Of a stretch of DNA of 64,000 nucleotides, positions 1 to 64,000 are shown piece by piece; the first letter of the stretch is position 1; each line of letters begins with the position of its first letter. The notes under the pieces were generated by a model. It was not told the DNA's origin. It ran no database searches and saw only the letters and a program-made list of their open reading frames with translations. The stretch covers positions 62,001 to 126,000 of the forward strand of contig NZ_CP037933.1 of NCBI RefSeq assembly GCF_004355225.1. Direction: 5' to 3'. Position numbers and translations under genes: made by a program. The DNA is from Flavobacterium nackdongense. GTDB lineage: Bacteria > Bacteroidota > Bacteroidia > Flavobacteriales > Flavobacteriaceae.

Positions 1-3000
1 TTGTCCTGTTGTAGTATCTACTTTGGGAACTGGAGCACCTCCAATCGGACTAGCAGGAGTTGTAATTGTCAAGTTTACTTGAGCAATGGTTACCGGCACA
101 CCATTTATTGTGTCATTTCCGTTGCCATTATTGTTTAATACGTTACCTGCATTTGTGTTTCCAGCAGCACCATTACCGCCAGCGATGGTATCATCTTGAG
201 CAACTATAGCTGGAGCAGTTACAGTAATCGTTACCGTAGCGGAATCACAATTACCCGCATTCGCATTTTCACAAATCTGATAAGTTAAAGAGTATATTCC
301 TGCCGCTGTGCCTGGTTTTACATCGACGGAACCATTATTGTTCAAAATTAAGTTTGGATTTGCGACGATAGTGGTTAAAGTAACATCCGAAGGATTAAGA
401 ACTGCATTGTTTAAAGTATCATTAGGGAAGACATTAATAACATTAATAGTACCGGTTCCGCTTACCACTGGTCCAGCACTATCGTTTACGGCATCAATTA
501 CAAAGGTAGGTTTTGAAGTACAGAAAGGATCCGCGGGTGGATAATTCACAACTACAGTTTGACTTGGATTAAGGGTGAAAGTCACATTGGCTTTTGGCCT
601 TAGACTTTCAAAGCCATCAGCCGCTTCAATCCATTGATTATTTTTAAATACCCATCCTGGCCAATCAATGCCGTTACCATTTTGGTCTACAAGGGCTCCT
701 GGCCATAGTATTTTTGCAGTAAGTGGCATATTGTTCATAGTAGTGATTACATTATTGTTGGGATCAGACCAAGTAATGGTCACACCATTTGCCGGGGTGA
801 AGTTTACCGCAGTTATTGTATATGTAATGTAAGGAACATCGTTTTCACAAATTGCATTCGCAACTACCATCATCACAGGTGCAACAATATTAATAGTTAC
901 AATAGCAGTATCACAGTTGGTTGGATTTAAAATTTCACAAATTTGATATGTTAATGTTTGTGTTCCAACAGGCGCATTAGGCATTACATCAACAGATCCG
1001 TCAGCATTAAGTTGTAAAAATGGATTTGGAACGGTAGTTGTCAAAGTAACAAGCGAAGGATTTACGCTAGCGCCATTTAGAGTGTCATTTGTAAATACAT
1101 TTACAACTTTAGGAATAATTTGATTAATTCCTACAATTGAGCCTGCATTATCGTTAACTGCATCAATTTTTGGAGCATTCACTGTCACCGTCACGGTTGC
1201 AGAATCACAAATTGTTGGATTAGTTTTGTCGCAAATAGAATAGACAATGGAATAAATTCCAGCCGGAGTACCTTGAGGCACGCTTATTTGTCCTGTTGTT
1301 GTATCAATTTGAGGAACAGGGGCACCATTGATGGATAATGCAGGGGTTGTTATAGAAAGGTTGACTTGGACTATAGCTACATTAACGCCGTTTAAGGTGT
1401 CATTTCCATTTCCATTATTATTCAATACATTTCCTGCATTTGTGTTTCCACTAAGACCATTTCCGCCGGCGATGATGTCGTCTTGGGCGATTATAACTGG
1501 CGGATTACCGGTAATATCCCATTTGCAAGTTTCAGGATTCCAAGTTGCTGTTTCGTAATTTGCTAAAGGCGGTTGTACCGGTTTGGTTCCCGTTACTTCC
1601 CAAGCACAAGACGTCGTATTGAAAGTCGCTGTTTCATAACAAGCCACAGTCGGTTGTACTGGTTTGGTTCCCGTTACTTCCCAAGCACAAGAAGTCGTAT
1701 TGAAAGTTGCTGTTTCATAACAAGCCACAGTCGGTTGCACCGGTTTGGTTCCCGTTACTTCCCAAGCACAAGACGTCGTATTGAAAGTCGCTGTTTCATA
1801 ACAAGCCACAGTCGGTTGTACTGGTTTGGTTCCCGTTACTTCCCAAGCACAAGAAGTCGTATTGAAAGTTGCTGTTTCATAACAAGCCACCGTCGGTTGC
1901 ACCGGTTTGGTTCCCGTTACTTCCCAAGCACAAGACGTCGTATTGAAAGTCGCTGTTTCGTAACAAGCCACAGTCGGTTGTACCGGTTTAGTTCCCGTTA
2001 CTTCCCAAGCACAAGAAGTCGTATTGAAAGTCGCTGTTTCATAACAAGCCACAGTCGGTTGCACCGGTTTGGTTCCAGTCACTTCCCAAGCACAAGAAGT
2101 CGTATTGAAAGTCGCTGTTTCATAACAAGCCACAGTCGGTTGCACCGGTTTGGTTCCAGTTACTTCCCAAGCACAAGAAGTCGTATTGAAAGTCGCTGTT
2201 TCATAACAAGCCACAGTCGGTTGTACCGGTTTAGTTCCAGTCACTTCCCAAGCACAAGAAGTCGTATTGAAAGTCGCTGTTTCATAACAAGCCACCGTCG
2301 GTTGTACCGGTTTGGTTCCAGTCACTTCCCAAGCACAAGAAGTCGTATTGAAAGTCGCTGTTTCATAACAAGCCACAGTCGGTTGCACCGGTTTGGTTCC
2401 CGTTACTTCCCAAGCACAAGAAGTCGTATTGAAAGTCGCTGTTTCATAACAAGCCACAGTCGGTTGTACCGGTTTAGTTCCCGTTACTTCCCAAGCACAA
2501 GAAGTCGTATTGAAAGTCGCTGTTTCATAACAAGCCACAGTCGGTTGTACCGGTTTAGTTCCCGTTACTTCCCAAGCACAAGAAGTCGTATTGAAAGTCG
2601 CTGTTTCATAACAAGCCACAGTCGGTTGCACCGGTTTGGTTCCCGTTACTTCCCAAGCACAAGAAGTCGTATTGAAAGTCGCTGTTTCATAACAAGCCAC
2701 AGTCGGTTGCACCGGTTTGGTTCCCGTTACTTCCCAAGCACAAGAAGTCGTATTGAAAGTCGCTGTTTCATAACAAGCCACCGTCGGTTGCACCGGTTTG
2801 GTTCCCGTTACTTCCCAAGCACAAGAAGTCGTATTGAAAGTCGCTGTTTCATAACAAGCCACAGTCGGTTGTACCGGTTTGGTTCCCGTTACTTCCCAAG
2901 CACAAGAAGTTGTATTGAAAGTCGCTGTTTCATAACAAGCCACCGTCGGTTGTACCGGTTTAGTTCCCGTTACTTCCCAAGCACAAGACGTCGTATTGAA

Positions 3001-6000
3001 AGTCGCTGTTTCATAACAAGCCACAGTCGGTTGCACCGGTTTGGTTCCCGTTACTTCCCAAGCACAAGACGTCGTATTGAAAGTCGCTGTTTCGTAACAA
3101 GCCACAGTCGGTTGTACCGGTTTAGTTCCCGTTACTTCCCAAGCACAAGAAGTCGTATTGAAAGTCGCTGTTTCATAACAAGCCACCGTCGGTTGCACCG
3201 GTTTGGTTCCAGTCACTTCCCAAGCACAAGAAGTCGTATTGAAAGTCGCTGTTTCATAACAAGCCACAGTCGGTTGTACTGGTTTGGTTCCCGTTACTTC
3301 CCAAGCACAAGAAGTCGTATTGAAAGTTGCTGTTTCATAACAAGCCACCGTCGGTTGCACCGGTTTGGTTCCCGTTACTTCCCAAGCACAAGACGTCGTA
3401 TTGAAAGTCGCTGTTTCGTAACAAGCCACAGTCGGTTGTACCGGTTTAGTTCCCGTTACTTCCCAAGCACAAGAAGTCGTATTGAAAGTCGCTGTTTCAT
3501 AACAAGCCACAGTCGGTTGCACCGGTTTGGTTCCAGTCACTTCCCAAGCACAAGAAGTCGTATTGAAAGTCGCTGTTTCATAACAAGCCACAGTCGGTTG
3601 CACCGGTTTGGTTCCAGTTACTTCCCAAGCACAAGAAGTCGTATTGAAAGTCGCTGTTTCATAACAAGCCACAGTCGGTTGTACCGGTTTAGTTCCAGTC
3701 ACTTCCCAAGCACAAGAAGTCGTATTGAAAGTTGCAATTTCATAACAAGCCACCGTCGGTTGCACCGGTTTGGTTCCCGTTACTTCCCAAGCACAAGACG
3801 TCGTATTGAAAGTCGCTGTTTCGTAACAAGCCACAGTCGGTTGTACCGGTTTAGTTCCCGTTACTTCCCAAGCACAAGAAGTCGTATTGAAAGTCGCTGT
3901 TTCATAACAAGCCACCGTCGGTTGCACCGGTTTGGTTCCAGTCACTTCCCAAGCACAAGAAGTCGTATTGAAAGTCGCTGTTTCATAACAAGCCACAGTC
4001 GGTTGCACCGGTTTGGTTCCAGTCACTTCCCAAGCACAAGAAGTCGTATTGAAAGTCGCTGTTTCATAACAAGCCACAGTCGGTTGCACCGGTTTGGTTC
4101 CCGTTACTTCCCAAGCACAAGAAGTCGTATTGAAAGTCGCTGTTTCATAACAAGCCACAGTCGGTTGTACCGGTTTAGTTCCAGTCACTTCCCAAGCACA
4201 AGAAGTCGTATTGAAAGTTGCTGTTTCGTAACAAGCCACAGTCGGTTGTACCGGTTTAGTTCCCGTTACTTCCCAAGCACAAGAAGTCGTATTGAAAGTC
4301 GCTGTTTCATAACAAGCCACAGTCGGTTGCACCGGTTTGGTTCCCGTTACTTCCCAAGCACAAGAAGTCGTATTGAAAGTTGCTGTTTCGTAACAAGCCA
4401 CAGTCGGTTGTACCGGTTTAGTTCCCGTTACTTCCCAAGCACAAGAAGTCGTATTGAAAGTCGCTGTTTCGTAACAAGCCACAGTCGGTTGTACCGGTTT
4501 AGTTCCCGTTACTTCCCAAGCACAAGAAGTCGTATTGAAAGTCGCTGTTTCATAACAAGCCACCGTCGGTTGCACCGGTTTGGTTCCCGTTACTTCCCAA
4601 GCACAAGAAGTCGTATTGAAAGTCGCTGTTTCATAACAAGCCACAGTCGGTTGTACCGGTTTGGTTCCCGTTACTTCCCAAGCACAAGAAGTCGTATTGA
4701 AAGTCGCTGTTTCATAACAAGCCACCGTCGGTTGGATTGGTTTAGTTCCAGTCACTTCCCAAGCACAAGAAGTCGTATTGAAAGTTGCTGTTTCATAACA
4801 AGCCACCGTCGGTTGTACCGGTTTGGTTCCAGAAACTTCCCAAGCACAAGAAGTCGTATTGAAAGTCGCTGTTTCATAACAAGCCACAGTCGGTTGTACT
4901 GGTTTGGTTCCCGTTACTTCCCAAGCACAAGAAGTCGCATTGAAAGTCGCTGTTTCATAACAAGCCACAGTCGGTTGCACCGGTTTAGTTCCAGTTACTT
5001 CCCAAGCACAAGAAGTCGTATTGAAAGTTGCTGTTTCATAACAAGCCACAGTCGGTTGTACCGGTTTAGTTCCCGTTACTTCCCAAGCACAAGACGTCGT
5101 ATTGAAAGTTGCTGTTTCATAACAAGCCACAGTCGGTTGCACCGGTTTAGTTCCAGTCACTTCCCAAGCACAAGAAGTCGTATTGAAAGTTGCTGTTTCA
5201 TAACAAGCCACAGTCGGTTGGATTGGTTTAGTTCCAGTCACTTCCCAAGCACAAGAAGTCGTATTGAAAGTTGCTGTTTCATAACAAGCCACAGTCGGTT
5301 GTACCGGTTTAGTTCCCGTTACTTCCCAAGCACAAGAAGTCGTATTGAAAGTCGCTGTTTCATAACAAGCCACAGTCGGTTGTACTGGTTTGGTTCCCGT
5401 TACTTCCCAAGCACAAGAAGTCGTATTGAAAGTCGCTGTTTCATAACAAGCCACCGTCGGTTGGATTGGTTTAGTTCCAGTCACTTCCCAAGCACAAGAC
5501 GTCGTATTGAAAGTTGCTGTTTCATAACAAGCCACAGTCGGTTGCACCGGTTTAGTTCCAGTCACTTCCCAAGCACAAGAAGTCGTATTGAAAGTTGCTG
5601 TTTCATAACAAGCCACAGTCGGTTGTACCGGTTTAGTTCCCGTTACTTCCCAAGCACAAGACGTCGTATTGAAAGTTGCTGTTTCATAACAAGCCACCGT
5701 CGGTTGTACCGGTTTGGTTCCAGTCACTTCCCAAGCACAAGAAGTCGTATTGAAAGTCGCTGTTTCATAACAAGCCACAGTCGGTTGTACCGGTTTGGTT
5801 CCCGTTACTTCCCAAGCACAAGAAGTCGTATTGAAAGTCGCTGTTTCATAACAAGCCACCGTCGGTTGTACCGGTTTGGTTCCAGTCACTTCCCAAGCAC
5901 AAGAAGTCGTATTGAAAGTCGCTGTTTCATAACAAGCCACAGTCGGTTGCACCGGTTTGGTTCCCGTTACTTCCCAAGCACAAGACGTCGTATTGAAAGT

Positions 6001-9000
6001 CGCTGTTTCATAACAAGCCACCGTCGGTTGTACCGGTTTGGTTCCAGTCACTTCCCAAGCACAAGAAGTCGTATTGAAAGTTGCTGTTTCATAACAAGCC
6101 ACAGTCGGTTGTACCGGTTTAGTTCCCGTTACTTCCCAAGCACAAGACGTCGTATTGAAAGTCGCTGTTTCATAACAAGCCACAGTCGGTTGCACAGGTT
6201 TGGTTCCCGTTACTTCCCAAGCACAAGAAGTCGTATTGAAAGTCGCTGTTTCATAACAAGCCACCGTCGGTTGCACCGGTTTGGTTCCCGTTACTTCCCA
6301 AGCACAAGAAGTCGTATTAAAAGTCGCTGTTTCATAACAAGCCACCGTCGGTTGGATTGGTTTAGTTCCAGTCACTTCCCAAGCACAAGAAGTCGTATTG
6401 AAAGTCGCTGTTTCGTAACAAGCCACCGTCGGTTGGATTGGTTTAGTTCCAGTCACTTCCCAAGCACAAGAAGTCGTATTGAAAGTCGCTGTTTCGTAAC
6501 AAGCCACCGTCGGTTGCACCGGTTTGGTTCCCGTTACTTCCCAAGCACAAGAAGTCATATTGAAAGTCGCTGTTTCATAACAAGCCACCGTCGGTTGTAC
6601 CGGTTTGGTTCCTGTTACTTCCCAAGCACAAGAAGTCGTATTGAAAGTATGAATATCCCAACAATTAACTTTTACTGGTTCTGCTGGTTTTGGAGTATTA
6701 TTATTTACCCAAGAACAAGTGGAAGTATTAAAAGTAAATGTATCCCAGCAATTTACTTTAGTTGGCTCTTGTGGGATTGCAGGTTGCGGATTAATCGTTA
6801 CCGTTGCAGGAACAATAGATATGCAGCCTGCCGTTGATTTAGCAGTTACCGTATAGGTTCCAGCCGCAACATTCGTAAATATACCGGTAGTGTTGGTATA
6901 AGTGCTACCATCAATGCTATACGTCATACCAGTTCCAGTCGGAGCAGTGATTGTTATTGTTCCTGTAGCTACCATACAAGTAGGTTGTAAAGTCGCAGCA
7001 ACGGTTGGAGTGGCAGGCGTTAGCGGTTGATTATTAATTACTTTCTCTGTTGGTGTCGATATACATCCAGTAGCGTTAGTAGTTGTTATATTATAGGTAC
7101 CTGGCGCTAATCCGGAAAAAATACCAGTCGCATTGGTAACAGCTGGAACTACAGGGTTGGTTCCTATAACACTATAGGAAATGCCTATTCCAGGCGCCGG
7201 AGCTGTAACAGTTATGGTTCCAGTGGCTAACGAGCAAGTTGGATTGCTTACAGTTGCAGCTGGTGCAGTTGGTATATCATTGACATTTACAACAATTGGC
7301 ACTTTAGGTCCGATACAATTTCCTGAGGCGGCTTCTGCAACCCAATATGTGGTTGTTCCTACTGCAGTTGTTGAAGGAGTTATTGACAATTCTGGATTTC
7401 CTGTTTCAGAAGTAAAATAATATAAAGTATACGGAGGTGTATGGGCTGTGGCAGTAGCAGTCAATGGTAATGCAGGCTCACCTTTACAATAATTCACATT
7501 TTCGCAATGTATTGGTGTGGTCGCAACGTTTGTTACTGTTATTGTAAAAGGAAAATTACAACCTACAGCCGCATCTGGGGGAACTGCATAATATTGGACA
7601 CTTCCAGAAGTCGCTGGAAACGGATTTGATATCGTATACTCGATAGTTCTTGCAAAATTGTAAAATCTTGACCCTGGCGGAAATCCCGAATAAATCGCGG
7701 TAATGGGAATAGATGCTTCAGGATTGCAAAATACAAAATCTCTCATCGCAGGTGTACTTTGACAATTTTGATTTACGTATGAGGCAGCATTAACGCTTAT
7801 ATTTAGTGGATTTAAAATAGGTTCACCTGGGCAAGTTCCTGTCGAATTATATCCTACGTAAAATGGTTTCTTCTCAAAGTAGACATCTGTGGTGGCTCCT
7901 GTTCCGCTGATATTTCCATAGATAGAAACAAATTGGGCACACGAAGAATTTTTGAGTAGTGAGCAATCCGTGGTAACTTTTACTTTAAAAGAGAAATCAG
8001 CAAGAACAGTATCAGGATTTGCAGGTAGTGGCAAAGTACCAAAATCATAGACAATAGAACCTTTTGGACCTAAACTAGGATCAAAATATAAATTATTTGG
8101 AGTGGGAAGTGGCGAAAAATTAACATTCTTTGCTAAGCTTCCAGGTACGAAATCCACCATATACGGAATTGGAACAATTAATCTTGTCGTATTTATCGCT
8201 TCAGTTCCTCTATTATAAATATTTATTTTTGCACCAATAACATCACCAGGCACCACCGATGAAATTGGGCTTGTAACCGGAACACCATTTAATGAACCTC
8301 CAGCAATAACTGCTTCTGCAACTGGTACATAGGCATCTACTGCCATAGCAATCGCGAAAATTATATAAGTATCTTGAGTAGATCCAAATCGGAATGTGGT
8401 AGCAGTTTGATTATTGTGCATCACCTCATTATTAGAGTTTGGCACATTAAACATACTTACATCTAATCCAGTATTATTGAGAAGGTTAGGATTTCGTACA
8501 TTACCACCTGTGTTTATTGACGAATTAAAGAAATTATTAGTGCTATTGCTGGAATGAGTCAAACGCATCCAAGAACCGTCAATTTGCTTTTTAATTTCAA
8601 AATAATCTCCTGCTATTCCGCGATCACCTTCACCTGAAATAAGGCCTAATTTCATGTTCACTGGACCCGTTTGGACAGTGTTGAAACCTGAAACAGGAAG
8701 TTCGTAACTTAGCGTTTGACTGCCAGCTACGTATGCGTAACCATCAAATAGGGTAACATCACGGTATTTCATTTTGCTATTTTCATAAATAACAATAAGC
8801 GACCATCCACCATAAAATCCGGTACCGCCACCATCACCTTCAACTAATGCCATATCAGCTGCTGTGTAGGAACCGACTCCGTTTGCGCGAACATAGTCAG
8901 TAACCTCTGCATAGGCAGCATACATATTTCCTTGTACTCCACTTGGATAATAAATGTCATTTGTATTCGCGGTAATTGTTGTGTAAGAGGATTGATTAGG

Positions 9001-9474
9001 ACCCTTTAATGAAATTTTGGTTTTATCTAATGTTTTAGTAATAGTACCTTTAGTAACAGTAAAGGAATTTGGACTGGGTTCATTACTTGGATTGTGCGCT
9101 CGACCAGTCCAATATAATCCGGCAAAAATTATTTTTGAACAAGCAGGATCTGCTCCGTTTTCAGTAGATAGTCCTAGGGTGGCAGAAGATGAATTTAGAG
9201 TATTTGCATCACCATCTACATCTACATAAACCATGGGATTGGCATTGGTAATGTCATCTCCATAATTTTGTAGTGTTAAATTTGAATTCCCAATGATAGT
9301 GAAGTCTCCTTTTATATTATAAATTTTCTTGGTAGGGGTATAGGACGACGTTCTTTGACTTGCAGATTTAAAAACCTGTGCATCAACAATGGAGGTGCTT
9401 CCGATACAAAATAGTACTATTAGTACCAAATATTGTCGTTTATTATTTATCAATTTAAAGTATTTATTTTTCAT
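1..9474 (-). CDS. Giant secreted repeat adhesin-like protein, C-terminus outside window
   Basis: The frame is open from an ATG at 9474 to the window edge, giving 3158 codons with no stop in the window. It starts with a signal peptide of about 33 residues ending in VDAQ. Next is an N-terminal globular domain (about residues 35-390, containing IIFAGLYWTG), a DUF11-like beta domain (about 400-520), Ig/SprB-type modules (about 560-900), then 63 near-identical 27-residue repeats (about 938-2634). After the array come Ig/cadherin-like modules with the N-x-x-NDTLN type of signature, the last one cut by the window. This is the build of Flavobacterium cell-surface proteins exported by the type IX secretion system; the expected C-terminal sorting domain is not in the window, so that route is an inference. 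It is preceded by a small secreted protein gene 29 bp upstream, probably in the same operon. Adhesion or gliding is the likely role but is unproven. Confidence 0.85.
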   Translation of the reverse strand, partial: MKNKYFKLINNKRQYLVLIVLFCIGSTSIVDAQVFKSASQRTSSYTPTKKIYNIKGDFTIIGNSNLTLQNYGDDITNANPMVYVDVDGDANTLNSSSATLGLSTENGADPACSKIIFAGLYWTGRAHNPSNEPSPNSFTVTKGTITKTLDKTKISLKGPNQSSYTTITANTNDIYYPSGVQGNMYAAYAEVTDYVRANGVGSYTAADMALVEGDGGGTGFYGGWSLIVIYENSKMKYRDVTLFDGYAYVAGSQTLSYELPVSGFNTVQTGPVNMKLGLISGEGDRGIAGDYFEIKKQIDGSWMRLTHSSNSTNNFFNSSINTGGNVRNPNLLNNTGLDVSMFNVPNSNNEVMHNNQTATTFRFGSTQDTYIIFAIAMAVDAYVPVAEAVIAGGSLNGVPVTSPISSVVPGDVIGAKINIYNRGTEAINTTRLIVPIPYMVDFVPGSLAKNVNFSPLPTPNNLYFDPSLGPKGSIVYDFGTLPLPANPDTVLADFSFKVKVTTDCSLLKNSSCAQFVSIYGNISGTGATTDVYFEKKPFYVGYNSTGTCPGEPILNPLNISVNAASYVNQNCQSTPAMRDFVFCNPEASIPITAIYSGFPPGSRFYNFARTIEYTISNPFPATSGSVQYYAVPPDAAVGCNFPFTITVTNVATTPIHCENVNYCKGEPALPLTATATAHTPPYTLYYFTSETGNPELSITPSTTAVGTTTYWVAEAASGNCIGPKVPIVVNVNDIPTAPAATVSNPTCSLATGTITVTAPAPGIGISYSVIGTNPVVPAVTNATGIFSGLAPGTYNITTTNATGCISTPTEKVINNQPLTPATPTVAATLQPTCMVATGTITITAPTGTGMTYSIDGSTYTNTTGIFTNVAAGTYTVTAKSTAGCISIVPATVTINPQPAIPQEPTKVNCWDTFTFNTSTCSWVNNNTPKPAEPVKVNCWDIHTFNTTSCAWEVTGTKPVQPTVACYETATFNMTSCAWEVTGTKPVQPTVACYETATFNTTSCAWEVTGTKPIQPTVACYETATFNTTSCAWEVTGTKPIQPTVACYETATFNTTSCAWEVTGTKPVQPTVACYETATFNTTSCAWEVTGTKPVQPTVACYETATFNTTSCAWEVTGTKPVQPTVACYETATFNTTSCAWEVTGTKPVQPTVACYETATFNTTSCAWEVTGTKPVQPTVACYETATFNTTSCAWEVTGTKPVQPTVACYETATFNTTSCAWEVTGTKPVQPTVACYETATFNTTSCAWEVTGTKPVQPTVACYETATFNTTSCAWEVTGTKPVQPTVACYETATFNTTSCAWEVTGTKPVQPTVACYETATFNTTSCAWEVTGTKPIQPTVACYETATFNTTSCAWEVTGTKPVQPTVACYETATFNTTSCAWEVTGTKPVQPTVACYETATFNTTSCAWEVTGTKPIQPTVACYETATFNTTSCAWEVTGTKPVQPTVACYETATFNTTSCAWEVTGTKPVQPTVACYETATFNTTSCAWEVTGTKPVQPTVACYETATFNATSCAWEVTGTKPVQPTVACYETATFNTTSCAWEVSGTKPVQPTVACYETATFNTTSCAWEVTGTKPIQPTVACYETATFNTTSCAWEVTGTKPVQPTVACYETATFNTTSCAWEVTGTKPVQPTVACYETATFNTTSCAWEVTGTKPVQPTVACYETATFNTTSCAWEVTGTKPVQPTVACYETATFNTTSCAWEVTGTKPVQPTVACYETATFNTTSCAWEVTGTKPVQPTVACYETATFNTTSCAWEVTGTKPVQPTVACYETATFNTTSCAWEVTGTKPVQPTVACYETATFNTTSCAWEVTGTKPVQPTVACYETATFNTTSCAWEVTGTKPVQPTVACYETATFNTTSCAWEVTGTKPVQPTVACYETATFNTTSCAWEVTGTKPVQPTVACYEIATFNTTSCAWEVTGTKPVQPTVACYETATFNTTSCAWEVTGTKPVQPTVACYETATFNTTSCAWEVTGTKPVQPTVACYETATFNTTSCAWEVTGTKPVQPTVACYETATFNTTSCAWEVTGTKPVQPTVACYETATFNTTSCAWEVTGTKPVQPTVACYETATFNTTSCAWEVTGTKPVQPTVACYETATFNTTSCAWEVTGTKPVQPTVACYETATFNTTSCAWEVTGTKPVQPTVACYETATFNTTSCAWEVTGTKPVQPTVACYETATFNTTSCAWEVTGTKPVQPTVACYETATFNTTSCAWEVTGTKPVQPTVACYETATFNTTSCAWEVTGTKPVQPTVACYETATFNTTSCAWEVTGTKPVQPTVACYETATFNTTSCAWEVTGTKPVQPTVACYETATFNTTSCAWEVTGTKPVQPTVACYETATFNTTSCAWEVTGTKPVQPTVACYETATFNTTSCAWEVTGTKPVQPTVACYETATFNTTSCAWEVTGTKPVQPTVACYETATFNTTSCAWEVTGTKPVQPTVACYETATFNTTSCAWEVTGTKPVQPTVACYETATFNTTSCAWEVTGTKPVQPTVACYETATFNTTSCAWEVTGTKPVQPTVACYETATFNTTSCAWEVTGTKPVQPTVACYETATFNTTSCAWEVTGTKPVQPTVACYETATFNTTSCAWEVTGTKPVQPTVACYETATFNTTSCAWEVTGTKPVQPPLANYETATWNPETCKWDITGNPPVIIAQDDIIAGGNGLSGNTNAGNVLNNNGNGNDTLNGVNVAIVQVNLSITTPALSINGAPVPQIDTTTGQISVPQGTPAGIYSIVYSICDKTNPTICDSATVTVTVNAPKIDAVNDNAGSIVGINQIIPKVVNVFTNDTLNGASVNPSLVTLTTTVPNPFLQLNADGSVDVMPNAPVGTQTLTYQICEILNPTNCDTAIVTINIVAPVMMVVANAICENDVPYITYTITAVNFTPANGVTITWSDPNNNVITTMNNMPLTAKILWPGALVDQNGNGIDWPGWVFKNNQWIEAADGFESLRPKANVTFTLNPSQTVVVNYPPADPFCTSKPTFVIDAVNDSAGPVVSGTGTINVINVFPNDTLNNAVLNPSDVTLTTIVANPNLILNNNGSVDVKPGTAAGIYSLTYQICENANAGNCDSATVTITVTAPAIVAQDDTIAGGNGAAGNTNAGNVLNNNGNGNDTINGVPVTIAQVNLTITTPASPIGGAPVPKVDTTTGQ
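1573..6657 (-). repeat. Tandem array of 63 coding repeats, 81 bp (27 aa) each
   Basis: The marker gtattgaaagt occurs first at 1616 and last at 6638. The distance, 5022 bp, is exactly 62 x 81, so there are 63 units without any length change. On the coding (minus) strand the unit reads TFNTTSCAWEVTGTKPVQP followed by TVACYETA. Each unit carries two cysteines (CX10C) and one tryptophan. Differences between units are almost all silent; the few replacements include PVQP to PIQP, ETA to EIA, one T to M, one N-T to N-A and EVTG to EVSG. One or two diverged units flank each end (for example CWDTFTFNTSTCSW at the N-terminal side and NYETATWNPETCKW at the C-terminal side). Confidence 0.95.
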
Positions 9475-9503
9475 GATGATTTGTATTAATTGACCAACAG
9501 TGC

Positions 9504-10100
9504 TTATTCTGAAAATTGAATTTTATAAAAAATACCATATTGGTTAGCGTAATTGAGAAACATGTTTGCAACGACTGCATCTGTTGTATTTACAGTAGAT
9601 AAAATATAGATGTATTTCAATTTGGATAAATTTGCGAAGTTGAGCAAATCAATTTTTGAATTTACATCGAAAGTATTATCAATTTTTATGACTACAATTT
9701 CTATGTTCTCTCTAGAAAAATTGTCATTAATCATACTTTTAATTGACGATACATCCGTAAATAATTTTACCGGATTTTCCCCATAATTTTTTATTATTCC
9801 CGATTGATAATAAACCGCTGGCTGGATTCCAAAAACAAGATTTTCAACATATTGCGCTGTGGAAATGTTGGATTTTGTTTTAAGATTACTTGAAGAGTTT
9901 ACTTTTAGACTTGCAATATAAGAATTGACATCCAAGACATTTGGCGTAACTGTGTTTCTGCTTTGAGCAGAAATATGTACAATAGAAAGCGAAAAAAGCA
10001 GCAAAAAGATAACTCTCTTTAAGGCGAGGGAACCCTTTTGTTGAACTGAGTTCAAATTGTTTTTAAAAGAAACAAATTGATTTGGAGCATTTTTTTTCAT
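9504..10100 (-). CDS. Small secreted protein upstream of the giant adhesin gene
   Basis: The gene encodes 198 residues and I do not recognise the family. A long, basic N-terminal region (about 30 residues) precedes a hydrophobic stretch (RVIFLLLFSLSIVHISA) with a likely signal peptidase I site after SAQ, so the protein is probably exported. The mature part is rich in N, S, V and I with no cysteine and no clear enzyme motif. The stop lies 29 bp before the start of the giant repeat protein, so the two are probably cotranscribed and may act together at the cell surface. The start chosen is the first ATG; no later Met would preserve the signal peptide. Confidence 0.75.
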   Translation of the reverse strand: MKKNAPNQFVSFKNNLNSVQQKGSLALKRVIFLLLFSLSIVHISAQSRNTVTPNVLDVNSYIASLKVNSSSNLKTKSNISTAQYVENLVFGIQPAVYYQSGIIKNYGENPVKLFTDVSSIKSMINDNFSRENIEIVVIKIDNTFDVNSKIDLLNFANLSKLKYIYILSTVNTTDAVVANMFLNYANQYGIFYKIQFSE

Positions 10101-10718
10101 AAATTCACTATTTTATCGTTCTGAAATGGTAGCATTTGCTTAAACAACTATATTTGTATGAATAGCAATGTTTTTGTTTGTAAAATTAATTATGATTTAA
10201 CTAATTATGTTCTTTTATTCTACTAATGACTGAAATATCCGTTAAACCACATTATTTTCATTTTTTCTGCTATTTTAATGAGGTTTTTGTATTTTACTAG
10301 TGTTATTTTGATAATAATGCAATAAGATTATTTATAATATCCTGATTATTAACAGTTTTAAAGCATAATTCTGTTGTTTAACAATTCAAATCTAAATCAA
10401 AAAACAATAGCTTCGACAAAAAACATCGATAAAATGCAAAAAAACACTGTTTAAGTGCATAAAATAAGTTATTAGAAAGTTTTATACTACAAAAAACTAA
10501 TAATATTTTTTCGTAATTAATATCATAAATTTTAATCTGTAGTAATACAATTCTATTTTGAAATAATTTGGCATTTATTTGTGCATAATTTATTGGGGTA
10601 TCAGGTTCAATATTTGTATGTAATGTACATTTTTTACACTAAATATCCTAGTTTTAACAAGCTAATTTGAAATTTTACTTTTAAACTTTTATTTTTTTAC
10701 CCTCTAATCGACAGGCCT
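10101..10718. other. Long AT-rich divergent intergenic region
   Basis: The 618 bp between the divergent adhesin operon and the polyphosphate operon is strongly AT-rich. Apart from the promoter candidate at 10387-10419 I see no ORF, RNA gene or clear repeat. No exact TAnnTTTG box is visible in the plus direction before sixA. Confidence 0.6.
10387..10419 (-). promoter_or_regulatory. Candidate promoter of the adhesin operon
   Basis: On the minus strand TTG (10419-10417), a 22-nt spacer and TAGATTTG (10394-10387) match the Bacteroidetes consensus TTG-N17-23-TAnnTTTG. It is the nearest full match upstream of the 198-aa gene but would leave an untranslated leader of about 280 nt, so it could be fortuitous. 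Confidence 0.3.
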
Positions 10719-11204
10719 ATGAAAAACCTAATTCTCATGCGACACGCAAAATCCTCTTGGGATGCTCCTGTTCAAGATTTCGATAGAACTTTAGAACACA
10801 GAGGGATAGAAGATGCACATTCAGTCGCTCGGTATAGTTTAAATTATTTGCCTTCATCTTTCGTAATATATTCGAGTTCAGCAAAACGGGCACGCGAAAC
10901 CGCACTAATTTTTGCAAAGACTATTTTATATCCCGCAGAAAGTATCGTTTTTAGTGACAATCTTTATACTTTTGATGCATATAAATTAGAAAAGGTTATC
11001 AAATCAATTCGTAATAATATCGATAATGTTATTATTTTTGGGCATAACGATGCCATTACAAATTTTGTCAATAAATTTGGAAACATTTTCATCGATAATG
11101 TCCCCACTGCAGGATTCGTTTGGATTCAATTTGAAGCTGAAAGTTGGGATACCATCGCAAATGGCAAAACAATAAAAACACTATTCCCCAAAAATTTAAA
11201 ATAA
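10719..11204 (+). CDS. sixA: SixA-family phosphohistidine phosphatase
   Basis: This 161-residue protein belongs to the histidine phosphatase superfamily. The N-terminal LILMRHAKSSW carries the RHxK signature with the catalytic His at residue 9, and FGHND near residue 107 supplies the second active-site His. Length and motif match the small SixA branch, which removes phosphate from phosphohistidine. It is the first gene of a unit with ppk1 and ppx, and PPK1 itself works through a phosphohistidine; a functional link is possible but is my inference. The ATG start follows a long AT-rich region. Confidence 0.85.
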   Translation: MKNLILMRHAKSSWDAPVQDFDRTLEHRGIEDAHSVARYSLNYLPSSFVIYSSSAKRARETALIFAKTILYPAESIVFSDNLYTFDAYKLEKVIKSIRNNIDNVIIFGHNDAITNFVNKFGNIFIDNVPTAGFVWIQFEAESWDTIANGKTIKTLFPKNLK

Positions 11205-11209
11205 ACAGC

Positions 11210-13282
11210 GTGCATAAATATAGATATATTGAAAGAGAAAAAAGTTGGTTGAGCTTCAACGCGAGAGTACTTCAGGAGGCTGCTGATGATGCAGTGCCGC
11301 TACTGGAGAGACTCCGTTTTTTAGGAATTTTTTCTAATAATTTGGATGAGTTTTTTAGAGTTCGTTTTGCTGCCATCCGTCGATTGAGTTTGTCTGGCAT
11401 ATCCGGAAAAAATCATTTTGGTGGAATTTCGGCTCATCAATTGTTGAAAGAAATTACCGAAATTGTTATCAAACAGCAATCCGAAAGTTTAAAAATTCTG
11501 CATACCATCGAAGCCAAGCTAGAAACTGAAAATATTTTTATTATAGACGAAAATCATATTTCAGATGAGCAGGAATTATTTTTGAAAGACTTTTTTATTC
11601 AAAAAATTAGCCCTGAATTGATTACCATAATCTTGAATGATTTGGCAGAATTTCCCGTTTTAAAGGATTCTGTCGGGTATTTGGCAGTGAAATTAGTGAT
11701 GAAAAAAAATGCGGAGGTGCATTATGCTTTAATCGAAATTCCAAATACCATCAACCGATTTGTTGTACTGCCTTCAATTGACGAAAAACAATATGTGATT
11801 TTGTTGGATGATGTGATACGACAACATTTGGGCAGTATTTTCAATATTTTTGACTATGAGACCATCTCCGCTCACATGATCAAAATTACTCGGGATGCAC
11901 AATTAGAAATGGATAGCGATTTGAGTAAAAGTATGCTCGAAAAAATTGCTTCTAGCGTAAAAGACAGAAGAATAGGGGAACCTGTTCGTTTTATTTATGA
12001 TGAATTAATCGAAAGAGACACATTGAAATTTATTTTGGATAAAATGCATATTATCGCTTCCGATAGTATAATTCCGGGAGGAAAATACCACAATAGACGT
12101 GATTATATGAAGTTTCCAAATCTGGGAAGGTTCGATTTATTGTATAAAACAAATAGCCCTTTGCCTGTGCCGGGACTCAACCTGGAGGGCAGTATTTTAG
12201 AAAAAATCAGTAAAAAAGATTATTTAATTCACGCACCTTATCAGTCGTTTTCATACCTCACCAAGTTTTTGCGCGAAGCAGCTTTAGATCCAAAAGTAGC
12301 TTCTATAAAAATTACCTTATATCGATTGGCCAAAAATTCGCAAATTATTAGTTCTCTAATTAATGCAGCCAAAAATGGGAAGAAGGTAACCGTCCAAATC
12401 GAATTACAAGCGCGTTTCGATGAAGCTTCGAATATTTCCTATTCTGAACAAATGCAAACTGAGGGTATTCATCTTATTTTTGGAATAAAAGGGCTTAAAG
12501 TGCATTCTAAAGTCTGCGTTATCGAAAGAATCGAAGACGATGCTATCAAGCGCTATGGCTTTATTTCAACGGGGAATTTCAACGAACAAACAGCTAAAAT
12601 TTATACCGATGTCACGCTCCTGACAAGTCATCAGCAAATATTGAAAGACGCATCTAAAATATTTGAATTTTTTGAAATTAATTATCGTTTGTTTCGTTAC
12701 AAACATTTGATTGTTTCGCCTCATTACACTAGATCTCGTTTCAATAAAATGATTGATCGTGAAATTTTTCATGCATCGAATGGTAAAGAAGCTTATATAA
12801 AGTTAAAAATGAATAGTTTATCCGACTTTGAACTCATTGATAAATTATACGAAGCCAGCAATGCAGGAGTAAAAATTCAACTCGAAGTGAGAGGCATTTG
12901 TTCCCTGATTCCGGGCGTTCCTGGTATGAGTGAAAATATCGAAGCCATCAGTATTGTCGATAATTATCTCGAACATTCCAGAATATATATCTTCGGAAAT
13001 GCTGGTGATCCAGAAGTGTACATTTCTTCGGCCGATTTTATGACCCGAAATCTCGATGCTAGAGTCGAAGTTACTTGTCCGATTTATGATGAAAAAATTA
13101 AAAAGGAATTGATAGAAATATTTGATATCGGCTGGAAAGGAAATGTAAAAGCTCGCATTCATTCAGAGAAATTAGATAACAAATATCGCGCTCGAAAAGG
13201 CTACGAACCTGTTTTTAGAGCCCAATTTGAAACTTATAATTACCATCAAGATAAAGTAGAAGTTAGTAACTCCAATGTTTAA
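11210..13282 (+). CDS. ppk1: Polyphosphate kinase 1
   Basis: PPK1 reversibly polymerises the gamma phosphate of ATP into polyphosphate. The sequence starts with the family-typical YIEREKSWLSFNARVL and contains IELQARFDEASN, the catalytic-His segment LKVHSKVCVIE and the second conserved His in LEHSRIYIFGN. I chose the GTG at 11210, five bases after the sixA stop, giving 690 aa, the usual family length. The frame is open further upstream to a TTG at 11144, but that would add 22 residues overlapping sixA that do not look like PPK1. It is followed by ppx 29 bp downstream. Confidence 0.93.
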   Translation: MHKYRYIEREKSWLSFNARVLQEAADDAVPLLERLRFLGIFSNNLDEFFRVRFAAIRRLSLSGISGKNHFGGISAHQLLKEITEIVIKQQSESLKILHTIEAKLETENIFIIDENHISDEQELFLKDFFIQKISPELITIILNDLAEFPVLKDSVGYLAVKLVMKKNAEVHYALIEIPNTINRFVVLPSIDEKQYVILLDDVIRQHLGSIFNIFDYETISAHMIKITRDAQLEMDSDLSKSMLEKIASSVKDRRIGEPVRFIYDELIERDTLKFILDKMHIIASDSIIPGGKYHNRRDYMKFPNLGRFDLLYKTNSPLPVPGLNLEGSILEKISKKDYLIHAPYQSFSYLTKFLREAALDPKVASIKITLYRLAKNSQIISSLINAAKNGKKVTVQIELQARFDEASNISYSEQMQTEGIHLIFGIKGLKVHSKVCVIERIEDDAIKRYGFISTGNFNEQTAKIYTDVTLLTSHQQILKDASKIFEFFEINYRLFRYKHLIVSPHYTRSRFNKMIDREIFHASNGKEAYIKLKMNSLSDFELIDKLYEASNAGVKIQLEVRGICSLIPGVPGMSENIEAISIVDNYLEHSRIYIFGNAGDPEVYISSADFMTRNLDARVEVTCPIYDEKIKKELIEIFDIGWKGNVKARIHSEKLDNKYRARKGYEPVFRAQFETYNYHQDKVEVSNSNV

Positions 13283-13311
13283 TCGGATTCATTTCCAAAA
13301 TATAAAGTATA

Positions 13312-14241
13312 ATGCTGAACCCAACTGCGATTAAACCCATTCAACAGGAAAGTCTCAATATCAAAAAATATGCGGCCATCGATATTGGGTCGAATGCCAT
13401 GCGTTTATTGATTACTTATATTGTCGAACAAGAAGGCAAAGAATCGCAATTCAATAAAAACTCCTTGGTTCGTGTGCCTATTCGTTTGGGACAAGATTCC
13501 TTTACGGTGGGCGAAATTTCAGAGGAAAACATCGATAGAATGATCGATGCCATGAAAGCATTTCGCCTTTTGATGAAAGTGCATAAAGTTGAAAAATACA
13601 AAGCATTGGCAACCTCGGCTATGCGTGAAGCATATAATGGACAGGAAGTTGTCGAAATTATCAAAGAAAAAGCAGGAATCGATATCGAAATTATTGATGG
13701 TAAAAAAGAGGCAATTATTATCGCATCAACGGATTTGCATCATCTTTTAAAATCAGACAAAACCTATTTGTATGTAGATGTTGGTGGAGGTAGCACCGAA
13801 TTTTCTTTGTTTTCTAATAGCAAAATTGTCGTTTCTAAATCATTCAAAGCAGGAACAGTTCGGTTTCTGAATAAAATGGTTTGTGATGTTGTTTGGCAAG
13901 AAATGGAAAAATGGATCAAAGCAAATACTCAAGAGTATGAAGATGTAATTCTAATTGGTTCAGGTGGAAATATCAATAAATTATTCAAAATGTCGGGTAA
14001 ATTGCAAGACAAACCCATGTCTTATATTTATTTGAACTCGCAATATGCCTATTTGAATTCTCTTACTTATGAGCAAAGGATCTCAGAGCTAGGTTTGAAT
14101 CCCGACCGTTCCGACGTAATTATCCCTGCAACACAAATCTATCTTAACGCGATGAAATGGAGTGGAGCTAGAAACATTTATGTGCCAAAAATTGGACTTT
14201 CCGATGGAATTGTAAAAGCAATGTATTACGGAAAGATTTAA
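13312..14241 (+). CDS. ppx: Ppx/GppA-family exopolyphosphatase
   Basis: This 309-residue protein has the ASKHA phosphatase motifs of the Ppx/GppA family: AAIDIGSNAMRLL near residue 20, ATSAMREA, the second phosphate-binding loop YVDVGGGSTEFSLF and a later LIGSGGNINKL. It corresponds to the short, N-terminal-domain form of the family. It is likely to hydrolyse polyphosphate or (p)ppGpp; the position directly after ppk1 favours polyphosphate. Its stop codon overlaps the dnaX stop on the other strand. Confidence 0.9.
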   Translation: MLNPTAIKPIQQESLNIKKYAAIDIGSNAMRLLITYIVEQEGKESQFNKNSLVRVPIRLGQDSFTVGEISEENIDRMIDAMKAFRLLMKVHKVEKYKALATSAMREAYNGQEVVEIIKEKAGIDIEIIDGKKEAIIIASTDLHHLLKSDKTYLYVDVGGGSTEFSLFSNSKIVVSKSFKAGTVRFLNKMVCDVVWQEMEKWIKANTQEYEDVILIGSGGNINKLFKMSGKLQDKPMSYIYLNSQYAYLNSLTYEQRISELGLNPDRSDVIIPATQIYLNAMKWSGARNIYVPKIGLSDGIVKAMYYGKI

Positions 14242-16009
14242 ATATCCAAATCGAAAGTCCTTTTCAATAATTCCAAATTAGGATTTATTTCATTCAATCG
14301 GTTGTATTTATCCAAAGGTGTAAAAGCAAATTTATTCTCCACTTTTTCATTAACCACAACATCAATGGTAATGTCGTGATTGTGCAATTTGCCTCGAAGA
14401 TATCCTAAAAGTTCCAGTTTTTCCGATTCAAATTCAATCTTCGTACTGTCGTTGGGCAGTTCGTGGGTTATCGTCGTGCCTTCTAATTTTGGATCACTGA
14501 TTAATAAAAGCGATTCCATAATTTTGTGTCCTTTATCGCCCAAACGTTGCGCATATTTGCTCCATTGTAGGAGCATATCGGTTTCGTTAAAAGGCTCCGT
14601 AGGAAGATGAACTTCTTCTTTTACAATTCCTTTAGTGCTTTCTAGTAATTCTCTTTTGGCTCGGATACTAGAAAGGGATAGTGCTGAAAATTTCGGTCCT
14701 TCGGTAAGGTTGCTGGTTTGCTTCACCAGTTCGTTATCGCTAGTTCGCTGTTGGGAATTTGTCGTTTCTGCTGGTACAATTACATCAGAAGGAATAACTT
14801 CAACTTTAGGTTCTGTAACTTTTGTATTCTGCAAACTGCCTTCTGCTGACTGCGTTCTGCTATCTGAAACCTGTTTAGTTTCAACAATCGAATAATCGGT
14901 TTTCCTAAAATAAGTAGGTGGAATTATATATTGCTCAACTTTTTTTTTTCTCCATCGAAGGTGATGGAGGCCAGTTGCATCAAGCAAAGTTCAACTAATA
15001 GTCGTTGGTTTTGACTCAGTTTGTATTTCAAATCGCAGTCGTTGGCAATTTCAATTCCTTTCAATAAGAAATCCTGCGACGCTTTTTGACATTGTATGCC
15101 ATATAATTTTTGGGCTTGTTCTCCCACTTCCAACAAGGATAAAGTAGAAGGCGTTTTCGAAACCAATAAATCTCTGAAATGCGAAGCCAATCCAGAAACA
15201 AAATGATGTGCATCAAATCCTTTGGAGAGAATATCGTTAAAAGCGACTAATAATTCTGGAATTTTGTTTTCCAAAATTAAATCGGTCACGTTGATGTACG
15301 TTTCATAGTCCAAAACGTTCAGATTTTCAGTAACAGCTTGTCGGGTCAAATTGCTACCACAATAGGAAACCACTCGGTCAAAAATAGACAAAGCATCACG
15401 CATCGCACCATCTGCTTTTTGGGCAATAATGTGCAAAGCATCGTCTTCATAATTCACGCCTTGGCTAAAAGCGACTTCGGCAAGATGTTCTTTGGCGTCT
15501 TTTACGGTGATTCTTTTAAAATCAAATATCTGGCAACGAGAAAGAATCGTTGGAATTATTTTGTGTTTTTCGGTCGTAGCCAAGATGAAAATGGCGTGTT
15601 TTGGTGGTTCTTCTAATGTTTTCAAGAAAGCATTAAAAGCTGCCGAAGACAACATATGCACCTCGTCAATAATATACACCTTATATTGTCCGGTTTGCGG
15701 TGGAATCCGAACTTGGTCAATCAAATTCCTAATATCATCTACTGAATTGTTCGAAGCCGCATCCAATTCGAAAACATTGAAGGCAAAATCTTCATTCGGA
15801 TCATCATAACCTGGTTGGTTGATTTTACGAGCAAGAATTCTAGCACAAGTGGTTTTTCCAACGCCACGAGGACCAGTAAACAATAGGGCAGAAGCCAAGT
15901 GATTGCTCTCTATAGCGTGTAACAAAGTACTAGTAATGGCTTTTTGTCCCACAACATCATTAAATGTTTGTGGACGGTATTTACGAGCCGACACTACAAA
16001 TTGTTCCAT
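14238..16009 (-). CDS. dnaX: DNA polymerase III subunit gamma/tau, needs a -1 shift for full length
   Basis: DnaX is the clamp-loader ATPase of the replicative polymerase. The zero frame (16009-14924) encodes the AAA+ part: Walker A GPRGVGKTT, the Walker B-type IDEVHML, ATTEKHKI and the SRCQIFDF region, and then stops after 361 aa, just past an A10 tract. The -1 frame then stays open to 14238 and supplies the tau-type C-terminal region: a variable linker followed by LLQWSKYAQRLGDKGHKIME. Joined at the A tract the product is about 590 aa, the normal size for Flavobacteriaceae DnaX. So both a short gamma-like and a long tau-like product are possible. A homopolymer sequencing error or a true mutation cannot be excluded from one sequence. 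TAnnTTTG box on the minus strand at 16034-16027, 18 nt before the ATG. Confidence 0.88.
14940..14969 (-). other. dnaX slippery A10 run with adjacent hairpin
   Basis: On the coding strand the zero-frame codons are GAA AAA AAA AAG, containing A AAA AAG, the same heptamer used by E. coli dnaX. Immediately upstream is a perfect 7-bp hairpin, CTCCATC - 6-nt loop - GATGGAG (14969-14950), ending directly against the A run (14949-14940). A -1 shift here continues into GTT GAG CAA and the tau frame; the zero frame meets TAA five codons later. Confidence 0.75.
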
Positions 16010-16052
16010 AGATTTTTATTGGTTAGCAAATATAAGATTTTAGTTGATTTGT

Positions 16053-16718
16053 TTATTCGCTAATTTGTTTATTTGAAGAAAATCTTTTCTTTACCAATAT
16101 AAAAATTAGCATCGAAAATAATAGCGTATTGATAATCAAAGAAATGATTAAAGCTTTGTCGTAAATTACATTTTTTTGATTTTTAGGAAGTTTATTTTGA
16201 GATAATTTATAAGCTCTTAATTTTTCTAATTGGTAAATAAAACTTCTCAAAGTTTCTATGTTAAATTTCAAGTAGTTGATTTCAGAATCAGTTTCAGTAG
16301 GCTCGATGATTTTGCCAAATTTATCACGTTTAAATTCGGGAGGAGGAGGCCAACCTAGTCCAAAATCTTGCGATTGTGTTGGTGAACACATACTCAGAGA
16401 CAGTTTATTATCATTGTTGAAATTTCCATAAACAATCCATAATCCTTTTTTATCTGGAAATAATCCACAATCGCTTCCTTCAGAAACACCTTCAATAGTC
16501 TTTGATATAAAAATTCCTTTGAAAAGTTCTATGATTTTAAAACTATAGGTTTGATTAATTGTGTCACGTTTTATTAATTCTCCGTAAAATACCATATCGT
16601 ATTTTTTTAAACCATATTCAACCATTTTTTCTTTATCATATTCGACACATTTACAGGCAAATGATTTATTAGTAATTGATAAACAAATAATTAAAAGGAT
16701 TAGATTGTGCAGTTTCAT
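16053..16718 (-). CDS. Exported TIMP-like protein with C-terminal membrane anchor
   Basis: From the ATG at 16718 the protein has 221 residues (an ATG at 16739 would add seven). A signal peptide ending in NKSFA is followed at once by CKC, and then by KKYDMVFYGELI. A CxC motif at the mature N-terminus followed by a D-x-V-F-x-G strand is the pattern of the TIMP/netrin-like fold, where in animals the N-terminal Cys binds the metal of metalloproteases. The C-terminus has a transmembrane helix (ALIISLIINTLLFSMLIFIL) and a short basic tail. The fold is likely; an inhibitory function is not shown. It is a stand-alone gene facing away from rnpB. Confidence 0.6.
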   Translation of the reverse strand: MKLHNLILLIICLSITNKSFACKCVEYDKEKMVEYGLKKYDMVFYGELIKRDTINQTYSFKIIELFKGIFISKTIEGVSEGSDCGLFPDKKGLWIVYGNFNNDNKLSLSMCSPTQSQDFGLGWPPPPEFKRDKFGKIIEPTETDSEINYLKFNIETLRSFIYQLEKLRAYKLSQNKLPKNQKNVIYDKALIISLIINTLLFSMLIFILVKKRFSSNKQISE

Positions 16719-16753
16719 TTTTGAAAATTTTACATACAATAATAAGGTTTTTA

Positions 16754-16860
16754 ATTGAAATTGTAATTATCAAAAATCAATTTTAATAGCAATATCAATT
16801 ACAATTTCAATTTCAATGAAAAAATCTAAAATCTAAAATCTACAATCTAAAATCAAAAAT
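16754..16860. repeat. Intergenic palindrome plus short word repeats
   Basis: ATTGAAATTGTAATT (16754-16768) is perfectly inverted at 16797-16811. It is followed by several copies of the word aaaatcta/aatctaaa up to the rnpB promoter. It lies between divergent transcripts, so it is not a simple terminator. Confidence 0.6.
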
Positions 16861-16863
16861 CCT

Positions 16864-16871
16864 TATTTTTG
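16864..16871 (+). promoter_or_regulatory. -7 box of rnpB
   Basis: TATTTTTG matches TAnnTTTG and ends 4 nt before the first paired base of RNase P RNA, the expected distance to a transcription start. No TTG is present at the usual -33 distance. Confidence 0.55.
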
Positions 16872-16875
16872 CGCT

Positions 16876-17181
16876 GCAGACCGCCTTATCGCCGTCTCGA
16901 TTTATCGGGAGGGAGGAAAGTCCGGACACCACAGAGAAGCATAGCGGGTAACACCCGTCGGTTCGAGTAATCGGATTAGGACAAGTGCAACAGAAAGCAG
17001 GTACAGGTAATGCTGTAGTGAAACCAGGTAAACTCTATGCGGTGAAATTTCAAGTATATCGGCATTTAAGGGTTCTCGCCCGTTGTCGAAGGGTAGAAAG
17101 ATGGAGCACGCGAGTAATTTCGTGCCTAGATAAATGATAAGGCACCATTTATTGGTGACAGAACCCGGCTTATAGGTCTGC
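16876..17181 (+). ncRNA. rnpB: RNase P RNA, bacterial class A
   Basis: This is the catalytic RNA that trims the 5' leader of tRNA precursors. The conserved core GAGGAAAGTCCGGACACC is present near 16912, and the 3' part has ACAGAACCCGGCTTATAGG, the second half of helix P4. The ends GCAGACC (16876-16882) and GGTCTGC (17175-17181) pair to close the molecule. A run of seven T follows at 17182, suitable as a terminator. Length of about 306 nt is low to normal for class A. Confidence 0.95.
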
Positions 17182-17218
17182 TTTTTTTATTTATTTTCAA
17201 ATTTATTTCTTAAAAACG

Positions 17219-18079
17219 ATGAAATTGAATCTTGTTGAAATTCCTCGGGTAAAAACCATTTCGAAAGAGGATTTTTTTAATAATTATGTAAAAAAACAAA
17301 AACCACTAGTCATTGAGCAGCTAACAACCGATTGGCCTGCGTATCAAAAATGGAATTTAGAATACATAAAGCAAGTAGCTGGTGATAAAACGGTGCCATT
17401 ATATGATGATAGACCTGTTTCTCATAAAGATGGTTTTAATGAGGCTCATGCCAAGATGAAAATGAGCGATTACATCGATTTGCTGCAAGAGACACCAACC
17501 AATTATCGTATTTTTTTATACAATTTAATGCAGGAGGTATCGGTACTTCAAAACGATTTCAAATGGCCTAAAATTGGACTTCGATTAGTAAAACAATTGC
17601 CAATGTTGTTTTTTGGAGGCGAAAATTCGAAAGTTTTTATGCATTTTGATATTGATTACTCCAACATTCTTCATTTTCATTTTCACGGAAAAAAGCAATG
17701 TATTTTATTCCCACCCTCAGAAACTCCCTACCTATATAAGGTACCCCATTCTTTAATTTCAAGGGAAGATATCGATTTTGACAATCCTGATTTCGAAAAG
17801 TGGCCTGCCTTACAAAAAGCAAAAGGTATGATTTGCAATTTGAAACACGGCGAAATGCTTTATATGCCAGAAGGATATTGGCATTATATGAAGTATCTAA
17901 CGCCTGGTTTTTCAATGAGTTTGAGAGCTTTTCCTAGAAAAATCAATAATCTTGGCAAAGCGGCATTCAATGTATTTGTAATGAGACATTACGATGTTGT
18001 GATGCGCAAATGGAAAGGTCAAGAGTGGATTGATTATAAAAACAATCAAGCGATAATCAACACCAATAAAAAATTGTAA
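17219..18079 (+). CDS. Cupin-like (JmjC/cupin_8) protein
   Basis: This 286-residue protein has the layout of the JmjC/cupin_8 group, which includes Fe(II)/2-oxoglutarate-dependent hydroxylases. The N-terminal PRVKTISKEDFFNNYVKKQ and KPLVIEQLTTDWPA are typical. The metal triad is visible as H142-F-D144 in FMHFDIDYSN plus a distal His in EGYWHYMKY, with a HFHFHGKKQCILFPP strand between them. The substrate is unknown. The start is the first ATG, 37 nt after rnpB, and the gene may be read through from rnpB or have its own promoter. Confidence 0.8.
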   Translation: MKLNLVEIPRVKTISKEDFFNNYVKKQKPLVIEQLTTDWPAYQKWNLEYIKQVAGDKTVPLYDDRPVSHKDGFNEAHAKMKMSDYIDLLQETPTNYRIFLYNLMQEVSVLQNDFKWPKIGLRLVKQLPMLFFGGENSKVFMHFDIDYSNILHFHFHGKKQCILFPPSETPYLYKVPHSLISREDIDFDNPDFEKWPALQKAKGMICNLKHGEMLYMPEGYWHYMKYLTPGFSMSLRAFPRKINNLGKAAFNVFVMRHYDVVMRKWKGQEWIDYKNNQAIINTNKKL

Positions 18080-18364
18080 GACGCACAGCCTGTATTCCAA
18101 TAAGTTTTCGGAGCATTTTACGTATTCAAATTAGACCGGTGCAAAAGTAGTTTTATCGGGAAAACATCTGTTTTTTTATTCCAATGCGAAGTTTCGGCAT
18201 TCGAAGACTTTCGCAAGTATTTACTTTACGATAATTTTGATTGTAATCCATCTTCAGAATAGGTTTTATTTTTCAAAAAATTGGTATTAAGTATTTTTGT
18301 AAATTGGTTTTTTCAATATATAAAGGTAGTTCTATATTTGGAAAAATTATTCACACTGATATAG
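18080..18364. other. Intergenic region before the symporter
   Basis: 285 bp with no ORF or RNA gene that I can support. It contains the candidate promoter listed separately at 18333-18340. Confidence 0.5.
18333..18340 (+). promoter_or_regulatory. Candidate -7 box of the symporter gene
   Basis: TATATTTG, 24 nt before the ATG at 18365. The closest TTG is 26 nt upstream, longer than usual, so support rests on the -7 box. Confidence 0.4.
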
Positions 18365-19618
18365 ATGAAAAACACCAATTCCAACGCAGTCAAGAGCAAC
18401 AATAAAAGTTTATTTTCTAAACTAGTACAGAATCTTACGTTTTGGGTTTTGATTGCTATCATTGTAGGGATTTTGCTAGGTCATTTTTTCCCTGCCGCTG
18501 GTGTTCAGATGGAAATTATTGGCAAAACCTTCGTCGATTTGATTAAGCTTTTTATTGCGCCAATCATATTTCTTACGATTGTTTTAGGTATTTCAGGAAT
18601 GGGTGATTTAAAGAAAGTCGGGCGAATTGGCGCCAAAGCTTTACTGTATTTCGAAATAGTTTCTACTTTGGCACTTGCTATTGGAATTGCAGTTGCCTAT
18701 TTTTTTGAACCTGGAAAAATTGATAAAACGGGCTTGCCTATTCAAGATGCCAGCAAATATACTCAAGGCGCATCGAAGGATTTTTCGTGGATGCAATTCT
18801 TTCTTTCTAACCTAACTTTGCAGGTTTTATTAGTGGCAATTATTGTGGGTGTCGCACTCAATTTTTACAAGCACCGAGAAAAAACGATTGTAGTTTTAGA
18901 GCGATTTTCAAAAGTGGTTTTTTTAGGGCTAAAATATGTTATGTATCTCGCTCCAATTGGTGCCTTTGGCGGAATGGCTTATACTATTGGGAAGTTTGGT
19001 TTAGCAACCTTGATCCCATTAGGGAAACTGATGATTTCTGTTTACGCAACTATGTTTTTGTTTGTTTTTATTGTTCTAGGTGGAATTCTCCGCTACTACA
19101 AAATAAAAATAATGGATTTGTTGAAGTACATCAGAGAAGAGTTACTGTTGGTTTTGGGAACCTCTTCATCCGAATCGGCCTTGCCATCCATTATGCTAAA
19201 GTTGGAAAAAATGGGTTGCAGTAAATCGGTAGTAGGCTTGGTGATTCCTACCGGCTATTCGTTCAATTTAGATGGGACTTCTATTTATTTGTCGATGTCC
19301 GTTATTTTCTTGGCGCAATTATACGATGTACAGCTTAGCTTTTTCGAAATTCTAGTCATCATCGGATTATTGATGATTACCTCGAAGGGCGCTGCAGGAG
19401 TTACAGGAAGTGGATTTATTGTTTTAGCTTCTACCTTAACTGCCATTCACAAAATTCCAGTCGAAGGTTTGGCTTTTTTGCTGGGCGTGGATAAATTTAT
19501 GAGCGAAGCAAGAGCCATTACAAATCTTATCGGAAATACTGTGGCTACAATTGTAATTGCCAAAAGCGAAAATGATTTTGCCGATCCCATTTTAGATACT
19601 AACCTAGAAGAATTTTAA
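18365..19618 (+). CDS. Dicarboxylate/amino acid:cation symporter (DAACS/SLC1 family)
   Basis: This 417-residue inner-membrane protein resembles GltP/DctA. It has eight or so hydrophobic segments, beginning with FWVLIAIIVGILLGHFFPA, and the two re-entrant-loop signatures: SSSESALPSIM (serine-rich HP1) and, in TM7-HP2, GYSFNLDGTSIY followed by SKGAAGVTGSGF. The family moves glutamate, aspartate or C4-dicarboxylates with protons or sodium; the exact substrate cannot be read from sequence. It stands alone, converging on rsmD with a gap of 10 bp. Confidence 0.9.
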   Translation: MKNTNSNAVKSNNKSLFSKLVQNLTFWVLIAIIVGILLGHFFPAAGVQMEIIGKTFVDLIKLFIAPIIFLTIVLGISGMGDLKKVGRIGAKALLYFEIVSTLALAIGIAVAYFFEPGKIDKTGLPIQDASKYTQGASKDFSWMQFFLSNLTLQVLLVAIIVGVALNFYKHREKTIVVLERFSKVVFLGLKYVMYLAPIGAFGGMAYTIGKFGLATLIPLGKLMISVYATMFLFVFIVLGGILRYYKIKIMDLLKYIREELLLVLGTSSSESALPSIMLKLEKMGCSKSVVGLVIPTGYSFNLDGTSIYLSMSVIFLAQLYDVQLSFFEILVIIGLLMITSKGAAGVTGSGFIVLASTLTAIHKIPVEGLAFLLGVDKFMSEARAITNLIGNTVATIVIAKSENDFADPILDTNLEEF

Positions 19619-19628
19619 CTATATTCTA

Positions 19629-20207
19629 CTACAATTCATCAAAATCGGTAATTTCAATATCATCCACTTTTTCTAATTCGAAAAAGCTAAAAATCGAACC
19701 ACCATAACTTTTCTTGAAGGAGAAATGAATTAAATGGTCGAGTTTGGTGTATTTGGAATGTTCGATAATCATCATACCATCTCCATGTAAAATGTTTTTT
19801 TCGAAAACCGTTAAAACTACTTTTTCAAAGGTTTTTTGGTCCAAACCATAAGGAGGATCTGCAAAAACAATGTCGTAAGTGGCTTTGTTTCTTTCTAAAA
19901 AAGTAAACACATCGCTTTTGGTGGCGGCGATGTTGAAGTCATATTCGGCTGCGACTTGCTTGATGAATTTTACACAACCAAAATCAGCATCGACTGAAGT
20001 GATTGGTGTGCTGCCACGTGACGCAAATTCGAAACTGATATTTCCGGTTCCCGCGAATAAATCCAGTATTTTCAAGCCTTCGAAATTGAAATGATTGTTC
20101 AAAACATTGAATAATGCTTCCTTACTCATATCGGTTGTGGGGCGAACGGGAAGTCCTTTGGGCGGAAAAATACGTCTTCCTTTATATTTACCTGAAATGA
20201 TTCTCAC
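19629..20207 (-). CDS. rsmD: 16S rRNA (guanine(966)-N2)-methyltransferase
   Basis: RsmD methylates G966 of 16S rRNA in the 30S subunit. The 192-residue protein begins with MRIISGKYKGRRI and has RPTTDMSKEALFNVL, the SAM-binding LDLFAGTGNISFE and the catalytic DPPYG. Its start overlaps the stop of the upstream DUF3822 gene by 4 bp, so the two are translationally coupled. Confidence 0.93.
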   Translation of the reverse strand: MRIISGKYKGRRIFPPKGLPVRPTTDMSKEALFNVLNNHFNFEGLKILDLFAGTGNISFEFASRGSTPITSVDADFGCVKFIKQVAAEYDFNIAATKSDVFTFLERNKATYDIVFADPPYGLDQKTFEKVVLTVFEKNILHGDGMMIIEHSKYTKLDHLIHFSFKKSYGGSIFSFFELEKVDDIEITDFDEL

Positions 20208-21022
20208 GATTGGAATAGTATAAAATGTTTCCGATTTTGGGCAGTGGTAAAGGGATTGTTTTTTTGCTGATTCGTTACGTCAAACAAAGACACATTTCGA
20301 ATGTATTTGTAAGCCAATTGATAAAAATCGTCTTCTTCGGCAATCGTTCCCAATAGTTCCAATTTGAAATTCTCGGGATTCATATTCATTTGTTCGGCAG
20401 TGAAAAGCAAATAATACAGAAAATCTTCCGGCGTTTGATAATCAAAAGAATTGAACAACAATAAATTTTGGTTTTGAAGAACTATAATTTCAAAATGCCC
20501 TGGATTAAAATTGACAATCATCTTTTTGTCATCATTATTTCTGGAAACTTCTAAAAGTTTGTTGACTAAAATACTATTGGCGTGTTTGTAATTGAAGGAA
20601 CCAAATTGGTCAATAAAAAAATTATTGATATTCACATACGGTATGTAAACCGCGTTCATTTGGTAATTTGGTATTTCATCGAAAGCAAAAAAATCAGTTT
20701 CGAAAACTTTGGTATTGTATTGCAAATAGCTTCCTAAGAAGTTCTCATCAAAAAGTGGTTCCGGTACAAAGGTCGAAAGATTGTTGTTGTGAATGACCAA
20801 TATTTCGTCATATGAATCCTTCAATTCAGGGTTTTCTCGAAAAGCATCTCCGAACAATTCTTCGATTTTGGTCGCTTTATGAAAAGTATCAAAATGGATT
20901 TCATTCACGGAAAGCACTTGGTTATGTAATGTATCAAAAACACAAAACGAAAGCCCGGTCAAGGAAACTTGAAGTGAGAGTTTTTTGTATTTTTTATCGG
21001 TAATGGTAGTAGTAATGGACAT
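20204..21022 (-). CDS. DUF3822 family protein
   Basis: This 272-residue cytoplasmic protein matches the DUF3822 pattern found next to rsmD throughout the Bacteroidetes, with features such as LSLQVSLTGLSFCVFD at the start and a central VNFNPGHFEIIVLQN. The family is thought to have an ASKHA-like fold, but its function is unknown. It overlaps rsmD by 4 bp. Two TAnnTTTG matches on the minus strand (21035-21028 and 21043-21036) lie 5 and 13 nt before the ATG, so the mRNA could be leaderless or nearly so. Confidence 0.85.
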   Translation of the reverse strand: MSITTTITDKKYKKLSLQVSLTGLSFCVFDTLHNQVLSVNEIHFDTFHKATKIEELFGDAFRENPELKDSYDEILVIHNNNLSTFVPEPLFDENFLGSYLQYNTKVFETDFFAFDEIPNYQMNAVYIPYVNINNFFIDQFGSFNYKHANSILVNKLLEVSRNNDDKKMIVNFNPGHFEIIVLQNQNLLLFNSFDYQTPEDFLYYLLFTAEQMNMNPENFKLELLGTIAEEDDFYQLAYKYIRNVSLFDVTNQQKNNPFTTAQNRKHFILFQS

Positions 21023-21089
21023 AGTTGCAAACTTACAAATTTATTTTATAGTTTAGAAGTTTAAAGGTTTAAAGGTTAAAGTTGTTTGA

Positions 21090-21134
21090 AGTTTAAAATT
21101 GTTTAAAGTTGTTCTCAACCAACAATTTTAAACT
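21090..21134. repeat. Intergenic palindrome with word repeats
   Basis: AGTTTAAAATTGTT (21090-21103) is perfectly inverted at 21121-21134 (AACAATTTTAAACT). Copies of gtttaaag precede it and two copies of taaactcataaac follow it. It lies between divergent genes. Confidence 0.6.
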
Positions 21135-21189
21135 CATAAACCTGTAAACTCATAAACTTTTTCCTTACTTTGCAGTCAAATTACTTCAA

Positions 21190-22611
21190 ATGAATTCCTC
21201 CCTTTTTTATAGTCTTTTACAGAAAAAATTCCCTTTTACACCCACTTATAAACAGGATATTTTTTTTCAAAAAATCGCTATTTTCTTGACTGAAAAAGAC
21301 AACAACACGATTTTCGTCTTGAAAGGATATGCCGGAACAGGAAAAACGACCGTGATTTCGACCATAGTCAATAATTTATTAGAGATTAATAAGAAATATG
21401 TTTTGCTGGCGCCAACAGGTCGTGCGGCCAAGGTAATTGCCAATTATTCGAATAAATCTGCTTTTACGATTCATAAGAAAATCTATTTTCCCAAGAAATC
21501 TTCAGGTGGTGGCGTTTCATTTACTTTGCAGCAAAATAAGCACACCAACACCATATTTATCGTTGATGAAGCTTCAATGATTTCGGACACGAATTCGGAT
21601 TCTAAATTGTATGAAAACGGTTCTTTGCTTGATGATTTGATTTCCTATGTCTATTCAGGAACCAATTGCAAAATGATTCTTTTGGGAGATACGGCCCAAT
21701 TGCCACCTGTGAATTTGGATGTTAGTCCGGCTTTGGACATTCAAACTTTGGGTTTAAATTACTACAAAGAAGTCGAACATATCGAACTAGACGAGGTAAT
21801 GCGTCAGGAAGAAAATTCCGGAATCTTATATAATGCCACGGAGCTTCGTGAACTATTGAAAGATTCCTTTATCGATGAATTCAAATTTGACCTCAAGAAA
21901 TTCAAAGATATTGTTCGTTTGACCGATGGTTATGACATTCAGGACGCGATCAATTCGGCTTACAGCAATTACAGTATTGAGGACACGGCTTTTATCGTTC
22001 GGTCGAATAAACGAGCCAATCAATACAATGAGCAAATTCGTTCGAAAATTCTCGATAAAGAAAGTGAATTGTCGACTGGTGATTTTTTGATGGTCGTGAA
22101 AAACAATTATTTCTGGCTCAAAGACTCCGACGAAGCCGGTTTTATTGCCAATGGTGACATCATCGAAGTGCTTGAAATTTTCAATATTAAGGAATTATAC
22201 AGTTTCAAGTTTGCTAATGTCAAAATAAGAATGGTCGATTATCCCAACCAAAAACCATTCGAAACAGTCTTGTTATTAGACACCATAAAAAGTGAATCGC
22301 CGTCCTTAACGTACGAAGAATCGAACCGATTGTATCAGGAAGTTTTGAAGGATTACGAAGGCGAACCTAAGTTCAAGCAATTTCAAAAAGTGAAAGCCAA
22401 CGAATATTTCAATGGATTGCAAGTCAAGTTTTCCTATGCCATTACTTGCCATAAATCGCAAGGAGGGCAGTGGAATACGGTTTTTGTCGAGCAACCCTAT
22501 TTGCCAGACGGCATCAATAGAGACTACATTCGGTGGTTGTACACCGCTATGACTAGAGCCAAAAATAAATTGTATTTGATAGGATTTAAGGACGATAGTT
22601 TTGTGGATTGA
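21190..22611 (+). CDS. RecD-like ATP-dependent DNA helicase
   Basis: This 473-residue superfamily 1 helicase has Walker A in GYAGTGKTT (residues 46-54), Walker B in IVDEASMIS, motif III LLGDTAQLPPV, and the UvrD/RecD C-terminal motifs CHKSQGGQW and YTAMTRAKNKLYLIG. It is much shorter than E. coli RecD and lacks an obvious RecB/RecC partner here, so it belongs to the stand-alone RecD2/Pif1-like single-gene type common in Flavobacteria. A role in DNA repair or recombination is inferred. Confidence 0.85.
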   Translation: MNSSLFYSLLQKKFPFTPTYKQDIFFQKIAIFLTEKDNNTIFVLKGYAGTGKTTVISTIVNNLLEINKKYVLLAPTGRAAKVIANYSNKSAFTIHKKIYFPKKSSGGGVSFTLQQNKHTNTIFIVDEASMISDTNSDSKLYENGSLLDDLISYVYSGTNCKMILLGDTAQLPPVNLDVSPALDIQTLGLNYYKEVEHIELDEVMRQEENSGILYNATELRELLKDSFIDEFKFDLKKFKDIVRLTDGYDIQDAINSAYSNYSIEDTAFIVRSNKRANQYNEQIRSKILDKESELSTGDFLMVVKNNYFWLKDSDEAGFIANGDIIEVLEIFNIKELYSFKFANVKIRMVDYPNQKPFETVLLLDTIKSESPSLTYEESNRLYQEVLKDYEGEPKFKQFQKVKANEYFNGLQVKFSYAITCHKSQGGQWNTVFVEQPYLPDGINRDYIRWLYTAMTRAKNKLYLIGFKDDSFVD

Positions 22612-22622
22612 TTATTTTAAAA

Positions 22623-22693
22623 TTAAACCATTAAGAAAATTAATGTTCATTAAGTGCAATATCTTAATCTTCTTAAACCTCTTAATGGTTTAA
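22623..22693. repeat. Intergenic palindrome with ttaag words
   Basis: TTAAACCATTAAG (22623-22635) is perfectly inverted at 22681-22693. The 45-nt interior contains more ttaag/cttaa words on both strands. It lies between two genes in the same direction. Confidence 0.6.
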
Positions 22694-22713
22694 AAATATT
22701 TAAATGTTTTTTT

Positions 22714-23544
22714 ATGAACACATTAAACGATTTACATAAAATTTCAGTCACTTTTTCGAATACCGAAAAAATGCCGGTTTTATTTCTGGGACACGGAAGT
22801 CCTATGAACGCTATCGAAGAAAATGAGTTTGTGATTGGTTTTCGAGACTTGGCCAAAACATTACCACAACCCAACGCCATTTTATGTATTTCGGCGCATT
22901 GGTTTACTAATGGAACGAAGGTTACCGCAATGGAAATGCCCAGAACAATTCACGATTTTGGAGGTTTTCCACAAGCCTTATTCGAAGTGCAATATCCCGC
23001 GAAAGGAAGTCCAGAATTAGCAATAAAAACTAAGGAATTATTAAAACCAATCGACGTTGAACTCGACGAGCATTGGGGTTTGGATCACGGGACTTGGAGC
23101 GTAGTCAAACATTTACATCCCGAAGCCAACATTCCCGTAATCCAGTTGAGTATTGATTACACCAAATCACCGCAATACCATTTTGAATTGGCTAAGAAAT
23201 TGAGCGATTTGCGCCGAAAAGGAATCCTGATAATTGGTAGCGGTAATATCATTCATAATTTGCGATTGGTTGATTTTTCTAATTTTGACAAAGACAATTA
23301 TGGTTACGATTGGGCGATTGAAGCCAGGGAAACAATCAATAATTATTTATTGGACGGCAATTTCCAACCGCTGATTGATTACGAAAAACAAAGTAAGGCA
23401 TTCCAATTAGCGATTCCGACGCCAGATCATTATTTGCCTTTGATTTATACCTTGGGACTAAAAGATAAAACCGAAGAACTGAGTTTGTTTAATGATAAAT
23501 TAGTGGCGGGTTCGTTGAGTATGACTTCGGTGAAGATAATGTAA
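22714..23544 (+). CDS. ygiD: DODA-type extradiol dioxygenase
   Basis: The protein resembles 4,5-DOPA extradiol dioxygenase (YgiD), a zinc/iron LigB-fold enzyme. From the ATG at 22714 it has 276 residues, the usual family size. An upstream alternative at 22654 would start inside the palindromic repeat and is unlikely. Visible ligands and motifs are FLGHGSPMNA, CISAHWF, EHWGLDHGTWSVV and IIGSGNIIHNL. The physiological substrate is uncertain; many bacterial members act on catechol-like compounds. Its last 50 bp occur again 623 bp downstream, after the toxin-antitoxin pair. Confidence 0.85.
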   Translation: MNTLNDLHKISVTFSNTEKMPVLFLGHGSPMNAIEENEFVIGFRDLAKTLPQPNAILCISAHWFTNGTKVTAMEMPRTIHDFGGFPQALFEVQYPAKGSPELAIKTKELLKPIDVELDEHWGLDHGTWSVVKHLHPEANIPVIQLSIDYTKSPQYHFELAKKLSDLRRKGILIIGSGNIIHNLRLVDFSNFDKDNYGYDWAIEARETINNYLLDGNFQPLIDYEKQSKAFQLAIPTPDHYLPLIYTLGLKDKTEELSLFNDKLVAGSLSMTSVKIM

Positions 23545-23551
23545 GGAAGTT
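23497..23551 (+). repeat. Direct repeat, copy 1 (3' end of ygiD)
   Basis: This 55-bp stretch covers the last codons and stop of ygiD. The second copy is at 24120-24174 with only a handful of mismatches and no gaps, including a 28-bp identical core that begins ggttcgttgagtatgactt. Confidence 0.85.
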
Positions 23552-23573
23552 ATTTAAGAAAAATGTTTTTTGC

Positions 23574-23581
23574 TATATTTG
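23574..23581 (+). promoter_or_regulatory. -7 box of the toxin-antitoxin operon
   Basis: TATATTTG, 17 nt before the antitoxin ATG at 23599. It supports that start over the upstream ATG at 23563, which would place the promoter inside the coding sequence. No -33 TTG at normal distance. Confidence 0.5.
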
Positions 23582-23598
23582 TAAAAATAAAAGTCACC

Positions 23599-23805
23599 AT
23601 GAGTACAATAACGATTGAAGTCGATGAAAAAAACATTTCGTTTGTAAAAACACTTTTAGAACATCTAAAAGGAGTTAAAAATGTGACCATCAACGAGGGA
23701 GATAGTCCTTATAATCCTGATTTTGTAAATTCAATTGAAGAAGGTAGAGCCGAATATAAACGCGGTGAATGTACTACAATTTCTACCAAGGATTTATGGA
23801 AGTAA
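23599..23805 (+). CDS. Antitoxin of a YoeB-type toxin-antitoxin pair
   Basis: This 68-residue protein has an N-terminal beta/alpha segment (MSTITIEVDEKN) and an acidic to neutral C-terminal part with NPDFVNSIEEGRAEYKRGE, resembling the small DUF2683-like proteins that accompany ReIE/YoeB toxins in Bacteroidetes. It overlaps the toxin gene by 10 bp, the standard coupled arrangement where the antitoxin is made first and binds the toxin. The chosen ATG follows a -7 box by 17 nt. Confidence 0.8.
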   Translation: MSTITIEVDEKNISFVKTLLEHLKGVKNVTINEGDSPYNPDFVNSIEEGRAEYKRGECTTISTKDLWK

Positions 23806-24071
23806 AACTAACCAAAAAAGCACGGGAACACGTAGATTTTTGGCAAAAATCAGGCAATAAAGCAGTCCAAAAAAAGATCAAACTTTTGATTGAAGATATA
23901 AAGAAAAATCCATTTGAAGGTATTGGAAAACCAGAGGCATTAAAATATAATTTGCAAGGCACTTGGTCTAGAAAAATTAACGAAGAACATCGTATTGTTT
24001 ATGAAATACCTGATGAAGGTATTTTGCTAATATATAGTTTAAAAGGACATTACACCGATTTAGATATTTAA
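23796..24071 (+). CDS. yoeB: Txe/YoeB family toxin
   Basis: YoeB-type toxins are ribosome-dependent mRNA interferases. The 91-residue protein begins MEVKLTKKAREHVDFW and holds the family core GIGKPEALKYNLQGTWSR followed by KINEEHRIVYEI and SLKGHY, including the conserved Glu, Arg, His and Tyr expected at the active site. The ATG at 23796 lies inside the end of the antitoxin gene; the ATG at 23769 would add nine residues unlike the family. Confidence 0.9.
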   Translation: MEVKLTKKAREHVDFWQKSGNKAVQKKIKLLIEDIKKNPFEGIGKPEALKYNLQGTWSRKINEEHRIVYEIPDEGILLIYSLKGHYTDLDI

Positions 24072-24075
24072 AATT

Positions 24076-24113
24076 GAACCTCACTTTAAAATATAGTGGG
24101 GTTTTGTTTTTTT
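24076..24113 (+). terminator. Terminator after the toxin gene
   Basis: CCTCACT pairs with AGTGGGG across a short A/T loop and is followed by a T-rich tract. It is a few bases after the toxin stop. Confidence 0.75.
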
Positions 24114-24119
24114 GCTAAC

Positions 24120-24174
24120 AAATTAGTCGCAGGTTCGTTGAGTATGACTTCGGTGAAGATTATGTAGGAAAGTT
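24120..24174 (+). pseudogene. Detached copy of the ygiD 3' end (direct repeat, copy 2)
   Basis: 55 bp aligned without gaps to 23497-23551, with about five substitutions. It has no reading frame of its own upstream and is best read as the original or leftover end of ygiD, separated from the gene by the toxin-antitoxin insertion. Confidence 0.8.
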
Positions 24175-24258
24175 TTGTGCGAAAAGATTATATTTGAATT
24201 ATTTAAAATTAATAAATACACCAATTTAGTTATAAACTTAATTTTTTGAATTAAAACT

Positions 24259-24744
24259 ATGATTCCAGAAAAACCAATGCCAGGCTTTATGTCTGCAACT
24301 TTAAAATTGACTCTATCAGGTAAAGATATTATTGCTAATGCAATGTTTCAAAAAGGGAAAGAATTTTTTGAAGCAGCAGAATTTATTAAAGGAAAACAAA
24401 GTGAAAATTCAGTTTATCTTCACTTACTTTGTCAAAGTTTTGAAATTATTATTAAATCACTATTGCTTTTTAAAGACTATGATAAATATAATCCAATTCT
24501 ACAAAAAAAAATTGGGCATAATCTTTTAAAGGCTTATGACCGTTATAAAAATGATTTGAAAATTAATGCCAATGTTAAAGAAATTCAGAGAGAATTAATT
24601 ATACTAAATTCTTTGTACAATAAACATTTCTTACGATATGGTACATCTCAAGATATTTTTTTGGATGTAAAAAGTATTAATAGCAAAAATGTATTTGAAT
24701 TAACAAAATGTTTGGTAATTAATATTTCAAAAAAATTAAAATAA
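24259..24744 (+). CDS. Hypothetical helical protein, possibly HEPN-like
   Basis: This 161-residue protein is mostly alpha-helical by composition and highly charged. The segment YLHLLCQSFEIIIKSLLL followed by KKIGHNLLKAYDRYK resembles HEPN-domain proteins, in which one helix carries a hydrophobic pair near a His; the full RX4-6H nuclease motif is not visible. It sits just after the toxin-antitoxin cargo and its flanking repeat, and before kdsB, and its AT content is higher than that of kdsB. It could be part of the same accessory DNA. Function unknown. Confidence 0.55.
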   Translation: MIPEKPMPGFMSATLKLTLSGKDIIANAMFQKGKEFFEAAEFIKGKQSENSVYLHLLCQSFEIIIKSLLLFKDYDKYNPILQKKIGHNLLKAYDRYKNDLKINANVKEIQRELIILNSLYNKHFLRYGTSQDIFLDVKSINSKNVFELTKCLVINISKKLK

Positions 24745-24784
24745 AACTTTGAATTAGCGCCTTCGCGGCAAAAAATAATTAAAA

Positions 24785-25516
24785 ATGAAAACAATAGCAG
24801 TCATTCCCGCGCGCTACGCTTCAACCCGATTCCCTGCCAAACTAATGCAGGATTTGGGCGGAAAAACTGTGATTTTAAGAACCTACGAAGCAGCCAAAAA
24901 ATCTAATCTTTTTGACGATGTTTTTGTGGTTACTGATTCGGATTTGATTTTTGATGAAATAGTTTCCAATGGAGGAAAAGCCATTATGAGCATCAAGGAA
25001 CACGAATCGGGCAGCGACCGAATTGCCGAAGCAGTTGAAAATATGGACGTTGATATTGTTGTAAACGTACAAGGTGACGAACCTTTTATAAACACTGAGG
25101 CTTTACAGAAACTCATTGATGTTTATAAAAACGATGCCGAAATGAAAGTAGACTTGGCTTCCCTAATGTTTGAAATTACGGAGGAAGACGAAATCAGCAA
25201 TCCTAACAATGTAAAAGTAGTGACCGACCAAAGTGGTTTTGCGTTGTACTTTTCGCGTTCCGTGATTCCGTATCCAAGAGAAATAAACGTGGGAGTTCGC
25301 TATATGCAACATATCGGGATTTATGCTTTCAGGAAACAAGCCCTTTTGGATTTTTACAGCTGGCCAATGAAATCCTTGGAAGCATCCGAGAAATTAGAAC
25401 AATTACGCTATCTAGAATTTGGAAAACGCATCAAAATGGTCGAAACCCAAGAGAAAAGTATTGGAATTGACACTGTGGAAGATTTGGAAAAAGCAAGAAA
25501 AATGGTTACGGAATAA
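24785..25516 (+). CDS. kdsB: 3-deoxy-manno-octulosonate cytidylyltransferase
   Basis: KdsB makes CMP-Kdo from CTP and Kdo for the lipopolysaccharide inner core. The 243-residue protein opens with the nucleotide-binding signature [15 protein letters not shown] and has [26 protein letters not shown] and [10 protein letters not shown], all typical. Length is normal. It appears to be a single-gene unit. Confidence 0.95.
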
Positions 25517-25577
25517 AAATAGCTTGGCATCCCAAAATAAAATCAGTAGTTTTACCTTTAATTAATTTATATCATTT

Positions 25578-26891
25578 ATGAAAAAAATAATTTTCCATCT
25601 GGCTCTTTTGCTGACCGTCACAAGTCAGGCTCAAATGAAAGCAGATGATGTAAAAACATTTACGCTCAATAACGGCATGAAATTTCTTGTTGTTGAAGAT
25701 TTTTCGATTCCCAACGCCAATCTTTACTTTTTTTACAAAGTGGGAAGCCGAAATGAATATCAGGGAATTACGGGGCTTTCTCATTTTTTCGAACACATGA
25801 TGTTCAACGGGGCCAAAAAATATGGGCCAAAACAATTTGACCGAACTATGGAATTCAACGGAGGCTCTAATAATGCCTATACCACCGAAAATGTGACTGT
25901 TTACACGGACTGGTTTCCGGCAGCTTCGGCAGAGACTATGTTTGATCTTGAGGGCGACCGAATTGCCAGCCTGAGCATTGACCCCAAAATGGTCGAAAGT
26001 GAAAGAGGAGTGGTGTTGAGCGAGCGGCGTACTGGTTTAGAAAACTCTCCATGGCGACTTTTAGTGCAGTCTATGCAGGCCACCGCTTTTCAGGAACATC
26101 CTTACCATTGGCCAGTTATTGGTTACGAAGATGATATGAAAAATTGGACACAGCAAGATTTAGAGCGCTATTTCAAAACCTATTATGCGCCAAACAATTG
26201 CGTAGTTGTAGTGTCGGGTGCTTTAAAATTGGAAAAAGTGAAAGAATTAGCCAAGAAATATTTAGAACCTATTCCAGCGCAACCTGAACCTCCCAAAGTT
26301 CATATCGTAGAGCCCGCGCAAACGGGAGAACGCAGAATTATTGTTCAAAAGGAAGTAGCAACACCTTATATGGTCATTGGTTATAAAACGCCCGAATCAA
26401 AAAGCGAAGATTACTATGCTTTGAATATTTTGAGTTCCGTACTTTCTAGTGGTAATTCGTCAAGATTATATGCTGCTCTTGTCGATCAAAAACAAGTGGC
26501 GACTCAGATTTTTACCGATTATGGCGACACTTTTGACCCTAGTCTTTTCAATGTATATGCTGTGGCAAATAAAGATGTAAAAGATATTGATTTGGAGCAA
26601 GCCATTTACATTGAGATTGAAAAAATCAAAAAAGAAGGAATTAGCGAAAAAGAACTGCAGAAAATTAAAAATCAGAAATTGATGCAGTTTTATTCCCAAG
26701 TCGAAACCATTAACGGCAAGTCGAATAATATCGGGACTTACGAAGTGTTTTTTGGTGACTATCGCAAAATGTTTGATGCACCAGCCAATTACAATAAGGT
26801 TTCCGCGGCAGATGTTCAACGTGTAGCCCAAAAATATTTTACAAAAAGTAATCGAACCGTAGGAATATTAAAAACAAATGTTGAAGAATAA
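25578..26891 (+). CDS. M16-family zinc peptidase, active subunit
   Basis: This 437-residue protein has a signal peptide (MKKIIFHLALLLTVTSQAQ) and the inverted zinc motif HxxEH in GLSHFFEHMMFNG near residue 70, followed by the distal Glu in ESERGVVLSERR. It is the catalytic half of a heterodimeric insulinase/pitrilysin-type periplasmic protease; the partner gene follows directly. Substrates are presumably small peptides. Confidence 0.92.
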   Translation: MKKIIFHLALLLTVTSQAQMKADDVKTFTLNNGMKFLVVEDFSIPNANLYFFYKVGSRNEYQGITGLSHFFEHMMFNGAKKYGPKQFDRTMEFNGGSNNAYTTENVTVYTDWFPAASAETMFDLEGDRIASLSIDPKMVESERGVVLSERRTGLENSPWRLLVQSMQATAFQEHPYHWPVIGYEDDMKNWTQQDLERYFKTYYAPNNCVVVVSGALKLEKVKELAKKYLEPIPAQPEPPKVHIVEPAQTGERRIIVQKEVATPYMVIGYKTPESKSEDYYALNILSSVLSSGNSSRLYAALVDQKQVATQIFTDYGDTFDPSLFNVYAVANKDVKDIDLEQAIYIEIEKIKKEGISEKELQKIKNQKLMQFYSQVETINGKSNNIGTYEVFFGDYRKMFDAPANYNKVSAADVQRVAQKYFTKSNRTVGILKTNVEE

Positions 26892-26895
26892 AATT

Positions 26896-28293
26896 ATGGA
26901 AGGAATGAAACAAAAAATCTTGATATTCTGCTTGTTGGTTGCTAGTATAAACCTATCGGCTCAAGGCTATAAATTGCCCAAGTACACGACCTTTACTTTG
27001 CCCAACGGCCTCACTATTTCGCTGATGGAGCAACACGATGTTCCCACGATTAGTGCCTCGATTATACTTTCGGCGGGCGCTATTTATGATTATGATAAAG
27101 CAGGTTTGGCCTCTTTGACTGCTACGGCTTTAAAACACGGAACTAAAAAATTTCCCAAATCAAAATTAGATGAAGAACTCGATTTCATTGGAGCCTCGGT
27201 TGATACTTATGCTACCAAGGAATTTGCAGGCATCAATGCCAATTTTGCGGCAAAAGATCGCGAAAAAGTATTGGATATTATCAAAGAATTGCTACTCAAT
27301 CCGAGTTTTGATGCAGCAGAGTTTGAAAAAGAGAAAAGCCGCGTGCTAGTCTCACTAGAGCAACAAAAAGAAAGCCCTAGAGCGGTTATTGGTCCTTATT
27401 TTGACACTATGTTGTTCGGAAGTCACGTGTATGGTAATGTAATTAATGGCAGTACTTCTACTGTAAATAAGCTAACTAGTAAAGACGTAAAAGAGTTTTA
27501 TAATGCCAATTACAAACCCAATGATGCCGCCATTTGCATCGTTGGAGATTTTAGTGCCAAAGAGATGAAAGCCACGTTATCAAACTTATTTTCAGCTTGG
27601 GCAAAGGCAACTGCTGAAAAAGAAAATTTGGCATCGAAACCAATCGCAAAACCTACTGAAAATAAAGTATTATTAGTCAACAAAGAAGATGCTAAAGAAA
27701 CTACTTTTTACATTGGTTCACAAGGGATTAGCCGAAATAACCCTGATTTTGTAGCTATCGAAGTAGTAAATACCCTTTTTGGAGGTCGATTTACGTCTAT
27801 GTTGAACGATGAACTTAGAGTCAATTCGGGCTTGACTTATGGTGCCGGAAGTAGATTTAGAACGCTGAAAAATGGAGGCTCCTTCTTTATAAGCACTTTT
27901 ACGGAGTCGAAATCAACAGAGGCTGCCATTGATAAGACACTTGAGGTGTTGAAAAAATTGCACGCCAACGGAATTGATGAAAAATCCTTGAGTTCCGCCA
28001 AAAATTATGTAAAAGGGCAATTCCCTCCTGAATATGAAACCAATCAGCAACTGGCTGGTTTGCTGTCGCAAATGTTTTGGTACAATTTCGATCCATCATT
28101 TATCGATAATTTCGAAAAAAATGTGGACAGCCTCGATTTGGCCAAAGCCAACCAAATTATAGCCCAATATTTCCCTAAAGATAAATTGCAATTTGTGTTA
28201 GTAGGCAAATCGGCAGATATCAAAAAGGTAGCTGAAAAATATGGCAAAGTCACCGAAGTACAAATAACGGATGACATTAAGAATAAAAATTAA
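26896..28293 (+). CDS. M16-family peptidase-like partner lacking the zinc motif
   Basis: The protein has the same fold as its upstream neighbour but where that one has SHFFEH this one reads ASLTATALKHGT, so the HxxEH zinc site is absent. It keeps the substrate-binding R/Y region (LNDELRVNSGLTYGAG). This matches the inactive subunit of two-gene M16 proteases. A signal peptide (KQKILIFCLLVASINLSAQ) is present. ATGs at 26878 (14-bp overlap with the upstream gene), 26896 and 26905 are all possible; I chose 26896, and 26905 would give the tidiest signal peptide. Confidence 0.9.
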   Translation: MEGMKQKILIFCLLVASINLSAQGYKLPKYTTFTLPNGLTISLMEQHDVPTISASIILSAGAIYDYDKAGLASLTATALKHGTKKFPKSKLDEELDFIGASVDTYATKEFAGINANFAAKDREKVLDIIKELLLNPSFDAAEFEKEKSRVLVSLEQQKESPRAVIGPYFDTMLFGSHVYGNVINGSTSTVNKLTSKDVKEFYNANYKPNDAAICIVGDFSAKEMKATLSNLFSAWAKATAEKENLASKPIAKPTENKVLLVNKEDAKETTFYIGSQGISRNNPDFVAIEVVNTLFGGRFTSMLNDELRVNSGLTYGAGSRFRTLKNGGSFFISTFTESKSTEAAIDKTLEVLKKLHANGIDEKSLSSAKNYVKGQFPPEYETNQQLAGLLSQMFWYNFDPSFIDNFEKNVDSLDLAKANQIIAQYFPKDKLQFVLVGKSADIKKVAEKYGKVTEVQITDDIKNKN

Positions 28294-28297
28294 GATC

Positions 28298-28323
28298 AAA
28301 AAGGGATTTAGTTCCCTTTTTTT
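28298..28323 (+). terminator. Terminator of the M16 gene pair
   Basis: AAAAAGGGA pairs with TCCCTTTTT across a short loop and runs into a T tract, shortly after the stop at 28293. Confidence 0.75.
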
Positions 28324-28373
28324 GTGGTCTATAATTTCAAATTAGGGTTTTGCTGGAAATGTTGTGAAGTTTT

Positions 28374-28533
28374 TTTACCACATAGTTTTTATTATGGTTT
28401 AGATAGCTATCAGAATATAGATTTTATTTTAGAAAGCTTCGCTTTTGTATAGTATTCATAGCACTATGTGCAAAAAGAATTTTCTATGTCAATCTTTTTT
28501 AACAATTTCGAATACTTTTCTCTATGTGGTTTA
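28374..28533. repeat. Long-range inverted repeat, ACCACATAG arms
   Basis: ACCACATAG (28377-28385) is inverted as CTATGTGGT (28522-28530), with A/T-rich flanks that also match. The 135-bp interior has no ORF. It may be a small dispersed intergenic element; no target duplication is clear. Confidence 0.4.
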
Positions 28534-28579
28534 AATTAATTTCAAATTTATTCTCACACAAAACCCAGTAGAACTCAAA

Positions 28580-29290
28580 TTAGGATTCATTTTCAATATC
28601 AAAATACCCTTTGACTTTTATTTTGGCAGTGAAAAAATTCAAGAACAGCACTACAAAAAATAAAAATAAAAAAGCTTGGGCTGTCGCCAATATTTTTCCG
28701 ATAATCGTAATAGGATAAAAATCGCCATAGCCAATAGAAGCCGAATTGATTGTGCTGAAATAAATGGCATCAAACCAATGCGTAAAGGGCTTATTCAAAT
28801 AATTGCCGCAAGAATACAAAACGCCAAACGAAAAAATGATTTCGATATAATTAAGAAAAAGCAAAAGCATCGATCTTTTATAAGAACGTGGTTTCGAAAT
28901 GATATCTGAAGCAAATATTAAAGTGGGAATATACAATACGGTTTCTAACAATAAATAAATCATAATGTAGATTACATAATGGTAGCTCTGCCACTCATAA
29001 ATTAAAATGAATAGGGGAAAGGCTATTTTCAAAATAACATACAAATCCAAAGCTAAATCACGATATTCATAGCCTTTTAAATAAGCCAAATATTTGATGT
29101 AAACTCCGGGAAAAAGTAATTGGGAGGACGAGAGAAACAACCGAACGATTTTTTCAATTCCGTTGTCATTTTGATGATTGTTGTTCCAAATCGCTTTGAT
29201 GTTCATCACGCGTTTTTGAACAGGATTGTATTCCGGTTTTGGAATCTTAGCTAGATTTCCTAAAAATAATTTCTTCAAAACCCTTTTCAT
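28580..29290 (-). CDS. Potassium-channel-like membrane protein
   Basis: This 236-residue protein has several hydrophobic segments and, near residue 185, the selectivity-filter motif SIGYGD in NSASIGYGDFYPIT, preceded by a pore helix (FDAIYFSTI) and followed by a final transmembrane helix. This is the two-TM ion-channel fold (Ion_trans_2) with extra N-terminal helices. There is no RCK or cyclic-nucleotide domain. It lies 70 bp downstream of the methyltransferase gene and may be cotranscribed with it. Confidence 0.8.
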   Translation of the reverse strand: MKRVLKKLFLGNLAKIPKPEYNPVQKRVMNIKAIWNNNHQNDNGIEKIVRLFLSSSQLLFPGVYIKYLAYLKGYEYRDLALDLYVILKIAFPLFILIYEWQSYHYVIYIMIYLLLETVLYIPTLIFASDIISKPRSYKRSMLLLFLNYIEIIFSFGVLYSCGNYLNKPFTHWFDAIYFSTINSASIGYGDFYPITIIGKILATAQAFLFLFFVVLFLNFFTAKIKVKGYFDIENES

Positions 29291-29360
29291 AATCGCTCGA
29301 GATGGAATTGACCTCTAATATACAAAATATTTGCCGATTTAGAGTGTTGAAACTTGATAA

Positions 29361-30026
29361 TTATGATTTGCGTTCAATTAAAATGAGCTCATTGGTTTTG
29401 TCCATTTTGTTGAATCTGGAAACAGTATATTTTTTAGGGTCAAAATGCTTCAAGTACTCCAAATTGCGTTGGCTGTCTTTTGGTTTTAAAAGCATTGTAT
29501 TGAAAAGAATTCGTCCTTTGGGTTTCAATAAGAAGCAAATTCGGTTAACAAAAAAGAATTCAAACAAAAAATCTGGCATTCGAGTGTCTTCAAAAATATC
29601 AATGATTATGAAGTCAAATTTTGTAGCTGTTTTGAGTGCATAATTGGCCGCATCATCAATAATTATTTCCAAATTAGGAATCGCATCGAGCTTAAAATAG
29701 GAATTGGCAATATCAATTATGGATTTGTCAATTTCTACGCCGGTGATTTGACCTTTGAAATCAATTTCATCTACCAATGTTCTGATTACGGAGCCACCTG
29801 CCACGCCAAGCACAAGAATATTATTCATTGCTTTTATTTTTTCGAAACCAATGACTTTTAGGCCTTTTCGTAATATGCGCTGCAAATTACCATACGAATA
29901 GTTCGTGTTCAAGCTGTCTAAAACCAATTTTCCATTCGCCCAAGTTACTTCCAAGCTTTTGCTAATGGTCGATTTTTGTTCAAAAATGGTAATTGGAAAA
30001 ATGTAACTGAGCAGTTTTTGAAGCAT
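29361..30026 (-). CDS. Spermidine synthase-like SAM-dependent methyltransferase
   Basis: This 221-residue protein shows the Rossmann SAM-binding pattern: ILVLGVAGGSVIRTL, GVEIDKSIIDIA, IIDDAANYA and FDFIIIDIFED. That is the spermidine synthase-like fold, but it lacks the full N-terminal tetramerisation domain, so it may not act on polyamines. Minus-strand TATTTTTG at 30050-30043 lies 16 nt before the ATG. Function beyond the fold is uncertain. Confidence 0.75.
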   Translation of the reverse strand: MLQKLLSYIFPITIFEQKSTISKSLEVTWANGKLVLDSLNTNYSYGNLQRILRKGLKVIGFEKIKAMNNILVLGVAGGSVIRTLVDEIDFKGQITGVEIDKSIIDIANSYFKLDAIPNLEIIIDDAANYALKTATKFDFIIIDIFEDTRMPDFLFEFFFVNRICFLLKPKGRILFNTMLLKPKDSQRNLEYLKHFDPKKYTVSRFNKMDKTNELILIERKS

Positions 30027-30087
30027 TTGAATTTATTTTTACCAAAAATACGGGAATAATGCTAATTTTACGAAAAATTGCGGTCAA

Positions 30088-30645
30088 ATGAAAAAAAGCT
30101 TTTACAAATTGATATTCTTCAAAATGATGGGTTGGAAAATCACAGGTGCATTTGACGAAAACATCAAAAAATGCGTTTTAATGGTTCTCCCGCACACGAG
30201 CTGGCACGATTTCTATCTGGGTATATTTACCAGAGGAATTGTGGGTTTGGAAATGAATTTCATCGCAAAAAAAGAATTGTTTCGTTTTCCATTCGGTTAT
30301 TATTTCCGATGGATGGGTGGAGCGCCTATTGATAGAGTAGGTAGTTTGAATAAAGTGGAAGCGATTGCAAAAATATTCGAAAATCATACCGAATTCCGCT
30401 TGGCCATTTCTCCGGAAGGAACCAGAAAAAAAACTAGCGAACTCAGGTCTGGTTTTTATTATATCGCCTTAAAAGCAAATGTTCCTATAATTCCGGTTGC
30501 TTTTGATTTTGGTAAAAAAGAAGTAAATGTTGGCGAGCCGTTTTTTCCAACTGCGAATTACGAGCAGGACCTGAAAATTATTTTGGATCATTTTCAAGGA
30601 GTCCTCGGTAAGATTCCTGAAAATGGTTTTACTCCCCTAAATTGA
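30088..30645 (+). CDS. PlsC-type 1-acylglycerol-3-phosphate acyltransferase family
   Basis: This 185-residue protein has the acyltransferase HX4D motif (H36-TSWH-D41), the glycerolipid-binding MGGAPIDR, SPEGTRKK and the terminal VPIIPVAFDFG. This set defines the PlsC/LPLAT family; the short length without transmembrane segments matches a small, peripherally attached subgroup in Bacteroidetes. It likely transfers an acyl chain in phospholipid or aminolipid synthesis. It converges on the XRE regulator with a 1-bp gap. Confidence 0.85.
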   Translation: MKKSFYKLIFFKMMGWKITGAFDENIKKCVLMVLPHTSWHDFYLGIFTRGIVGLEMNFIAKKELFRFPFGYYFRWMGGAPIDRVGSLNKVEAIAKIFENHTEFRLAISPEGTRKKTSELRSGFYYIALKANVPIIPVAFDFGKKEVNVGEPFFPTANYEQDLKIILDHFQGVLGKIPENGFTPLN

Positions 30646-30646
30646 T

Positions 30647-31126
30647 TTAATCTTCAGCATAGGTTTTGAAAGTTCCGTTTTTGTAAAAAATAACTATTCG
30701 TTCAATTTCAGTATCGGTTTTTTGAGGTAATACAGATGGTGTTTTTGAAAACATACTCCCGTTAGTGGCTTCTGTTAGATTTGCCGAAATCGAAATTTTT
30801 TCGGCAACCGCTTCGATGCTTTTTTCAATTTTGGTTGCTGCGATAGTTTCTATTTGGATTGGAGTAGGAGCTGCTCTTTTTGTCTCAATTGCGTCCTCCG
30901 ATTTTGGAAAACTTCCTTTTCCATTGAGTAACCAATACAAATCTACATCGGGAAAAACTTCCATTATTTTAAGCATAAAATCCAAACTTGGTTTGTTTCT
31001 GCCTGAAAGTAGGTGAGACATACTCGAACGCTGTGCGCCTATTTTATCGGCAAATGAAGAGGCACTTAAGCTGTAATAATCGAGTATGATTTCTAATCTT
31101 TTTATAAAACTTTCAGTGTTTATCAT
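30647..31126 (-). CDS. XRE-family transcriptional regulator
   Basis: This 159-residue protein has an N-terminal helix-turn-helix (about residues 5-60; SASSFADKIGAQRSSMSHLL followed by SGRNKPSLDFMLKIM) and the common Bacteroidetes extension DVDLYWLLNGKG. The C-terminal half is low in structure. Three related palindromes, TGTAA-A-TTACA over the start codon and two TTACAnnTGTAA upstream, suggest autoregulation. Confidence 0.85.
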   Translation of the reverse strand: MINTESFIKRLEIILDYYSLSASSFADKIGAQRSSMSHLLSGRNKPSLDFMLKIMEVFPDVDLYWLLNGKGSFPKSEDAIETKRAAPTPIQIETIAATKIEKSIEAVAEKISISANLTEATNGSMFSKTPSVLPQKTDTEIERIVIFYKNGTFKTYAED

Positions 31127-31127
31127 T

Positions 31128-31201
31128 GTAAATTACATTTTAATTTTTCAGTGTTACAAATGTAATCAAAAACAAATTACAAACGAGTGTTACAGATGTA
31201 A
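31128..31201. promoter_or_regulatory. Operator-like palindromes at the XRE regulator gene
   Basis: TGTAAATTACA (31128-31138), TTACAAATGTAA (31154-31165) and TTACAGATGTAA (31190-31201) share the half-site TTACA/TGTAA. The last two are 36 bp apart and both sit in a larger GTGTTACA(A/G)ATGTAA direct repeat. Confidence 0.6.
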
Positions 31202-31395
31202 ATAGATGGTAAAAACAATGATTTATAGTTATTTTATGAGTGAAGTAGTTAACTTTAAAACACTGGATATAAGTTAAATAAATGTAAAATAAAAATAAAT
31301 TCACAAAGATCAATTTAGCGTTGCTTTTATATCAAAATTATCCTGTAAATTATGTTTACAATTCTAAATTATTAGAAATAATAATAGAATTACAA

Positions 31396-31422
31396 TTGTT
31401 AATTTAAAGATGTTTACTTTTG
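31396..31422 (+). promoter_or_regulatory. Promoter of the M14 peptidase gene
   Basis: TTG (31396-31398), 16 nt, TACTTTTG (31415-31422), 18 nt before the ATG at 31441. Confidence 0.5.
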
Positions 31423-31440
31423 TAAAGCAAAATTACACAC

Positions 31441-32595
31441 ATGGATTTAGAACAATTGTACGATCGATATAAAGATCAATCTATCGCGGGACGTTATCTA
31501 ACTTTAGATGCTATTCTGCCAATTTTTGAAAAATGGAATACCAAGAATCAATTGAAAATAATTGGCAAATCGGTACTCGGGGTTTCGATTTATAGTTACC
31601 AAATTGGGAGCGGAAAAACAAAAATTTTCCTTTGGTCACAAATGCACGGAAACGAAAGTACGACCACAAAAGCATTGATTGACTTTTTGCATTTTCTAAA
31701 TGGGGAGACTGTATTAGCGACAACATTGCTTGAAAGTTTTACTTTTTGTTGCATTCCCATTTTGAATCCAGATGGAGCAAAAGCATACACTAGGGAAAAT
31801 GCTAATAAAGTAGATTTGAATCGCGACTCACAAGATCTCTCCCAGCCTGAGAGTAGAATATTAAGGGCAGTTTTCGAAGATTTTCAACCGCATTTTTGTT
31901 TCAATTTGCACGATCAGCGCACTATTTTTGGGGTTGGCGACACCGGGAAACCAGCAACATTGTCATTTTTAGCACCATCGTACAACGAGACGAGAGATGT
32001 GAATGCGAATCGATTAAAAGCCATCAATCTTATTTCAGGCATAAATGAGGTGTTGCAGGAGCTTATTCCTGGGCAAATTGGGCGTTTTGATGATGGTTTC
32101 AATATCAATTGCATCGGAGATACATTTCAGTACTTGGGCGTGCCGACCGTTTTGTTCGAAGCGGGGCATTTTCCAAACGACTACCAAAGAGAACAGACCA
32201 GAAAATATGTTTTTGTTTCTTTGGTATGCAGTTTTCAACGACTTAACGAAAACGATTTAGTCAACAACGAATTTGATAAATATTTGAGTATTCCTCAAAA
32301 TAAAGTAGTTTTTTATGATTTTTTATATAAAAATGTCAAAATAAATTATGATGGTATCGAAATAATCACGAAATTTGCAGCACAATACAAAGAGGAATTA
32401 ATTGATAATCAAATTTGTTTTAATGCCTATATTGTGCATATAGGAGAATTGGATAATTTTTTCGGACATTTTGAATATGATGCAAAAGAGGCTCTTTATC
32501 AGGATGAAAATGAGAATTTTCCAAAATTAAATCAAAAAGCTGATTTTTATTTAAGTAATGGTTTTGCCGTTATCAATGGATTAATTTCCCAATAG
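31441..32595 (+). CDS. M14-family zinc carboxypeptidase-like protein
   Basis: This 384-residue protein has the M14 zinc ligands HxxE in SQMHGNEST (His near residue 69) and a distal His in FNLHDQR, with VDLNRDSQ as the substrate-binding Arg region and a candidate catalytic Glu in VLFEAGHFPNDYQRE. There is no signal peptide, so it is cytoplasmic, unlike most digestive members. It may trim peptides or peptidoglycan fragments. The following gene is an Lrp-type regulator. Confidence 0.85.
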   Translation: MDLEQLYDRYKDQSIAGRYLTLDAILPIFEKWNTKNQLKIIGKSVLGVSIYSYQIGSGKTKIFLWSQMHGNESTTTKALIDFLHFLNGETVLATTLLESFTFCCIPILNPDGAKAYTRENANKVDLNRDSQDLSQPESRILRAVFEDFQPHFCFNLHDQRTIFGVGDTGKPATLSFLAPSYNETRDVNANRLKAINLISGINEVLQELIPGQIGRFDDGFNINCIGDTFQYLGVPTVLFEAGHFPNDYQREQTRKYVFVSLVCSFQRLNENDLVNNEFDKYLSIPQNKVVFYDFLYKNVKINYDGIEIITKFAAQYKEELIDNQICFNAYIVHIGELDNFFGHFEYDAKEALYQDENENFPKLNQKADFYLSNGFAVINGLISQ

Positions 32596-32635
32596 AATTT
32601 GTAATTGTAGTTATAAATATTAAAAATATTGAATT

Positions 32636-33115
32636 ATGAGTAAGTTTCGTTTAGATGAAGTAGACCATCAAATTTTGGACATGTTGATTGACAACACTAG
32701 AATTCCTTTTACAGATATTGCTAAAAAATTATTAATTTCTGCAGGTACCGTGCACGTTAGGGTGAAGAAAATGGAGGATGCGGAAATAATTATGGGCTCG
32801 TCCTTAGTATTGGATTATGATAAATTAGGATATTCTTTTATAGCTTACGTTGGAGTTTTTCTTAATAATACCTCTCAAACAAAATTCGTTTTACAAAGAA
32901 TAAACGAAATACCTTTTGTGACTGTGGCTTCTGTGACTACCGGAAAATTTAATATTTTCTGCAAAATTAGAGCTAAAGACACCAAACATGCCAAAGATGT
33001 CATTTTTATGATTGATGATATCGACGGCGTTTACAGAACAGAAACAATGATTTCTCTAGAAGAAAGCATCAATGATAAAAAGCGTTTAATGCATACTATA
33101 TTCAAGGATATATAA
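32636..33115 (+). CDS. Lrp/AsnC-family transcriptional regulator
   Basis: This 159-residue protein has the N-terminal winged helix (LDEVDHQILDMLIDNTRIPF, then TDIAKKLLISAGTVHVRVKKM) and a C-terminal RAM domain with the alpha-beta repeat VASVTTGKFNIFCKIRAKD. Regulators of this family usually respond to amino acids. It starts 40 bp after the M14 peptidase and is followed by a terminator, so the two are probably cotranscribed. Confidence 0.9.
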   Translation: MSKFRLDEVDHQILDMLIDNTRIPFTDIAKKLLISAGTVHVRVKKMEDAEIIMGSSLVLDYDKLGYSFIAYVGVFLNNTSQTKFVLQRINEIPFVTVASVTTGKFNIFCKIRAKDTKHAKDVIFMIDDIDGVYRTETMISLEESINDKKRLMHTIFKDI

Positions 33116-33142
33116 TTCATTTGAAACCTATTACATCAGTAA

Positions 33143-33169
33143 CCTCAAGTGAATTCTTGGGGTTTTTTT
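33143..33169 (+). terminator. Terminator after the Lrp regulator
   Basis: CCTCAAG (33143-33149) pairs with CTTGGGG (33156-33162), one G-T pair, followed by seven T. Confidence 0.8.
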
Positions 33170-33205
33170 ATAAAACTATAATACACCATAACTAACTAAA
33201 CCCAT

Positions 33206-35788
33206 ATGTACACCCATCCTAAAATCGAACGTTTTAACGAAGAAGTTCTTTCGAAATACCATATTTATAATAGTGTTTTTATCACTTTGCCTTTTGATTC
33301 TATAGACAATACCGGCGCTTTATTGCCTTTGTTTACTGAGGGGTGTGAAAATGGTTTCAAAAAACAGGAAACGCCAAAAGAAATATTAGATTTATTTTCT
33401 CAAAAATACCTTAGTGGCGCTTCAGAAAAGGAAAAAATAGATTTGATGTTTCGTTTTATTCAATATATCGAGCGTCAAATTGTGCTTTTTGATGCGGTGG
33501 AAGATGCTGCATTTCCGGTTGTGAATAATATGGATGGACGAGGTTCATTGCGCGATATCAAAGAAAAAGCAGCTGTTCAAGATAGGGAATCAGAACTCAT
33601 TTCGTTTTTAGAAAATTTTAATGTTCGAACCGTTCTAACAGCGCATCCTACTCAGTTTTATCCCGGATCTGTTCTTGGAATTATTAATGATTTGACCGAT
33701 GCAATTCGTAAAAATAATTTGCTAGAAATCAAACAATTGCTGGCACAATTAGGAAAAACTCCATTTATTCAAAATGAAAAGCCGAATCCTTTTGACGAAG
33801 CGGTTAGTTTGATTTGGTATTTAGAAAATGTCTTTTATGAAACCGCGGGTGAAATTGTCCACTACCTTCAAAAAAATATTTTAAAAGGAGAATCTATTAA
33901 TAATCAATTGATAAAACTTGGGTTTTGGCCTGGTGGTGATCGGGATGGAAATCCTTTTGTAACCACCGAAATTACACTTAAAGTTGCCGATCGATTGAGA
34001 ACTTCTATTCTGAAATGTTACTATCGTGAGATGAGAAGCCTGAAAAGAAAGCTTACTTTCCATGAAGTGGATGTTTTGGTTGCCGAACTTGAATACAAAT
34101 TGTATCGTTCTGTTTTTTATTCGAAAGGGGAAATTTACATTACTTTAGAGGAATTCATTTCGCAGTTAAACAAAATTAGAACGATTCTTATTGAACGAAA
34201 TCAGTCCTTGTATTTGGATGAATTGGAGGCACTTTTGATTAAAGTAAATTTATTCGGTTTCCATTTTGCTTCCTTGGATATCAGACAGAATAGTAAAATA
34301 CATGATGCTGTTTTTGAGGATGTTGTACTGTATTATTTAAACTCAAATGCTACCGTTTTTCCTTCGAATTATTTTGAATTATCCGAAGCTGAAAAAATGG
34401 AAGTTTTGTCTAGGTTAAACGGCAATCTGGATTCTGGTGTGTTTGAAAATGAAATAACAAGATCAACTGTAGAATCAATTCAAGCCATTAGAAAAATTCA
34501 AGAAAATAATGGAGAATTTGGCGCAAATAGGTACATCATCAGCAATAACGAAAGTGCCTTGAATGTAATGGAAACATTTGCACTTTTCAAATTGAATAAT
34601 TGGGAAAACCCAACGGTTGATATTATTCCGCTTTTCGAATCGGTCGATGATTTGCAGAATGCGTATGTGATTATGGAGAAATTATACACTAATCCTGTTT
34701 ATGCAGCGCATTTGGCTAGAAGGAATAACAAACAAACGATTATGCTTGGTTTTTCCGACGGTACGAAGGATGGAGGTTATTTGATGGCAAATTGGAGTAT
34801 TTACAAAGCCAAAGAAGAACTTACTGCCATGTCTAGGAAATATGGCATAAAAGCCCTCTTTTTTGATGGTCGTGGTGGACCGCCAGCGCGTGGTGGAGGA
34901 AAAACGCATAAGTTCTATGCTTCTTTAGGTCCCAATATTGAGAATAATGAAATACAAATTACAGTTCAGGGCCAGACCATTAGTTCTAATTTTGGGACTT
35001 TGGATTCTTGTCGTTACAATTTAGAAAATTTATTGAGTGCCGGTGCCACGAACCAGGTTTTTAATAAGCAAAAAAATAGCCTAACCAGCAGTGAAAAAGA
35101 AATTTTAGATCAATTAGCGGCTTTGGGTTATGAAAAATATTTGAGTTTCAAGAATCATCCAAAATTCATTCCGTACTTGGAACAAATGAGTACATTAAAG
35201 TATTACGCTAAAACCAATATCGGAAGTCGTCCATCAAAAAGGAGTAAATCCGAAACATTGGAATTTTCGGATCTTAGAGCTATTCCATTTGTAGGTTCCT
35301 GGAGTCAACTAAAACAGAATGTTCCCGGTTTTTTTGGAGTGGGTTCGGCTTTAAAATATTTTGAAGACAATAATTGGGATTTGGTTCAAGATCTGTATAA
35401 CAATTCGTTGTTCTTTAGAACCTTGCTTGAAAACAGTATGATGTCATTGGCTAAGTCATTTTTCCCATTGACTTCCTATATGAAAAATGATCCTGAGTTT
35501 GGGGAGTTTTGGCAAATTATTTATGATGAATTTTTAGAAACTAAAAGATTATTACTCAAAATAGCTGGGCATAAATCATTGATGGAAAATTATCCTGACG
35601 GTAAAGCTTCAATTGATATTAGAGAACGTATTGTATTGCCTTTGTTAACGATACAGCAATATGCTTTGCTTAGAATTAATGAGTTAAATAAAGAAGATAA
35701 TCCAGATTTAGGATTGATCCAAACCTATGAGAAAATTGTAACTCGTTCCCTTTTTGGAAATACGAATGCGAGTAGAAACTCGGCTTAG
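33206..35788 (+). CDS. ppc: Phosphoenolpyruvate carboxylase
   Basis: This enzyme carboxylates PEP to oxaloacetate, refilling the TCA cycle. The 860-residue protein has the catalytic His in VLTAHPTQ near residue 147, the region WPGGDRDGNPFV, the PEP-binding FFDGRGGPPARGGG, and SNNESALNVME. Overall length matches the Bacteroidetes form. It forms its own unit, followed 54 bp later by a DinB-like gene. Confidence 0.96.
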   Translation: MYTHPKIERFNEEVLSKYHIYNSVFITLPFDSIDNTGALLPLFTEGCENGFKKQETPKEILDLFSQKYLSGASEKEKIDLMFRFIQYIERQIVLFDAVEDAAFPVVNNMDGRGSLRDIKEKAAVQDRESELISFLENFNVRTVLTAHPTQFYPGSVLGIINDLTDAIRKNNLLEIKQLLAQLGKTPFIQNEKPNPFDEAVSLIWYLENVFYETAGEIVHYLQKNILKGESINNQLIKLGFWPGGDRDGNPFVTTEITLKVADRLRTSILKCYYREMRSLKRKLTFHEVDVLVAELEYKLYRSVFYSKGEIYITLEEFISQLNKIRTILIERNQSLYLDELEALLIKVNLFGFHFASLDIRQNSKIHDAVFEDVVLYYLNSNATVFPSNYFELSEAEKMEVLSRLNGNLDSGVFENEITRSTVESIQAIRKIQENNGEFGANRYIISNNESALNVMETFALFKLNNWENPTVDIIPLFESVDDLQNAYVIMEKLYTNPVYAAHLARRNNKQTIMLGFSDGTKDGGYLMANWSIYKAKEELTAMSRKYGIKALFFDGRGGPPARGGGKTHKFYASLGPNIENNEIQITVQGQTISSNFGTLDSCRYNLENLLSAGATNQVFNKQKNSLTSSEKEILDQLAALGYEKYLSFKNHPKFIPYLEQMSTLKYYAKTNIGSRPSKRSKSETLEFSDLRAIPFVGSWSQLKQNVPGFFGVGSALKYFEDNNWDLVQDLYNNSLFFRTLLENSMMSLAKSFFPLTSYMKNDPEFGEFWQIIYDEFLETKRLLLKIAGHKSLMENYPDGKASIDIRERIVLPLLTIQQYALLRINELNKEDNPDLGLIQTYEKIVTRSLFGNTNASRNSA

Positions 35789-35842
35789 TGGTTTGAATTT
35801 TAAAAAAGTAATTACCAAATTTCCATTCTAAAATTATCTGTT

Positions 35843-36358
35843 ATGAATTCCAATCAATTGCCCGTAAATGAATATTCTCAGTTCAATGCGACCTATATCA
35901 ATGCCCTTGAAAATGTTGAATTATTAGAAGAATTAGAAATCAGTTTGCATGATTTTATCAAGTTTGTGCAAAATATTCCAATGGATAAATTTGATTTTCG
36001 GTATGCTGAAGGCAAATGGACCATCAAAGATATTATCCAACATATCATCGATGCCGAAAGAATTTTTGCCTATCGCGCTTTGCGAATTGCCAGAAATGAC
36101 AAAACACCTTTGTCAGGTTTTGAGGAAAACGATTATGTGGAAAATACCGATGCCAACAGTAGAAGTATTCAAGCATTATTAACCGAATTTTCGGCGGTAA
36201 GGCATTGCAATTTATTGCTGTTTAAAAGTTTTTCAGCAGAACAACTCGCTAGAATAGGAATTGCATCCGAAAACGAAGTGTCGGTGCGCGCTTTGGGTTT
36301 TTTGATGATAGGGCATCAAAAGCATCATCAGCGGGTATTTCAAGAGCGGTATTTGTAG
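35843..36358 (+). CDS. DinB-like superfamily protein
   Basis: This 171-residue four-helix-bundle protein contains KWTIKDIIQHIIDAERIFAYR and the C-terminal IGHQKHHQRVFQERYL, giving the three metal-binding His typical of DinB/YfiT proteins (one after KDIIQ, two near the C-terminus). Members bind divalent metals and some transfer thiols; the role here is unknown. Confidence 0.88.
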   Translation: MNSNQLPVNEYSQFNATYINALENVELLEELEISLHDFIKFVQNIPMDKFDFRYAEGKWTIKDIIQHIIDAERIFAYRALRIARNDKTPLSGFEENDYVENTDANSRSIQALLTEFSAVRHCNLLLFKSFSAEQLARIGIASENEVSVRALGFLMIGHQKHHQRVFQERYL

Positions 36359-36363
36359 TATTG

Positions 36364-36401
36364 CAAAAAAAAAGGAACTCCAAATAGAGTTCCATTTTTT
36401 T
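36364..36401. terminator. Bidirectional terminator
   Basis: GGAACTC (36374-36380) and GAGTTCC (36387-36393) form a perfect stem with an A run on the left and a T run on the right, between the convergent DinB-like and acidic-protein genes. Confidence 0.85.
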
Positions 36402-36416
36402 TATGAATAGAAAAAA

Positions 36417-36836
36417 TTAATCTTCGTCATCTTCGTCATCATCTTCGTTTGACACATCCGATTCCTCGTCATCGTCGTCATCGTCGTCATCATCATCTCC
36501 TTTGTCATCGCTAGGCTCTTTGTACTCATCAGTATCATCATCATCGCTGCTTACGTCGTCGTCGTCATCAAGGTTGATACCATCATCGATTGGTTCAATT
36601 TCTGCTGCTATTTCATCGTCTTCATCATAATTTTCGATTCTGTCGGCCAGTTTAGTACTGATTTTCACTAAATAAATAGTATCTTCAGTGCGCACTTCGA
36701 CAGCTTCGACCAATTCGTTTTGGGCGTTTCTAAAACGGATTATATTTGAATCATCATAGCCATCAGGAAATTTTTCTACTAAAAGATTCAAAATTTCGTG
36801 GGTAAGTTTTGCGTAATCAACAATTACTCTTCTCAT
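36417..36836 (-). CDS. Small protein with extreme acidic tail
   Basis: This 139-residue protein has a structured first half (VIVDYAKLTHEILNLLVEKF and EAVEVRTEDTIYLVKIS) and a second half made almost entirely of Asp, Glu and Ser. I recognise it only as a conserved flavobacterial hypothetical. It starts 9 bp after the deoxyhypusine-synthase-like gene, so it is in the same operon as speA. A polyanionic tail next to polyamine-synthesis genes could bind polyamines, but that is speculation. Confidence 0.7.
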   Translation of the reverse strand: MRRVIVDYAKLTHEILNLLVEKFPDGYDDSNIIRFRNAQNELVEAVEVRTEDTIYLVKISTKLADRIENYDEDDEIAAEIEPIDDGINLDDDDDVSSDDDDTDEYKEPSDDKGDDDDDDDDDDEESDVSNEDDDEDDED

Positions 36837-36845
36837 AAATTTCTA

Positions 36846-37817
36846 TTATAAATCCAACAAATAGGCAAAAATTAATGGCGCTACAATGGTAGCATCCGAC
36901 TCGATAATGAATTTTGGGGTTTTTATGTCTAATTTACCCCAAGTGATTTTTTCATTCGGTACCGCCCCTGAATAGGAACCGTAACTAGTCGTAGAATCTG
37001 AAATCTGGCAGAAATAGCTCCAAAACGGAATTTCGTGCATTTCCATATCTTGATACAACATTGGTACAACGCAAATCGGAAAATCGCCAGCGATACCTCC
37101 GCCAATTTGGAAAAACCCAATACCATTAGAACTATTTTTTGGGTACCAATCAGCTAAGAAGGTCATATATTCGATTCCTGATTTCATCGTCGATGCTTTC
37201 AAATCCCCTTTGATAACATAGGAAGCAAAAATATTTCCCATCGTACTGTCTTCCCAACCGGGTACAATAATAGGTAAATTTTTCTCTGCAGCAGCATACA
37301 TCCAACTGTCTTTTAAATCAATTTCGTAATATTCCTCCAAAACGCCAGAAAGTAACATCTTGTACATGAATTCATGTGGGAAGTATCTTTCTCCTTTATC
37401 ATCGGCGTCTTTCCAAATTTTGTAAATGTGTTTTTGCAAACGACGGAACGCTTCGTGCTCAGGAATACATGTGTCGGTCACACGGTTCAATCCTCTTTCC
37501 AGCAAAGCCCATTCGTCTTCTGGGGTTAAATCACGGTAATTTGGCACTCTTTCGTAGTGCGAATGTGCTACTAAATTCATTATATCTTCCTCAAGATTGG
37601 CTCCTGTGCAAGAAATAATTTGAACTTTATCTTTGCGAATAATTTCCGCAAAAATTTTACCTATTTCGGCGGTGCTCATTGCTCCAGCCATACTCACCAT
37701 CATTTTCGCACCATTGGCTAATTGCTGTTCGTAGGCTTTAGCGGCATCCACTAAAGATGCTGAATTGAAATGCAGATAGTGCTTTTCGATAAACTGACTA
37801 ATTGGTCCTTTGCTCAT
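36846..37817 (-). CDS. Deoxyhypusine synthase-like protein
   Basis: This 323-residue protein has the deoxyhypusine synthase fold: SMAGAMSTAEIGKIFAEII, VQIISCTGANLEEDIMNL and the end region YSGAVPNEKITWGKL. Bacteria lack eIF5A, so members in bacteria are usually tied to polyamine metabolism such as homospermidine formation. Where eukaryotic enzymes have the imine-forming Lys (GGGVVKHH), this one reads QIGGGIAGDF, so that Lys appears to be replaced (by-eye alignment). It follows speA by 87 bp and precedes the acidic-protein gene. Confidence 0.85.
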   Translation of the reverse strand: MSKGPISQFIEKHYLHFNSASLVDAAKAYEQQLANGAKMMVSMAGAMSTAEIGKIFAEIIRKDKVQIISCTGANLEEDIMNLVAHSHYERVPNYRDLTPEDEWALLERGLNRVTDTCIPEHEAFRRLQKHIYKIWKDADDKGERYFPHEFMYKMLLSGVLEEYYEIDLKDSWMYAAAEKNLPIIVPGWEDSTMGNIFASYVIKGDLKASTMKSGIEYMTFLADWYPKNSSNGIGFFQIGGGIAGDFPICVVPMLYQDMEMHEIPFWSYFCQISDSTTSYGSYSGAVPNEKITWGKLDIKTPKFIIESDATIVAPLIFAYLLDL

Positions 37818-37904
37818 TTTTTATGGGTTTAAAGCATTACATTTCGGGCTTCAAAGAAAATATTTTTTTTTGAAAACTACAATGCCATTTACAAGTTTTA
37901 ATTA

Positions 37905-39302
37905 TTATTTATTATAGCCTAAAATTTCTAAAACGTCGTCAGCGGTTTGTTGCTGCGAAAAAATTTCAGTGGCGAGAATGCCATTTTCGTCACGATCTAT
38001 CAAAATGTGCTTGGGTTGCGGAATCAAACAGTGGTGCAATCCTCCGTAACCTCCTATAGTTTCTTGATAGGCTCCCGTGTTGAAAAAACCTATATAAAGC
38101 GGCTTTTCTTTGTTGTATTTGGGCAGATAGATGGCATTCATATTTTGCTCAGAATTGTAATAATCATCACTATCACAGGTCATTCCTCCTAACAAAACGC
38201 GTTCGTAGGTATCATTCCAACGATTCACTGCCAACATAATAAATCGTCTGTTGATTGCCCAAGTGTCTGGCAAAGTGGTGATGAAAGACGAATCAATCAT
38301 ATTCCATTTTTCTCTGTCATTTTGTTGTTTCTGATACAAAATTTGATAAATCGCGCCACCGCTTTCGCCAACGGTATACGAGCCGAATTCGGTAAAAATA
38401 TTTGGAACATCTACCTCGGCTTCATCACAAGCAATCTTGATTTGATTGATGATTTCGTCAATCATATACTGATAATCGTATTCAAATGCCAATGAGTTTT
38501 TTATAGGAAACCCACCGCCAATGTTTAACCCATCAAGGGTAGGGCATTCTCTTTTTAAAGCAACGTATACTTTGATACATTTCACCAATTCATTCCAATA
38601 ATAGGCATTGTCATTGATTCCAGTATTAATAAAAAAGTGCAGCATTTTGAGCTCCAATTTTTTATTTTCTTGAATTTGCTTTTTGTAAAACTGAACAATA
38701 TTTTTATAACCAATGCCGAGACGTGAGGTATAAAACTCAAATTTTGGCTCTTCTTCAGCAGCTATACGTATTCCAATTTTGAATTTCTTTTTGATGTTTT
38801 CTTGCAAAATATCCAATTCTTCGTAATTATCAATTATCGGAATGGTATTTTTGTGTCCGTTATTGATTAATCTTGCAATGTTTTCGATGTATTGATCTCT
38901 CTTAAATCCGTTGCAAATCACATAAGTACTTTTGTTGATTTTACCGGATTCCAACAATTTTTCCACAATATTGATATCAAAAGCCGAAGAGGTTTCGATG
39001 TGAATGTTGTTTTTGAAAGCCTCGTTCATGATGTACTCAAAATGGGAACTTTTGGTGCAATAACAATAATAATACTTCGCCTCGTAATTGTTTTTCTCCA
39101 TCGATTTACGAAACCAACTTTTGGCTTTGTTGATGTTATTGGAAATTTGAGGCAAATAGGTAAATTTCAAAGGCGTACCATATTGCTCTACCAATTTCAT
39201 TAAATCGATATTGTGAAATTCAAGGTTGTCTTTATTTAATGTAAATTCCTCCTGAGGGAAATAATACGTCTGATTGATTAAGTCGAAATATTTTGTATTC
39301 AT
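37905..39302 (-). CDS. speA: Arginine decarboxylase (PLP fold type III)
   Basis: This 465-residue protein belongs to the alanine-racemase-fold decarboxylases. YYYCYCTKSSHFEY carries the likely PLP Lys at residue 84; GLNIGGGFP is the phosphate-binding region, EFGSYTVGESG the conserved Glu/Gly site, and MTCDSDDYY the substrate-side Cys-Asp. It is much shorter than E. coli SpeA and matches the compact Bacteroidetes form, adjacent to a deoxyhypusine-synthase-like gene. It would make agmatine from arginine. No agmatinase gene is present in the cluster. A 59-codon ORF lies 50 bp upstream on the same transcript. Confidence 0.88.
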   Translation of the reverse strand: MNTKYFDLINQTYYFPQEEFTLNKDNLEFHNIDLMKLVEQYGTPLKFTYLPQISNNINKAKSWFRKSMEKNNYEAKYYYCYCTKSSHFEYIMNEAFKNNIHIETSSAFDINIVEKLLESGKINKSTYVICNGFKRDQYIENIARLINNGHKNTIPIIDNYEELDILQENIKKKFKIGIRIAAEEEPKFEFYTSRLGIGYKNIVQFYKKQIQENKKLELKMLHFFINTGINDNAYYWNELVKCIKVYVALKRECPTLDGLNIGGGFPIKNSLAFEYDYQYMIDEIINQIKIACDEAEVDVPNIFTEFGSYTVGESGGAIYQILYQKQQNDREKWNMIDSSFITTLPDTWAINRRFIMLAVNRWNDTYERVLLGGMTCDSDDYYNSEQNMNAIYLPKYNKEKPLYIGFFNTGAYQETIGGYGGLHHCLIPQPKHILIDRDENGILATEIFSQQQTADDVLEILGYNK

Positions 39303-39352
39303 TTGATTTTTATAATTTTAGATTAATTAATAGTACAATAATTAACTAAAAT

Positions 39353-39532
39353 TCAAACTCTAATGTTTTCAAAAACGATTTGGAGTTTTTCGTTTTCTGC
39401 TTTCAAATAGGGGAAAAGATCAAAACTCAAAGTATCTTTCATAGCAAAAAAACGTCTCAATATTCTTAGAAAAGAACTACTGTTTTCGTTTTTTGAAGTG
39501 CTATAATTTCTGGTATTTTGACTTTTTTTCAT
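39353..39532 (-). CDS. 59-residue leader ORF upstream of speA
   Basis: A complete ORF from ATG 39532 to TGA, 59 residues, rich in Lys, Asn, Ser and Arg in the first half (MKKSQNTRNYSTSKNENSSS) and ending KLQIVFENIRV. I do not recognise a family. It sits in the 287-bp gap between aroB and speA, in the same direction, and its start is 5 nt after a promoter box, so it would be the first gene of a (nearly) leaderless mRNA. It could be a small protein or a regulatory leader of speA. Confidence 0.55.
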   Translation of the reverse strand: MKKSQNTRNYSTSKNENSSSFLRILRRFFAMKDTLSFDLFPYLKAENEKLQIVFENIRV

Positions 39533-39537
39533 TGCTG

Positions 39538-39569
39538 CAAATGTAAAAAATATTAAATAGGTAATGCAA
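39538..39569 (-). promoter_or_regulatory. Promoter of the leader ORF-speA operon
   Basis: On the minus strand TTG (39569-39567), 21 nt, TACATTTG (39545-39538): a full match to the Bacteroidetes consensus and spacing. The predicted start of transcription falls at or next to the leader ORF ATG. Confidence 0.6.
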
Positions 39570-39589
39570 TCCTTATTATAAAAAAATGG

Positions 39590-40660
39590 TTAAGATTTAT
39601 AATCTTCAAAAGCCTCTAAAATCAATTCATTTTCAACAGATTGATTGATTTTTATTTTTCCGATACCTTCAATCAAGGCAAACTGAATGCTTCCGTACTC
39701 ATTTTTTTTGTCGTGAATGAGTAATTCTAATATGGGTTCTATGTCTTTTTCCTCGAAGACTACAGCTTCATAGATCGATTTTATAGTCGCTTTTATTTGA
39801 TGGTATTCGTCGGTGGTAATTAAATTTTTCTGTAAGGAAATATAGCTTTCTAAGATCATTCCGATCGCAATGGCCTCACCGTGCAACAGGCTTTTTTTGT
39901 CGTCGTTTTCTAAAAAATAACTTTCAATAGCGTGTCCTAAAGTATGTCCGAAATTCAAGGCTTTACGAATGTTTTTTTCGGTTGGATCTTGCATTACAAT
40001 TTCGTTCTTGATTTCGACAGAACGATAAATCAGGGCATCAAAATCGGCAAAATCGATTGCTTTCAAATCCAGAAATTGTTCCCAATATTCTTTGTCATAA
40101 ATCAAGCCGTGCTTCAACATTTCGGCCAGTCCGGAACGCATTTCTTCTTGTGGAAGCGTCTCCAAATATTGGGTGTCAATCAGTACCATTTTGGGAACAT
40201 TGATTACCCCAATTTGATTTTTTAGATTGCCTAAATCAACACCTGTTTTTCCGCCAACCGAAGCATCTACCATGGATAATAAAGTAGTTGGAATATGAAC
40301 AAAATCGATACCACGTTTGAACGTCGAGGCCACGAAGCCTCCCAAATCCGTTACAACTCCACCTCCCAAATTAATAATAAGGCTTTTTCTATCGGCACCT
40401 AATTCGGTCAATACATTCCATAATTCGACGCAAGTTTCAATGTTTTTGTTGGGCTCACCGGCTTCAAATTCAATAATTTCTATAGTGAGATCGGTGGCTA
40501 AATAGGGCAGAAATTGCGACAAACAAAATTCGTTGGTATTGCTATCAACTACTATAAAGAGGTTGGAATAGTGGCTGCCCTCAATAAATGAATTAAGTGC
40601 GTTATATCCTTCTTCATTAAAATATATGGGATAATTGTTGGCTTGAATAGATTGCATCAT
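39590..40660 (-). CDS. aroB: 3-dehydroquinate synthase
   Basis: AroB converts DAHP to 3-dehydroquinate in the shikimate pathway. The protein has the NAD-binding LGGGVVTDLGGFVASTFKRG, HIPTTLLSMVDASVGGKTG, GLAEMLKHGLI and FGHTLGHAIE with the zinc-binding His residues. I start at ATG 40660 (356 aa); ATG 40657 is equally good. The frame is open to 40789, but that extension reads back through the divergent promoters and the proline dehydrogenase start. Confidence 0.93.
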   Translation of the reverse strand: MMQSIQANNYPIYFNEEGYNALNSFIEGSHYSNLFIVVDSNTNEFCLSQFLPYLATDLTIEIIEFEAGEPNKNIETCVELWNVLTELGADRKSLIINLGGGVVTDLGGFVASTFKRGIDFVHIPTTLLSMVDASVGGKTGVDLGNLKNQIGVINVPKMVLIDTQYLETLPQEEMRSGLAEMLKHGLIYDKEYWEQFLDLKAIDFADFDALIYRSVEIKNEIVMQDPTEKNIRKALNFGHTLGHAIESYFLENDDKKSLLHGEAIAIGMILESYISLQKNLITTDEYHQIKATIKSIYEAVVFEEKDIEPILELLIHDKKNEYGSIQFALIEGIGKIKINQSVENELILEAFEDYKS

Positions 40661-40722
40661 CGTTGAATAATTTAAACCGCAAAATAAGGTATTTTTTGGA
40701 TAATAATTTTGAAAACTCTCTT

Positions 40723-40740
40723 TATATTTGTGCAAAAATA
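40723..40740. promoter_or_regulatory. Back-to-back -7 boxes, aroB and proline dehydrogenase
   Basis: TATATTTG on plus (40723-40730) faces proline dehydrogenase; TATTTTTG on minus (40740-40733) faces aroB. Two bases separate them. The plus box has a TTG 24 nt upstream (40696-40698), slightly long; no -33 TTG for the minus box. Confidence 0.45.
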
Positions 40741-40749
40741 TAACAAATA

Positions 40750-41919
40750 ATGAAAAATTTATTCGATAATACACAAATTGCATTTTCATTAAAAAGCGAT
40801 ACCGAGCTCGAAAGAGCTTATTTTTTATTCAAATTGATTGCAAATGAACCACTTGTTCGCATTGGAACTGCGGTAACTAATTTTGCTATAAAAGCAAGTT
40901 TACCAGTCGAAGGTTTGATTCGTGCGACTGTTTTTGATCATTTTTGTGGTGGTGTAAATGAGGATGATAGCCTAAGAGTAGTCGATAAGATGTTTACCAA
41001 AGGAGTTTCTTCGGTTCTAGATTATTCGGTCGAAGGCAAAGAAGAAGAGGAACAATTTGATGCTGTATTGGAAAAAACTTTGAAGTTGATTGCGTTTGCC
41101 AAAGAAAAGAAATCAATTCCCTTTGCGGTTTTCAAACCTTCTGGTTTTGGTCGAATCAATTTGTATGAAGAAGTGAGTTTAGGGAAAAAATTGACCGGAG
41201 CTGAATTAGAAGAATGGGAAAAAGTAGTGGCAAGGTTCGAAAAAGTTTGCAAAGCCTCCTTCGAAAGTGATGTGGCTCTACTGATAGATGCTGAAGAAAG
41301 CTGGATGCAAGACGCCGTCGATGCTTTAGTAGAAGAAATGATGCGAAAATACAATAAAACCAAACCTATAGTCTTTAATACTTTGCAGTTGTATCGTTGG
41401 GATCGATTGGATTATTTGAAAAAATTGCACGAAAAAGCTAAAAACGAAGGTTTTTTTATCGGAATGAAACTCGTAAGAGGAGCTTATATGGAAAAGGAAA
41501 ATGAGCGCGCCATCGAAAAAGGCTATCCTTCGCCTATTTGCGCATCCAAAGAAGCTACAGATATCAATTACGATTCTGCTGTAAAATATATGGTAGAACA
41601 CATAGATCGGATGTCTATTTTTGAAGGAACCCACAATGAAGCTAGCACCTATTCTTTGATGGAATTGATGGAGTCTAAGGGAATTCAATCGACCGATGAT
41701 CGAATTTGGTTTGGTCAGTTGTACGGCATGAGCGATACAATTAGTTATAATTTGGCCGATAGCGGCTATAATGTAGCCAAGTATTTGCCTTTTGGTCCCG
41801 TAAAAGATGTGATGCCCTACTTGATTCGTCGTGCCGAAGAAAACACTTCGGTGGCGGGACAAACCAGCCGTGAATTAGAAATGATAAAAGCGGAGAGAAA
41901 TAGAAGAAAAGGGAAGTAG
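40750..41919 (+). CDS. Proline dehydrogenase (monofunctional)
   Basis: This flavoenzyme oxidises proline to pyrroline-5-carboxylate. The 389-residue protein has the beta/alpha-barrel motifs LLIDAEESWMQ, FNTLQLYRWDRLDYL, MKLVRGAYMEKE and the C-terminal YLPFGPVKDVMPYLIRRAEEN, which hold the FAD- and proline-binding residues. It lacks the aldehyde dehydrogenase half of PutA, as usual in Bacteroidetes. The ATG is about 20 nt after the promoter box. Confidence 0.93.
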   Translation: MKNLFDNTQIAFSLKSDTELERAYFLFKLIANEPLVRIGTAVTNFAIKASLPVEGLIRATVFDHFCGGVNEDDSLRVVDKMFTKGVSSVLDYSVEGKEEEEQFDAVLEKTLKLIAFAKEKKSIPFAVFKPSGFGRINLYEEVSLGKKLTGAELEEWEKVVARFEKVCKASFESDVALLIDAEESWMQDAVDALVEEMMRKYNKTKPIVFNTLQLYRWDRLDYLKKLHEKAKNEGFFIGMKLVRGAYMEKENERAIEKGYPSPICASKEATDINYDSAVKYMVEHIDRMSIFEGTHNEASTYSLMELMESKGIQSTDDRIWFGQLYGMSDTISYNLADSGYNVAKYLPFGPVKDVMPYLIRRAEENTSVAGQTSRELEMIKAERNRRKGK

Positions 41920-41974
41920 CTTTAATACATAAAACTCCATTAATCAGATTTTGTAAAGACAAATTAATTTTAAA

Positions 41975-42427
41975 ATGAAAAAAATAATTATTATCATATT
42001 TTTCTTTTCTATCGTGAGTTGTGAAAAACAAAATCAGGAAAAAAATTTGCTTGTTGAAAAACTTAAATCAGAAAATAATTTCTTAAAACAAAAAAATGAT
42101 TCTCTCAATAATGAATTGAAAAATGCTAAATCGAAAAAGAATTATTGGTTTGATGTTGAATTCGAAGGAGTAAAATTGGTTAATAAAGGAATAAAAGACC
42201 CGGAAAACTATATTGAAAATTCTTTAAGAGAAAGACCAGAATTAATCCCTTTAAATCCTATATTAGGCGGGAATATGGTATTTGATAAAATTCAAATCTT
42301 GGGTGAGGAATGGATAATCGCTGACTATAGTGATGGTCACGTTCAAGGCAAAGCAATTTATAGTTATAAAGTAAATAATGATGCTAAAGTAGAATTTTTG
42401 ATAATGAATTCTTTTGAACCAAATTAA
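41975..42427 (+). CDS. Hypothetical lipoprotein with coiled coil
   Basis: This 150-residue protein starts with a short signal sequence and lipobox ending IVSC (Cys at residue 16), so it is probably a lipoprotein. Residues about 20-55 form a Lys/Glu/Asn-rich coiled coil, and the rest is a small domain with GEEWIIADYSDGHVQGKAIYSY. I do not recognise the family. It stands between the convergent proline dehydrogenase and ABC exporter and shows no operon partner. Confidence 0.65.
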   Translation: MKKIIIIIFFFSIVSCEKQNQEKNLLVEKLKSENNFLKQKNDSLNNELKNAKSKKNYWFDVEFEGVKLVNKGIKDPENYIENSLRERPELIPLNPILGGNMVFDKIQILGEEWIIADYSDGHVQGKAIYSYKVNNDAKVEFLIMNSFEPN

Positions 42428-42465
42428 ATCTGAGGGAAAGGAAAGTTTTTTTTTATTCAGTTTAA

Positions 42466-42503
42466 ACCTGACAAGTTTTTAAAACCTGTTACGTCTTTTT
42501 TTT
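42466..42503 (+). terminator. Weak terminator after the lipoprotein gene
   Basis: The sequence acctgacaagttttt/aaaacctgt forms an imperfect stem followed by a run of T (from 42495). It looks like a degraded version of the perfect hairpin at 51577-51608. Confidence 0.45.
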
Positions 42504-42517
42504 TGCCAAAAAACATT

Positions 42518-44305
42518 TTATGAATGACTAAATTGCAAATTGCTCAAGTTTTTATAGATACCGTTTTCTAAAGCAATCAATTCTTGGTGTGTTCCTTGTT
42601 CCGCAATTACACCTTTATCCAAAACCAAAATTTGATCTGCCTTGCGAATGGTAGAAAGACGGTGCGCAATAATAATGCTGGTTCTTCCTTCCATCAAGAT
42701 TTCCAAGGCTTCTTGTACCAGTTTTTCACTTTCGCTGTCCAAGGATGACGTGGCTTCGTCCAAAATTAAGATACTTGGGTTTTTAAGCAAAGCTCTCGCA
42801 ATAGCAATGCGTTGTCTTTGTCCGCCAGAAAGTTTAATACCCCTTTCACCAACAAGCGTTTCAAATTTTTCAGGAAAACTTTCTATAAAACTCAAAGCGT
42901 TGGCTTGTTGTGCTGCCAAAGTTATTTCTTCATCCGAAGCATCTGGATTTCCGTAGGCAATATTTTCTTTGATGGTGCCACCAAATAAAATCACATCTTG
43001 AGGAACGATACTCATATTGCCACGAAGATTTTCTAAATCATAATCGTAGATATTTTTTCCATCTACCAATATGTCGCCACTGTCAATGTCGTAAAAACGA
43101 AGTAGTAGGGAAGCTATAGTCGATTTTCCAACACCGCTCGGCCCTACAATAGCGATCTTTTGGCCGAAGTTGGCTGTGAAATTAACCCCTTTCAAAACCT
43201 TCATTTCTTTTCTGGAAGGGTAGGTGAAGGCCACATTATGGAACGTCACATTGCCTTGTATCTTTTGAATGGAATGCGAATTTTGTGTAGAATTTATTTT
43301 TTCGGGAGTTTCGTCTAATAGTTCAAAAACGCGTTCGGTTGCGCCAATCGCCTTTTGGATTTGAGCGTACAATTCGGCAATCCCACCAAAAGAAGCACCT
43401 ACAAATGTAGAATACAATACAAAAGTGATCAATTGTCCCACACTCATTTCGCCACTTATACTCAATCGAACGCCAAACCAAACCACGGCAACAATAGCTC
43501 CAAAAAGGCAAAATATAATGAAGGAAGCAAAATACCCTCTGTATTTCCCACCCTTAATAGCTTGTTTGACTACTTCTTTTATTTTTCCGTCATACCGGGC
43601 GATTTCATACCATTCATTGGCGAAAGCTTTGACGATACTGATTCCTTGCATTGTTTCTTCAACAATGACTTGACTTTCGGCAACTTGATCTTGGACTTTC
43701 TTAGAATATTTCCGGATGAATCTACCAAAAATTACCGCAGCAACAGCTATCAGTGGAACGACTGACAACATTAGTAAAGTAAGTTTTACACTTTCGGTAG
43801 CCAACAAAATAACCCCACCAATAATCAAAATAAATTGTCGTAAAAACTCTGCTATGGTTGATGTAAGTGTGTCTTGAATTTGCGAAATATCAGCACTAAT
43901 TCTACTGTTTAATTCGCCCACTCTTTTCTGAGAGAAGAAGGACATAGGCAATTTGACTAAATTGCTATATAAGGACAATCTCAAATTTGCTAAAGTGTTT
44001 TCCGTAAAATTCACGAATAATGAAAGCCTAAAAAAAGAACAAATCGATTGCATAAAAAGAATTAGGATCAAAAGTAAAGCGATGTTATCTGCTTGATCAT
44101 AACTTTTGTCTTTTACACAATCTACCAACATTCCCATCAATTTTGGGAAAGCGAGCGCGGTAGCACCCGTGAGTAATAAAAAGAGTAAGCCGACATAAAA
44201 TTTCCAACGATGGCCCCTAGCGTACCTGAAAATGATGGTTGCCTTGCTCAGTGAAGTAGCGGTAATTTTAGATTTTGGTAAATCATTTTCTTTGAAACGT
44301 GCCAT
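42518..44305 (-). CDS. ABC exporter, fused permease/ATPase (MsbA type)
   Basis: This 595-residue half-transporter has six transmembrane helices in about residues 35-310 and a C-terminal nucleotide-binding domain: Walker A IVGPSGVGKST near 388, signature LSGGQRQRIAIARALL, Walker B ILILDEATSSLD and the H-loop IIAHRLSTI. It belongs to the MsbA/BmrA-like lipid or multidrug exporters and probably works as a homodimer; substrate unknown. A minus-strand TATATTTG (44331-44324) lies 18 nt before the ATG. Confidence 0.92.
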   Translation of the reverse strand: MARFKENDLPKSKITATSLSKATIIFRYARGHRWKFYVGLLFLLLTGATALAFPKLMGMLVDCVKDKSYDQADNIALLLILILFMQSICSFFRLSLFVNFTENTLANLRLSLYSNLVKLPMSFFSQKRVGELNSRISADISQIQDTLTSTIAEFLRQFILIIGGVILLATESVKLTLLMLSVVPLIAVAAVIFGRFIRKYSKKVQDQVAESQVIVEETMQGISIVKAFANEWYEIARYDGKIKEVVKQAIKGGKYRGYFASFIIFCLFGAIVAVVWFGVRLSISGEMSVGQLITFVLYSTFVGASFGGIAELYAQIQKAIGATERVFELLDETPEKINSTQNSHSIQKIQGNVTFHNVAFTYPSRKEMKVLKGVNFTANFGQKIAIVGPSGVGKSTIASLLLRFYDIDSGDILVDGKNIYDYDLENLRGNMSIVPQDVILFGGTIKENIAYGNPDASDEEITLAAQQANALSFIESFPEKFETLVGERGIKLSGGQRQRIAIARALLKNPSILILDEATSSLDSESEKLVQEALEILMEGRTSIIIAHRLSTIRKADQILVLDKGVIAEQGTHQELIALENGIYKNLSNLQFSHS

Positions 44306-44434
44306 TAATTTTTATTTTTTTTACAAATATAACAGTAAACCCATTGCATGCTTTAGAATAAGTTTTAATTCATCGTCGAAAAAAGTGCACTGAAGGTTTT
44401 ATTGTGGATTAAATTATATTTTTTTGAATTTTGT

Positions 44435-44464
44435 TTGTGAATCCAATATCTAAGTGTATATTTG
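44435..44464 (+). promoter_or_regulatory. Promoter of tRNA-Val
   Basis: TTG (44435-44437), 19 nt, TATATTTG (44457-44464); the tRNA begins 13 nt later. A clean consensus match. Confidence 0.7.
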
Positions 44465-44476
44465 CACTCGCAATAA

Positions 44477-44551
44477 GGGCGATTAGCTCAGCTGGTTCAG
44501 AGCACCTCGTTTACACCGAGGGGGTCGGGGGTTCGAACCCCTCATCGCCCA
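44477..44551 (+). tRNA. tRNA-Val (anticodon TAC)
   Basis: The acceptor arms GGGCGAT (44477) and ATCGCCC (44544-44550) pair fully, with A as discriminator. The D arm TAGCTCAGCTGGTTCAGAGCA, read in two parts, the anticodon loop with TAC between CCTCG/CGAGG, and the T arm GGGGGTTCGAACCCC are all present. The CCA end is not encoded. Confidence 0.95.
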
Positions 44552-44556
44552 CAAAA

Positions 44557-44587
44557 AACTTCAACAGAAATGTTGGAGTTTTTTTTA
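44557..44587 (+). terminator. Terminator of tRNA-Val
   Basis: AACTTCAACA (44557-44566) pairs with TGTTGGAGTT (44571-44580) around a GAAA loop, with one G-T pair, then a T run. Confidence 0.85.
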
Positions 44588-44645
44588 TGCGCTTTTCCCG
44601 GGAAAATTGGATCAAATTGAAGTTTTGAAACATAAATTGCAATGA

Positions 44646-46496
44646 CTACCATCCCAAACCATAATCTTCCCCGTGATTGCTTGAGCCTCCCCAAAAACTA
44701 CCATGTGTCCAGTCGAAATAAATCGCGTTTATCGGACCACTAGTGCGTTCTCTGAAAGAGGTTCGATATCCCATTCTAGCTAAGTCTTTGCTGATCCAAG
44801 GTGGCATCTGATTGTTTAGAATAAGAGAACCATTTGCTTTTTCATGTTCTCCAAAACTAGAGTACATTTGGTTAGTAATAAAGCTTGGCGCTTCACAGGC
44901 CTCTTGAACTGTCATATTAAATTCGACCATGTTTAGGAAAAATTGAATCAGTAATTGGTCTTGCTCATCGCCAGCTTGTTTTGCAAATGAGAGAAAGGGT
45001 TTGCCTTCTTTTAAAGCCAATGTTGGCGTAAGTGTTACTCTTGGACGTTTTCCTGGAGCCACCACATTGAACGGATTTTCTTTTTCGTCCAATACAAAAC
45101 TTTGCATACGTTGGCTCATTCCTATTCCGGTAGTGCCAGCAATACAAGCGGGAACCCAACCACCACTTGGTGTTACAGAAACTACCCATCCTTCTTTATC
45201 TGCTGCTTCAATTGAAGTCGTTCCTGCCGTAAAATCTTGAAAATATTGTTCTGTTAGCGATTTTTTTAGGTCAAAATCAGCGTTGCCAAATGATTTAAGA
45301 GTATTTTGGTAGGGATTCAATTGGCCTTGGTATGGATAAGGATCTCCTGGGCCTATATTTGGATTGTTTTTTGTTGGGTCAATCAATTTGCTGCGGTCTT
45401 TGGCATACTCTTTAGACAATAAGCCTTTCATAGGCTCTTCGGGAGCAAAAGCAGGATCACCGTAATAAAAATCGCGATCGGCAAAGGCTAAATTCATCGA
45501 CTGATATAAAGTATGAATGTATCGAGTCGAATTGTATCCCATACTTTTCAGATCGAAGTTTTCTAAAATGTTCAATGTTTGCAGCATTACCGGACCTTGA
45601 CTCCACTGTTGTAATTTATAAACGTCAATTCCTTTATAATTTGTGGACATCGGCTCTTCAATTTTGACTTTCCATTGTGCCAAATCATCTTTGGTTATTA
45701 AGCCTCCTTGTTCCTGACAACTTCTGGCAAATTCGGTGGCAATGTCGCCTTTGTAAAAGCGATCATAGGCTTCATATATGGCTTCTTTTCTGGATTTTCC
45801 ATTTTTTAAAGCTCTTTCCTCGGTATCCACAAGTTTTTGCAAAGTTTGGAGTAAATCTTTTTGAATAAAAATTTCGCCGGCATCTGGTGCTTCTCGGGTT
45901 TGCCCTAAATGCGGTAGAAATACTTTTTTGGAATAGGGCCAAGCTTTGATGCGTTCTTTTTCGCGCTCGATAGAATTAGCCGTTTGAGCCTCTATCGGAT
46001 AGCCTTCCGCCATTTGCATTGCTGGCGCCAACACTTCTTTTAGACTCATAGTACCATATTCAGCAAGCATTGTCATTAATCCGCCTGCTGTGCCCGGTGT
46101 TACTGCTGCTAGCGCACCATATTGCGGAGGATATTTCATTCCTTTGTCTTTGAAAAATTTTGCTGTTGCACCCGTTGGAGCCACTCCAAGGGCATTGATG
46201 GCAATGACTTTTTTGGTTTTTGGATTATAAATAAGCGCTTGTGTTTCGCCACCCCAACTCAAAACATCCCACATTGTGCAGGTCGCGGCAAGCATCGCAC
46301 AGGAAGCATCGATAGCATTTCCGCCTTTTGAAAAAATCATTGCACCAGCAGTCGCAGCAAGGGGTTTGCCCGTGATTGCCATCCAATGTTTTCCGTGCAG
46401 CGGGGGTTTTTGAGTCGTGACAGGAAAGTTATTAAAAGATTGCGCACTTGCCACTAGCGAAACTATACCAAATAAAACAGCAGTTAATTTTTTCAT
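44646..46496 (-). CDS. ggt: Gamma-glutamyltransferase family protein
   Basis: This 616-residue N-terminal-nucleophile enzyme is secreted (signal peptide MKKLTAVLFGIVSLVASAQS). The self-cleavage Thr is in TAGTTSIEAADKEG near residue 424; upstream are GNAIDASCAMLA, GGLMTMLAEYG and QWSQGPVMLQTL. The small-subunit motifs differ from glutathione GGTs (for example SGGWVPA in place of the usual SSYGS-type region), so the substrate may not be glutathione. A single-gene unit. Confidence 0.88.
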   Translation of the reverse strand: MKKLTAVLFGIVSLVASAQSFNNFPVTTQKPPLHGKHWMAITGKPLAATAGAMIFSKGGNAIDASCAMLAATCTMWDVLSWGGETQALIYNPKTKKVIAINALGVAPTGATAKFFKDKGMKYPPQYGALAAVTPGTAGGLMTMLAEYGTMSLKEVLAPAMQMAEGYPIEAQTANSIEREKERIKAWPYSKKVFLPHLGQTREAPDAGEIFIQKDLLQTLQKLVDTEERALKNGKSRKEAIYEAYDRFYKGDIATEFARSCQEQGGLITKDDLAQWKVKIEEPMSTNYKGIDVYKLQQWSQGPVMLQTLNILENFDLKSMGYNSTRYIHTLYQSMNLAFADRDFYYGDPAFAPEEPMKGLLSKEYAKDRSKLIDPTKNNPNIGPGDPYPYQGQLNPYQNTLKSFGNADFDLKKSLTEQYFQDFTAGTTSIEAADKEGWVVSVTPSGGWVPACIAGTTGIGMSQRMQSFVLDEKENPFNVVAPGKRPRVTLTPTLALKEGKPFLSFAKQAGDEQDQLLIQFFLNMVEFNMTVQEACEAPSFITNQMYSSFGEHEKANGSLILNNQMPPWISKDLARMGYRTSFRERTSGPINAIYFDWTHGSFWGGSSNHGEDYGLGW

Positions 46497-46623
46497 ATCT
46501 TAAATTTTTGTGTCCATTTATAATTTTGTTAAAGCTACAAATGAATTTTAAATTAATGAAACATTCATTGCAAATGATTTAATTTCTTATCAGGTTTTTA
46601 AGATTACCACTTAATTTAAAAGA

Positions 46624-46661
46624 CAAAAACACATAAAATTTAGAACTTTTATGTGTTTTTT
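46624..46661. terminator. Terminator after the PLP enzyme gene
   Basis: ACACATAAAA (46629-46638) pairs with TTTTATGTGT (46647-46656), with A and T runs outside, so it works in both directions; it ends the minus-strand PLP enzyme gene at 46708. Confidence 0.7.
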
Positions 46662-46707
46662 TGATTGTAATCGAAATGAACGTAGATAGCAGCGAAGCAA
46701 AGTTTTA

Positions 46708-47925
46708 TTAGATGACTGCTTCCATTTGTAAAACTCCCAACTCCACCATACAGTCTTTCATCATTTGATAGGTTCGTTCGATATCATTATCTAAACCAAT
46801 CGAGAAGCGTATCAATCCATCGGTCAATCCCATTGCTTCTTGTTCTTCGATAGGAATTTCGCTCGATGTGGATGTGCCCGGAGCACTAAATAAGGTTTTG
46901 TAAAATCCTAAACTCACCGCCAAATAACCTAGTTTTTGGCTTTGCATCAACTCCATTAATTCATTGGCTTTGTCTAAACTGCCAACATCCAACGTCATCA
47001 TACCGCCAAAACCATATTCTGGGTTGATCATACTTTTATACAAATGATGACCGGAATGGCTTTTCAAACCGGGATACACCACTTTCAAACCGTCTTTTTC
47101 AAAATGTTCCGCTAGATACAGTGCATTATGGCTGTGTTGCTTCATTCGGATGTGTAAAGTCCTTAGATTTTTCATTATGCTCGCAGAACGCAAACTATCC
47201 ATTGTTGGTCCCAAAAGCATATTAGCACCATTATTTACATTTTTTAAACTATCGATAAATTCTCTCGAGGCACAAGTTACGCCACCTACAGTATCGCTGC
47301 TTCCATTGATGTATTTAGTCAAACTGTGGATTACAATATCGGCTCCCAATTTGGCAGGAGAAACGGATAAAGGCGAAAAAGTATTATCGACAACCAATTT
47401 TATATTGTGTTTTTTGGCAATTTTAGATAAACTTGCGATATCAGCGATTTCTAGCAAAGGATTACTGACCGTTTCGCAATATAAAACTTTGGTATCAGGG
47501 GTAATTGCAGCCTCAACTTTGTCCATTTTAGTAATGTCAACAAAAGTGGTTTTGATGCCAAGTTTTGGAGCAAAATTCTTCAAAAAGGCATAAGTTCCAC
47601 CATAAATAGTGCGGCTCGAAACGATATGATCACCAGAACCGCAGAGTTGCAGAAGAGTAGGAGTGATGGCTCCCATTCCGGAAGCGGCAACATTGGCGGC
47701 TTCGGTTCCTTCCATTGCGGCCAAGGCCTGACCTAAATACAAATTACTTGGAGAGGAATGTCTTGAATACAAATAACAACCATCGGCATTGCCTTCAAAA
47801 GTATCGAACATTGTTTTGGCTGACAAAAATGTATAGGTTGAACTGTCTGAAATTGATGGATTTACACCTCCAAATTCTCCAAAGTACTGTAAATCTTGAA
47901 TGTCATCTGCTGGATTGAATTTCAT
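46708..47925 (-). CDS. Trans-sulfuration family PLP enzyme (Cys/Met metabolism)
   Basis: This 405-residue fold type I PLP enzyme belongs to the cystathionine gamma-synthase / methionine gamma-lyase family. It has SRHSSPSNLYLGQALAAMEG, the Asp in VVDNTFSPL and the PLP Lys in IHSLTKYINGSSD near residue 203. The start at ATG 47925 (MKFNPADDIQDL) fits the family better than 47952. A divergent Lrp regulator suggests amino-acid control, and methionine gamma-lyase is a plausible activity, though the exact reaction cannot be fixed. Confidence 0.88.
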   Translation of the reverse strand: MKFNPADDIQDLQYFGEFGGVNPSISDSSTYTFLSAKTMFDTFEGNADGCYLYSRHSSPSNLYLGQALAAMEGTEAANVAASGMGAITPTLLQLCGSGDHIVSSRTIYGGTYAFLKNFAPKLGIKTTFVDITKMDKVEAAITPDTKVLYCETVSNPLLEIADIASLSKIAKKHNIKLVVDNTFSPLSVSPAKLGADIVIHSLTKYINGSSDTVGGVTCASREFIDSLKNVNNGANMLLGPTMDSLRSASIMKNLRTLHIRMKQHSHNALYLAEHFEKDGLKVVYPGLKSHSGHHLYKSMINPEYGFGGMMTLDVGSLDKANELMELMQSQKLGYLAVSLGFYKTLFSAPGTSTSSEIPIEEQEAMGLTDGLIRFSIGLDNDIERTYQMMKDCMVELGVLQMEAVI

Positions 47926-48101
47926 AATTTCTAAAATTAAATTAGTAATCAAAATTCTATTTTTATAGTCAAAATGTCAATAGTATTCTAATAATTCAGA
48001 TTTAAAAACTAATAATTATTATTTATTTAATTTATTTTTCTAATTTTACTATTGAAATGATATTTTTATAGATTTTATTTCAAAATTTTAATTCCTTTTT
48101 T

Positions 48102-48557
48102 ATGGCTTTAGATACCATTGACAAAAAATTGCTTTTTCTGTTGCAAAATGATTGTAAAAAAACAACCAAGGAACTGTCCTTAAAATTAGACTTATCGGTA
48201 ACTGCCGTTTATGAACGGATTAAAAAATTGGAAAGAGAGGGCGTAATTACGAAATATGTTGCCTTGGTAAACAAATCGAAAATAGATAAAGGATTTGTTG
48301 TTTTTTGTCATTTAAAATTAGTGCAACACACCAAAGAATTCCTCACCCGTTTCGAAAATGAGGTGGTGCAGCTCAATGAAGTTTTAGAATGTCATCACGT
48401 GAGCGGCGATTATGATTATATTTTAAAAGTATTGGTTAAAGATATGCAAGCCTATCGGGAATTTCTAGTAACTAAATTAACCAGTTTGCAGCATATTGGC
48501 AGCACCCAAAGCACTTTTATGATAAGTGAAGTGAAAAACACCAATGTTTTAGAGTAA
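48102..48557 (+). CDS. Lrp/AsnC-family regulator, divergent to the PLP enzyme
   Basis: This 151-residue protein has a winged helix (MALDTIDKKLLFLLQNDCKK, TTKELSLKLDLSVTAVYERI) and a RAM effector domain with CHHVSGDYDYILKVLVKD. It is transcribed divergently from the trans-sulfuration enzyme with a 176-bp gap, the classic layout of an Lrp-type local activator and its target gene. Confidence 0.92.
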   Translation: MALDTIDKKLLFLLQNDCKKTTKELSLKLDLSVTAVYERIKKLEREGVITKYVALVNKSKIDKGFVVFCHLKLVQHTKEFLTRFENEVVQLNEVLECHHVSGDYDYILKVLVKDMQAYREFLVTKLTSLQHIGSTQSTFMISEVKNTNVLE

Positions 48558-48669
48558 TATTCTTTTTGAAGTGGATAAAAATTTTATATTTTTCTAATTA
48601 TTTTTTGCTACTTTTATTTTAAGGTTTCAAAATAAGGTATCCAAAATTAATAATTTGAAAAATTGCTTT

Positions 48670-49116
48670 ATGACTCAACAACGCATTGTCATTGGTTCTA
48701 TTATAGCTGGATTGATCAATTCAATAATTAACTCTACGCGATATTGGTTTGCAATGCGAGAAAATTATCCTAGTATTTTTTTGACTCAAGATAGTATTTC
48801 CTCAGAAATTCCAACCGTATTTTCGAAAGCTGTTCCTCTCGCTGTTTCTTTGTGTTTCTTTGTTACTTCAATCGCCTTTTTGACCACTAAAATGGAAAAT
48901 AAACCAGCTTATTTTCCTGGGTATTTTTTTAAGGCTTTGAAACATTGTATTTATGCGTTTGGTTTGGTTACTATTTTTGCTTTACTACTTCAAAAATTTG
49001 TTGGAGCAATTGAAGTTTCTCACACATTAGCTTCGATAATTACCGGGCTAGTATCGGGAATGGTAGCGACCTTAGTCGATTACGAAACCAAAAAAAGTTT
49101 GTATTCTAATAATTGA
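48670..49116 (+). CDS. Small membrane protein, four predicted TM helices
   Basis: From ATG 48670 the protein has 148 residues (the TTG at 48655 is less likely). Hydrophobic segments include VIGSIIAGLINSIIN, AVPLAVSLCFFVTSIAFL, CIYAFGLVTIFALLL and LASIITGLVSGMVATL. I do not recognise the family. Its end meets the frame of the SDR gene, whose start is 45 bp downstream, so they may be cotranscribed. Confidence 0.7.
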   Translation: MTQQRIVIGSIIAGLINSIINSTRYWFAMRENYPSIFLTQDSISSEIPTVFSKAVPLAVSLCFFVTSIAFLTTKMENKPAYFPGYFFKALKHCIYAFGLVTIFALLLQKFVGAIEVSHTLASIITGLVSGMVATLVDYETKKSLYSNN

Positions 49117-49160
49117 TTCCGATAAAATATTCAGTAGTACTAAATTTAAATAGAAACATA

Positions 49161-49979
49161 ATGGAAACAAAAAAAACAGTTGTTATTACAGGTTCGCAAT
49201 CCGGTATGGGCTATGCTACTCGTTTATTACTTGAAAAAAATGGAGTTAAGGTAATTGGCGTTACAAATACGGACGATGCCGAGATTCAGGCAGATTTATC
49301 GTCAGCAGAGGGTGTTGCCTATGCTGTAAAAGAAATAGTGAGACTAACGGATGGGCAAATCGATGGAGTTTTCGCAAATGCCGGAGTTGGTGGCGAAAAT
49401 GCACCACTTGTTTTTGGGTTGAATTATTTTGGAATTATTACAATGTTGAAAGCATTGCAACCCTATTTGAAAAAATCTCTTAGCGGAAGAATAGTAATCA
49501 ATGCCTCGAATTCAGTGGTCATAACTCCCGGAATACCGAATGATGTAGTGGATGCTTTAGTTGATTTTGATGAAGAAAAAGCATATAAATTAATCAAAGA
49601 AAATCCATTTTGGACCTATCAAGTAAGTAAGACTGCGATTACCAAGTGGGTACGACAAAATGCATTTAAAGAAGAATGGGCTGGTAGTGGCATCTCAATG
49701 AATTTAATTGCGCCCGGCGTAGTTTTGACACCTTTGATTGAACACGATATGAAGGATCCACGAAAAGCTGAGGGCATAAATAAATTACCTAAACCCATTG
49801 GAACTTTGCCAAAACCCGAAAACATTGCTCCTTTGGTGAAGTTTTTATTGATAGACGATTCAAAATTCATTATTGGGCAATATATTGTAATCGATGGTGG
49901 AACCGAAGTGAGTTGGAGAGGAAACGACCATCCAAAAACTTGGGATATTAGTTTTGAAGACTTCGGTAAATTAGGTTAG
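49161..49979 (+). CDS. Short-chain dehydrogenase/reductase
   Basis: This 272-residue SDR starts with the NAD-binding TVVITGSQSGMGYATRLLLE, has FANAGVGG, a catalytic Ser in VINASNS and the Y-x-x-x-K motif in TYQVSKTAITKW. The insertion before the catalytic Tyr and the C-terminal NDHPKTWD make it like 3-alpha-hydroxysteroid dehydrogenases of the HsdA group. ATG 49161 gives the proper N-terminus; the open frame extends to 49113. Substrate unknown. Confidence 0.85.
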   Translation: METKKTVVITGSQSGMGYATRLLLEKNGVKVIGVTNTDDAEIQADLSSAEGVAYAVKEIVRLTDGQIDGVFANAGVGGENAPLVFGLNYFGIITMLKALQPYLKKSLSGRIVINASNSVVITPGIPNDVVDALVDFDEEKAYKLIKENPFWTYQVSKTAITKWVRQNAFKEEWAGSGISMNLIAPGVVLTPLIEHDMKDPRKAEGINKLPKPIGTLPKPENIAPLVKFLLIDDSKFIIGQYIVIDGGTEVSWRGNDHPKTWDISFEDFGKLG

Positions 49980-50118
49980 TTAGCTTCTTAATTTTTAAGT
50001 TTAATCCTCATTTTATGGCTTCGCTTAGGATTTTCTTCCTATTTGAATATCACTTTTTTTTAACATTATTTCTAACAAAATTCCTTCAAAAGTAGCTTTT
50101 ATACCAAACTTATTTCCT

Positions 50119-50126
50119 TACTTTTG
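50119..50126 (+). promoter_or_regulatory. -7 box of lpdA
   Basis: TACTTTTG, 23 nt before the ATG at 50150. No -33 TTG at normal distance. Confidence 0.45.
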
Positions 50127-50149
50127 TGGCTCAAAAAAACAAAAACACT

Positions 50150-51553
50150 ATGAGTTCATTTGACGTAGTCATTATAGGTTCTGGTCCAGGCGGATATGTT
50201 TCGGCTATTCGTTGTGCACAACTAGGTTTCAAGACCGCTATTATCGAAAAATATTCGACACTTGGAGGAACTTGCCTCAATGTCGGTTGTATTCCATCCA
50301 AAGCATTGTTGGCATCATCGCATCATTACAGTGAGATTGCTCATTTTGCCGATCACGGAATAGAAGTTTCTGGCGAAGTGAAAGTGAATTTAGAGAAAAT
50401 GATTGCTCGAAAACAGGCAGTCGTTGACCAAACATCTGGTGGCGTAAAGTTCCTTATGGATAAAAACAACATCACGGTTCTGGAAGGATTGGGGTCTTTT
50501 GTAGATGCCACTCACGTAGCCGTTACCAAAGCAGATGGCACTTCAGAAACTGTAGAAGCTAAAAATATCATTATTGCGACAGGTTCTAAACCCTCGTCGT
50601 TGCCGTTTATCAAAATCGATAAAGAAAGAATCATCACTTCAACCGAAGCCTTGAAATTGAAAGAAGTGCCAAAACACCTTGTCATCATTGGTGGTGGTGT
50701 TATCGGAATTGAATTGGGTCAAGTGTATTTGCGATTGGGAGCACAAGTTTCGGTAGTAGAATTTATGGACCGAATTATTCCAGGAATGGATGCTGCTTTG
50801 TCAAAAGAATTGACCAAAGTCTTGAAAAAACAAGGAATGAAATTCTACGTTTCCCACAAAGTAAAATCGGTTGAAAGAAAAGGAGACAATGTTACGGTTC
50901 AAGCAGAAAATGCAAAAGGAGAAACTATCACCCTCGAAGGCGATTATTCTTTGGTATCAGTAGGCCGTCGTCCATACACTGATGGGTTGAATGCCGATAA
51001 AGCTGGAGTAAAAATTTCAGACAGAGGAATGGTGGAAGTAAACGACCATTTGCAAACGAATATTCCAAATATTTATGCAATTGGCGATGTAGTTCGTGGC
51101 GCAATGTTGGCTCACAAAGCCGAAGAAGAAGGAACAATGATTGCCGAAATCTTGGCAGGTCAAAAACCACACATCAATTATAATTTAATTCCCGGAGTAG
51201 TTTATACTTGGCCAGAAGTAGCTGCTGTGGGGCAAACCGAAGAGCAATTGAAAGCCTCTGGAGTGGAATTCAAATCAGGAAGTTTTCCTTTCAAAGCATT
51301 AGGAAGAGCGAGAGCTGGCGGAGACTTGGACGGATTTGTGAAAATTCTTGCCGACGCCAAAACCGATGAAGTTTTGGGAGTTCATATGATTGGTGCTCGT
51401 TGTGCCGATTTGATTGCAGAAGCGGTTACCGCAATGGAATTCAAAGCATCTGCGGAAGATATTTCAAGAATGAGTCACGCCCATCCAACATTTGCGGAAG
51501 CTATAAAAGAAGCGGCATTGGCAGCTACTGATAATAGAGCGTTGCACGTTTAG
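50150..51553 (+). CDS. lpdA: Dihydrolipoyl dehydrogenase
   Basis: E3 of the 2-oxoacid dehydrogenase complexes, reoxidising dihydrolipoamide with FAD and NAD. The 467-residue protein has the FAD-binding VVIIGSGPGGYVSAIRCAQ, the redox disulfide GGTCLNVGCIPSKALL (C42, C47), the NAD-binding IIGGGVIGIELGQV, AIGDVVRGAMLAHKAEEEG and the catalytic His-Glu HAHPTFAEAIKEA. ATG 50150 fits the FAD fold; the open frame reaches 50126 through the promoter box. Confidence 0.96.
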   Translation: MSSFDVVIIGSGPGGYVSAIRCAQLGFKTAIIEKYSTLGGTCLNVGCIPSKALLASSHHYSEIAHFADHGIEVSGEVKVNLEKMIARKQAVVDQTSGGVKFLMDKNNITVLEGLGSFVDATHVAVTKADGTSETVEAKNIIIATGSKPSSLPFIKIDKERIITSTEALKLKEVPKHLVIIGGGVIGIELGQVYLRLGAQVSVVEFMDRIIPGMDAALSKELTKVLKKQGMKFYVSHKVKSVERKGDNVTVQAENAKGETITLEGDYSLVSVGRRPYTDGLNADKAGVKISDRGMVEVNDHLQTNIPNIYAIGDVVRGAMLAHKAEEEGTMIAEILAGQKPHINYNLIPGVVYTWPEVAAVGQTEEQLKASGVEFKSGSFPFKALGRARAGGDLDGFVKILADAKTDEVLGVHMIGARCADLIAEAVTAMEFKASAEDISRMSHAHPTFAEAIKEAALAATDNRALHV

Positions 51554-51576
51554 TACGATACCTCAAAACAATATGC

Positions 51577-51615
51577 AAACCCGACAAGTTTTGAAACTTG
51601 TCGGGTTTGTTTTTT
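51577..51615. terminator. Perfect bidirectional hairpin terminator
   Basis: AAACCCGACAAGTT (51577-51590) and AACTTGTCGGGTTT (51595-51608) form a perfect 14-bp stem with a four-base loop and T-rich tail, between convergent lpdA and the DoxX-like gene. Confidence 0.9.
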
Positions 51616-51988
51616 ATGCTGCGAATAAACTTTTGTAATTATCCCAATGTCTATAAATTAAAAATATGTTTCCAATAAACATAAATAGCGCAATTGGAAT
51701 TCCTTCTGGAGTCAAAAAGAAATTTATGAATAAAATGTTAACCGTTATAGGTAGAATCAAGATGTTTGCCAAGGTTACGTATTTCCCAGTAACAAATGAT
51801 AATCCGCAAAGTAATTCGATTGATTTTGCCAGCGGCATTAAATACGTTGAGGCAACAAGACCGATTTGAAAAGCTTTGAAATCACCCGTAGTTGTTGGTT
51901 CAGGCATTAGTTTTAAAAAGAAGCCAATAGAAGCAAAAAGAAGTAAAAGACCAATTAATGTTCGAATAATAATGGTTGCAATTTTCAT
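51614..51988 (-). CDS. DoxX-like membrane protein
   Basis: This 124-residue protein has four hydrophobic helices (IIRTLIGLLLLFASIGFF, a helix with PLAKSIELLCGLSFV, LANILILPITVNILFINFF, IALFMFIGNIFLIY) and the A-K-x-x-E pattern in the second helix seen in DoxX/DoxD-family proteins. Function in this group is mostly unknown. Confidence 0.75.
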   Translation of the reverse strand: MKIATIIIRTLIGLLLLFASIGFFLKLMPEPTTTGDFKAFQIGLVASTYLMPLAKSIELLCGLSFVTGKYVTLANILILPITVNILFINFFLTPEGIPIALFMFIGNIFLIYRHWDNYKSLFAA

Positions 51989-52083
51989 AATATGCTGTTT
52001 TAAAGGTTAATAATAGTATAAATGTAACGAAAAATTTCATTAAAATTTATTGTAATTTTGAATTTTAAAAACATTTCAATTCT

Positions 52084-53370
52084 TTGAGAACTTCCATTAT
52101 AAAACAAATAGCGAATCCAACCCAATTCAAGCAGCAACTATTGACTTGGGCACAACAATTTAGGGAAGTTGTTTTTTTGGATAGTAACGATTATCCCCAA
52201 AAACATTCCAGTTACGATTGCATACTTGCCGTAGATGCTTTTACCTCTATAAAAACCGATTATCATAACGCTTTTGAAGATTTAAAACAATACCAACAAG
52301 TAACCAAAGATTGGATTTTTGGGTATTTATCGTATGATTTGAAAAACGATGTTGAGGTTTTACATTCCAATAATTTTGATGGCTTGGATTTTCCAGATTT
52401 GTTTTTCTTTCAACCTAAGAAATTAGTTGCGTTAAAAGGGAACCAACTCGAAATTCAATATCTCAATATATGCGATGATGAAGTCGAAGAAGACCTGATT
52501 GCTATTATTGAAACGCAACACCCAACACCCAACACCCAGCACCCAACAACTATTATTCAACGCATTTCAAAAGAAAATTATCTGGATAAAGTCTCTAATT
52601 TGCTAGAACACATTCATCGTGGGGATATTTACGAGGCTAATTTTTGTATGGAGTTTTTTGCCGAGAATGCAGAAATTAATCCATTAGAAAAATATTTCAA
52701 ACTAAATGCTATTTCTAAATCTCCGCAAGCAGTTTTTTTAAAAAATAACAAACAATTTTTGCTTTGTGCTTCGCCAGAACGCTATATAAAAAAAGAAGGA
52801 GATTTGATTATTTCTCAACCCATCAAAGGAACAGCCAAACGTTTTAGAGACCCAATCGAGGACGAAAAATCTAAATATTCATTAGCTTCTGACCCAAAGG
52901 AACGCGCCGAAAACATAATGGTTACGGATTTGGTTCGCAATGATATGTCCCGTACTGCTCAAAAAGGTTCGGTAGCAGTGGAGGAATTATGCGGTATTTA
53001 TTCTTTCGAGCAAGTACACCAAATGATTTCGACTGTCATTTCAAAACTAGACAGTTCATACACCGCCGTTGATGTTCTCAAAACCACTTTTCCTATGGGA
53101 AGTATGACGGGTACTCCCAAGGTTTCCGTACTCAAAATCATAGAAGAATTGGAAGAAACCAAACGAGGCTTGTATAGCGGAGCCGTTGGTTATTTTACGC
53201 CAGATGGCAATTTCGATTTCAATGTGGTCATTCGCAGTATTTTGTACAATCAAGAAAAAAAATACGCCTCGTTTTCGGTCGGTAGTGCTATAACTTCGCT
53301 TTCCATTCCAGAAAAAGAATACGAAGAATGCTTGCTCAAAGCAAAAGCAATGCACGAAGTTTTAGGTTAA
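52084..53370 (+). CDS. pabB: Aminodeoxychorismate synthase component I
   Basis: PabB aminates chorismate on the route to folate. The 428-residue protein has the chorismate-enzyme motifs SPERYIKKEG, QPIKGTAKRFRD (the PIKGT Lys distinguishes this from anthranilate synthase), VTDLVRNDMS, GSMTGTPKVSVLKIIEELE and GAVGYFTPDGNFDFNVVIRSI. No ATG lies near the expected N-terminus, and the TTG at 52084 is taken as start. Around residue 145-155 a seven-base repeat encodes a HPTPNTQHPT insertion. Its last 75 bp are partly duplicated at 57801-57844. Confidence 0.9.
   Translation: MRTSIIKQIANPTQFKQQLLTWAQQFREVVFLDSNDYPQKHSSYDCILAVDAFTSIKTDYHNAFEDLKQYQQVTKDWIFGYLSYDLKNDVEVLHSNNFDGLDFPDLFFFQPKKLVALKGNQLEIQYLNICDDEVEEDLIAIIETQHPTPNTQHPTTIIQRISKENYLDKVSNLLEHIHRGDIYEANFCMEFFAENAEINPLEKYFKLNAISKSPQAVFLKNNKQFLLCASPERYIKKEGDLIISQPIKGTAKRFRDPIEDEKSKYSLASDPKERAENIMVTDLVRNDMSRTAQKGSVAVEELCGIYSFEQVHQMISTVISKLDSSYTAVDVLKTTFPMGSMTGTPKVSVLKIIEELEETKRGLYSGAVGYFTPDGNFDFNVVIRSILYNQEKKYASFSVGSAITSLSIPEKEYEECLLKAKAMHEVLG
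52516..52550 (+). repeat. Heptanucleotide microsatellite inside pabB
   Basis: Five consecutive 7-bp units: CAACACC three times, CAGCACC, then a partial CAACAAC. The unit is not a multiple of three, so gain or loss of one would shift the frame. Confidence 0.8.
53293..53336 (+). repeat. Direct repeat, copy 1 (pabB 3' end)
   Basis: 44 bp near the end of pabB that match 57801-57844 at 41 of 44 positions. Confidence 0.8.
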
Positions 53371-53416
53371 ATTCATTTGAATTTACTAAATTTGAATATG
53401 CGTCAAAAAAAGAACG

Positions 53417-53887
53417 ATGGGGGTAATGATAGTAAAAAAGGGACAAATACTTCAACACGCTGGGGAGCTAAATACAAAAGTTTTCAGTGTTGAAGCCGGT
53501 TTATTGAGGAGCTATACTATTGATCAAAAAGGGAAGGAACACATTTTTGCCTTTGCAAATGAAGGTTGGACTATTGCAGACCTTTGCGAAGTAACCGATC
53601 CGTGTGAGTTGTTTATTGATGCGTTAGAAGAGTCCACAGTTACTGTTATAGAGAAAGAAGAAAGAAAAAAACAAGTTGACATTAATACTGTGGTCAATCG
53701 TGTCTTTGTCTTACAAAAAAGGGTCATTATGTTGATGAGTGCTTCTGCTATTGAACGTTATGAGCATTTTGTAAAAATATACCCAAATATTGTTCAAAGA
53801 GTGCCACAAAAAATGATAGCCTCTTATTTAGGAATAACTCCAGAAGCTTTAAGCAGAGTTAGAAAAGAGCAAACCAAAGCAAAGTAA
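53417..53887 (+). CDS. Crp/Fnr-family regulator, short N-terminus
   Basis: This 156-residue protein has a cyclic-nucleotide-binding-type beta roll (IVKKGQILQHAGE, VEAGLLRSYTIDQKGKEHIF) and the C-terminal helix-turn-helix VPQKMIASYLGITPEALSRVRKEQ. It is about 30 residues shorter at the N-terminus than typical Bacteroidetes members; there is a stop in frame at 53393 and pabB ends at 53370, so no longer form exists here. It is the first gene of the accessory island after pabB. Confidence 0.82.
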   Translation: MGVMIVKKGQILQHAGELNTKVFSVEAGLLRSYTIDQKGKEHIFAFANEGWTIADLCEVTDPCELFIDALEESTVTVIEKEERKKQVDINTVVNRVFVLQKRVIMLMSASAIERYEHFVKIYPNIVQRVPQKMIASYLGITPEALSRVRKEQTKAK

Positions 53888-53951
53888 TATCCCCAATTCA
53901 TTTCTTAACCTACATCAATGCACATCTTCTCAAAAGGGTTCATTTTTGCAT

Positions 53952-54091
53952 TATCAATTTCGATAATTTTTTAATGCGTTAAGAAAATGAATATACAAAA
54001 TAAGGCCCCAGTGTTTACAGAGGCAAATAGATACCATCTATCAAAATCAGCCTTTACTGCCCTTAACGGTATTAGGGGCAATTCTCAGTAG
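53952..54091 (+). other. Palindromic stretch and a 34-codon ORF before the sigma factor
   Basis: ATTATC-AATTTC-GATAAT is followed by six T (53951-53974), a possible terminator of the Crp-like gene. TTTCTTAAC and GTTAAGAAA also flank this area in inverted order. An ORF from ATG 53987 to TAG 54091 would encode 34 residues (APVFTEANRYHLSKSAF inside) ending 21 bp before the sigma factor; I cannot tell whether it is real. Confidence 0.3.
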
Positions 54092-54112
54092 CAATCTTTA
54101 ATAAAAACAAAT

Positions 54113-54670
54113 ATGGACTTAACCAATCAAACCGATATGGAAACATTTAAAGGCTTAAAATTGAAAGACAATAAGGCTTATGAAATCTTGTACAAGTTTT
54201 ATTATCCATCGGTTAGGAACTTTATTTTAAAAAATAATGGCAATGAGGATGATGCCAAAGATATTTTTCAAGAAACAATTATCGTTTTATTAGAAAAAGT
54301 ACCTAAAGATGACTTCAATTTAACTTCTTCTTTAAAAACATTCATCTTCGCTATAAGCAGCAATCTTTGGTTAAAGCGATTAAGAGATTGTAATAAAATG
54401 GTCAAATCAGAAGTTGGGATTTATGAGAAGTACTTAATTGACTACGAAGAAGCCGAAGAGGAAATCCATCAAGCGAATTCCAACAAAGTTGTTTCTCTAT
54501 TTAAGGCTGTAACCAATAAGTGTATCGTACTTTTGAGAGCTATTTTTTATGATGATAAGGATATCGATAGCATCACCAAAGAGTTTGGCTACACCAACAA
54601 ACACAATGCACAAAACCAAAAATACAAGTGTTTAGAGCAGGCTAGAAAAGGAGTTGAAAACCTAAACTAA
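54113..54670 (+). CDS. ECF-type RNA polymerase sigma factor
   Basis: This 185-residue sigma-70 family protein has region 2 (AYEILYKFYYPSVRNFIL, DDAKDIFQETIIVLLEKV, TFIFAISSNLWLKRLRD) and a region 4-like C-terminal helix-turn-helix (DDKDIDSITKEFGYTNKHNA, QNQKYKCLEQAR). No anti-sigma gene follows; instead a transposable element begins 14 bp after the stop. It lies in the accessory island, facing the MBL and thioredoxin-like genes. Confidence 0.85.
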   Translation: MDLTNQTDMETFKGLKLKDNKAYEILYKFYYPSVRNFILKNNGNEDDAKDIFQETIIVLLEKVPKDDFNLTSSLKTFIFAISSNLWLKRLRDCNKMVKSEVGIYEKYLIDYEEAEEEIHQANSNKVVSLFKAVTNKCIVLLRAIFYDDKDIDSITKEFGYTNKHNAQNQKYKCLEQARKGVENLN

Positions 54671-54841
54671 ATACCTAAACTAAACTCGTTGGGTGAAATT
54701 ATTAAATTTTTAGAAATAGTAAAATTGAAACGCATAGAATCATAGAAAAAAGAGTTGGATAGCCCAGTTCTTGGGTTCACATAGCTATGATTTACTAAAA
54801 TCAAGCGAAGCGTCTTAATAAAATTAACCCGTTGGGTGTAA

Positions 54842-55726
54842 TTAAATTGTTTGATTCTTAATATTATTTATTGGTCTATCAAAAATAAATTTATTGATGA
54901 ATTGAACCAATGTTAATGCCGTTATTTTTGCTAAAATCCGTGTTTTAAATCCTTCAAAAGATTTAGCATAATTGTTTCTAATTTTGAACTGGTCACACAA
55001 TTGTGAAAATAATGTTTCAATTCTTTTTCTTGATTTTCTAAAGACATAAGGTTGAGGCGTATAGTCTTTTTGATTTGTTCTTTTTGGCGTTTCCAATTTG
55101 ATATTTACTGTTTGAAATAAATCTAACTGAATTGATTCAGATAAATATCCTCTATCGCCAAGAACCACACAATCAGACATTTGTTCTTTTATATTTTTTA
55201 AAAAATTGACATCGTGAACTTCAGCTTTTGTAATATCTAATGAATGAAAAACACCATTTATTGAACAAACACCGTGAAGTTTATAACCATAAAACCAATT
55301 GTTTTGTGAGGCACAAAATCCTTTAGACGGAGCAGTTTCAAAATCTTTTTTACAGATTTTAATTCTGTTATGACGAGCAAATTTGCATATCTCCAATGGC
55401 ATACTATCAACAATAAAATAATTTTCAAATTCTAAAAAATGAGAAGCAAGTTTTACTCTAACTTCCTCTAAAAAGAAAAATAATTTTCTCCTTCTTTTAT
55501 TGAACTGACTTCGGTCAATTAAGTTAGGAATTTGTTGTTTATTTATCTCTTTAAATAAAGAATTTTCACTGTCAATTGACATAAATTCCGCAGTTAAACT
55601 CAATGCAACTATCTCTAAATCAGACATTTTTTGTTTTCTTCCGACGCCAGACTTAAATTCTAATTCACAATTTAAAGAACTTATAACTTCTAAAACTCTT
55701 AAATATTTTTTTACTATATTTGACAT
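54842..55726 (-). CDS. IS982-family transposase
   Basis: This DDE transposase has the acidic sites in FIVDSMPLEICKFAR (first Asp), VVLGDRGYLSE (second Asp) and a C-terminal RKRIETLFSQL (Glu). Other family motifs are SQFNKRRRKLF and NWFYGYKLHGVCS. I start at ATG 55726 (294 aa), which suits the family size. The open frame continues to ATG 55780, but that part crosses a perfect 12-bp hairpin and is more likely untranslated leader. Confidence 0.9.
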   Translation of the reverse strand: MSNIVKKYLRVLEVISSLNCELEFKSGVGRKQKMSDLEIVALSLTAEFMSIDSENSLFKEINKQQIPNLIDRSQFNKRRRKLFFFLEEVRVKLASHFLEFENYFIVDSMPLEICKFARHNRIKICKKDFETAPSKGFCASQNNWFYGYKLHGVCSINGVFHSLDITKAEVHDVNFLKNIKEQMSDCVVLGDRGYLSESIQLDLFQTVNIKLETPKRTNQKDYTPQPYVFRKSRKRIETLFSQLCDQFKIRNNYAKSFEGFKTRILAKITALTLVQFINKFIFDRPINNIKNQTI

Positions 55727-55749
55727 AAATATTGGTTTGTTTGGCGACT

Positions 55750-55776
55750 TCAAGATACTGAATTTCAGTATCTTGA
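55750..55776 (-). promoter_or_regulatory. Perfect hairpin upstream of the transposase start
   Basis: TCAAGATACTGA - ATT - TCAGTATCTTGA, a 12-bp stem with a 3-base loop, 24 bp before the transposase ATG at 55726. Confidence 0.7.
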
Positions 55777-55909
55777 CCAATATTTATTCAATTTATTTTA
55801 CTTCAAATAATTACACCCAACGGGTTAAAATTAATAAAAAACTATGATTCTATGTGTTTAAAAAAAATTAAATTGAATTACACCCAACGGGTTAAACTAA
55901 GAATTTAAG

Positions 55910-55990
55910 AAAGCGAACTAATTTCAAATAGTTCGCTTTTTTTAGTTGTAATTGGGTGATTAAATGAGGTGTATTGGTATTAACTAGTTA
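55910..55990 (+). repeat. Direct repeat around the MBL gene, copy 1, with terminator
   Basis: The first 34 bp are identical to 56745-56778, and the next about 45 bp are similar. The identical part contains a terminator: AAGCGAACTA (55911-55920) paired with TAGTTCGCTT (55929-55938) then a T run. Confidence 0.85.
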
Positions 55991-56052
55991 AAGTTATTTC
56001 ACACACAATTCAATCCTTATTTAAAATAGTACGAATCATATAACAAAAAAAA

Positions 56053-56766
56053 ATGAAAAAAATTGCAGAAAATGTATTTCAAATACCACTAATGCCGAGA
56101 AATAGTATCAATTGTTATGTAATTGACGATATCCTAATAGATTCAGGTATTAGAAGCTCGGGAAACAAAATTTTAAACGCAATTAAAAACATTGAAATAA
56201 CCAAACATGTGCTGACTCATGCTCATGCTGACCATCAAGGCAGCAGTGATTTTATTTGCAAGACTTTAAACATTCCTCTTTGGACATCTGAACTTGAAAA
56301 GGAGAATGCAGAATCAGGAAAAGTTATTTATGAATACCCGAATAGCAATGGTTTGATAGCAAAGTTTCAACAGAATTATTGGGCAGGTAAAGGCCATAAA
56401 GTATCCCAAGTACTTAAAGAGGGTGACGCTGTTGGAAGTTTCACTGTTGTTAATACTCCCGGGCATTCTAAAGGACATATTTCTTTTTTTAGAGAACGGG
56501 ATAAAGTTTTAATTGTGGGGGATGCTCTTGTAAATATGAATTTAGTGACCACTGCAGTTGGACTTAATCAACCACCAAATTTATTTACTACAGATAAAAA
56601 AATGAACATGGAATCTATAAAAAGAATAGTTGACTTAAAACCAAAAATTCTTTGTTTTGGTCACGGACCGGTTTTGTTTGATAATGGGGAATTAGAGCAA
56701 TTCGTGAGTCTAATGAACAATATACAGCAAACCATAGTCACAGAAAAGCGAACTAATTTCAAATAG
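56053..56766 (+). CDS. MBL-fold metallo-hydrolase
   Basis: This 237-residue protein has the metallo-beta-lactamase fold with HAHADH in LTHAHADHQG near residue 60, NTPGHSKGHI (His), IVGDALV (Asp) and CFGHGPVL (His), giving a full two-metal site. It lacks a signal peptide. Its C-terminal codons and stop are part of the terminator hairpin that is also found upstream of the gene. Confidence 0.9.
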   Translation: MKKIAENVFQIPLMPRNSINCYVIDDILIDSGIRSSGNKILNAIKNIEITKHVLTHAHADHQGSSDFICKTLNIPLWTSELEKENAESGKVIYEYPNSNGLIAKFQQNYWAGKGHKVSQVLKEGDAVGSFTVVNTPGHSKGHISFFRERDKVLIVGDALVNMNLVTTAVGLNQPPNLFTTDKKMNMESIKRIVDLKPKILCFGHGPVLFDNGELEQFVSLMNNIQQTIVTEKRTNFK

Positions 56767-56824
56767 TTCGCTTTTTTTATTTCCAATTGGGTGATAAAAT
56801 GAAGGTATGGGTATTAACTAGTAT
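56745..56824 (+). repeat. Direct repeat around the MBL gene, copy 2, with terminator
   Basis: Same sequence as 55910-55990. The stem AAGCGAACTA (56746-56755) / TAGTTCGCTT (56764-56773) overlaps the last codons of the MBL gene; its stop TAG is at 56764-56766. Confidence 0.85.
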
Positions 56825-56848
56825 AAAAACAATTTAAATAATTAAACA

Positions 56849-57322
56849 ATGAAAAAATTAAGAGTATTTATGGTAGCTTTAGTAGTAGGAACAAGTTTTG
56901 GAAGTATTGCCCAAACGATTCCACATTTGGAAAATCCAAAATTGATTGCAGTAGTAAACAGAGCAAATTGGTGTGCTGTATGTAAGGCAAATGCGGCAAG
57001 ATTTGGGGCGAATATTATGCCGTATGCAGCAAAAGGGGTTAACATTTACTTGAATGACCTTACCAATGAAGCGACAAAAGAAGTTTCTAAAAAAGAATTA
57101 GAAAAAGCCAATGCCTATGTTGCTGTTTCTACAATTCCTAGAAAAGGAATGGGAAAAATGCTTAAAGCCTGTGGATTAACAAGCGACAAAAAACAAACAC
57201 AAGATGTGTCGGGTATTGTCACTTTTATAAATCCTAAAACGCACAAACAAGTAAAACAGTTGAGTATTGCAGAATCTGATGAGGTAATGACAGCAACTAT
57301 TAATTCCCTTTTAATTCAATAA
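56849..57322 (+). CDS. Secreted thioredoxin-like protein
   Basis: This 157-residue protein has a signal peptide (KLRVFMVALVVGTSFGSIAQ) and a WCAVC motif (NRANWCAVCKANAARF), i.e. a CxxC redox pair in a thioredoxin-type context, with a likely cis-Pro region in VAVSTIPRKG. It is presumably an exported thiol oxidoreductase. It heads a small operon with a 26-residue membrane peptide and a 64-residue protein. Confidence 0.75.
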   Translation: MKKLRVFMVALVVGTSFGSIAQTIPHLENPKLIAVVNRANWCAVCKANAARFGANIMPYAAKGVNIYLNDLTNEATKEVSKKELEKANAYVAVSTIPRKGMGKMLKACGLTSDKKQTQDVSGIVTFINPKTHKQVKQLSIAESDEVMTATINSLLIQ

Positions 57323-57324
57323 TT

Positions 57325-57405
57325 ATGAAAAAGAAAACAAAAATGATTCTTACAATTGTGTCTTTTACTATGATGGCAATTTGTACCTACTACTTTTTCG
57401 GATAA
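57325..57405 (+). CDS. 26-residue membrane peptide
   Basis: The ORF starts with ATG 57325, two bases after the thioredoxin-like gene, and encodes a basic N-terminus (MKKKTK) and one hydrophobic helix (MILTIVSFTMMAICTYYFF). It ends 15 bp before the next gene. Position and composition suggest a real small membrane protein, but there is no homology evidence. Confidence 0.5.
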   Translation: MKKKTKMILTIVSFTMMAICTYYFFG

Positions 57406-57420
57406 CAATTAGCAATCAAG

Positions 57421-57615
57421 ATGAAAGAGTCAATTAATATTTGGGGGATTAAAGAATTTGAAGGCGACGGAAAAAGTTGTCCTATGGTACCAAAAAACTT
57501 GCCTTTTCATAAAAAGTTCGTTCTATTTTTCTTTCGCTTCGGTATTTGTCCGGTTTGTGTCACGATGAGCTTGGGATACAATCTCAATAAAGCATTAAGA
57601 AAAATTGCAAACTAA
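57421..57615 (+). CDS. Small cysteine-containing hypothetical protein
   Basis: This 64-residue protein contains CPMVPKNLPF and, in a hydrophobic context, FRFGICPVCVTMSLG with a CxxC pair, and may be membrane-associated. I do not recognise it. As the last gene of the thioredoxin-like operon it could be a redox partner of the secreted thioredoxin-like protein. Confidence 0.6.
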   Translation: MKESINIWGIKEFEGDGKSCPMVPKNLPFHKKFVLFFFRFGICPVCVTMSLGYNLNKALRKIAN

Positions 57616-57640
57616 AAATTAGAAAAACTTGTATTAAATG

Positions 57641-57678
57641 ATGTGCTTGAAATTGACTTTGTCTTCAAGCACATTTTT
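57641..57678 (+). terminator. Terminator of the thioredoxin-like operon
   Basis: ATGTGCTTGAA (57641-57651) and TTCAAGCACAT (57664-57674) form a perfect 11-bp stem, followed by T. Confidence 0.88.
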
Positions 57679-57800
57679 TAATTTTGCCAAACAAAAATAA
57701 ATAGAAATAAACTTTATCATTATAATCAAGATCATGGACGAATAGTTTTTTATAAATGAAGTTCCGAAATATATATAGTTTTGTGATAAGTGCAGGTGAA

Positions 57801-57844
57801 ACTTCGCTTTGCATTCCAGAAAAGGAATACGAAGAATGATTGCT
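57801..57844 (+). pseudogene. Remnant copy of the pabB 3' end
   Basis: 44 bp, 41 identical to 53293-53336, with weaker similarity beyond. It contains an in-frame TGA where pabB has a sense codon (gaatgattgct against gaatgcttgct is a frame-neutral change; the surrounding frame is not open), so it is non-coding. The rest of the 57616-57956 gap holds only the terminator and the tilS promoter box. Confidence 0.75.
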
Positions 57845-57944
57845 AAAACCTAAAACATTGCCGAAATTTTTGCAATATTTACTTTTTTATAATTCTAAAT
57901 TGAGTATAAAAGTGGGTTCTTATCATTTTTTGATATTATATCTT

Positions 57945-57952
57945 TATTTTTG
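57945..57952 (+). promoter_or_regulatory. -7 box directly before tilS
   Basis: TATTTTTG ends 5 nt before the tilS ATG at 57957, so transcription would start at or near the start codon. No -33 TTG at normal distance. Confidence 0.4.
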
Positions 57953-57956
57953 ACCA

Positions 57957-59267
57957 ATGAAAAATGCTCTCCAAAATCATCTCGCTCAAAATTTCCCTTT
58001 TTTAATTGGAAAAAAACTGCTTTTGGCTACCAGTGGTGGTCTAGATAGTATGGTAATGGTCGATTTATTTCGGAATTTGTCTTTCGAAATAGCAATCGCG
58101 CATTGCAATTTTCAACTTCGTGGCTTAGAAAGTTTTGGGGACCAAAATTTTGTTCAAAATTATGCAGAAGCTAATGATGTTACATTATTTTTGACTCAGT
58201 TTGACACCGAGGCTTTCGCCAATGATTATAAACTTTCGACTCAAGTGGCTGCGCGTGAATTGCGTTATAGTTGGTTTTACGAGTTATTGCAAACAGAAAA
58301 TTACGACTACATTCTAACTGCGCATCACGCAGATGATAATTTAGAAACCGTTCTTATCCATCTGATTCGTGGAACGGGTTTGGATGGGTTGACTGGAATT
58401 CCGCCGAAAAATGACAAAGTGATTCGGCCATTATTAGCATTTTCCAGATCGGAAATTGAACAATATGCTAACGATAATACAATTGAATGGCGCGAAGATA
58501 GCAGCAATGCTTCTGATAAATACTTGCGGAATAAAATCAGACATAATTTGGCTCCCATTTTGAAGGATTTGAATCCCGATTTTCTTACTTCTTTTCAGAA
58601 AACACAAACCTATTTGCAAGAAGCTAAAGCTATGGTCGATGACGCTTCGTTTTTGGTGTACCAAGAAGTTGCAAAGGAAAAAGGAACCGACGTTTACTTT
58701 GATTTGAATCAGTTGAGGAAGTTACCCAATTATAAATCCTATTTGTACCATTGGTTCAACGGTTTTGGTTTTTCGGCTTGGGAAGATATTTACGATTTGG
58801 TTGATGCCCAATCGGGTAAGCAAGTTTTTTCGGAGGAATTTAGGTTGTTGAAAAACAGAGATTTTCTCATTTTGAGTCCGATTCCTTCAGGTGACGATGA
58901 AGATGTTTATTTTATTAATAAAAATCAAAAAGAAATTAAAATTCCCTTAAAGTTATCATTTAGCAAGGAATCTGTGATAAGTTTGTTACAAAATACCGCT
59001 ATTTTTGTCGATGAAGATAAGATATGGTATCCATTGGTCTTACGTCGTTGGAAAGAGGGTGATGTTTTTCAGCCCCTGGGAATGGATGGGAAATCTAAAA
59101 AAGTGAGTAAATTTTTCAAAGATGAAAAATTATCCTTGATTGAAAAAGAAAATACGTGGATTTTGTGTTCTGACAATCAAATTGTGTGGATCGTAGGAAA
59201 GCGTCAAGATGAGCGTTTTAAAATTAAAAATACAACCAAAAATATACTTAAAATACAATTGAAATAA
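57957..59267 (+). CDS. tilS: tRNA(Ile)-lysidine synthetase
   Basis: TilS attaches lysine to C34 of tRNA-Ile(CAU), changing its reading to AUA. The 436-residue protein has the PP-loop ATSGGLDSM (residues 25-32), HCNFQLRG, ILTAHHADDNLETVL, HLIRGTGLDGLTGIP and DSSNASDKYLRNKIRHNL, and a C-terminal TilS domain ending in WIVGKRQDERFKI. Its stop overlaps the dsbD start (TAATG). Confidence 0.95.
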   Translation: MKNALQNHLAQNFPFLIGKKLLLATSGGLDSMVMVDLFRNLSFEIAIAHCNFQLRGLESFGDQNFVQNYAEANDVTLFLTQFDTEAFANDYKLSTQVAARELRYSWFYELLQTENYDYILTAHHADDNLETVLIHLIRGTGLDGLTGIPPKNDKVIRPLLAFSRSEIEQYANDNTIEWREDSSNASDKYLRNKIRHNLAPILKDLNPDFLTSFQKTQTYLQEAKAMVDDASFLVYQEVAKEKGTDVYFDLNQLRKLPNYKSYLYHWFNGFGFSAWEDIYDLVDAQSGKQVFSEEFRLLKNRDFLILSPIPSGDDEDVYFINKNQKEIKIPLKLSFSKESVISLLQNTAIFVDEDKIWYPLVLRRWKEGDVFQPLGMDGKSKKVSKFFKDEKLSLIEKENTWILCSDNQIVWIVGKRQDERFKIKNTTKNILKIQLK

Positions 59268-61303
59268 TGAGAAAAATTAGTGTTACATTTTTTGCTTTAC
59301 TCGCATTCGTTTTAGGCAACGCTCAAATACTAGATCCCGTAAAATGGACCACAAAAATTGAAAAGAAATCTGAAACCAATTATATACTGACGTTTAACGG
59401 TATTATCGAAAACGAATGGCATATGTACTCTCAGTTTACTCCTGATGGAGGACCGTTGCCATTGGAAATCACTTTCAAAAATCAAAAAGGGAATTACAAT
59501 TTGATTGGCAAAGCCAAAGAGGGAAAAACCACTACCGCTTACAATGACGTTTTTGAAGTAAATGAAACTTTTTTTGTCAAAAATGCGCAAATACAACAGG
59601 AAATTACTTTAATAAACTCCAATACCAAGACGATAGAAGTTGAATTCAATTATCAGGTTTGCAAACAATCGTGCATTAATATAGAGAAAAAATTCAGTTT
59701 TGTAGTGCACTCAACTGCTAGTTCCTCTTCGCCAGTTGTTTCTTCGGATCCAATAACCAAAACTACCGCCGAGAATGATACAATAAAAGAAGCTTCTTTA
59801 GAGCCCAGTTTGGGTCCCAGTAATTCGATGGTTGCCAAGCCGGAACAGCCGATTTCTTCTGGTAATCAACCGGAATCACAAAAAGGACTTTGGTCAATTT
59901 TCTTGATTGCTTTTTTATCTGGTTTTGCCGCACTACTGACGCCTTGTGTTTTTCCAATGATTCCAATGACGGTAAGTTTTTTTACAAAACAAAGTAAAAC
60001 GAGAGCACAAGGGATTAAAAACGCGATCATTTATGGAATTGCCATAATCTTGATTTATGTTATTTTAGGATTGATTGTGACTTGGATTTTTGGTGCCGAT
60101 GCTTTGAATGCTTTATCGACCAATGTCTGGTTCAATCTTATTTTCTTCCTTTTATTAGTTGTTTTTGCGGTTTCATTTTTGGGTGCATTCGAAATTATGC
60201 TACCCAATTCTTGGGCGAATAAAGTCGATAGCCAAGCCGATAGAGGAGGGATGATTGGGATTTTATTCATGGCGCTAGCATTAGCCATCGTTTCCTTTTC
60301 TTGTACTGGGCCTATCGTTGGAACGCTATTAGTCGAAGCAGCTTCCAAGGGAGGAATTGCTCCGGTAATTGGAATGTTTGGATTTTCGTTGGCACTTGCC
60401 TTACCCTTCATGCTGTTCGCAATGTTTCCAGGTTGGTTGCATTCATTGCCCAAATCGGGCGGATGGCTCAACACGGTCAAAGTGGTTTTAGGATTTCTAG
60501 AATTGGCTTTGGCTTTTAAATTTTTATCCAATGCCGATTTGGTTTTGCAATTGCATTTGTTAGAAAGAGAAGTATTCTTGGCAATTTGGATTGCAATTTT
60601 TGGAACATTGGCACTGTATTTATTCGGAAAAATTTCATTGCCTCACGATAGTCCAATGTCACATATTTCAGTGGGAAGATTGTCTTTGGGCTTAGTGGTT
60701 TTATCCTTCACGATTTATATGATTCCCGGACTTTGGGGAGCACCACTGAAATTAATTAATGCTTTTCCACCACCAATGGAATATAGCGAAAGTCCACTAG
60801 GATTTGGCAGTTCAGGAAATAATCCTGCAGCCACAGTTTTACCAGAGGGAGCTAAATTAGGCCCCCATCAAATTGTAGTTTTCGATGATTATGAGAAAGG
60901 ATTGGCGTATGCCAAAACAGTAAATAAACCTATAATGCTAGATTTTACCGGTTTTGCCTGTGTTAACTGTAGAAAAATGGAAAATAATGTTTGGTCGGAT
61001 GAAAGTGTTTTATCTATTTTGAAAAATGATATCGTTTTAATTTCATTATACGTTGACGACAAACGTGAATTACCCCAAAATGAACACTTTATTTCTAAAA
61101 CTACGGGCTCCGAAATAGAAACAATAGGTGATAAGTGGACCGATTTTATGATTTCAAAATACAAAACGAATACTCAGCCACTGTACGTTTTGACTGATTT
61201 AGAAGGAAACAATTTGAATCAATCTACGCCCACCATTAGTTATGTAAGTGTTGAAGAATATGAAACTTGGTTGAAAACAGGTATTTCTCAGTTCAAAAAA
61301 TAA
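59267..61303 (+). CDS. dsbD: Thiol:disulfide interchange protein DsbD
   Basis: DsbD carries electrons from cytoplasmic thioredoxin to periplasmic thiol proteins. The 678-residue protein has a signal peptide, an N-terminal periplasmic domain with VCKQSCINIE, an eight-helix membrane domain with the redox Cys in TPCVFPMIPM and SFSCTGPIVG, and a C-terminal thioredoxin domain with GFACVNCRKM near residue 563. It could reduce secreted CxxC proteins such as the thioredoxin-like protein encoded 2 kb upstream. Confidence 0.95.
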   Translation: MRKISVTFFALLAFVLGNAQILDPVKWTTKIEKKSETNYILTFNGIIENEWHMYSQFTPDGGPLPLEITFKNQKGNYNLIGKAKEGKTTTAYNDVFEVNETFFVKNAQIQQEITLINSNTKTIEVEFNYQVCKQSCINIEKKFSFVVHSTASSSSPVVSSDPITKTTAENDTIKEASLEPSLGPSNSMVAKPEQPISSGNQPESQKGLWSIFLIAFLSGFAALLTPCVFPMIPMTVSFFTKQSKTRAQGIKNAIIYGIAIILIYVILGLIVTWIFGADALNALSTNVWFNLIFFLLLVVFAVSFLGAFEIMLPNSWANKVDSQADRGGMIGILFMALALAIVSFSCTGPIVGTLLVEAASKGGIAPVIGMFGFSLALALPFMLFAMFPGWLHSLPKSGGWLNTVKVVLGFLELALAFKFLSNADLVLQLHLLEREVFLAIWIAIFGTLALYLFGKISLPHDSPMSHISVGRLSLGLVVLSFTIYMIPGLWGAPLKLINAFPPPMEYSESPLGFGSSGNNPAATVLPEGAKLGPHQIVVFDDYEKGLAYAKTVNKPIMLDFTGFACVNCRKMENNVWSDESVLSILKNDIVLISLYVDDKRELPQNEHFISKTTGSEIETIGDKWTDFMISKYKTNTQPLYVLTDLEGNNLNQSTPTISYVSVEEYETWLKTGISQFKK

Positions 61304-61367
61304 ATTCAAACAAGACTTTAATAGTTTGTTATTCCTATTATTGCAAAATAATTACAACCCTCCATTT

Positions 61368-63215
61368 ATGAAAAAATCATTTCTGATTACGCTTTTGTTT
61401 TTTGGTGTCTTTGCGTTGGCACAGGAAAAAACAACAAATTATGTTGCAGAAAATTACTCCAAGAAAGAAGTTCATATCAAAATGCGTGATGGTATCGAAT
61501 TGTTTACTTCAATTTATACTCCAAAAGATACTTCAAAAAAGTATCCGATACTGATGCAAAGGACACCTTACGATTGCGCGCCTTATGGTGAGGATAAATT
61601 TAAAAGAAGCATCAGTCCTAGCGAAACAATGATGAAGGAAGGGTATATTGTGGTGTATCAGGATGTTCGCGGACGCTATATGAGCGATGGTTTGTATGAT
61701 AATATGCGTCCGTTCCTACCAAATAAAAAAAACAATAAGGATGTCGACGAAGCCTCTGATACCTATGACACCATCGATTGGTTGGTAAAAAATGTGAACA
61801 ACAACAACGGTAATGTTGGAATTTGGGGTATTTCGTACCCCGGATTTTATGCATCCTATTCTTTATTGAGCAACCATCCTGCATTGAAAGCCGTTTCGCC
61901 ACAAGCCGCAATAAGTGATTTCTTTTTTGATGATTTTCATCATAATGGTGCGTATCTGTTGAGTTATTGGAAAGTTACGCCTTTATTTGGACCACAAAAA
62001 AGTAAACGAACCACCGAGGATTGGTTTCAATTTCCCAATATCGGAAGCAATGATGATTATCAATTTTTTTTAAATGTCGGGCCTTTGGTGAATTTAGACA
62101 AATATTATGATAAGAGTAATGAATTTTGGCAACAGCTAAAAGAACATTCTAGTTATGATGAATTTTGGCAAAAACGGGGAATTCTGCAACACATGAAGAA
62201 TATAAAACCCGCTGTAATGTTTGTAGGAGGCTGGTTCGATGCGGAAGATTTATACGGTCCTTTAAACACGTACGCCACTGTAGAAAAAAACAGCAAAAAC
62301 TACAATACCCTCGTTATGGGGCCTTGGAGTCACGGTGACTGGGCAAGAAATTCCGAAAAACAAGTGATTGGGAATATCAATTTTGGAGACAGTATCTCTG
62401 GTTTTTATCAAAAAAATATCGAAGCTAATTTTTTCCGACATTTCTTGAAAGGAAATGGAAAAGGGGAGAATAAACTTCCTGAAGCTTATGTTTTTGATAC
62501 AGGAAATAAAGAATGGAAAACCTATGATGCTTGGCCTCCAAAAAATGCAGAAACGCAAGTTTTTTACCTACAAGGAAATGAGAATTTGTCAAGAAAAAAT
62601 AATGATACAGGTTTTGAAGAATTTAGTAGCGACCCAAAGAAACCAGTACCTTATTCTGAAGATGTCAAACAACAAGGGCTAACACCCAGAAAATATATGA
62701 CCGACGATCAGCGTTTTGCTGCAAGACGTCCCGACGTATTGGTTTTTGAAACCGAAGTATTAAATGATAATGTTACATTGGCTGGCGATATTCTAGCTAA
62801 ATTACAAGTTTCAACGACAGGTACCGATGCGGATTGGATCGTAAAAATAATCGATGTTTTCCCCAATGATGAACCAGAAACAAAATATGTACAGCCTAAT
62901 TTAAAAATGAGTAATTACCACCTGATGGTTAGGAGTGAAGTGATGCGCGGACGTTTTCGTAATAGTTTTTCAAAGCCAGAACCCTTTGTTCCAAATCAAA
63001 AAACAGCGGTGAATATTAAGTTGCAAGACGTTTTTCACACGTTCAAAAAAGGCCACAAATTGCAGATTCAAATTCAAAGCACTTGGTTTCCATTGATTGA
63101 TATAAATCCACAGACTTTTGTAGATAATATTTTTTACGCGAAACCCGAAGATTTCAAAAATCAAATCCATCGTGTTTATAACGATTCAGAAATCGAAATT
63201 AAAGTGTTGAAATAA
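61368..63215 (+). CDS. CocE/NonD-family hydrolase
   Basis: This 615-residue secreted protein (signal peptide KSFLITLLFFGVFALAQ) is a serine hydrolase of the S15/CocE family. It has RTPYDCAPYG, QDVRGRYMSDG, the nucleophile elbow GIWGISYPGFYAS (Ser near residue 157), a later GPWSHGDW with the catalytic His and the C-terminal jelly-roll region. Related enzymes include X-Pro dipeptidyl-peptidase and glutaryl-7-ACA acylase. I start at ATG 61368; the upstream ATG at 61326 adds 14 residues before the signal peptide. Confidence 0.9.
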   Translation: MKKSFLITLLFFGVFALAQEKTTNYVAENYSKKEVHIKMRDGIELFTSIYTPKDTSKKYPILMQRTPYDCAPYGEDKFKRSISPSETMMKEGYIVVYQDVRGRYMSDGLYDNMRPFLPNKKNNKDVDEASDTYDTIDWLVKNVNNNNGNVGIWGISYPGFYASYSLLSNHPALKAVSPQAAISDFFFDDFHHNGAYLLSYWKVTPLFGPQKSKRTTEDWFQFPNIGSNDDYQFFLNVGPLVNLDKYYDKSNEFWQQLKEHSSYDEFWQKRGILQHMKNIKPAVMFVGGWFDAEDLYGPLNTYATVEKNSKNYNTLVMGPWSHGDWARNSEKQVIGNINFGDSISGFYQKNIEANFFRHFLKGNGKGENKLPEAYVFDTGNKEWKTYDAWPPKNAETQVFYLQGNENLSRKNNDTGFEEFSSDPKKPVPYSEDVKQQGLTPRKYMTDDQRFAARRPDVLVFETEVLNDNVTLAGDILAKLQVSTTGTDADWIVKIIDVFPNDEPETKYVQPNLKMSNYHLMVRSEVMRGRFRNSFSKPEPFVPNQKTAVNIKLQDVFHTFKKGHKLQIQIQSTWFPLIDINPQTFVDNIFYAKPEDFKNQIHRVYNDSEIEIKVLK

Positions 63216-63407
63216 TTGAAATTTTCATTTCTATATGGAAATCATTTTATCAAAGTTAATTTTGGTACGGGAATAGCGAACATCTGCCATTCTCACGCAA
63301 GAAAAACTATATAAGAAGAGGTATATAGGACATTGGATTCGCTTGACCGATAACTTAGGTCTTAAAAATAATAGTGAATAAAAAATAGTCTCTTTTCTGC
63401 GGCCAAT
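63216..63407. other. Intergenic region without clear features
   Basis: 192 bp between convergent genes. I see no ORF, strong hairpin or repeat in it. Confidence 0.5.
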
Positions 63408-63860
63408 TTAGATTTTGCTCAGTTCATAGCAATTGATCCAGTCAGTCACAGACATTTTTGCTGCAAGTTCAGCGATTAAGTCAAAAGGAATTTGGTCTAA
63501 TTTCTTGAAGCGGATACAACTTTTGCCCATATCTAATTTGTGCTTGCTATTTTTAGCGAATTCGGTAATGAACCAGTGCATAAGTTCCGGATCGGTATAT
63601 AATCCCATGTGATAGATGGCAACAAAATTCTTTTGTGATGCAATACTCAAAAAAGGTAGCGGCAGTTTCGGATTGCAATGATACCCATTTGGATAGAGGC
63701 TATGGGGAACCACATACCCTAACATTCCGTAACTGATCTCTTCTTGGAAACCTTGCGGAAGAGAATTCAAAATGCAAGTTCTAAGTTTCAAAAAAGGCTC
63801 CTTTCTATCTTCAGGAAGTTCGTTTAGGTACATTTCGACGGTTTTGGCTGTAGAAATCAT
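63408..63860 (-). CDS. DUF1801-domain protein
   Basis: This 150-residue protein begins TVEMYLNELPEDRKEPFLKL and has the DUF1801 core EISYGMLGYVVP, LPFLSIASQKNFVAIY and DMGKSCIRFKKLDQIPFDLI. The family (YdhG/YjhX-like) is small, cytoplasmic and of unknown function. A single-gene unit. The remaining 140 bp to the window end hold nothing I can identify. Confidence 0.9.
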   Translation of the reverse strand: MISTAKTVEMYLNELPEDRKEPFLKLRTCILNSLPQGFQEEISYGMLGYVVPHSLYPNGYHCNPKLPLPFLSIASQKNFVAIYHMGLYTDPELMHWFITEFAKNSKHKLDMGKSCIRFKKLDQIPFDLIAELAAKMSVTDWINCYELSKI

Positions 63861-64000
63861 AATTATATTTTTTAGTAAAGATATAATTTATCTGTTTTCT
63901 TGGCTATAGTTCGGGCTTTTTTTTAGAATACCAAAATTGTAGTGTGTTTTTTAAAATGTTATATTCTAGTGGTTTACAGCTGCTATTTTTTTGAAGTTCG

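What the first reader, a model, noticed from the sequence alone, without database searches (positions are those of the whole stretch)
14924..14990. dnaX with reversed frameshift logic: the full-length form needs the shift
In E. coli the zero frame gives tau and a -1 shift at A AAA AAG gives gamma. Here the zero frame ends five codons after GAA AAA AAA AAG (short form) and the -1 frame gives the long form of about 590 aa. The -1 frame is open for 230 codons and carries a conserved C-terminal domain, so it is clearly selected. Either programmed shifting/RNA slippage is needed to make tau, or the A run differs by one base in the real genome.
Basis: partly seen in the sequence, partly recalled or inferred. 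Interest (0 to 1): 0.7.

Follow-up and report, generated by a model that had tools for sequence, protein, structure and literature searches.

The report
Flavobacterium dnaX needing slippage for tau
A run of ten A's in the DNA-replication gene dnaX probably makes RNA polymerase slip so that one gene yields two proteins; here the long protein needs the slip, an arrangement already described in 2013, and relatives show that the frame of the long protein has changed repeatedly while the run and two nearby stop codons were kept.

Summary
On the minus strand the dnaX zero frame ends four sense codons behind a run of ten A's (361 aa, gamma-like); the conserved C-terminal part (tau, about 590 aa) is in the -1 frame. 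It is not a base-calling error: of 81 loci (window plus 80 nearest named loci) 76 have A10, 74 have tau in -1, and 80 have stops within six codons in both non-tau frames, against 8.8 expected by synonymous recoding. Such 'reversed' A10 dnaX genes were published in 2013, so the kind is known. What I add is comparative: one genome per genus in the family shows the run (9 or more A's) in 99 of 100, but tau in frame 0 in 80, -1 in 16, +1 in 3, uncalled in 1. Outside the family, loci with the run have the paired stops (69 of 95); loci without it do not (2 of 33). One genus holds all three phases. A fixed -1 ribosomal shift cannot serve the +1 genes. Best explanation: RNA polymerase slippage makes both proteins and the template frame of tau drifts. 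No RNA or protein data were available; ribosome sliding on the run is not excluded.

The parts
14924..16009 (-). dnaX zero-frame ORF, 361 aa: short, gamma-like product
14940..14949 (-). A10 slippage run (T10 on the + strand)
   Evidence: conserved
14924..14926 (-). TAA stop of the zero frame, made by the Ile codon ATA followed by ATT in the tau frame
14935..14937 (-). TGA stop that closes the +1 frame directly behind the run
14238..14939 (-). -1 frame behind the run: tau-specific C-terminal part (233 codons) and its stop; the open frame itself begins at 14990

Best explanation
dnaX carries a transcriptional-slippage site. RNA polymerase slips on the A10 run and makes a mixed pool of mRNAs. mRNAs with 10 A's (or 10 plus or minus 3) are read to the zero-frame TAA and give the gamma-like protein of 361 aa. 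mRNAs with 11 or 8 A's bring the -1 template frame into register and give tau of about 590 aa. mRNAs with 9 or 12 A's end at the TGA behind the run and give another gamma-sized protein. Shown here: run, frames, both stops, their conservation, and the phase changes among relatives. Inferred: the slippage itself, its efficiency, the tau-to-gamma ratio, and the roles of the two products. Because slippage feeds all three frames, small changes beside the run can move tau to another template frame without losing either product; Flavobacterium is mostly in the -1 phase.
For: Run of 9 or more A's at this place in 99 of 100 family loci (window plus one genome from each of 99 other genera) against one other such run in 159,455 bases of the same genes. 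Both non-tau frames closed within six codons: 80 of 81 nearest loci (8.8 expected from synonymous recoding) and 87 of 98 family loci (18.9 expected). Tau in all three phases: family 80 in frame 0, 16 in -1, 3 in +1, 1 uncalled; one genus with all three phases, and +1 shared by several species in two genera. Natural control outside the family: with a run of 9 or more, paired stops in 69 of 95 and tau not in frame 0 in 33 of 95; with a shorter run or none, 2 of 33 and 2 of 33. Codon choice keeps the stops: among 71 loci with A10 and tau in -1 the first tau codon ends in T in 65 (GTT 50, GCT 15), the other six being GTA with a different stop arrangement; Ile at tau codon 5 is ATA in 58 of 70 and a further 10 loci have ATA at codon 4, while ATA is 0.15 of Ile codons. 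No strong RNA structure behind the run (mean MFE -5.3 kcal/mol in 81 loci; E. coli dnaX -19.7). Both tRNA-Lys(UUU) and tRNA-Lys(CUU) are present, as Atkins 2016 notes for Thermus, which uses slippage. Changing shift direction among orthologs is the criterion Antonov 2013 uses for transcriptional realignment.
Against: No transcript or protein data. The phase is stable in and around Flavobacterium (103 of 110 loci in -1, four changes), so it is not freely drifting there. 11 of 98 family loci and 26 of 95 loci outside the family lack one of the close stops. In two loci without a run of 7 or more, L157 and L281, tau is still in -1. A_AAA_AAG, a strong ribosomal shift site in E. coli, lies inside the run. 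The z-score comparison is weak, because E. coli's own stem-loop gives only -1.7 (45 nt) or 0.0 (60 nt). Loci are related, so counts are not independent events.
Confidence: 0.78

Rival explanations
1. Programmed -1 ribosomal frameshifting at A_AAA_AAG inside the run, as in E. coli but with the products exchanged: ribosomes that slip back make tau, the others stop and make gamma.
For: The heptamer is in the right phase here and tau is in -1 in 74 of 81 nearest loci. Two loci without a long run, L281 (A6) and L157 (A4), keep A_AAA_AAG or A_AAG right before the zero-frame stop with tau in -1, so this mechanism may work there. Atkins 2016 mentions a Chlorobium candidate with stimulatory signals.
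Against: It needs one direction, but tau is in +1 in several genera, shared by species. It needs no stop in the +1 frame, yet that stop is kept. No strong downstream structure. The Shine-Dalgarno-like GGAG abuts the run, 3 nt from the heptamer, where E. coli has 10 nt. tRNA-Lys(CUU) is present.
Confidence: 0.08
2. Ribosome sliding on the A-run: the mRNA is uniform and ribosomes leave the run in any of three frames.
For: E. [quoted passage not shown] It predicts the same three phases and the same paired stops.
Against: The passages seen describe sliding as slow and as giving no single product, which fits poorly with a replisome subunit. Runs of 9 A's are a known transcriptional-slippage site in Thermus dnaX (passages of Baranov 2005).
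Confidence: 0.11
3. Sequencing or assembly error in the A-run.
For: Homopolymers are error-prone; two A9 loci, L037 and L070, may be such errors.
Against: Same run and frame in separate assemblies: A10 in 76 of 81 loci, tau in -1 in 74 of 81. The flanking stops are conserved at synonymous sites.
Confidence: 0.01
4. A truncated dnaX followed by a separate or decaying C-terminal ORF.
For: Databases list stand-alone C-terminal pieces, several named 'hypothetical protein' (120 of 1866 hits listed).
Against: Third-position bias in the -1 frame, and one continuous ORF across the run in the 80 of 100 family loci with tau in frame 0.
Confidence: 0.02

Closest known systems
Two-ORF dnaX genes of Antonov et al. 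2013 (PMC3711429; 17 genes, 12 genera, nine with A10)
   Same: Tau needs a -1 change relative to the template; A10 at the junction; the authors suggest transcriptional realignment
   Different: Nothing in the gene itself that I can see. The species list is in a supplement that was not available. The paired stops and the other phases are not mentioned in the parts that I read
Thermus thermophilus dnaX (transcriptional slippage on A9; seen through PMC1088944 and PMC5009743)
   Same: Long A-run, close stops in both non-tau frames, gamma and tau from one gene
   Different: There tau is in the zero frame and slipped mRNA gives gamma; here tau is in -1 and slipped mRNA gives tau
Escherichia coli dnaX (programmed -1 ribosomal frameshift; control locus L358)
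   Same: One gene, two clamp-loader subunits; A_AAA_AAG present
   Different: There tau is in the zero frame, with a Shine-Dalgarno-like sequence 10 nt upstream and a stable structure downstream; here tau is in -1 and neither signal was found

Membership tests
Two-ORF dnaX of Antonov 2013 | DnaX N- and C-parts in adjacent ORFs, joined only by a -1 change | tested here: met
Two-ORF dnaX of Antonov 2013 | poly-A run (ten A's in nine of their genes) at the junction | tested here: met
Two-ORF dnaX of Antonov 2013 | both products made in the cell | not testable with these tools
   needs RNA or protein data
Thermus-type slippage dnaX | run of nine or more A's | tested here: met
Thermus-type slippage dnaX | close stops in both non-tau frames | tested here: met
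   TAA 14926..14924 and TGA 14937..14935; 80 of 81 nearest loci
Thermus-type slippage dnaX | tau encoded in the zero frame | tested here: not met
   tau in -1 here; frame 0 in 80 of 100 family loci
Thermus-type slippage dnaX | mRNA with varied A-run length | not testable with these tools
   needs cDNA or direct RNA reads
E. coli-type ribosomal frameshift dnaX | A_AAA_AAG heptamer in phase | tested here: met
   inside the A10 run
E. coli-type ribosomal frameshift dnaX | stimulatory stem-loop downstream | tested here: not met
   window z -0.64 to -1.22; mean z 0.00 and mean MFE -5.3 in 81 loci; E. coli -19.7 but z only -1.7 or 0.0, so a weak test
E. coli-type ribosomal frameshift dnaX | Shine-Dalgarno-like sequence about 10 nt upstream of the heptamer | tested here: not met
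   GGAG ends 3 nt before the heptamer; 10 nt in E. coli
E. coli-type ribosomal frameshift dnaX | shift direction conserved among orthologs (criterion of Antonov 2013) | tested here: not met
   tau in frames 0, -1 and +1

The most novel reading that the evidence does not exclude
A slippage site in dnaX is widespread and perhaps ancestral in this bacterial phylum, and the template reading frame of tau drifts through all three phases over it. Selection keeps the run and the two stops, not the frame: a core replication gene whose genomic reading frame is close to neutral.
Probability: 0.55. Interest if true: 0.6.

Novelty: new member of a known kind. Interest (0 to 1): 0.42.

Why it matters
Reading the gene in one frame cuts off the C-terminal third of a replisome subunit; databases hold such pieces as 'hypothetical protein' or as a second 'gamma/tau'. 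The three phases, the paired stops and the run-less controls give a comparative argument for RNA slippage over a fixed ribosomal shift in this phylum. If confirmed, close relatives with the same gene in different phases would allow a direct test of whether the tau-to-gamma ratio matters.

Tried and rejected
Base-calling error: rejected by separate assemblies. Separate or dead C-terminal ORF: rejected by codon-position bias and by uninterrupted homologues. E. coli-like stimulators: not found, but the z-score test is weak because the E. coli control itself scores low. Solved structures searched with the tau C-terminal alignment: one weak hit (a DnaA chain, E 0.27), not used. A structure model of the tau C-part was made (mean pLDDT 77.1; 103 of 233 residues at 90 or more), but the fold search was not accepted, so I claim no fold. 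One search was given a meaningless second sequence and is not used. The GGA codon before the run (77 of 80 Gly codons there, usage 0.46) was considered as a Shine-Dalgarno signal and set aside for its spacing; it stays unexplained.

Sampling limits. From (398 genomes of the genus) only the 29 best new loci were analysed. Family: all 99 drawn genera analysed, genomes at least 90% complete. Dropped from run-and-phase tests: L147 (C-part cut by the contig end, uncalled) and L157 (no run). Outside the family: 134 loci analysed, 6 with tau uncalled. Not fetched: 12 phylum genomes with a dnaX hit (G558, G563, G571, G574, G576, G577, G579, G581, G589, G593, G600, G603), five reduced genomes with weak hits (G519, G527, G534, G539, G547), and genomes with only partial or paralogous hits (such as G543, G567, G592, G612, G616). 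L306 held no usable dnaX. Three family loci drawn in wider searches (L220-L222) are counted but left out. The tau frame was called by script as the frame with the longest opening behind the run (at least 60 codons). The family tree has low support and serves only for a minimum number of changes.

Full report
What is there. The minus strand carries dnaX (16009 to 14924 in the zero frame, 361 aa), ending GAA AAA AAA AAG TTG AGC AAT ATA TAA. The run is A10. One base back, the -1 frame is open for 233 codons behind the run and stops at 14240..14238. The two pieces match positions 1-370 and 400-613 of one 614-position DnaX model (PRK14971). The genome has one full dnaX. Compared with 57 relatives, differences in the -1 frame fall 3436, 2682 and 6156 on codon positions 1, 2 and 3, so this frame is translated.

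Not an error. The 80 nearest named loci (65 titles name Flavobacterium) and the window give 81: A9 in 2, A10 in 76, A11 in 3; tau in -1 in 74, frame 0 in 5, +1 in 2. The A11 loci still have tau in -1. Of the five with tau in frame 0, four are MAG loci that form one group with support 100 and have one extra base behind the run; the fifth is L052. The two +1 loci are the two A9 cases; they may be errors, and L070 is interrupted again downstream.

Two stops. Both frames other than tau are closed within six codons behind the run in 80 of 81 loci. Redrawing the tau-frame codons synonymously with the gene's own usage gives 8.8 expected; sliding along the tau part gives 0.206 per site. Codon choice shows how: among 71 loci with A10 and tau in -1, the first tau codon is GTT in 50, GCT in 15 and GTA in 6; the Ile codon that makes the zero-frame TAA is ATA in 58 of 70 at codon 5, with ATA at codon 4 in a further 10 loci, although ATA is 0.15 of Ile codons. 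A -1 ribosomal shift to tau has no use for the +1 stop.

Phases in the family. The window and one genome from each of 99 other genera: run of 9 or more in 99 of 100; tau in frame 0 in 80, -1 in 16, +1 in 3, uncalled in 1; both off-frames closed in 87 of 98 against 18.9 expected. Only one other run of 9 or more lies in 159,455 bases of the same genes.

Outside the family. Of 134 loci analysed from order, class and phylum draws, tau was called in 128. With a run of 9 or more (95): tau in frame 0 in 62, -1 in 31, +1 in 2; both off-frames closed in 69. With a shorter run or none (33): frame 0 in 31, -1 in 2; both closed in 2. Run, stops and freedom of frame go together. The Fisher values ignore relatedness. 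Twelve phylum genomes with a dnaX hit and five reduced genomes were not fetched, so these are counts of what was read, not of all that was drawn.

The +1 genes are not single errors. In genus g23, 7 of 12 loci are +1 with A10, 4 are in frame 0 and 1 is cut by the contig end with only the +1 frame open. In g31 both species are +1 with A11. Genus g101 (15 loci) has one +1, one -1 and 13 in frame 0. The two g103 loci are +1 and -1. A -1 ribosomal shift cannot make tau in the +1 genes. On a family tree of the N-part the phase needs at least 16 changes (shuffled labels 18.0; as low in 20 of 200), on a poorly supported tree where starred branches force only 2. In and around Flavobacterium it needs four changes in 110 loci, so there it is stable.

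Ribosomal signals. RNA behind the run is not unusually folded: window z -0.64 to -1.22; mean z 0.00 in 81 loci and -0.43 in 97 family loci. The E. coli control folds to -19.7 kcal/mol against a mean of -5.3, but its z is only -1.7 (45 nt) or 0.0 (60 nt), so this is a weak test. GGAG ends 3 nt before the heptamer; in E. coli AGGGAG ends 10 nt before it. Among the 46 tRNA matches in the genome, ARAGORN finds one tRNA-Lys(CUU) and two tRNA-Lys(UUU); Atkins 2016 connects two kinds of tRNA-Lys with slippage in Thermus (section 21 read). That is a hint, not a test.

Mechanism. RNA polymerase slippage on the run accounts for the run, the paired stops and the three phases. A -1 ribosomal shift fits this gene taken alone but not its family. 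Ribosome sliding on A-runs (Koutmou 2015, abstract and passages) predicts the same sequence pattern and needs an RNA experiment to exclude. Two loci without a long run, L281 (A6) and L157 (A4), still have tau in -1, with A_AAA_AAG or A_AAG directly before the zero-frame stop; there a ribosomal shift may have taken over.

What is known. Antonov et al. 2013 (passages and sections 10 and 23 read) report 17 dnaX genes from 12 genera in which recoding is needed for tau, nine with A10, and suggest transcriptional realignment; they take varied shift direction among orthologs as a mark of it, shown there for transposases. Atkins et al. 2016 (passages and section 21; [quoted passage not shown] Baranov et al. 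2005 was seen in passages. Larsen et al. 2000 is not held. So the finding is another member of a known kind. My searches for dnaX with Flavobacterium, Bacteroidetes, slippage, frameshift, tau and realignment, of the open-access library only, listed no paper whose title or shown abstract reports the three phases or the paired stops across the phylum; most of the listed papers were not opened. The name Flavobacterium comes from record titles; names of higher groups (family, phylum) are recalled, because G handles bear none.

Noticed in passing
14238-14241: dnaX (tau frame) and the convergent Ppx/GppA-like ORF on the + strand (13312-14241) overlap tail to tail by their stop codons; the ORF name is my reading of its sequence, not a database hit.
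   Followed up: no
14951-14953 and the same place in the nearest loci: The Gly codon before the run's GAA is GGA in 77 of 80 loci, while GGA is 0.46 of Gly codons in the gene. Unexplained.
   Followed up: partly
L281 and L157: Two loci without a long A-run have tau in -1 with A_AAA_AAG or A_AAG right before the zero-frame stop, like an exchanged E. coli arrangement.
   Followed up: partly
L305 and L357: In two reduced genomes (0.3 and 0.5 Mb) dnaX ends near residue 341-353 with neither a long run nor an open tau frame behind it; tau may be lost.
   Followed up: no
L037 and L070: Single loci with A9 and tau in +1 among A10 relatives; L070 is interrupted again downstream, so assembly error is likely.
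   Followed up: partly
proteins P0002-P0121: Stand-alone tau C-terminal pieces in databases, several named 'hypothetical protein', others 'DNA polymerase III subunit gamma/tau'.
   Followed up: no
24503-24511 and 56045-56053: Two further A9 runs that lie in or at the start of open frames of 100 codons or more on the + strand; not tested for slippage.
   Followed up: no
L410, L412, L413, L415 (own genome): ARAGORN reports a tRNA-like gene with a two-base anticodon 'tt' just behind tRNA-Ala of the Ile-Ala pairs; probably a chance hit.
   Followed up: no
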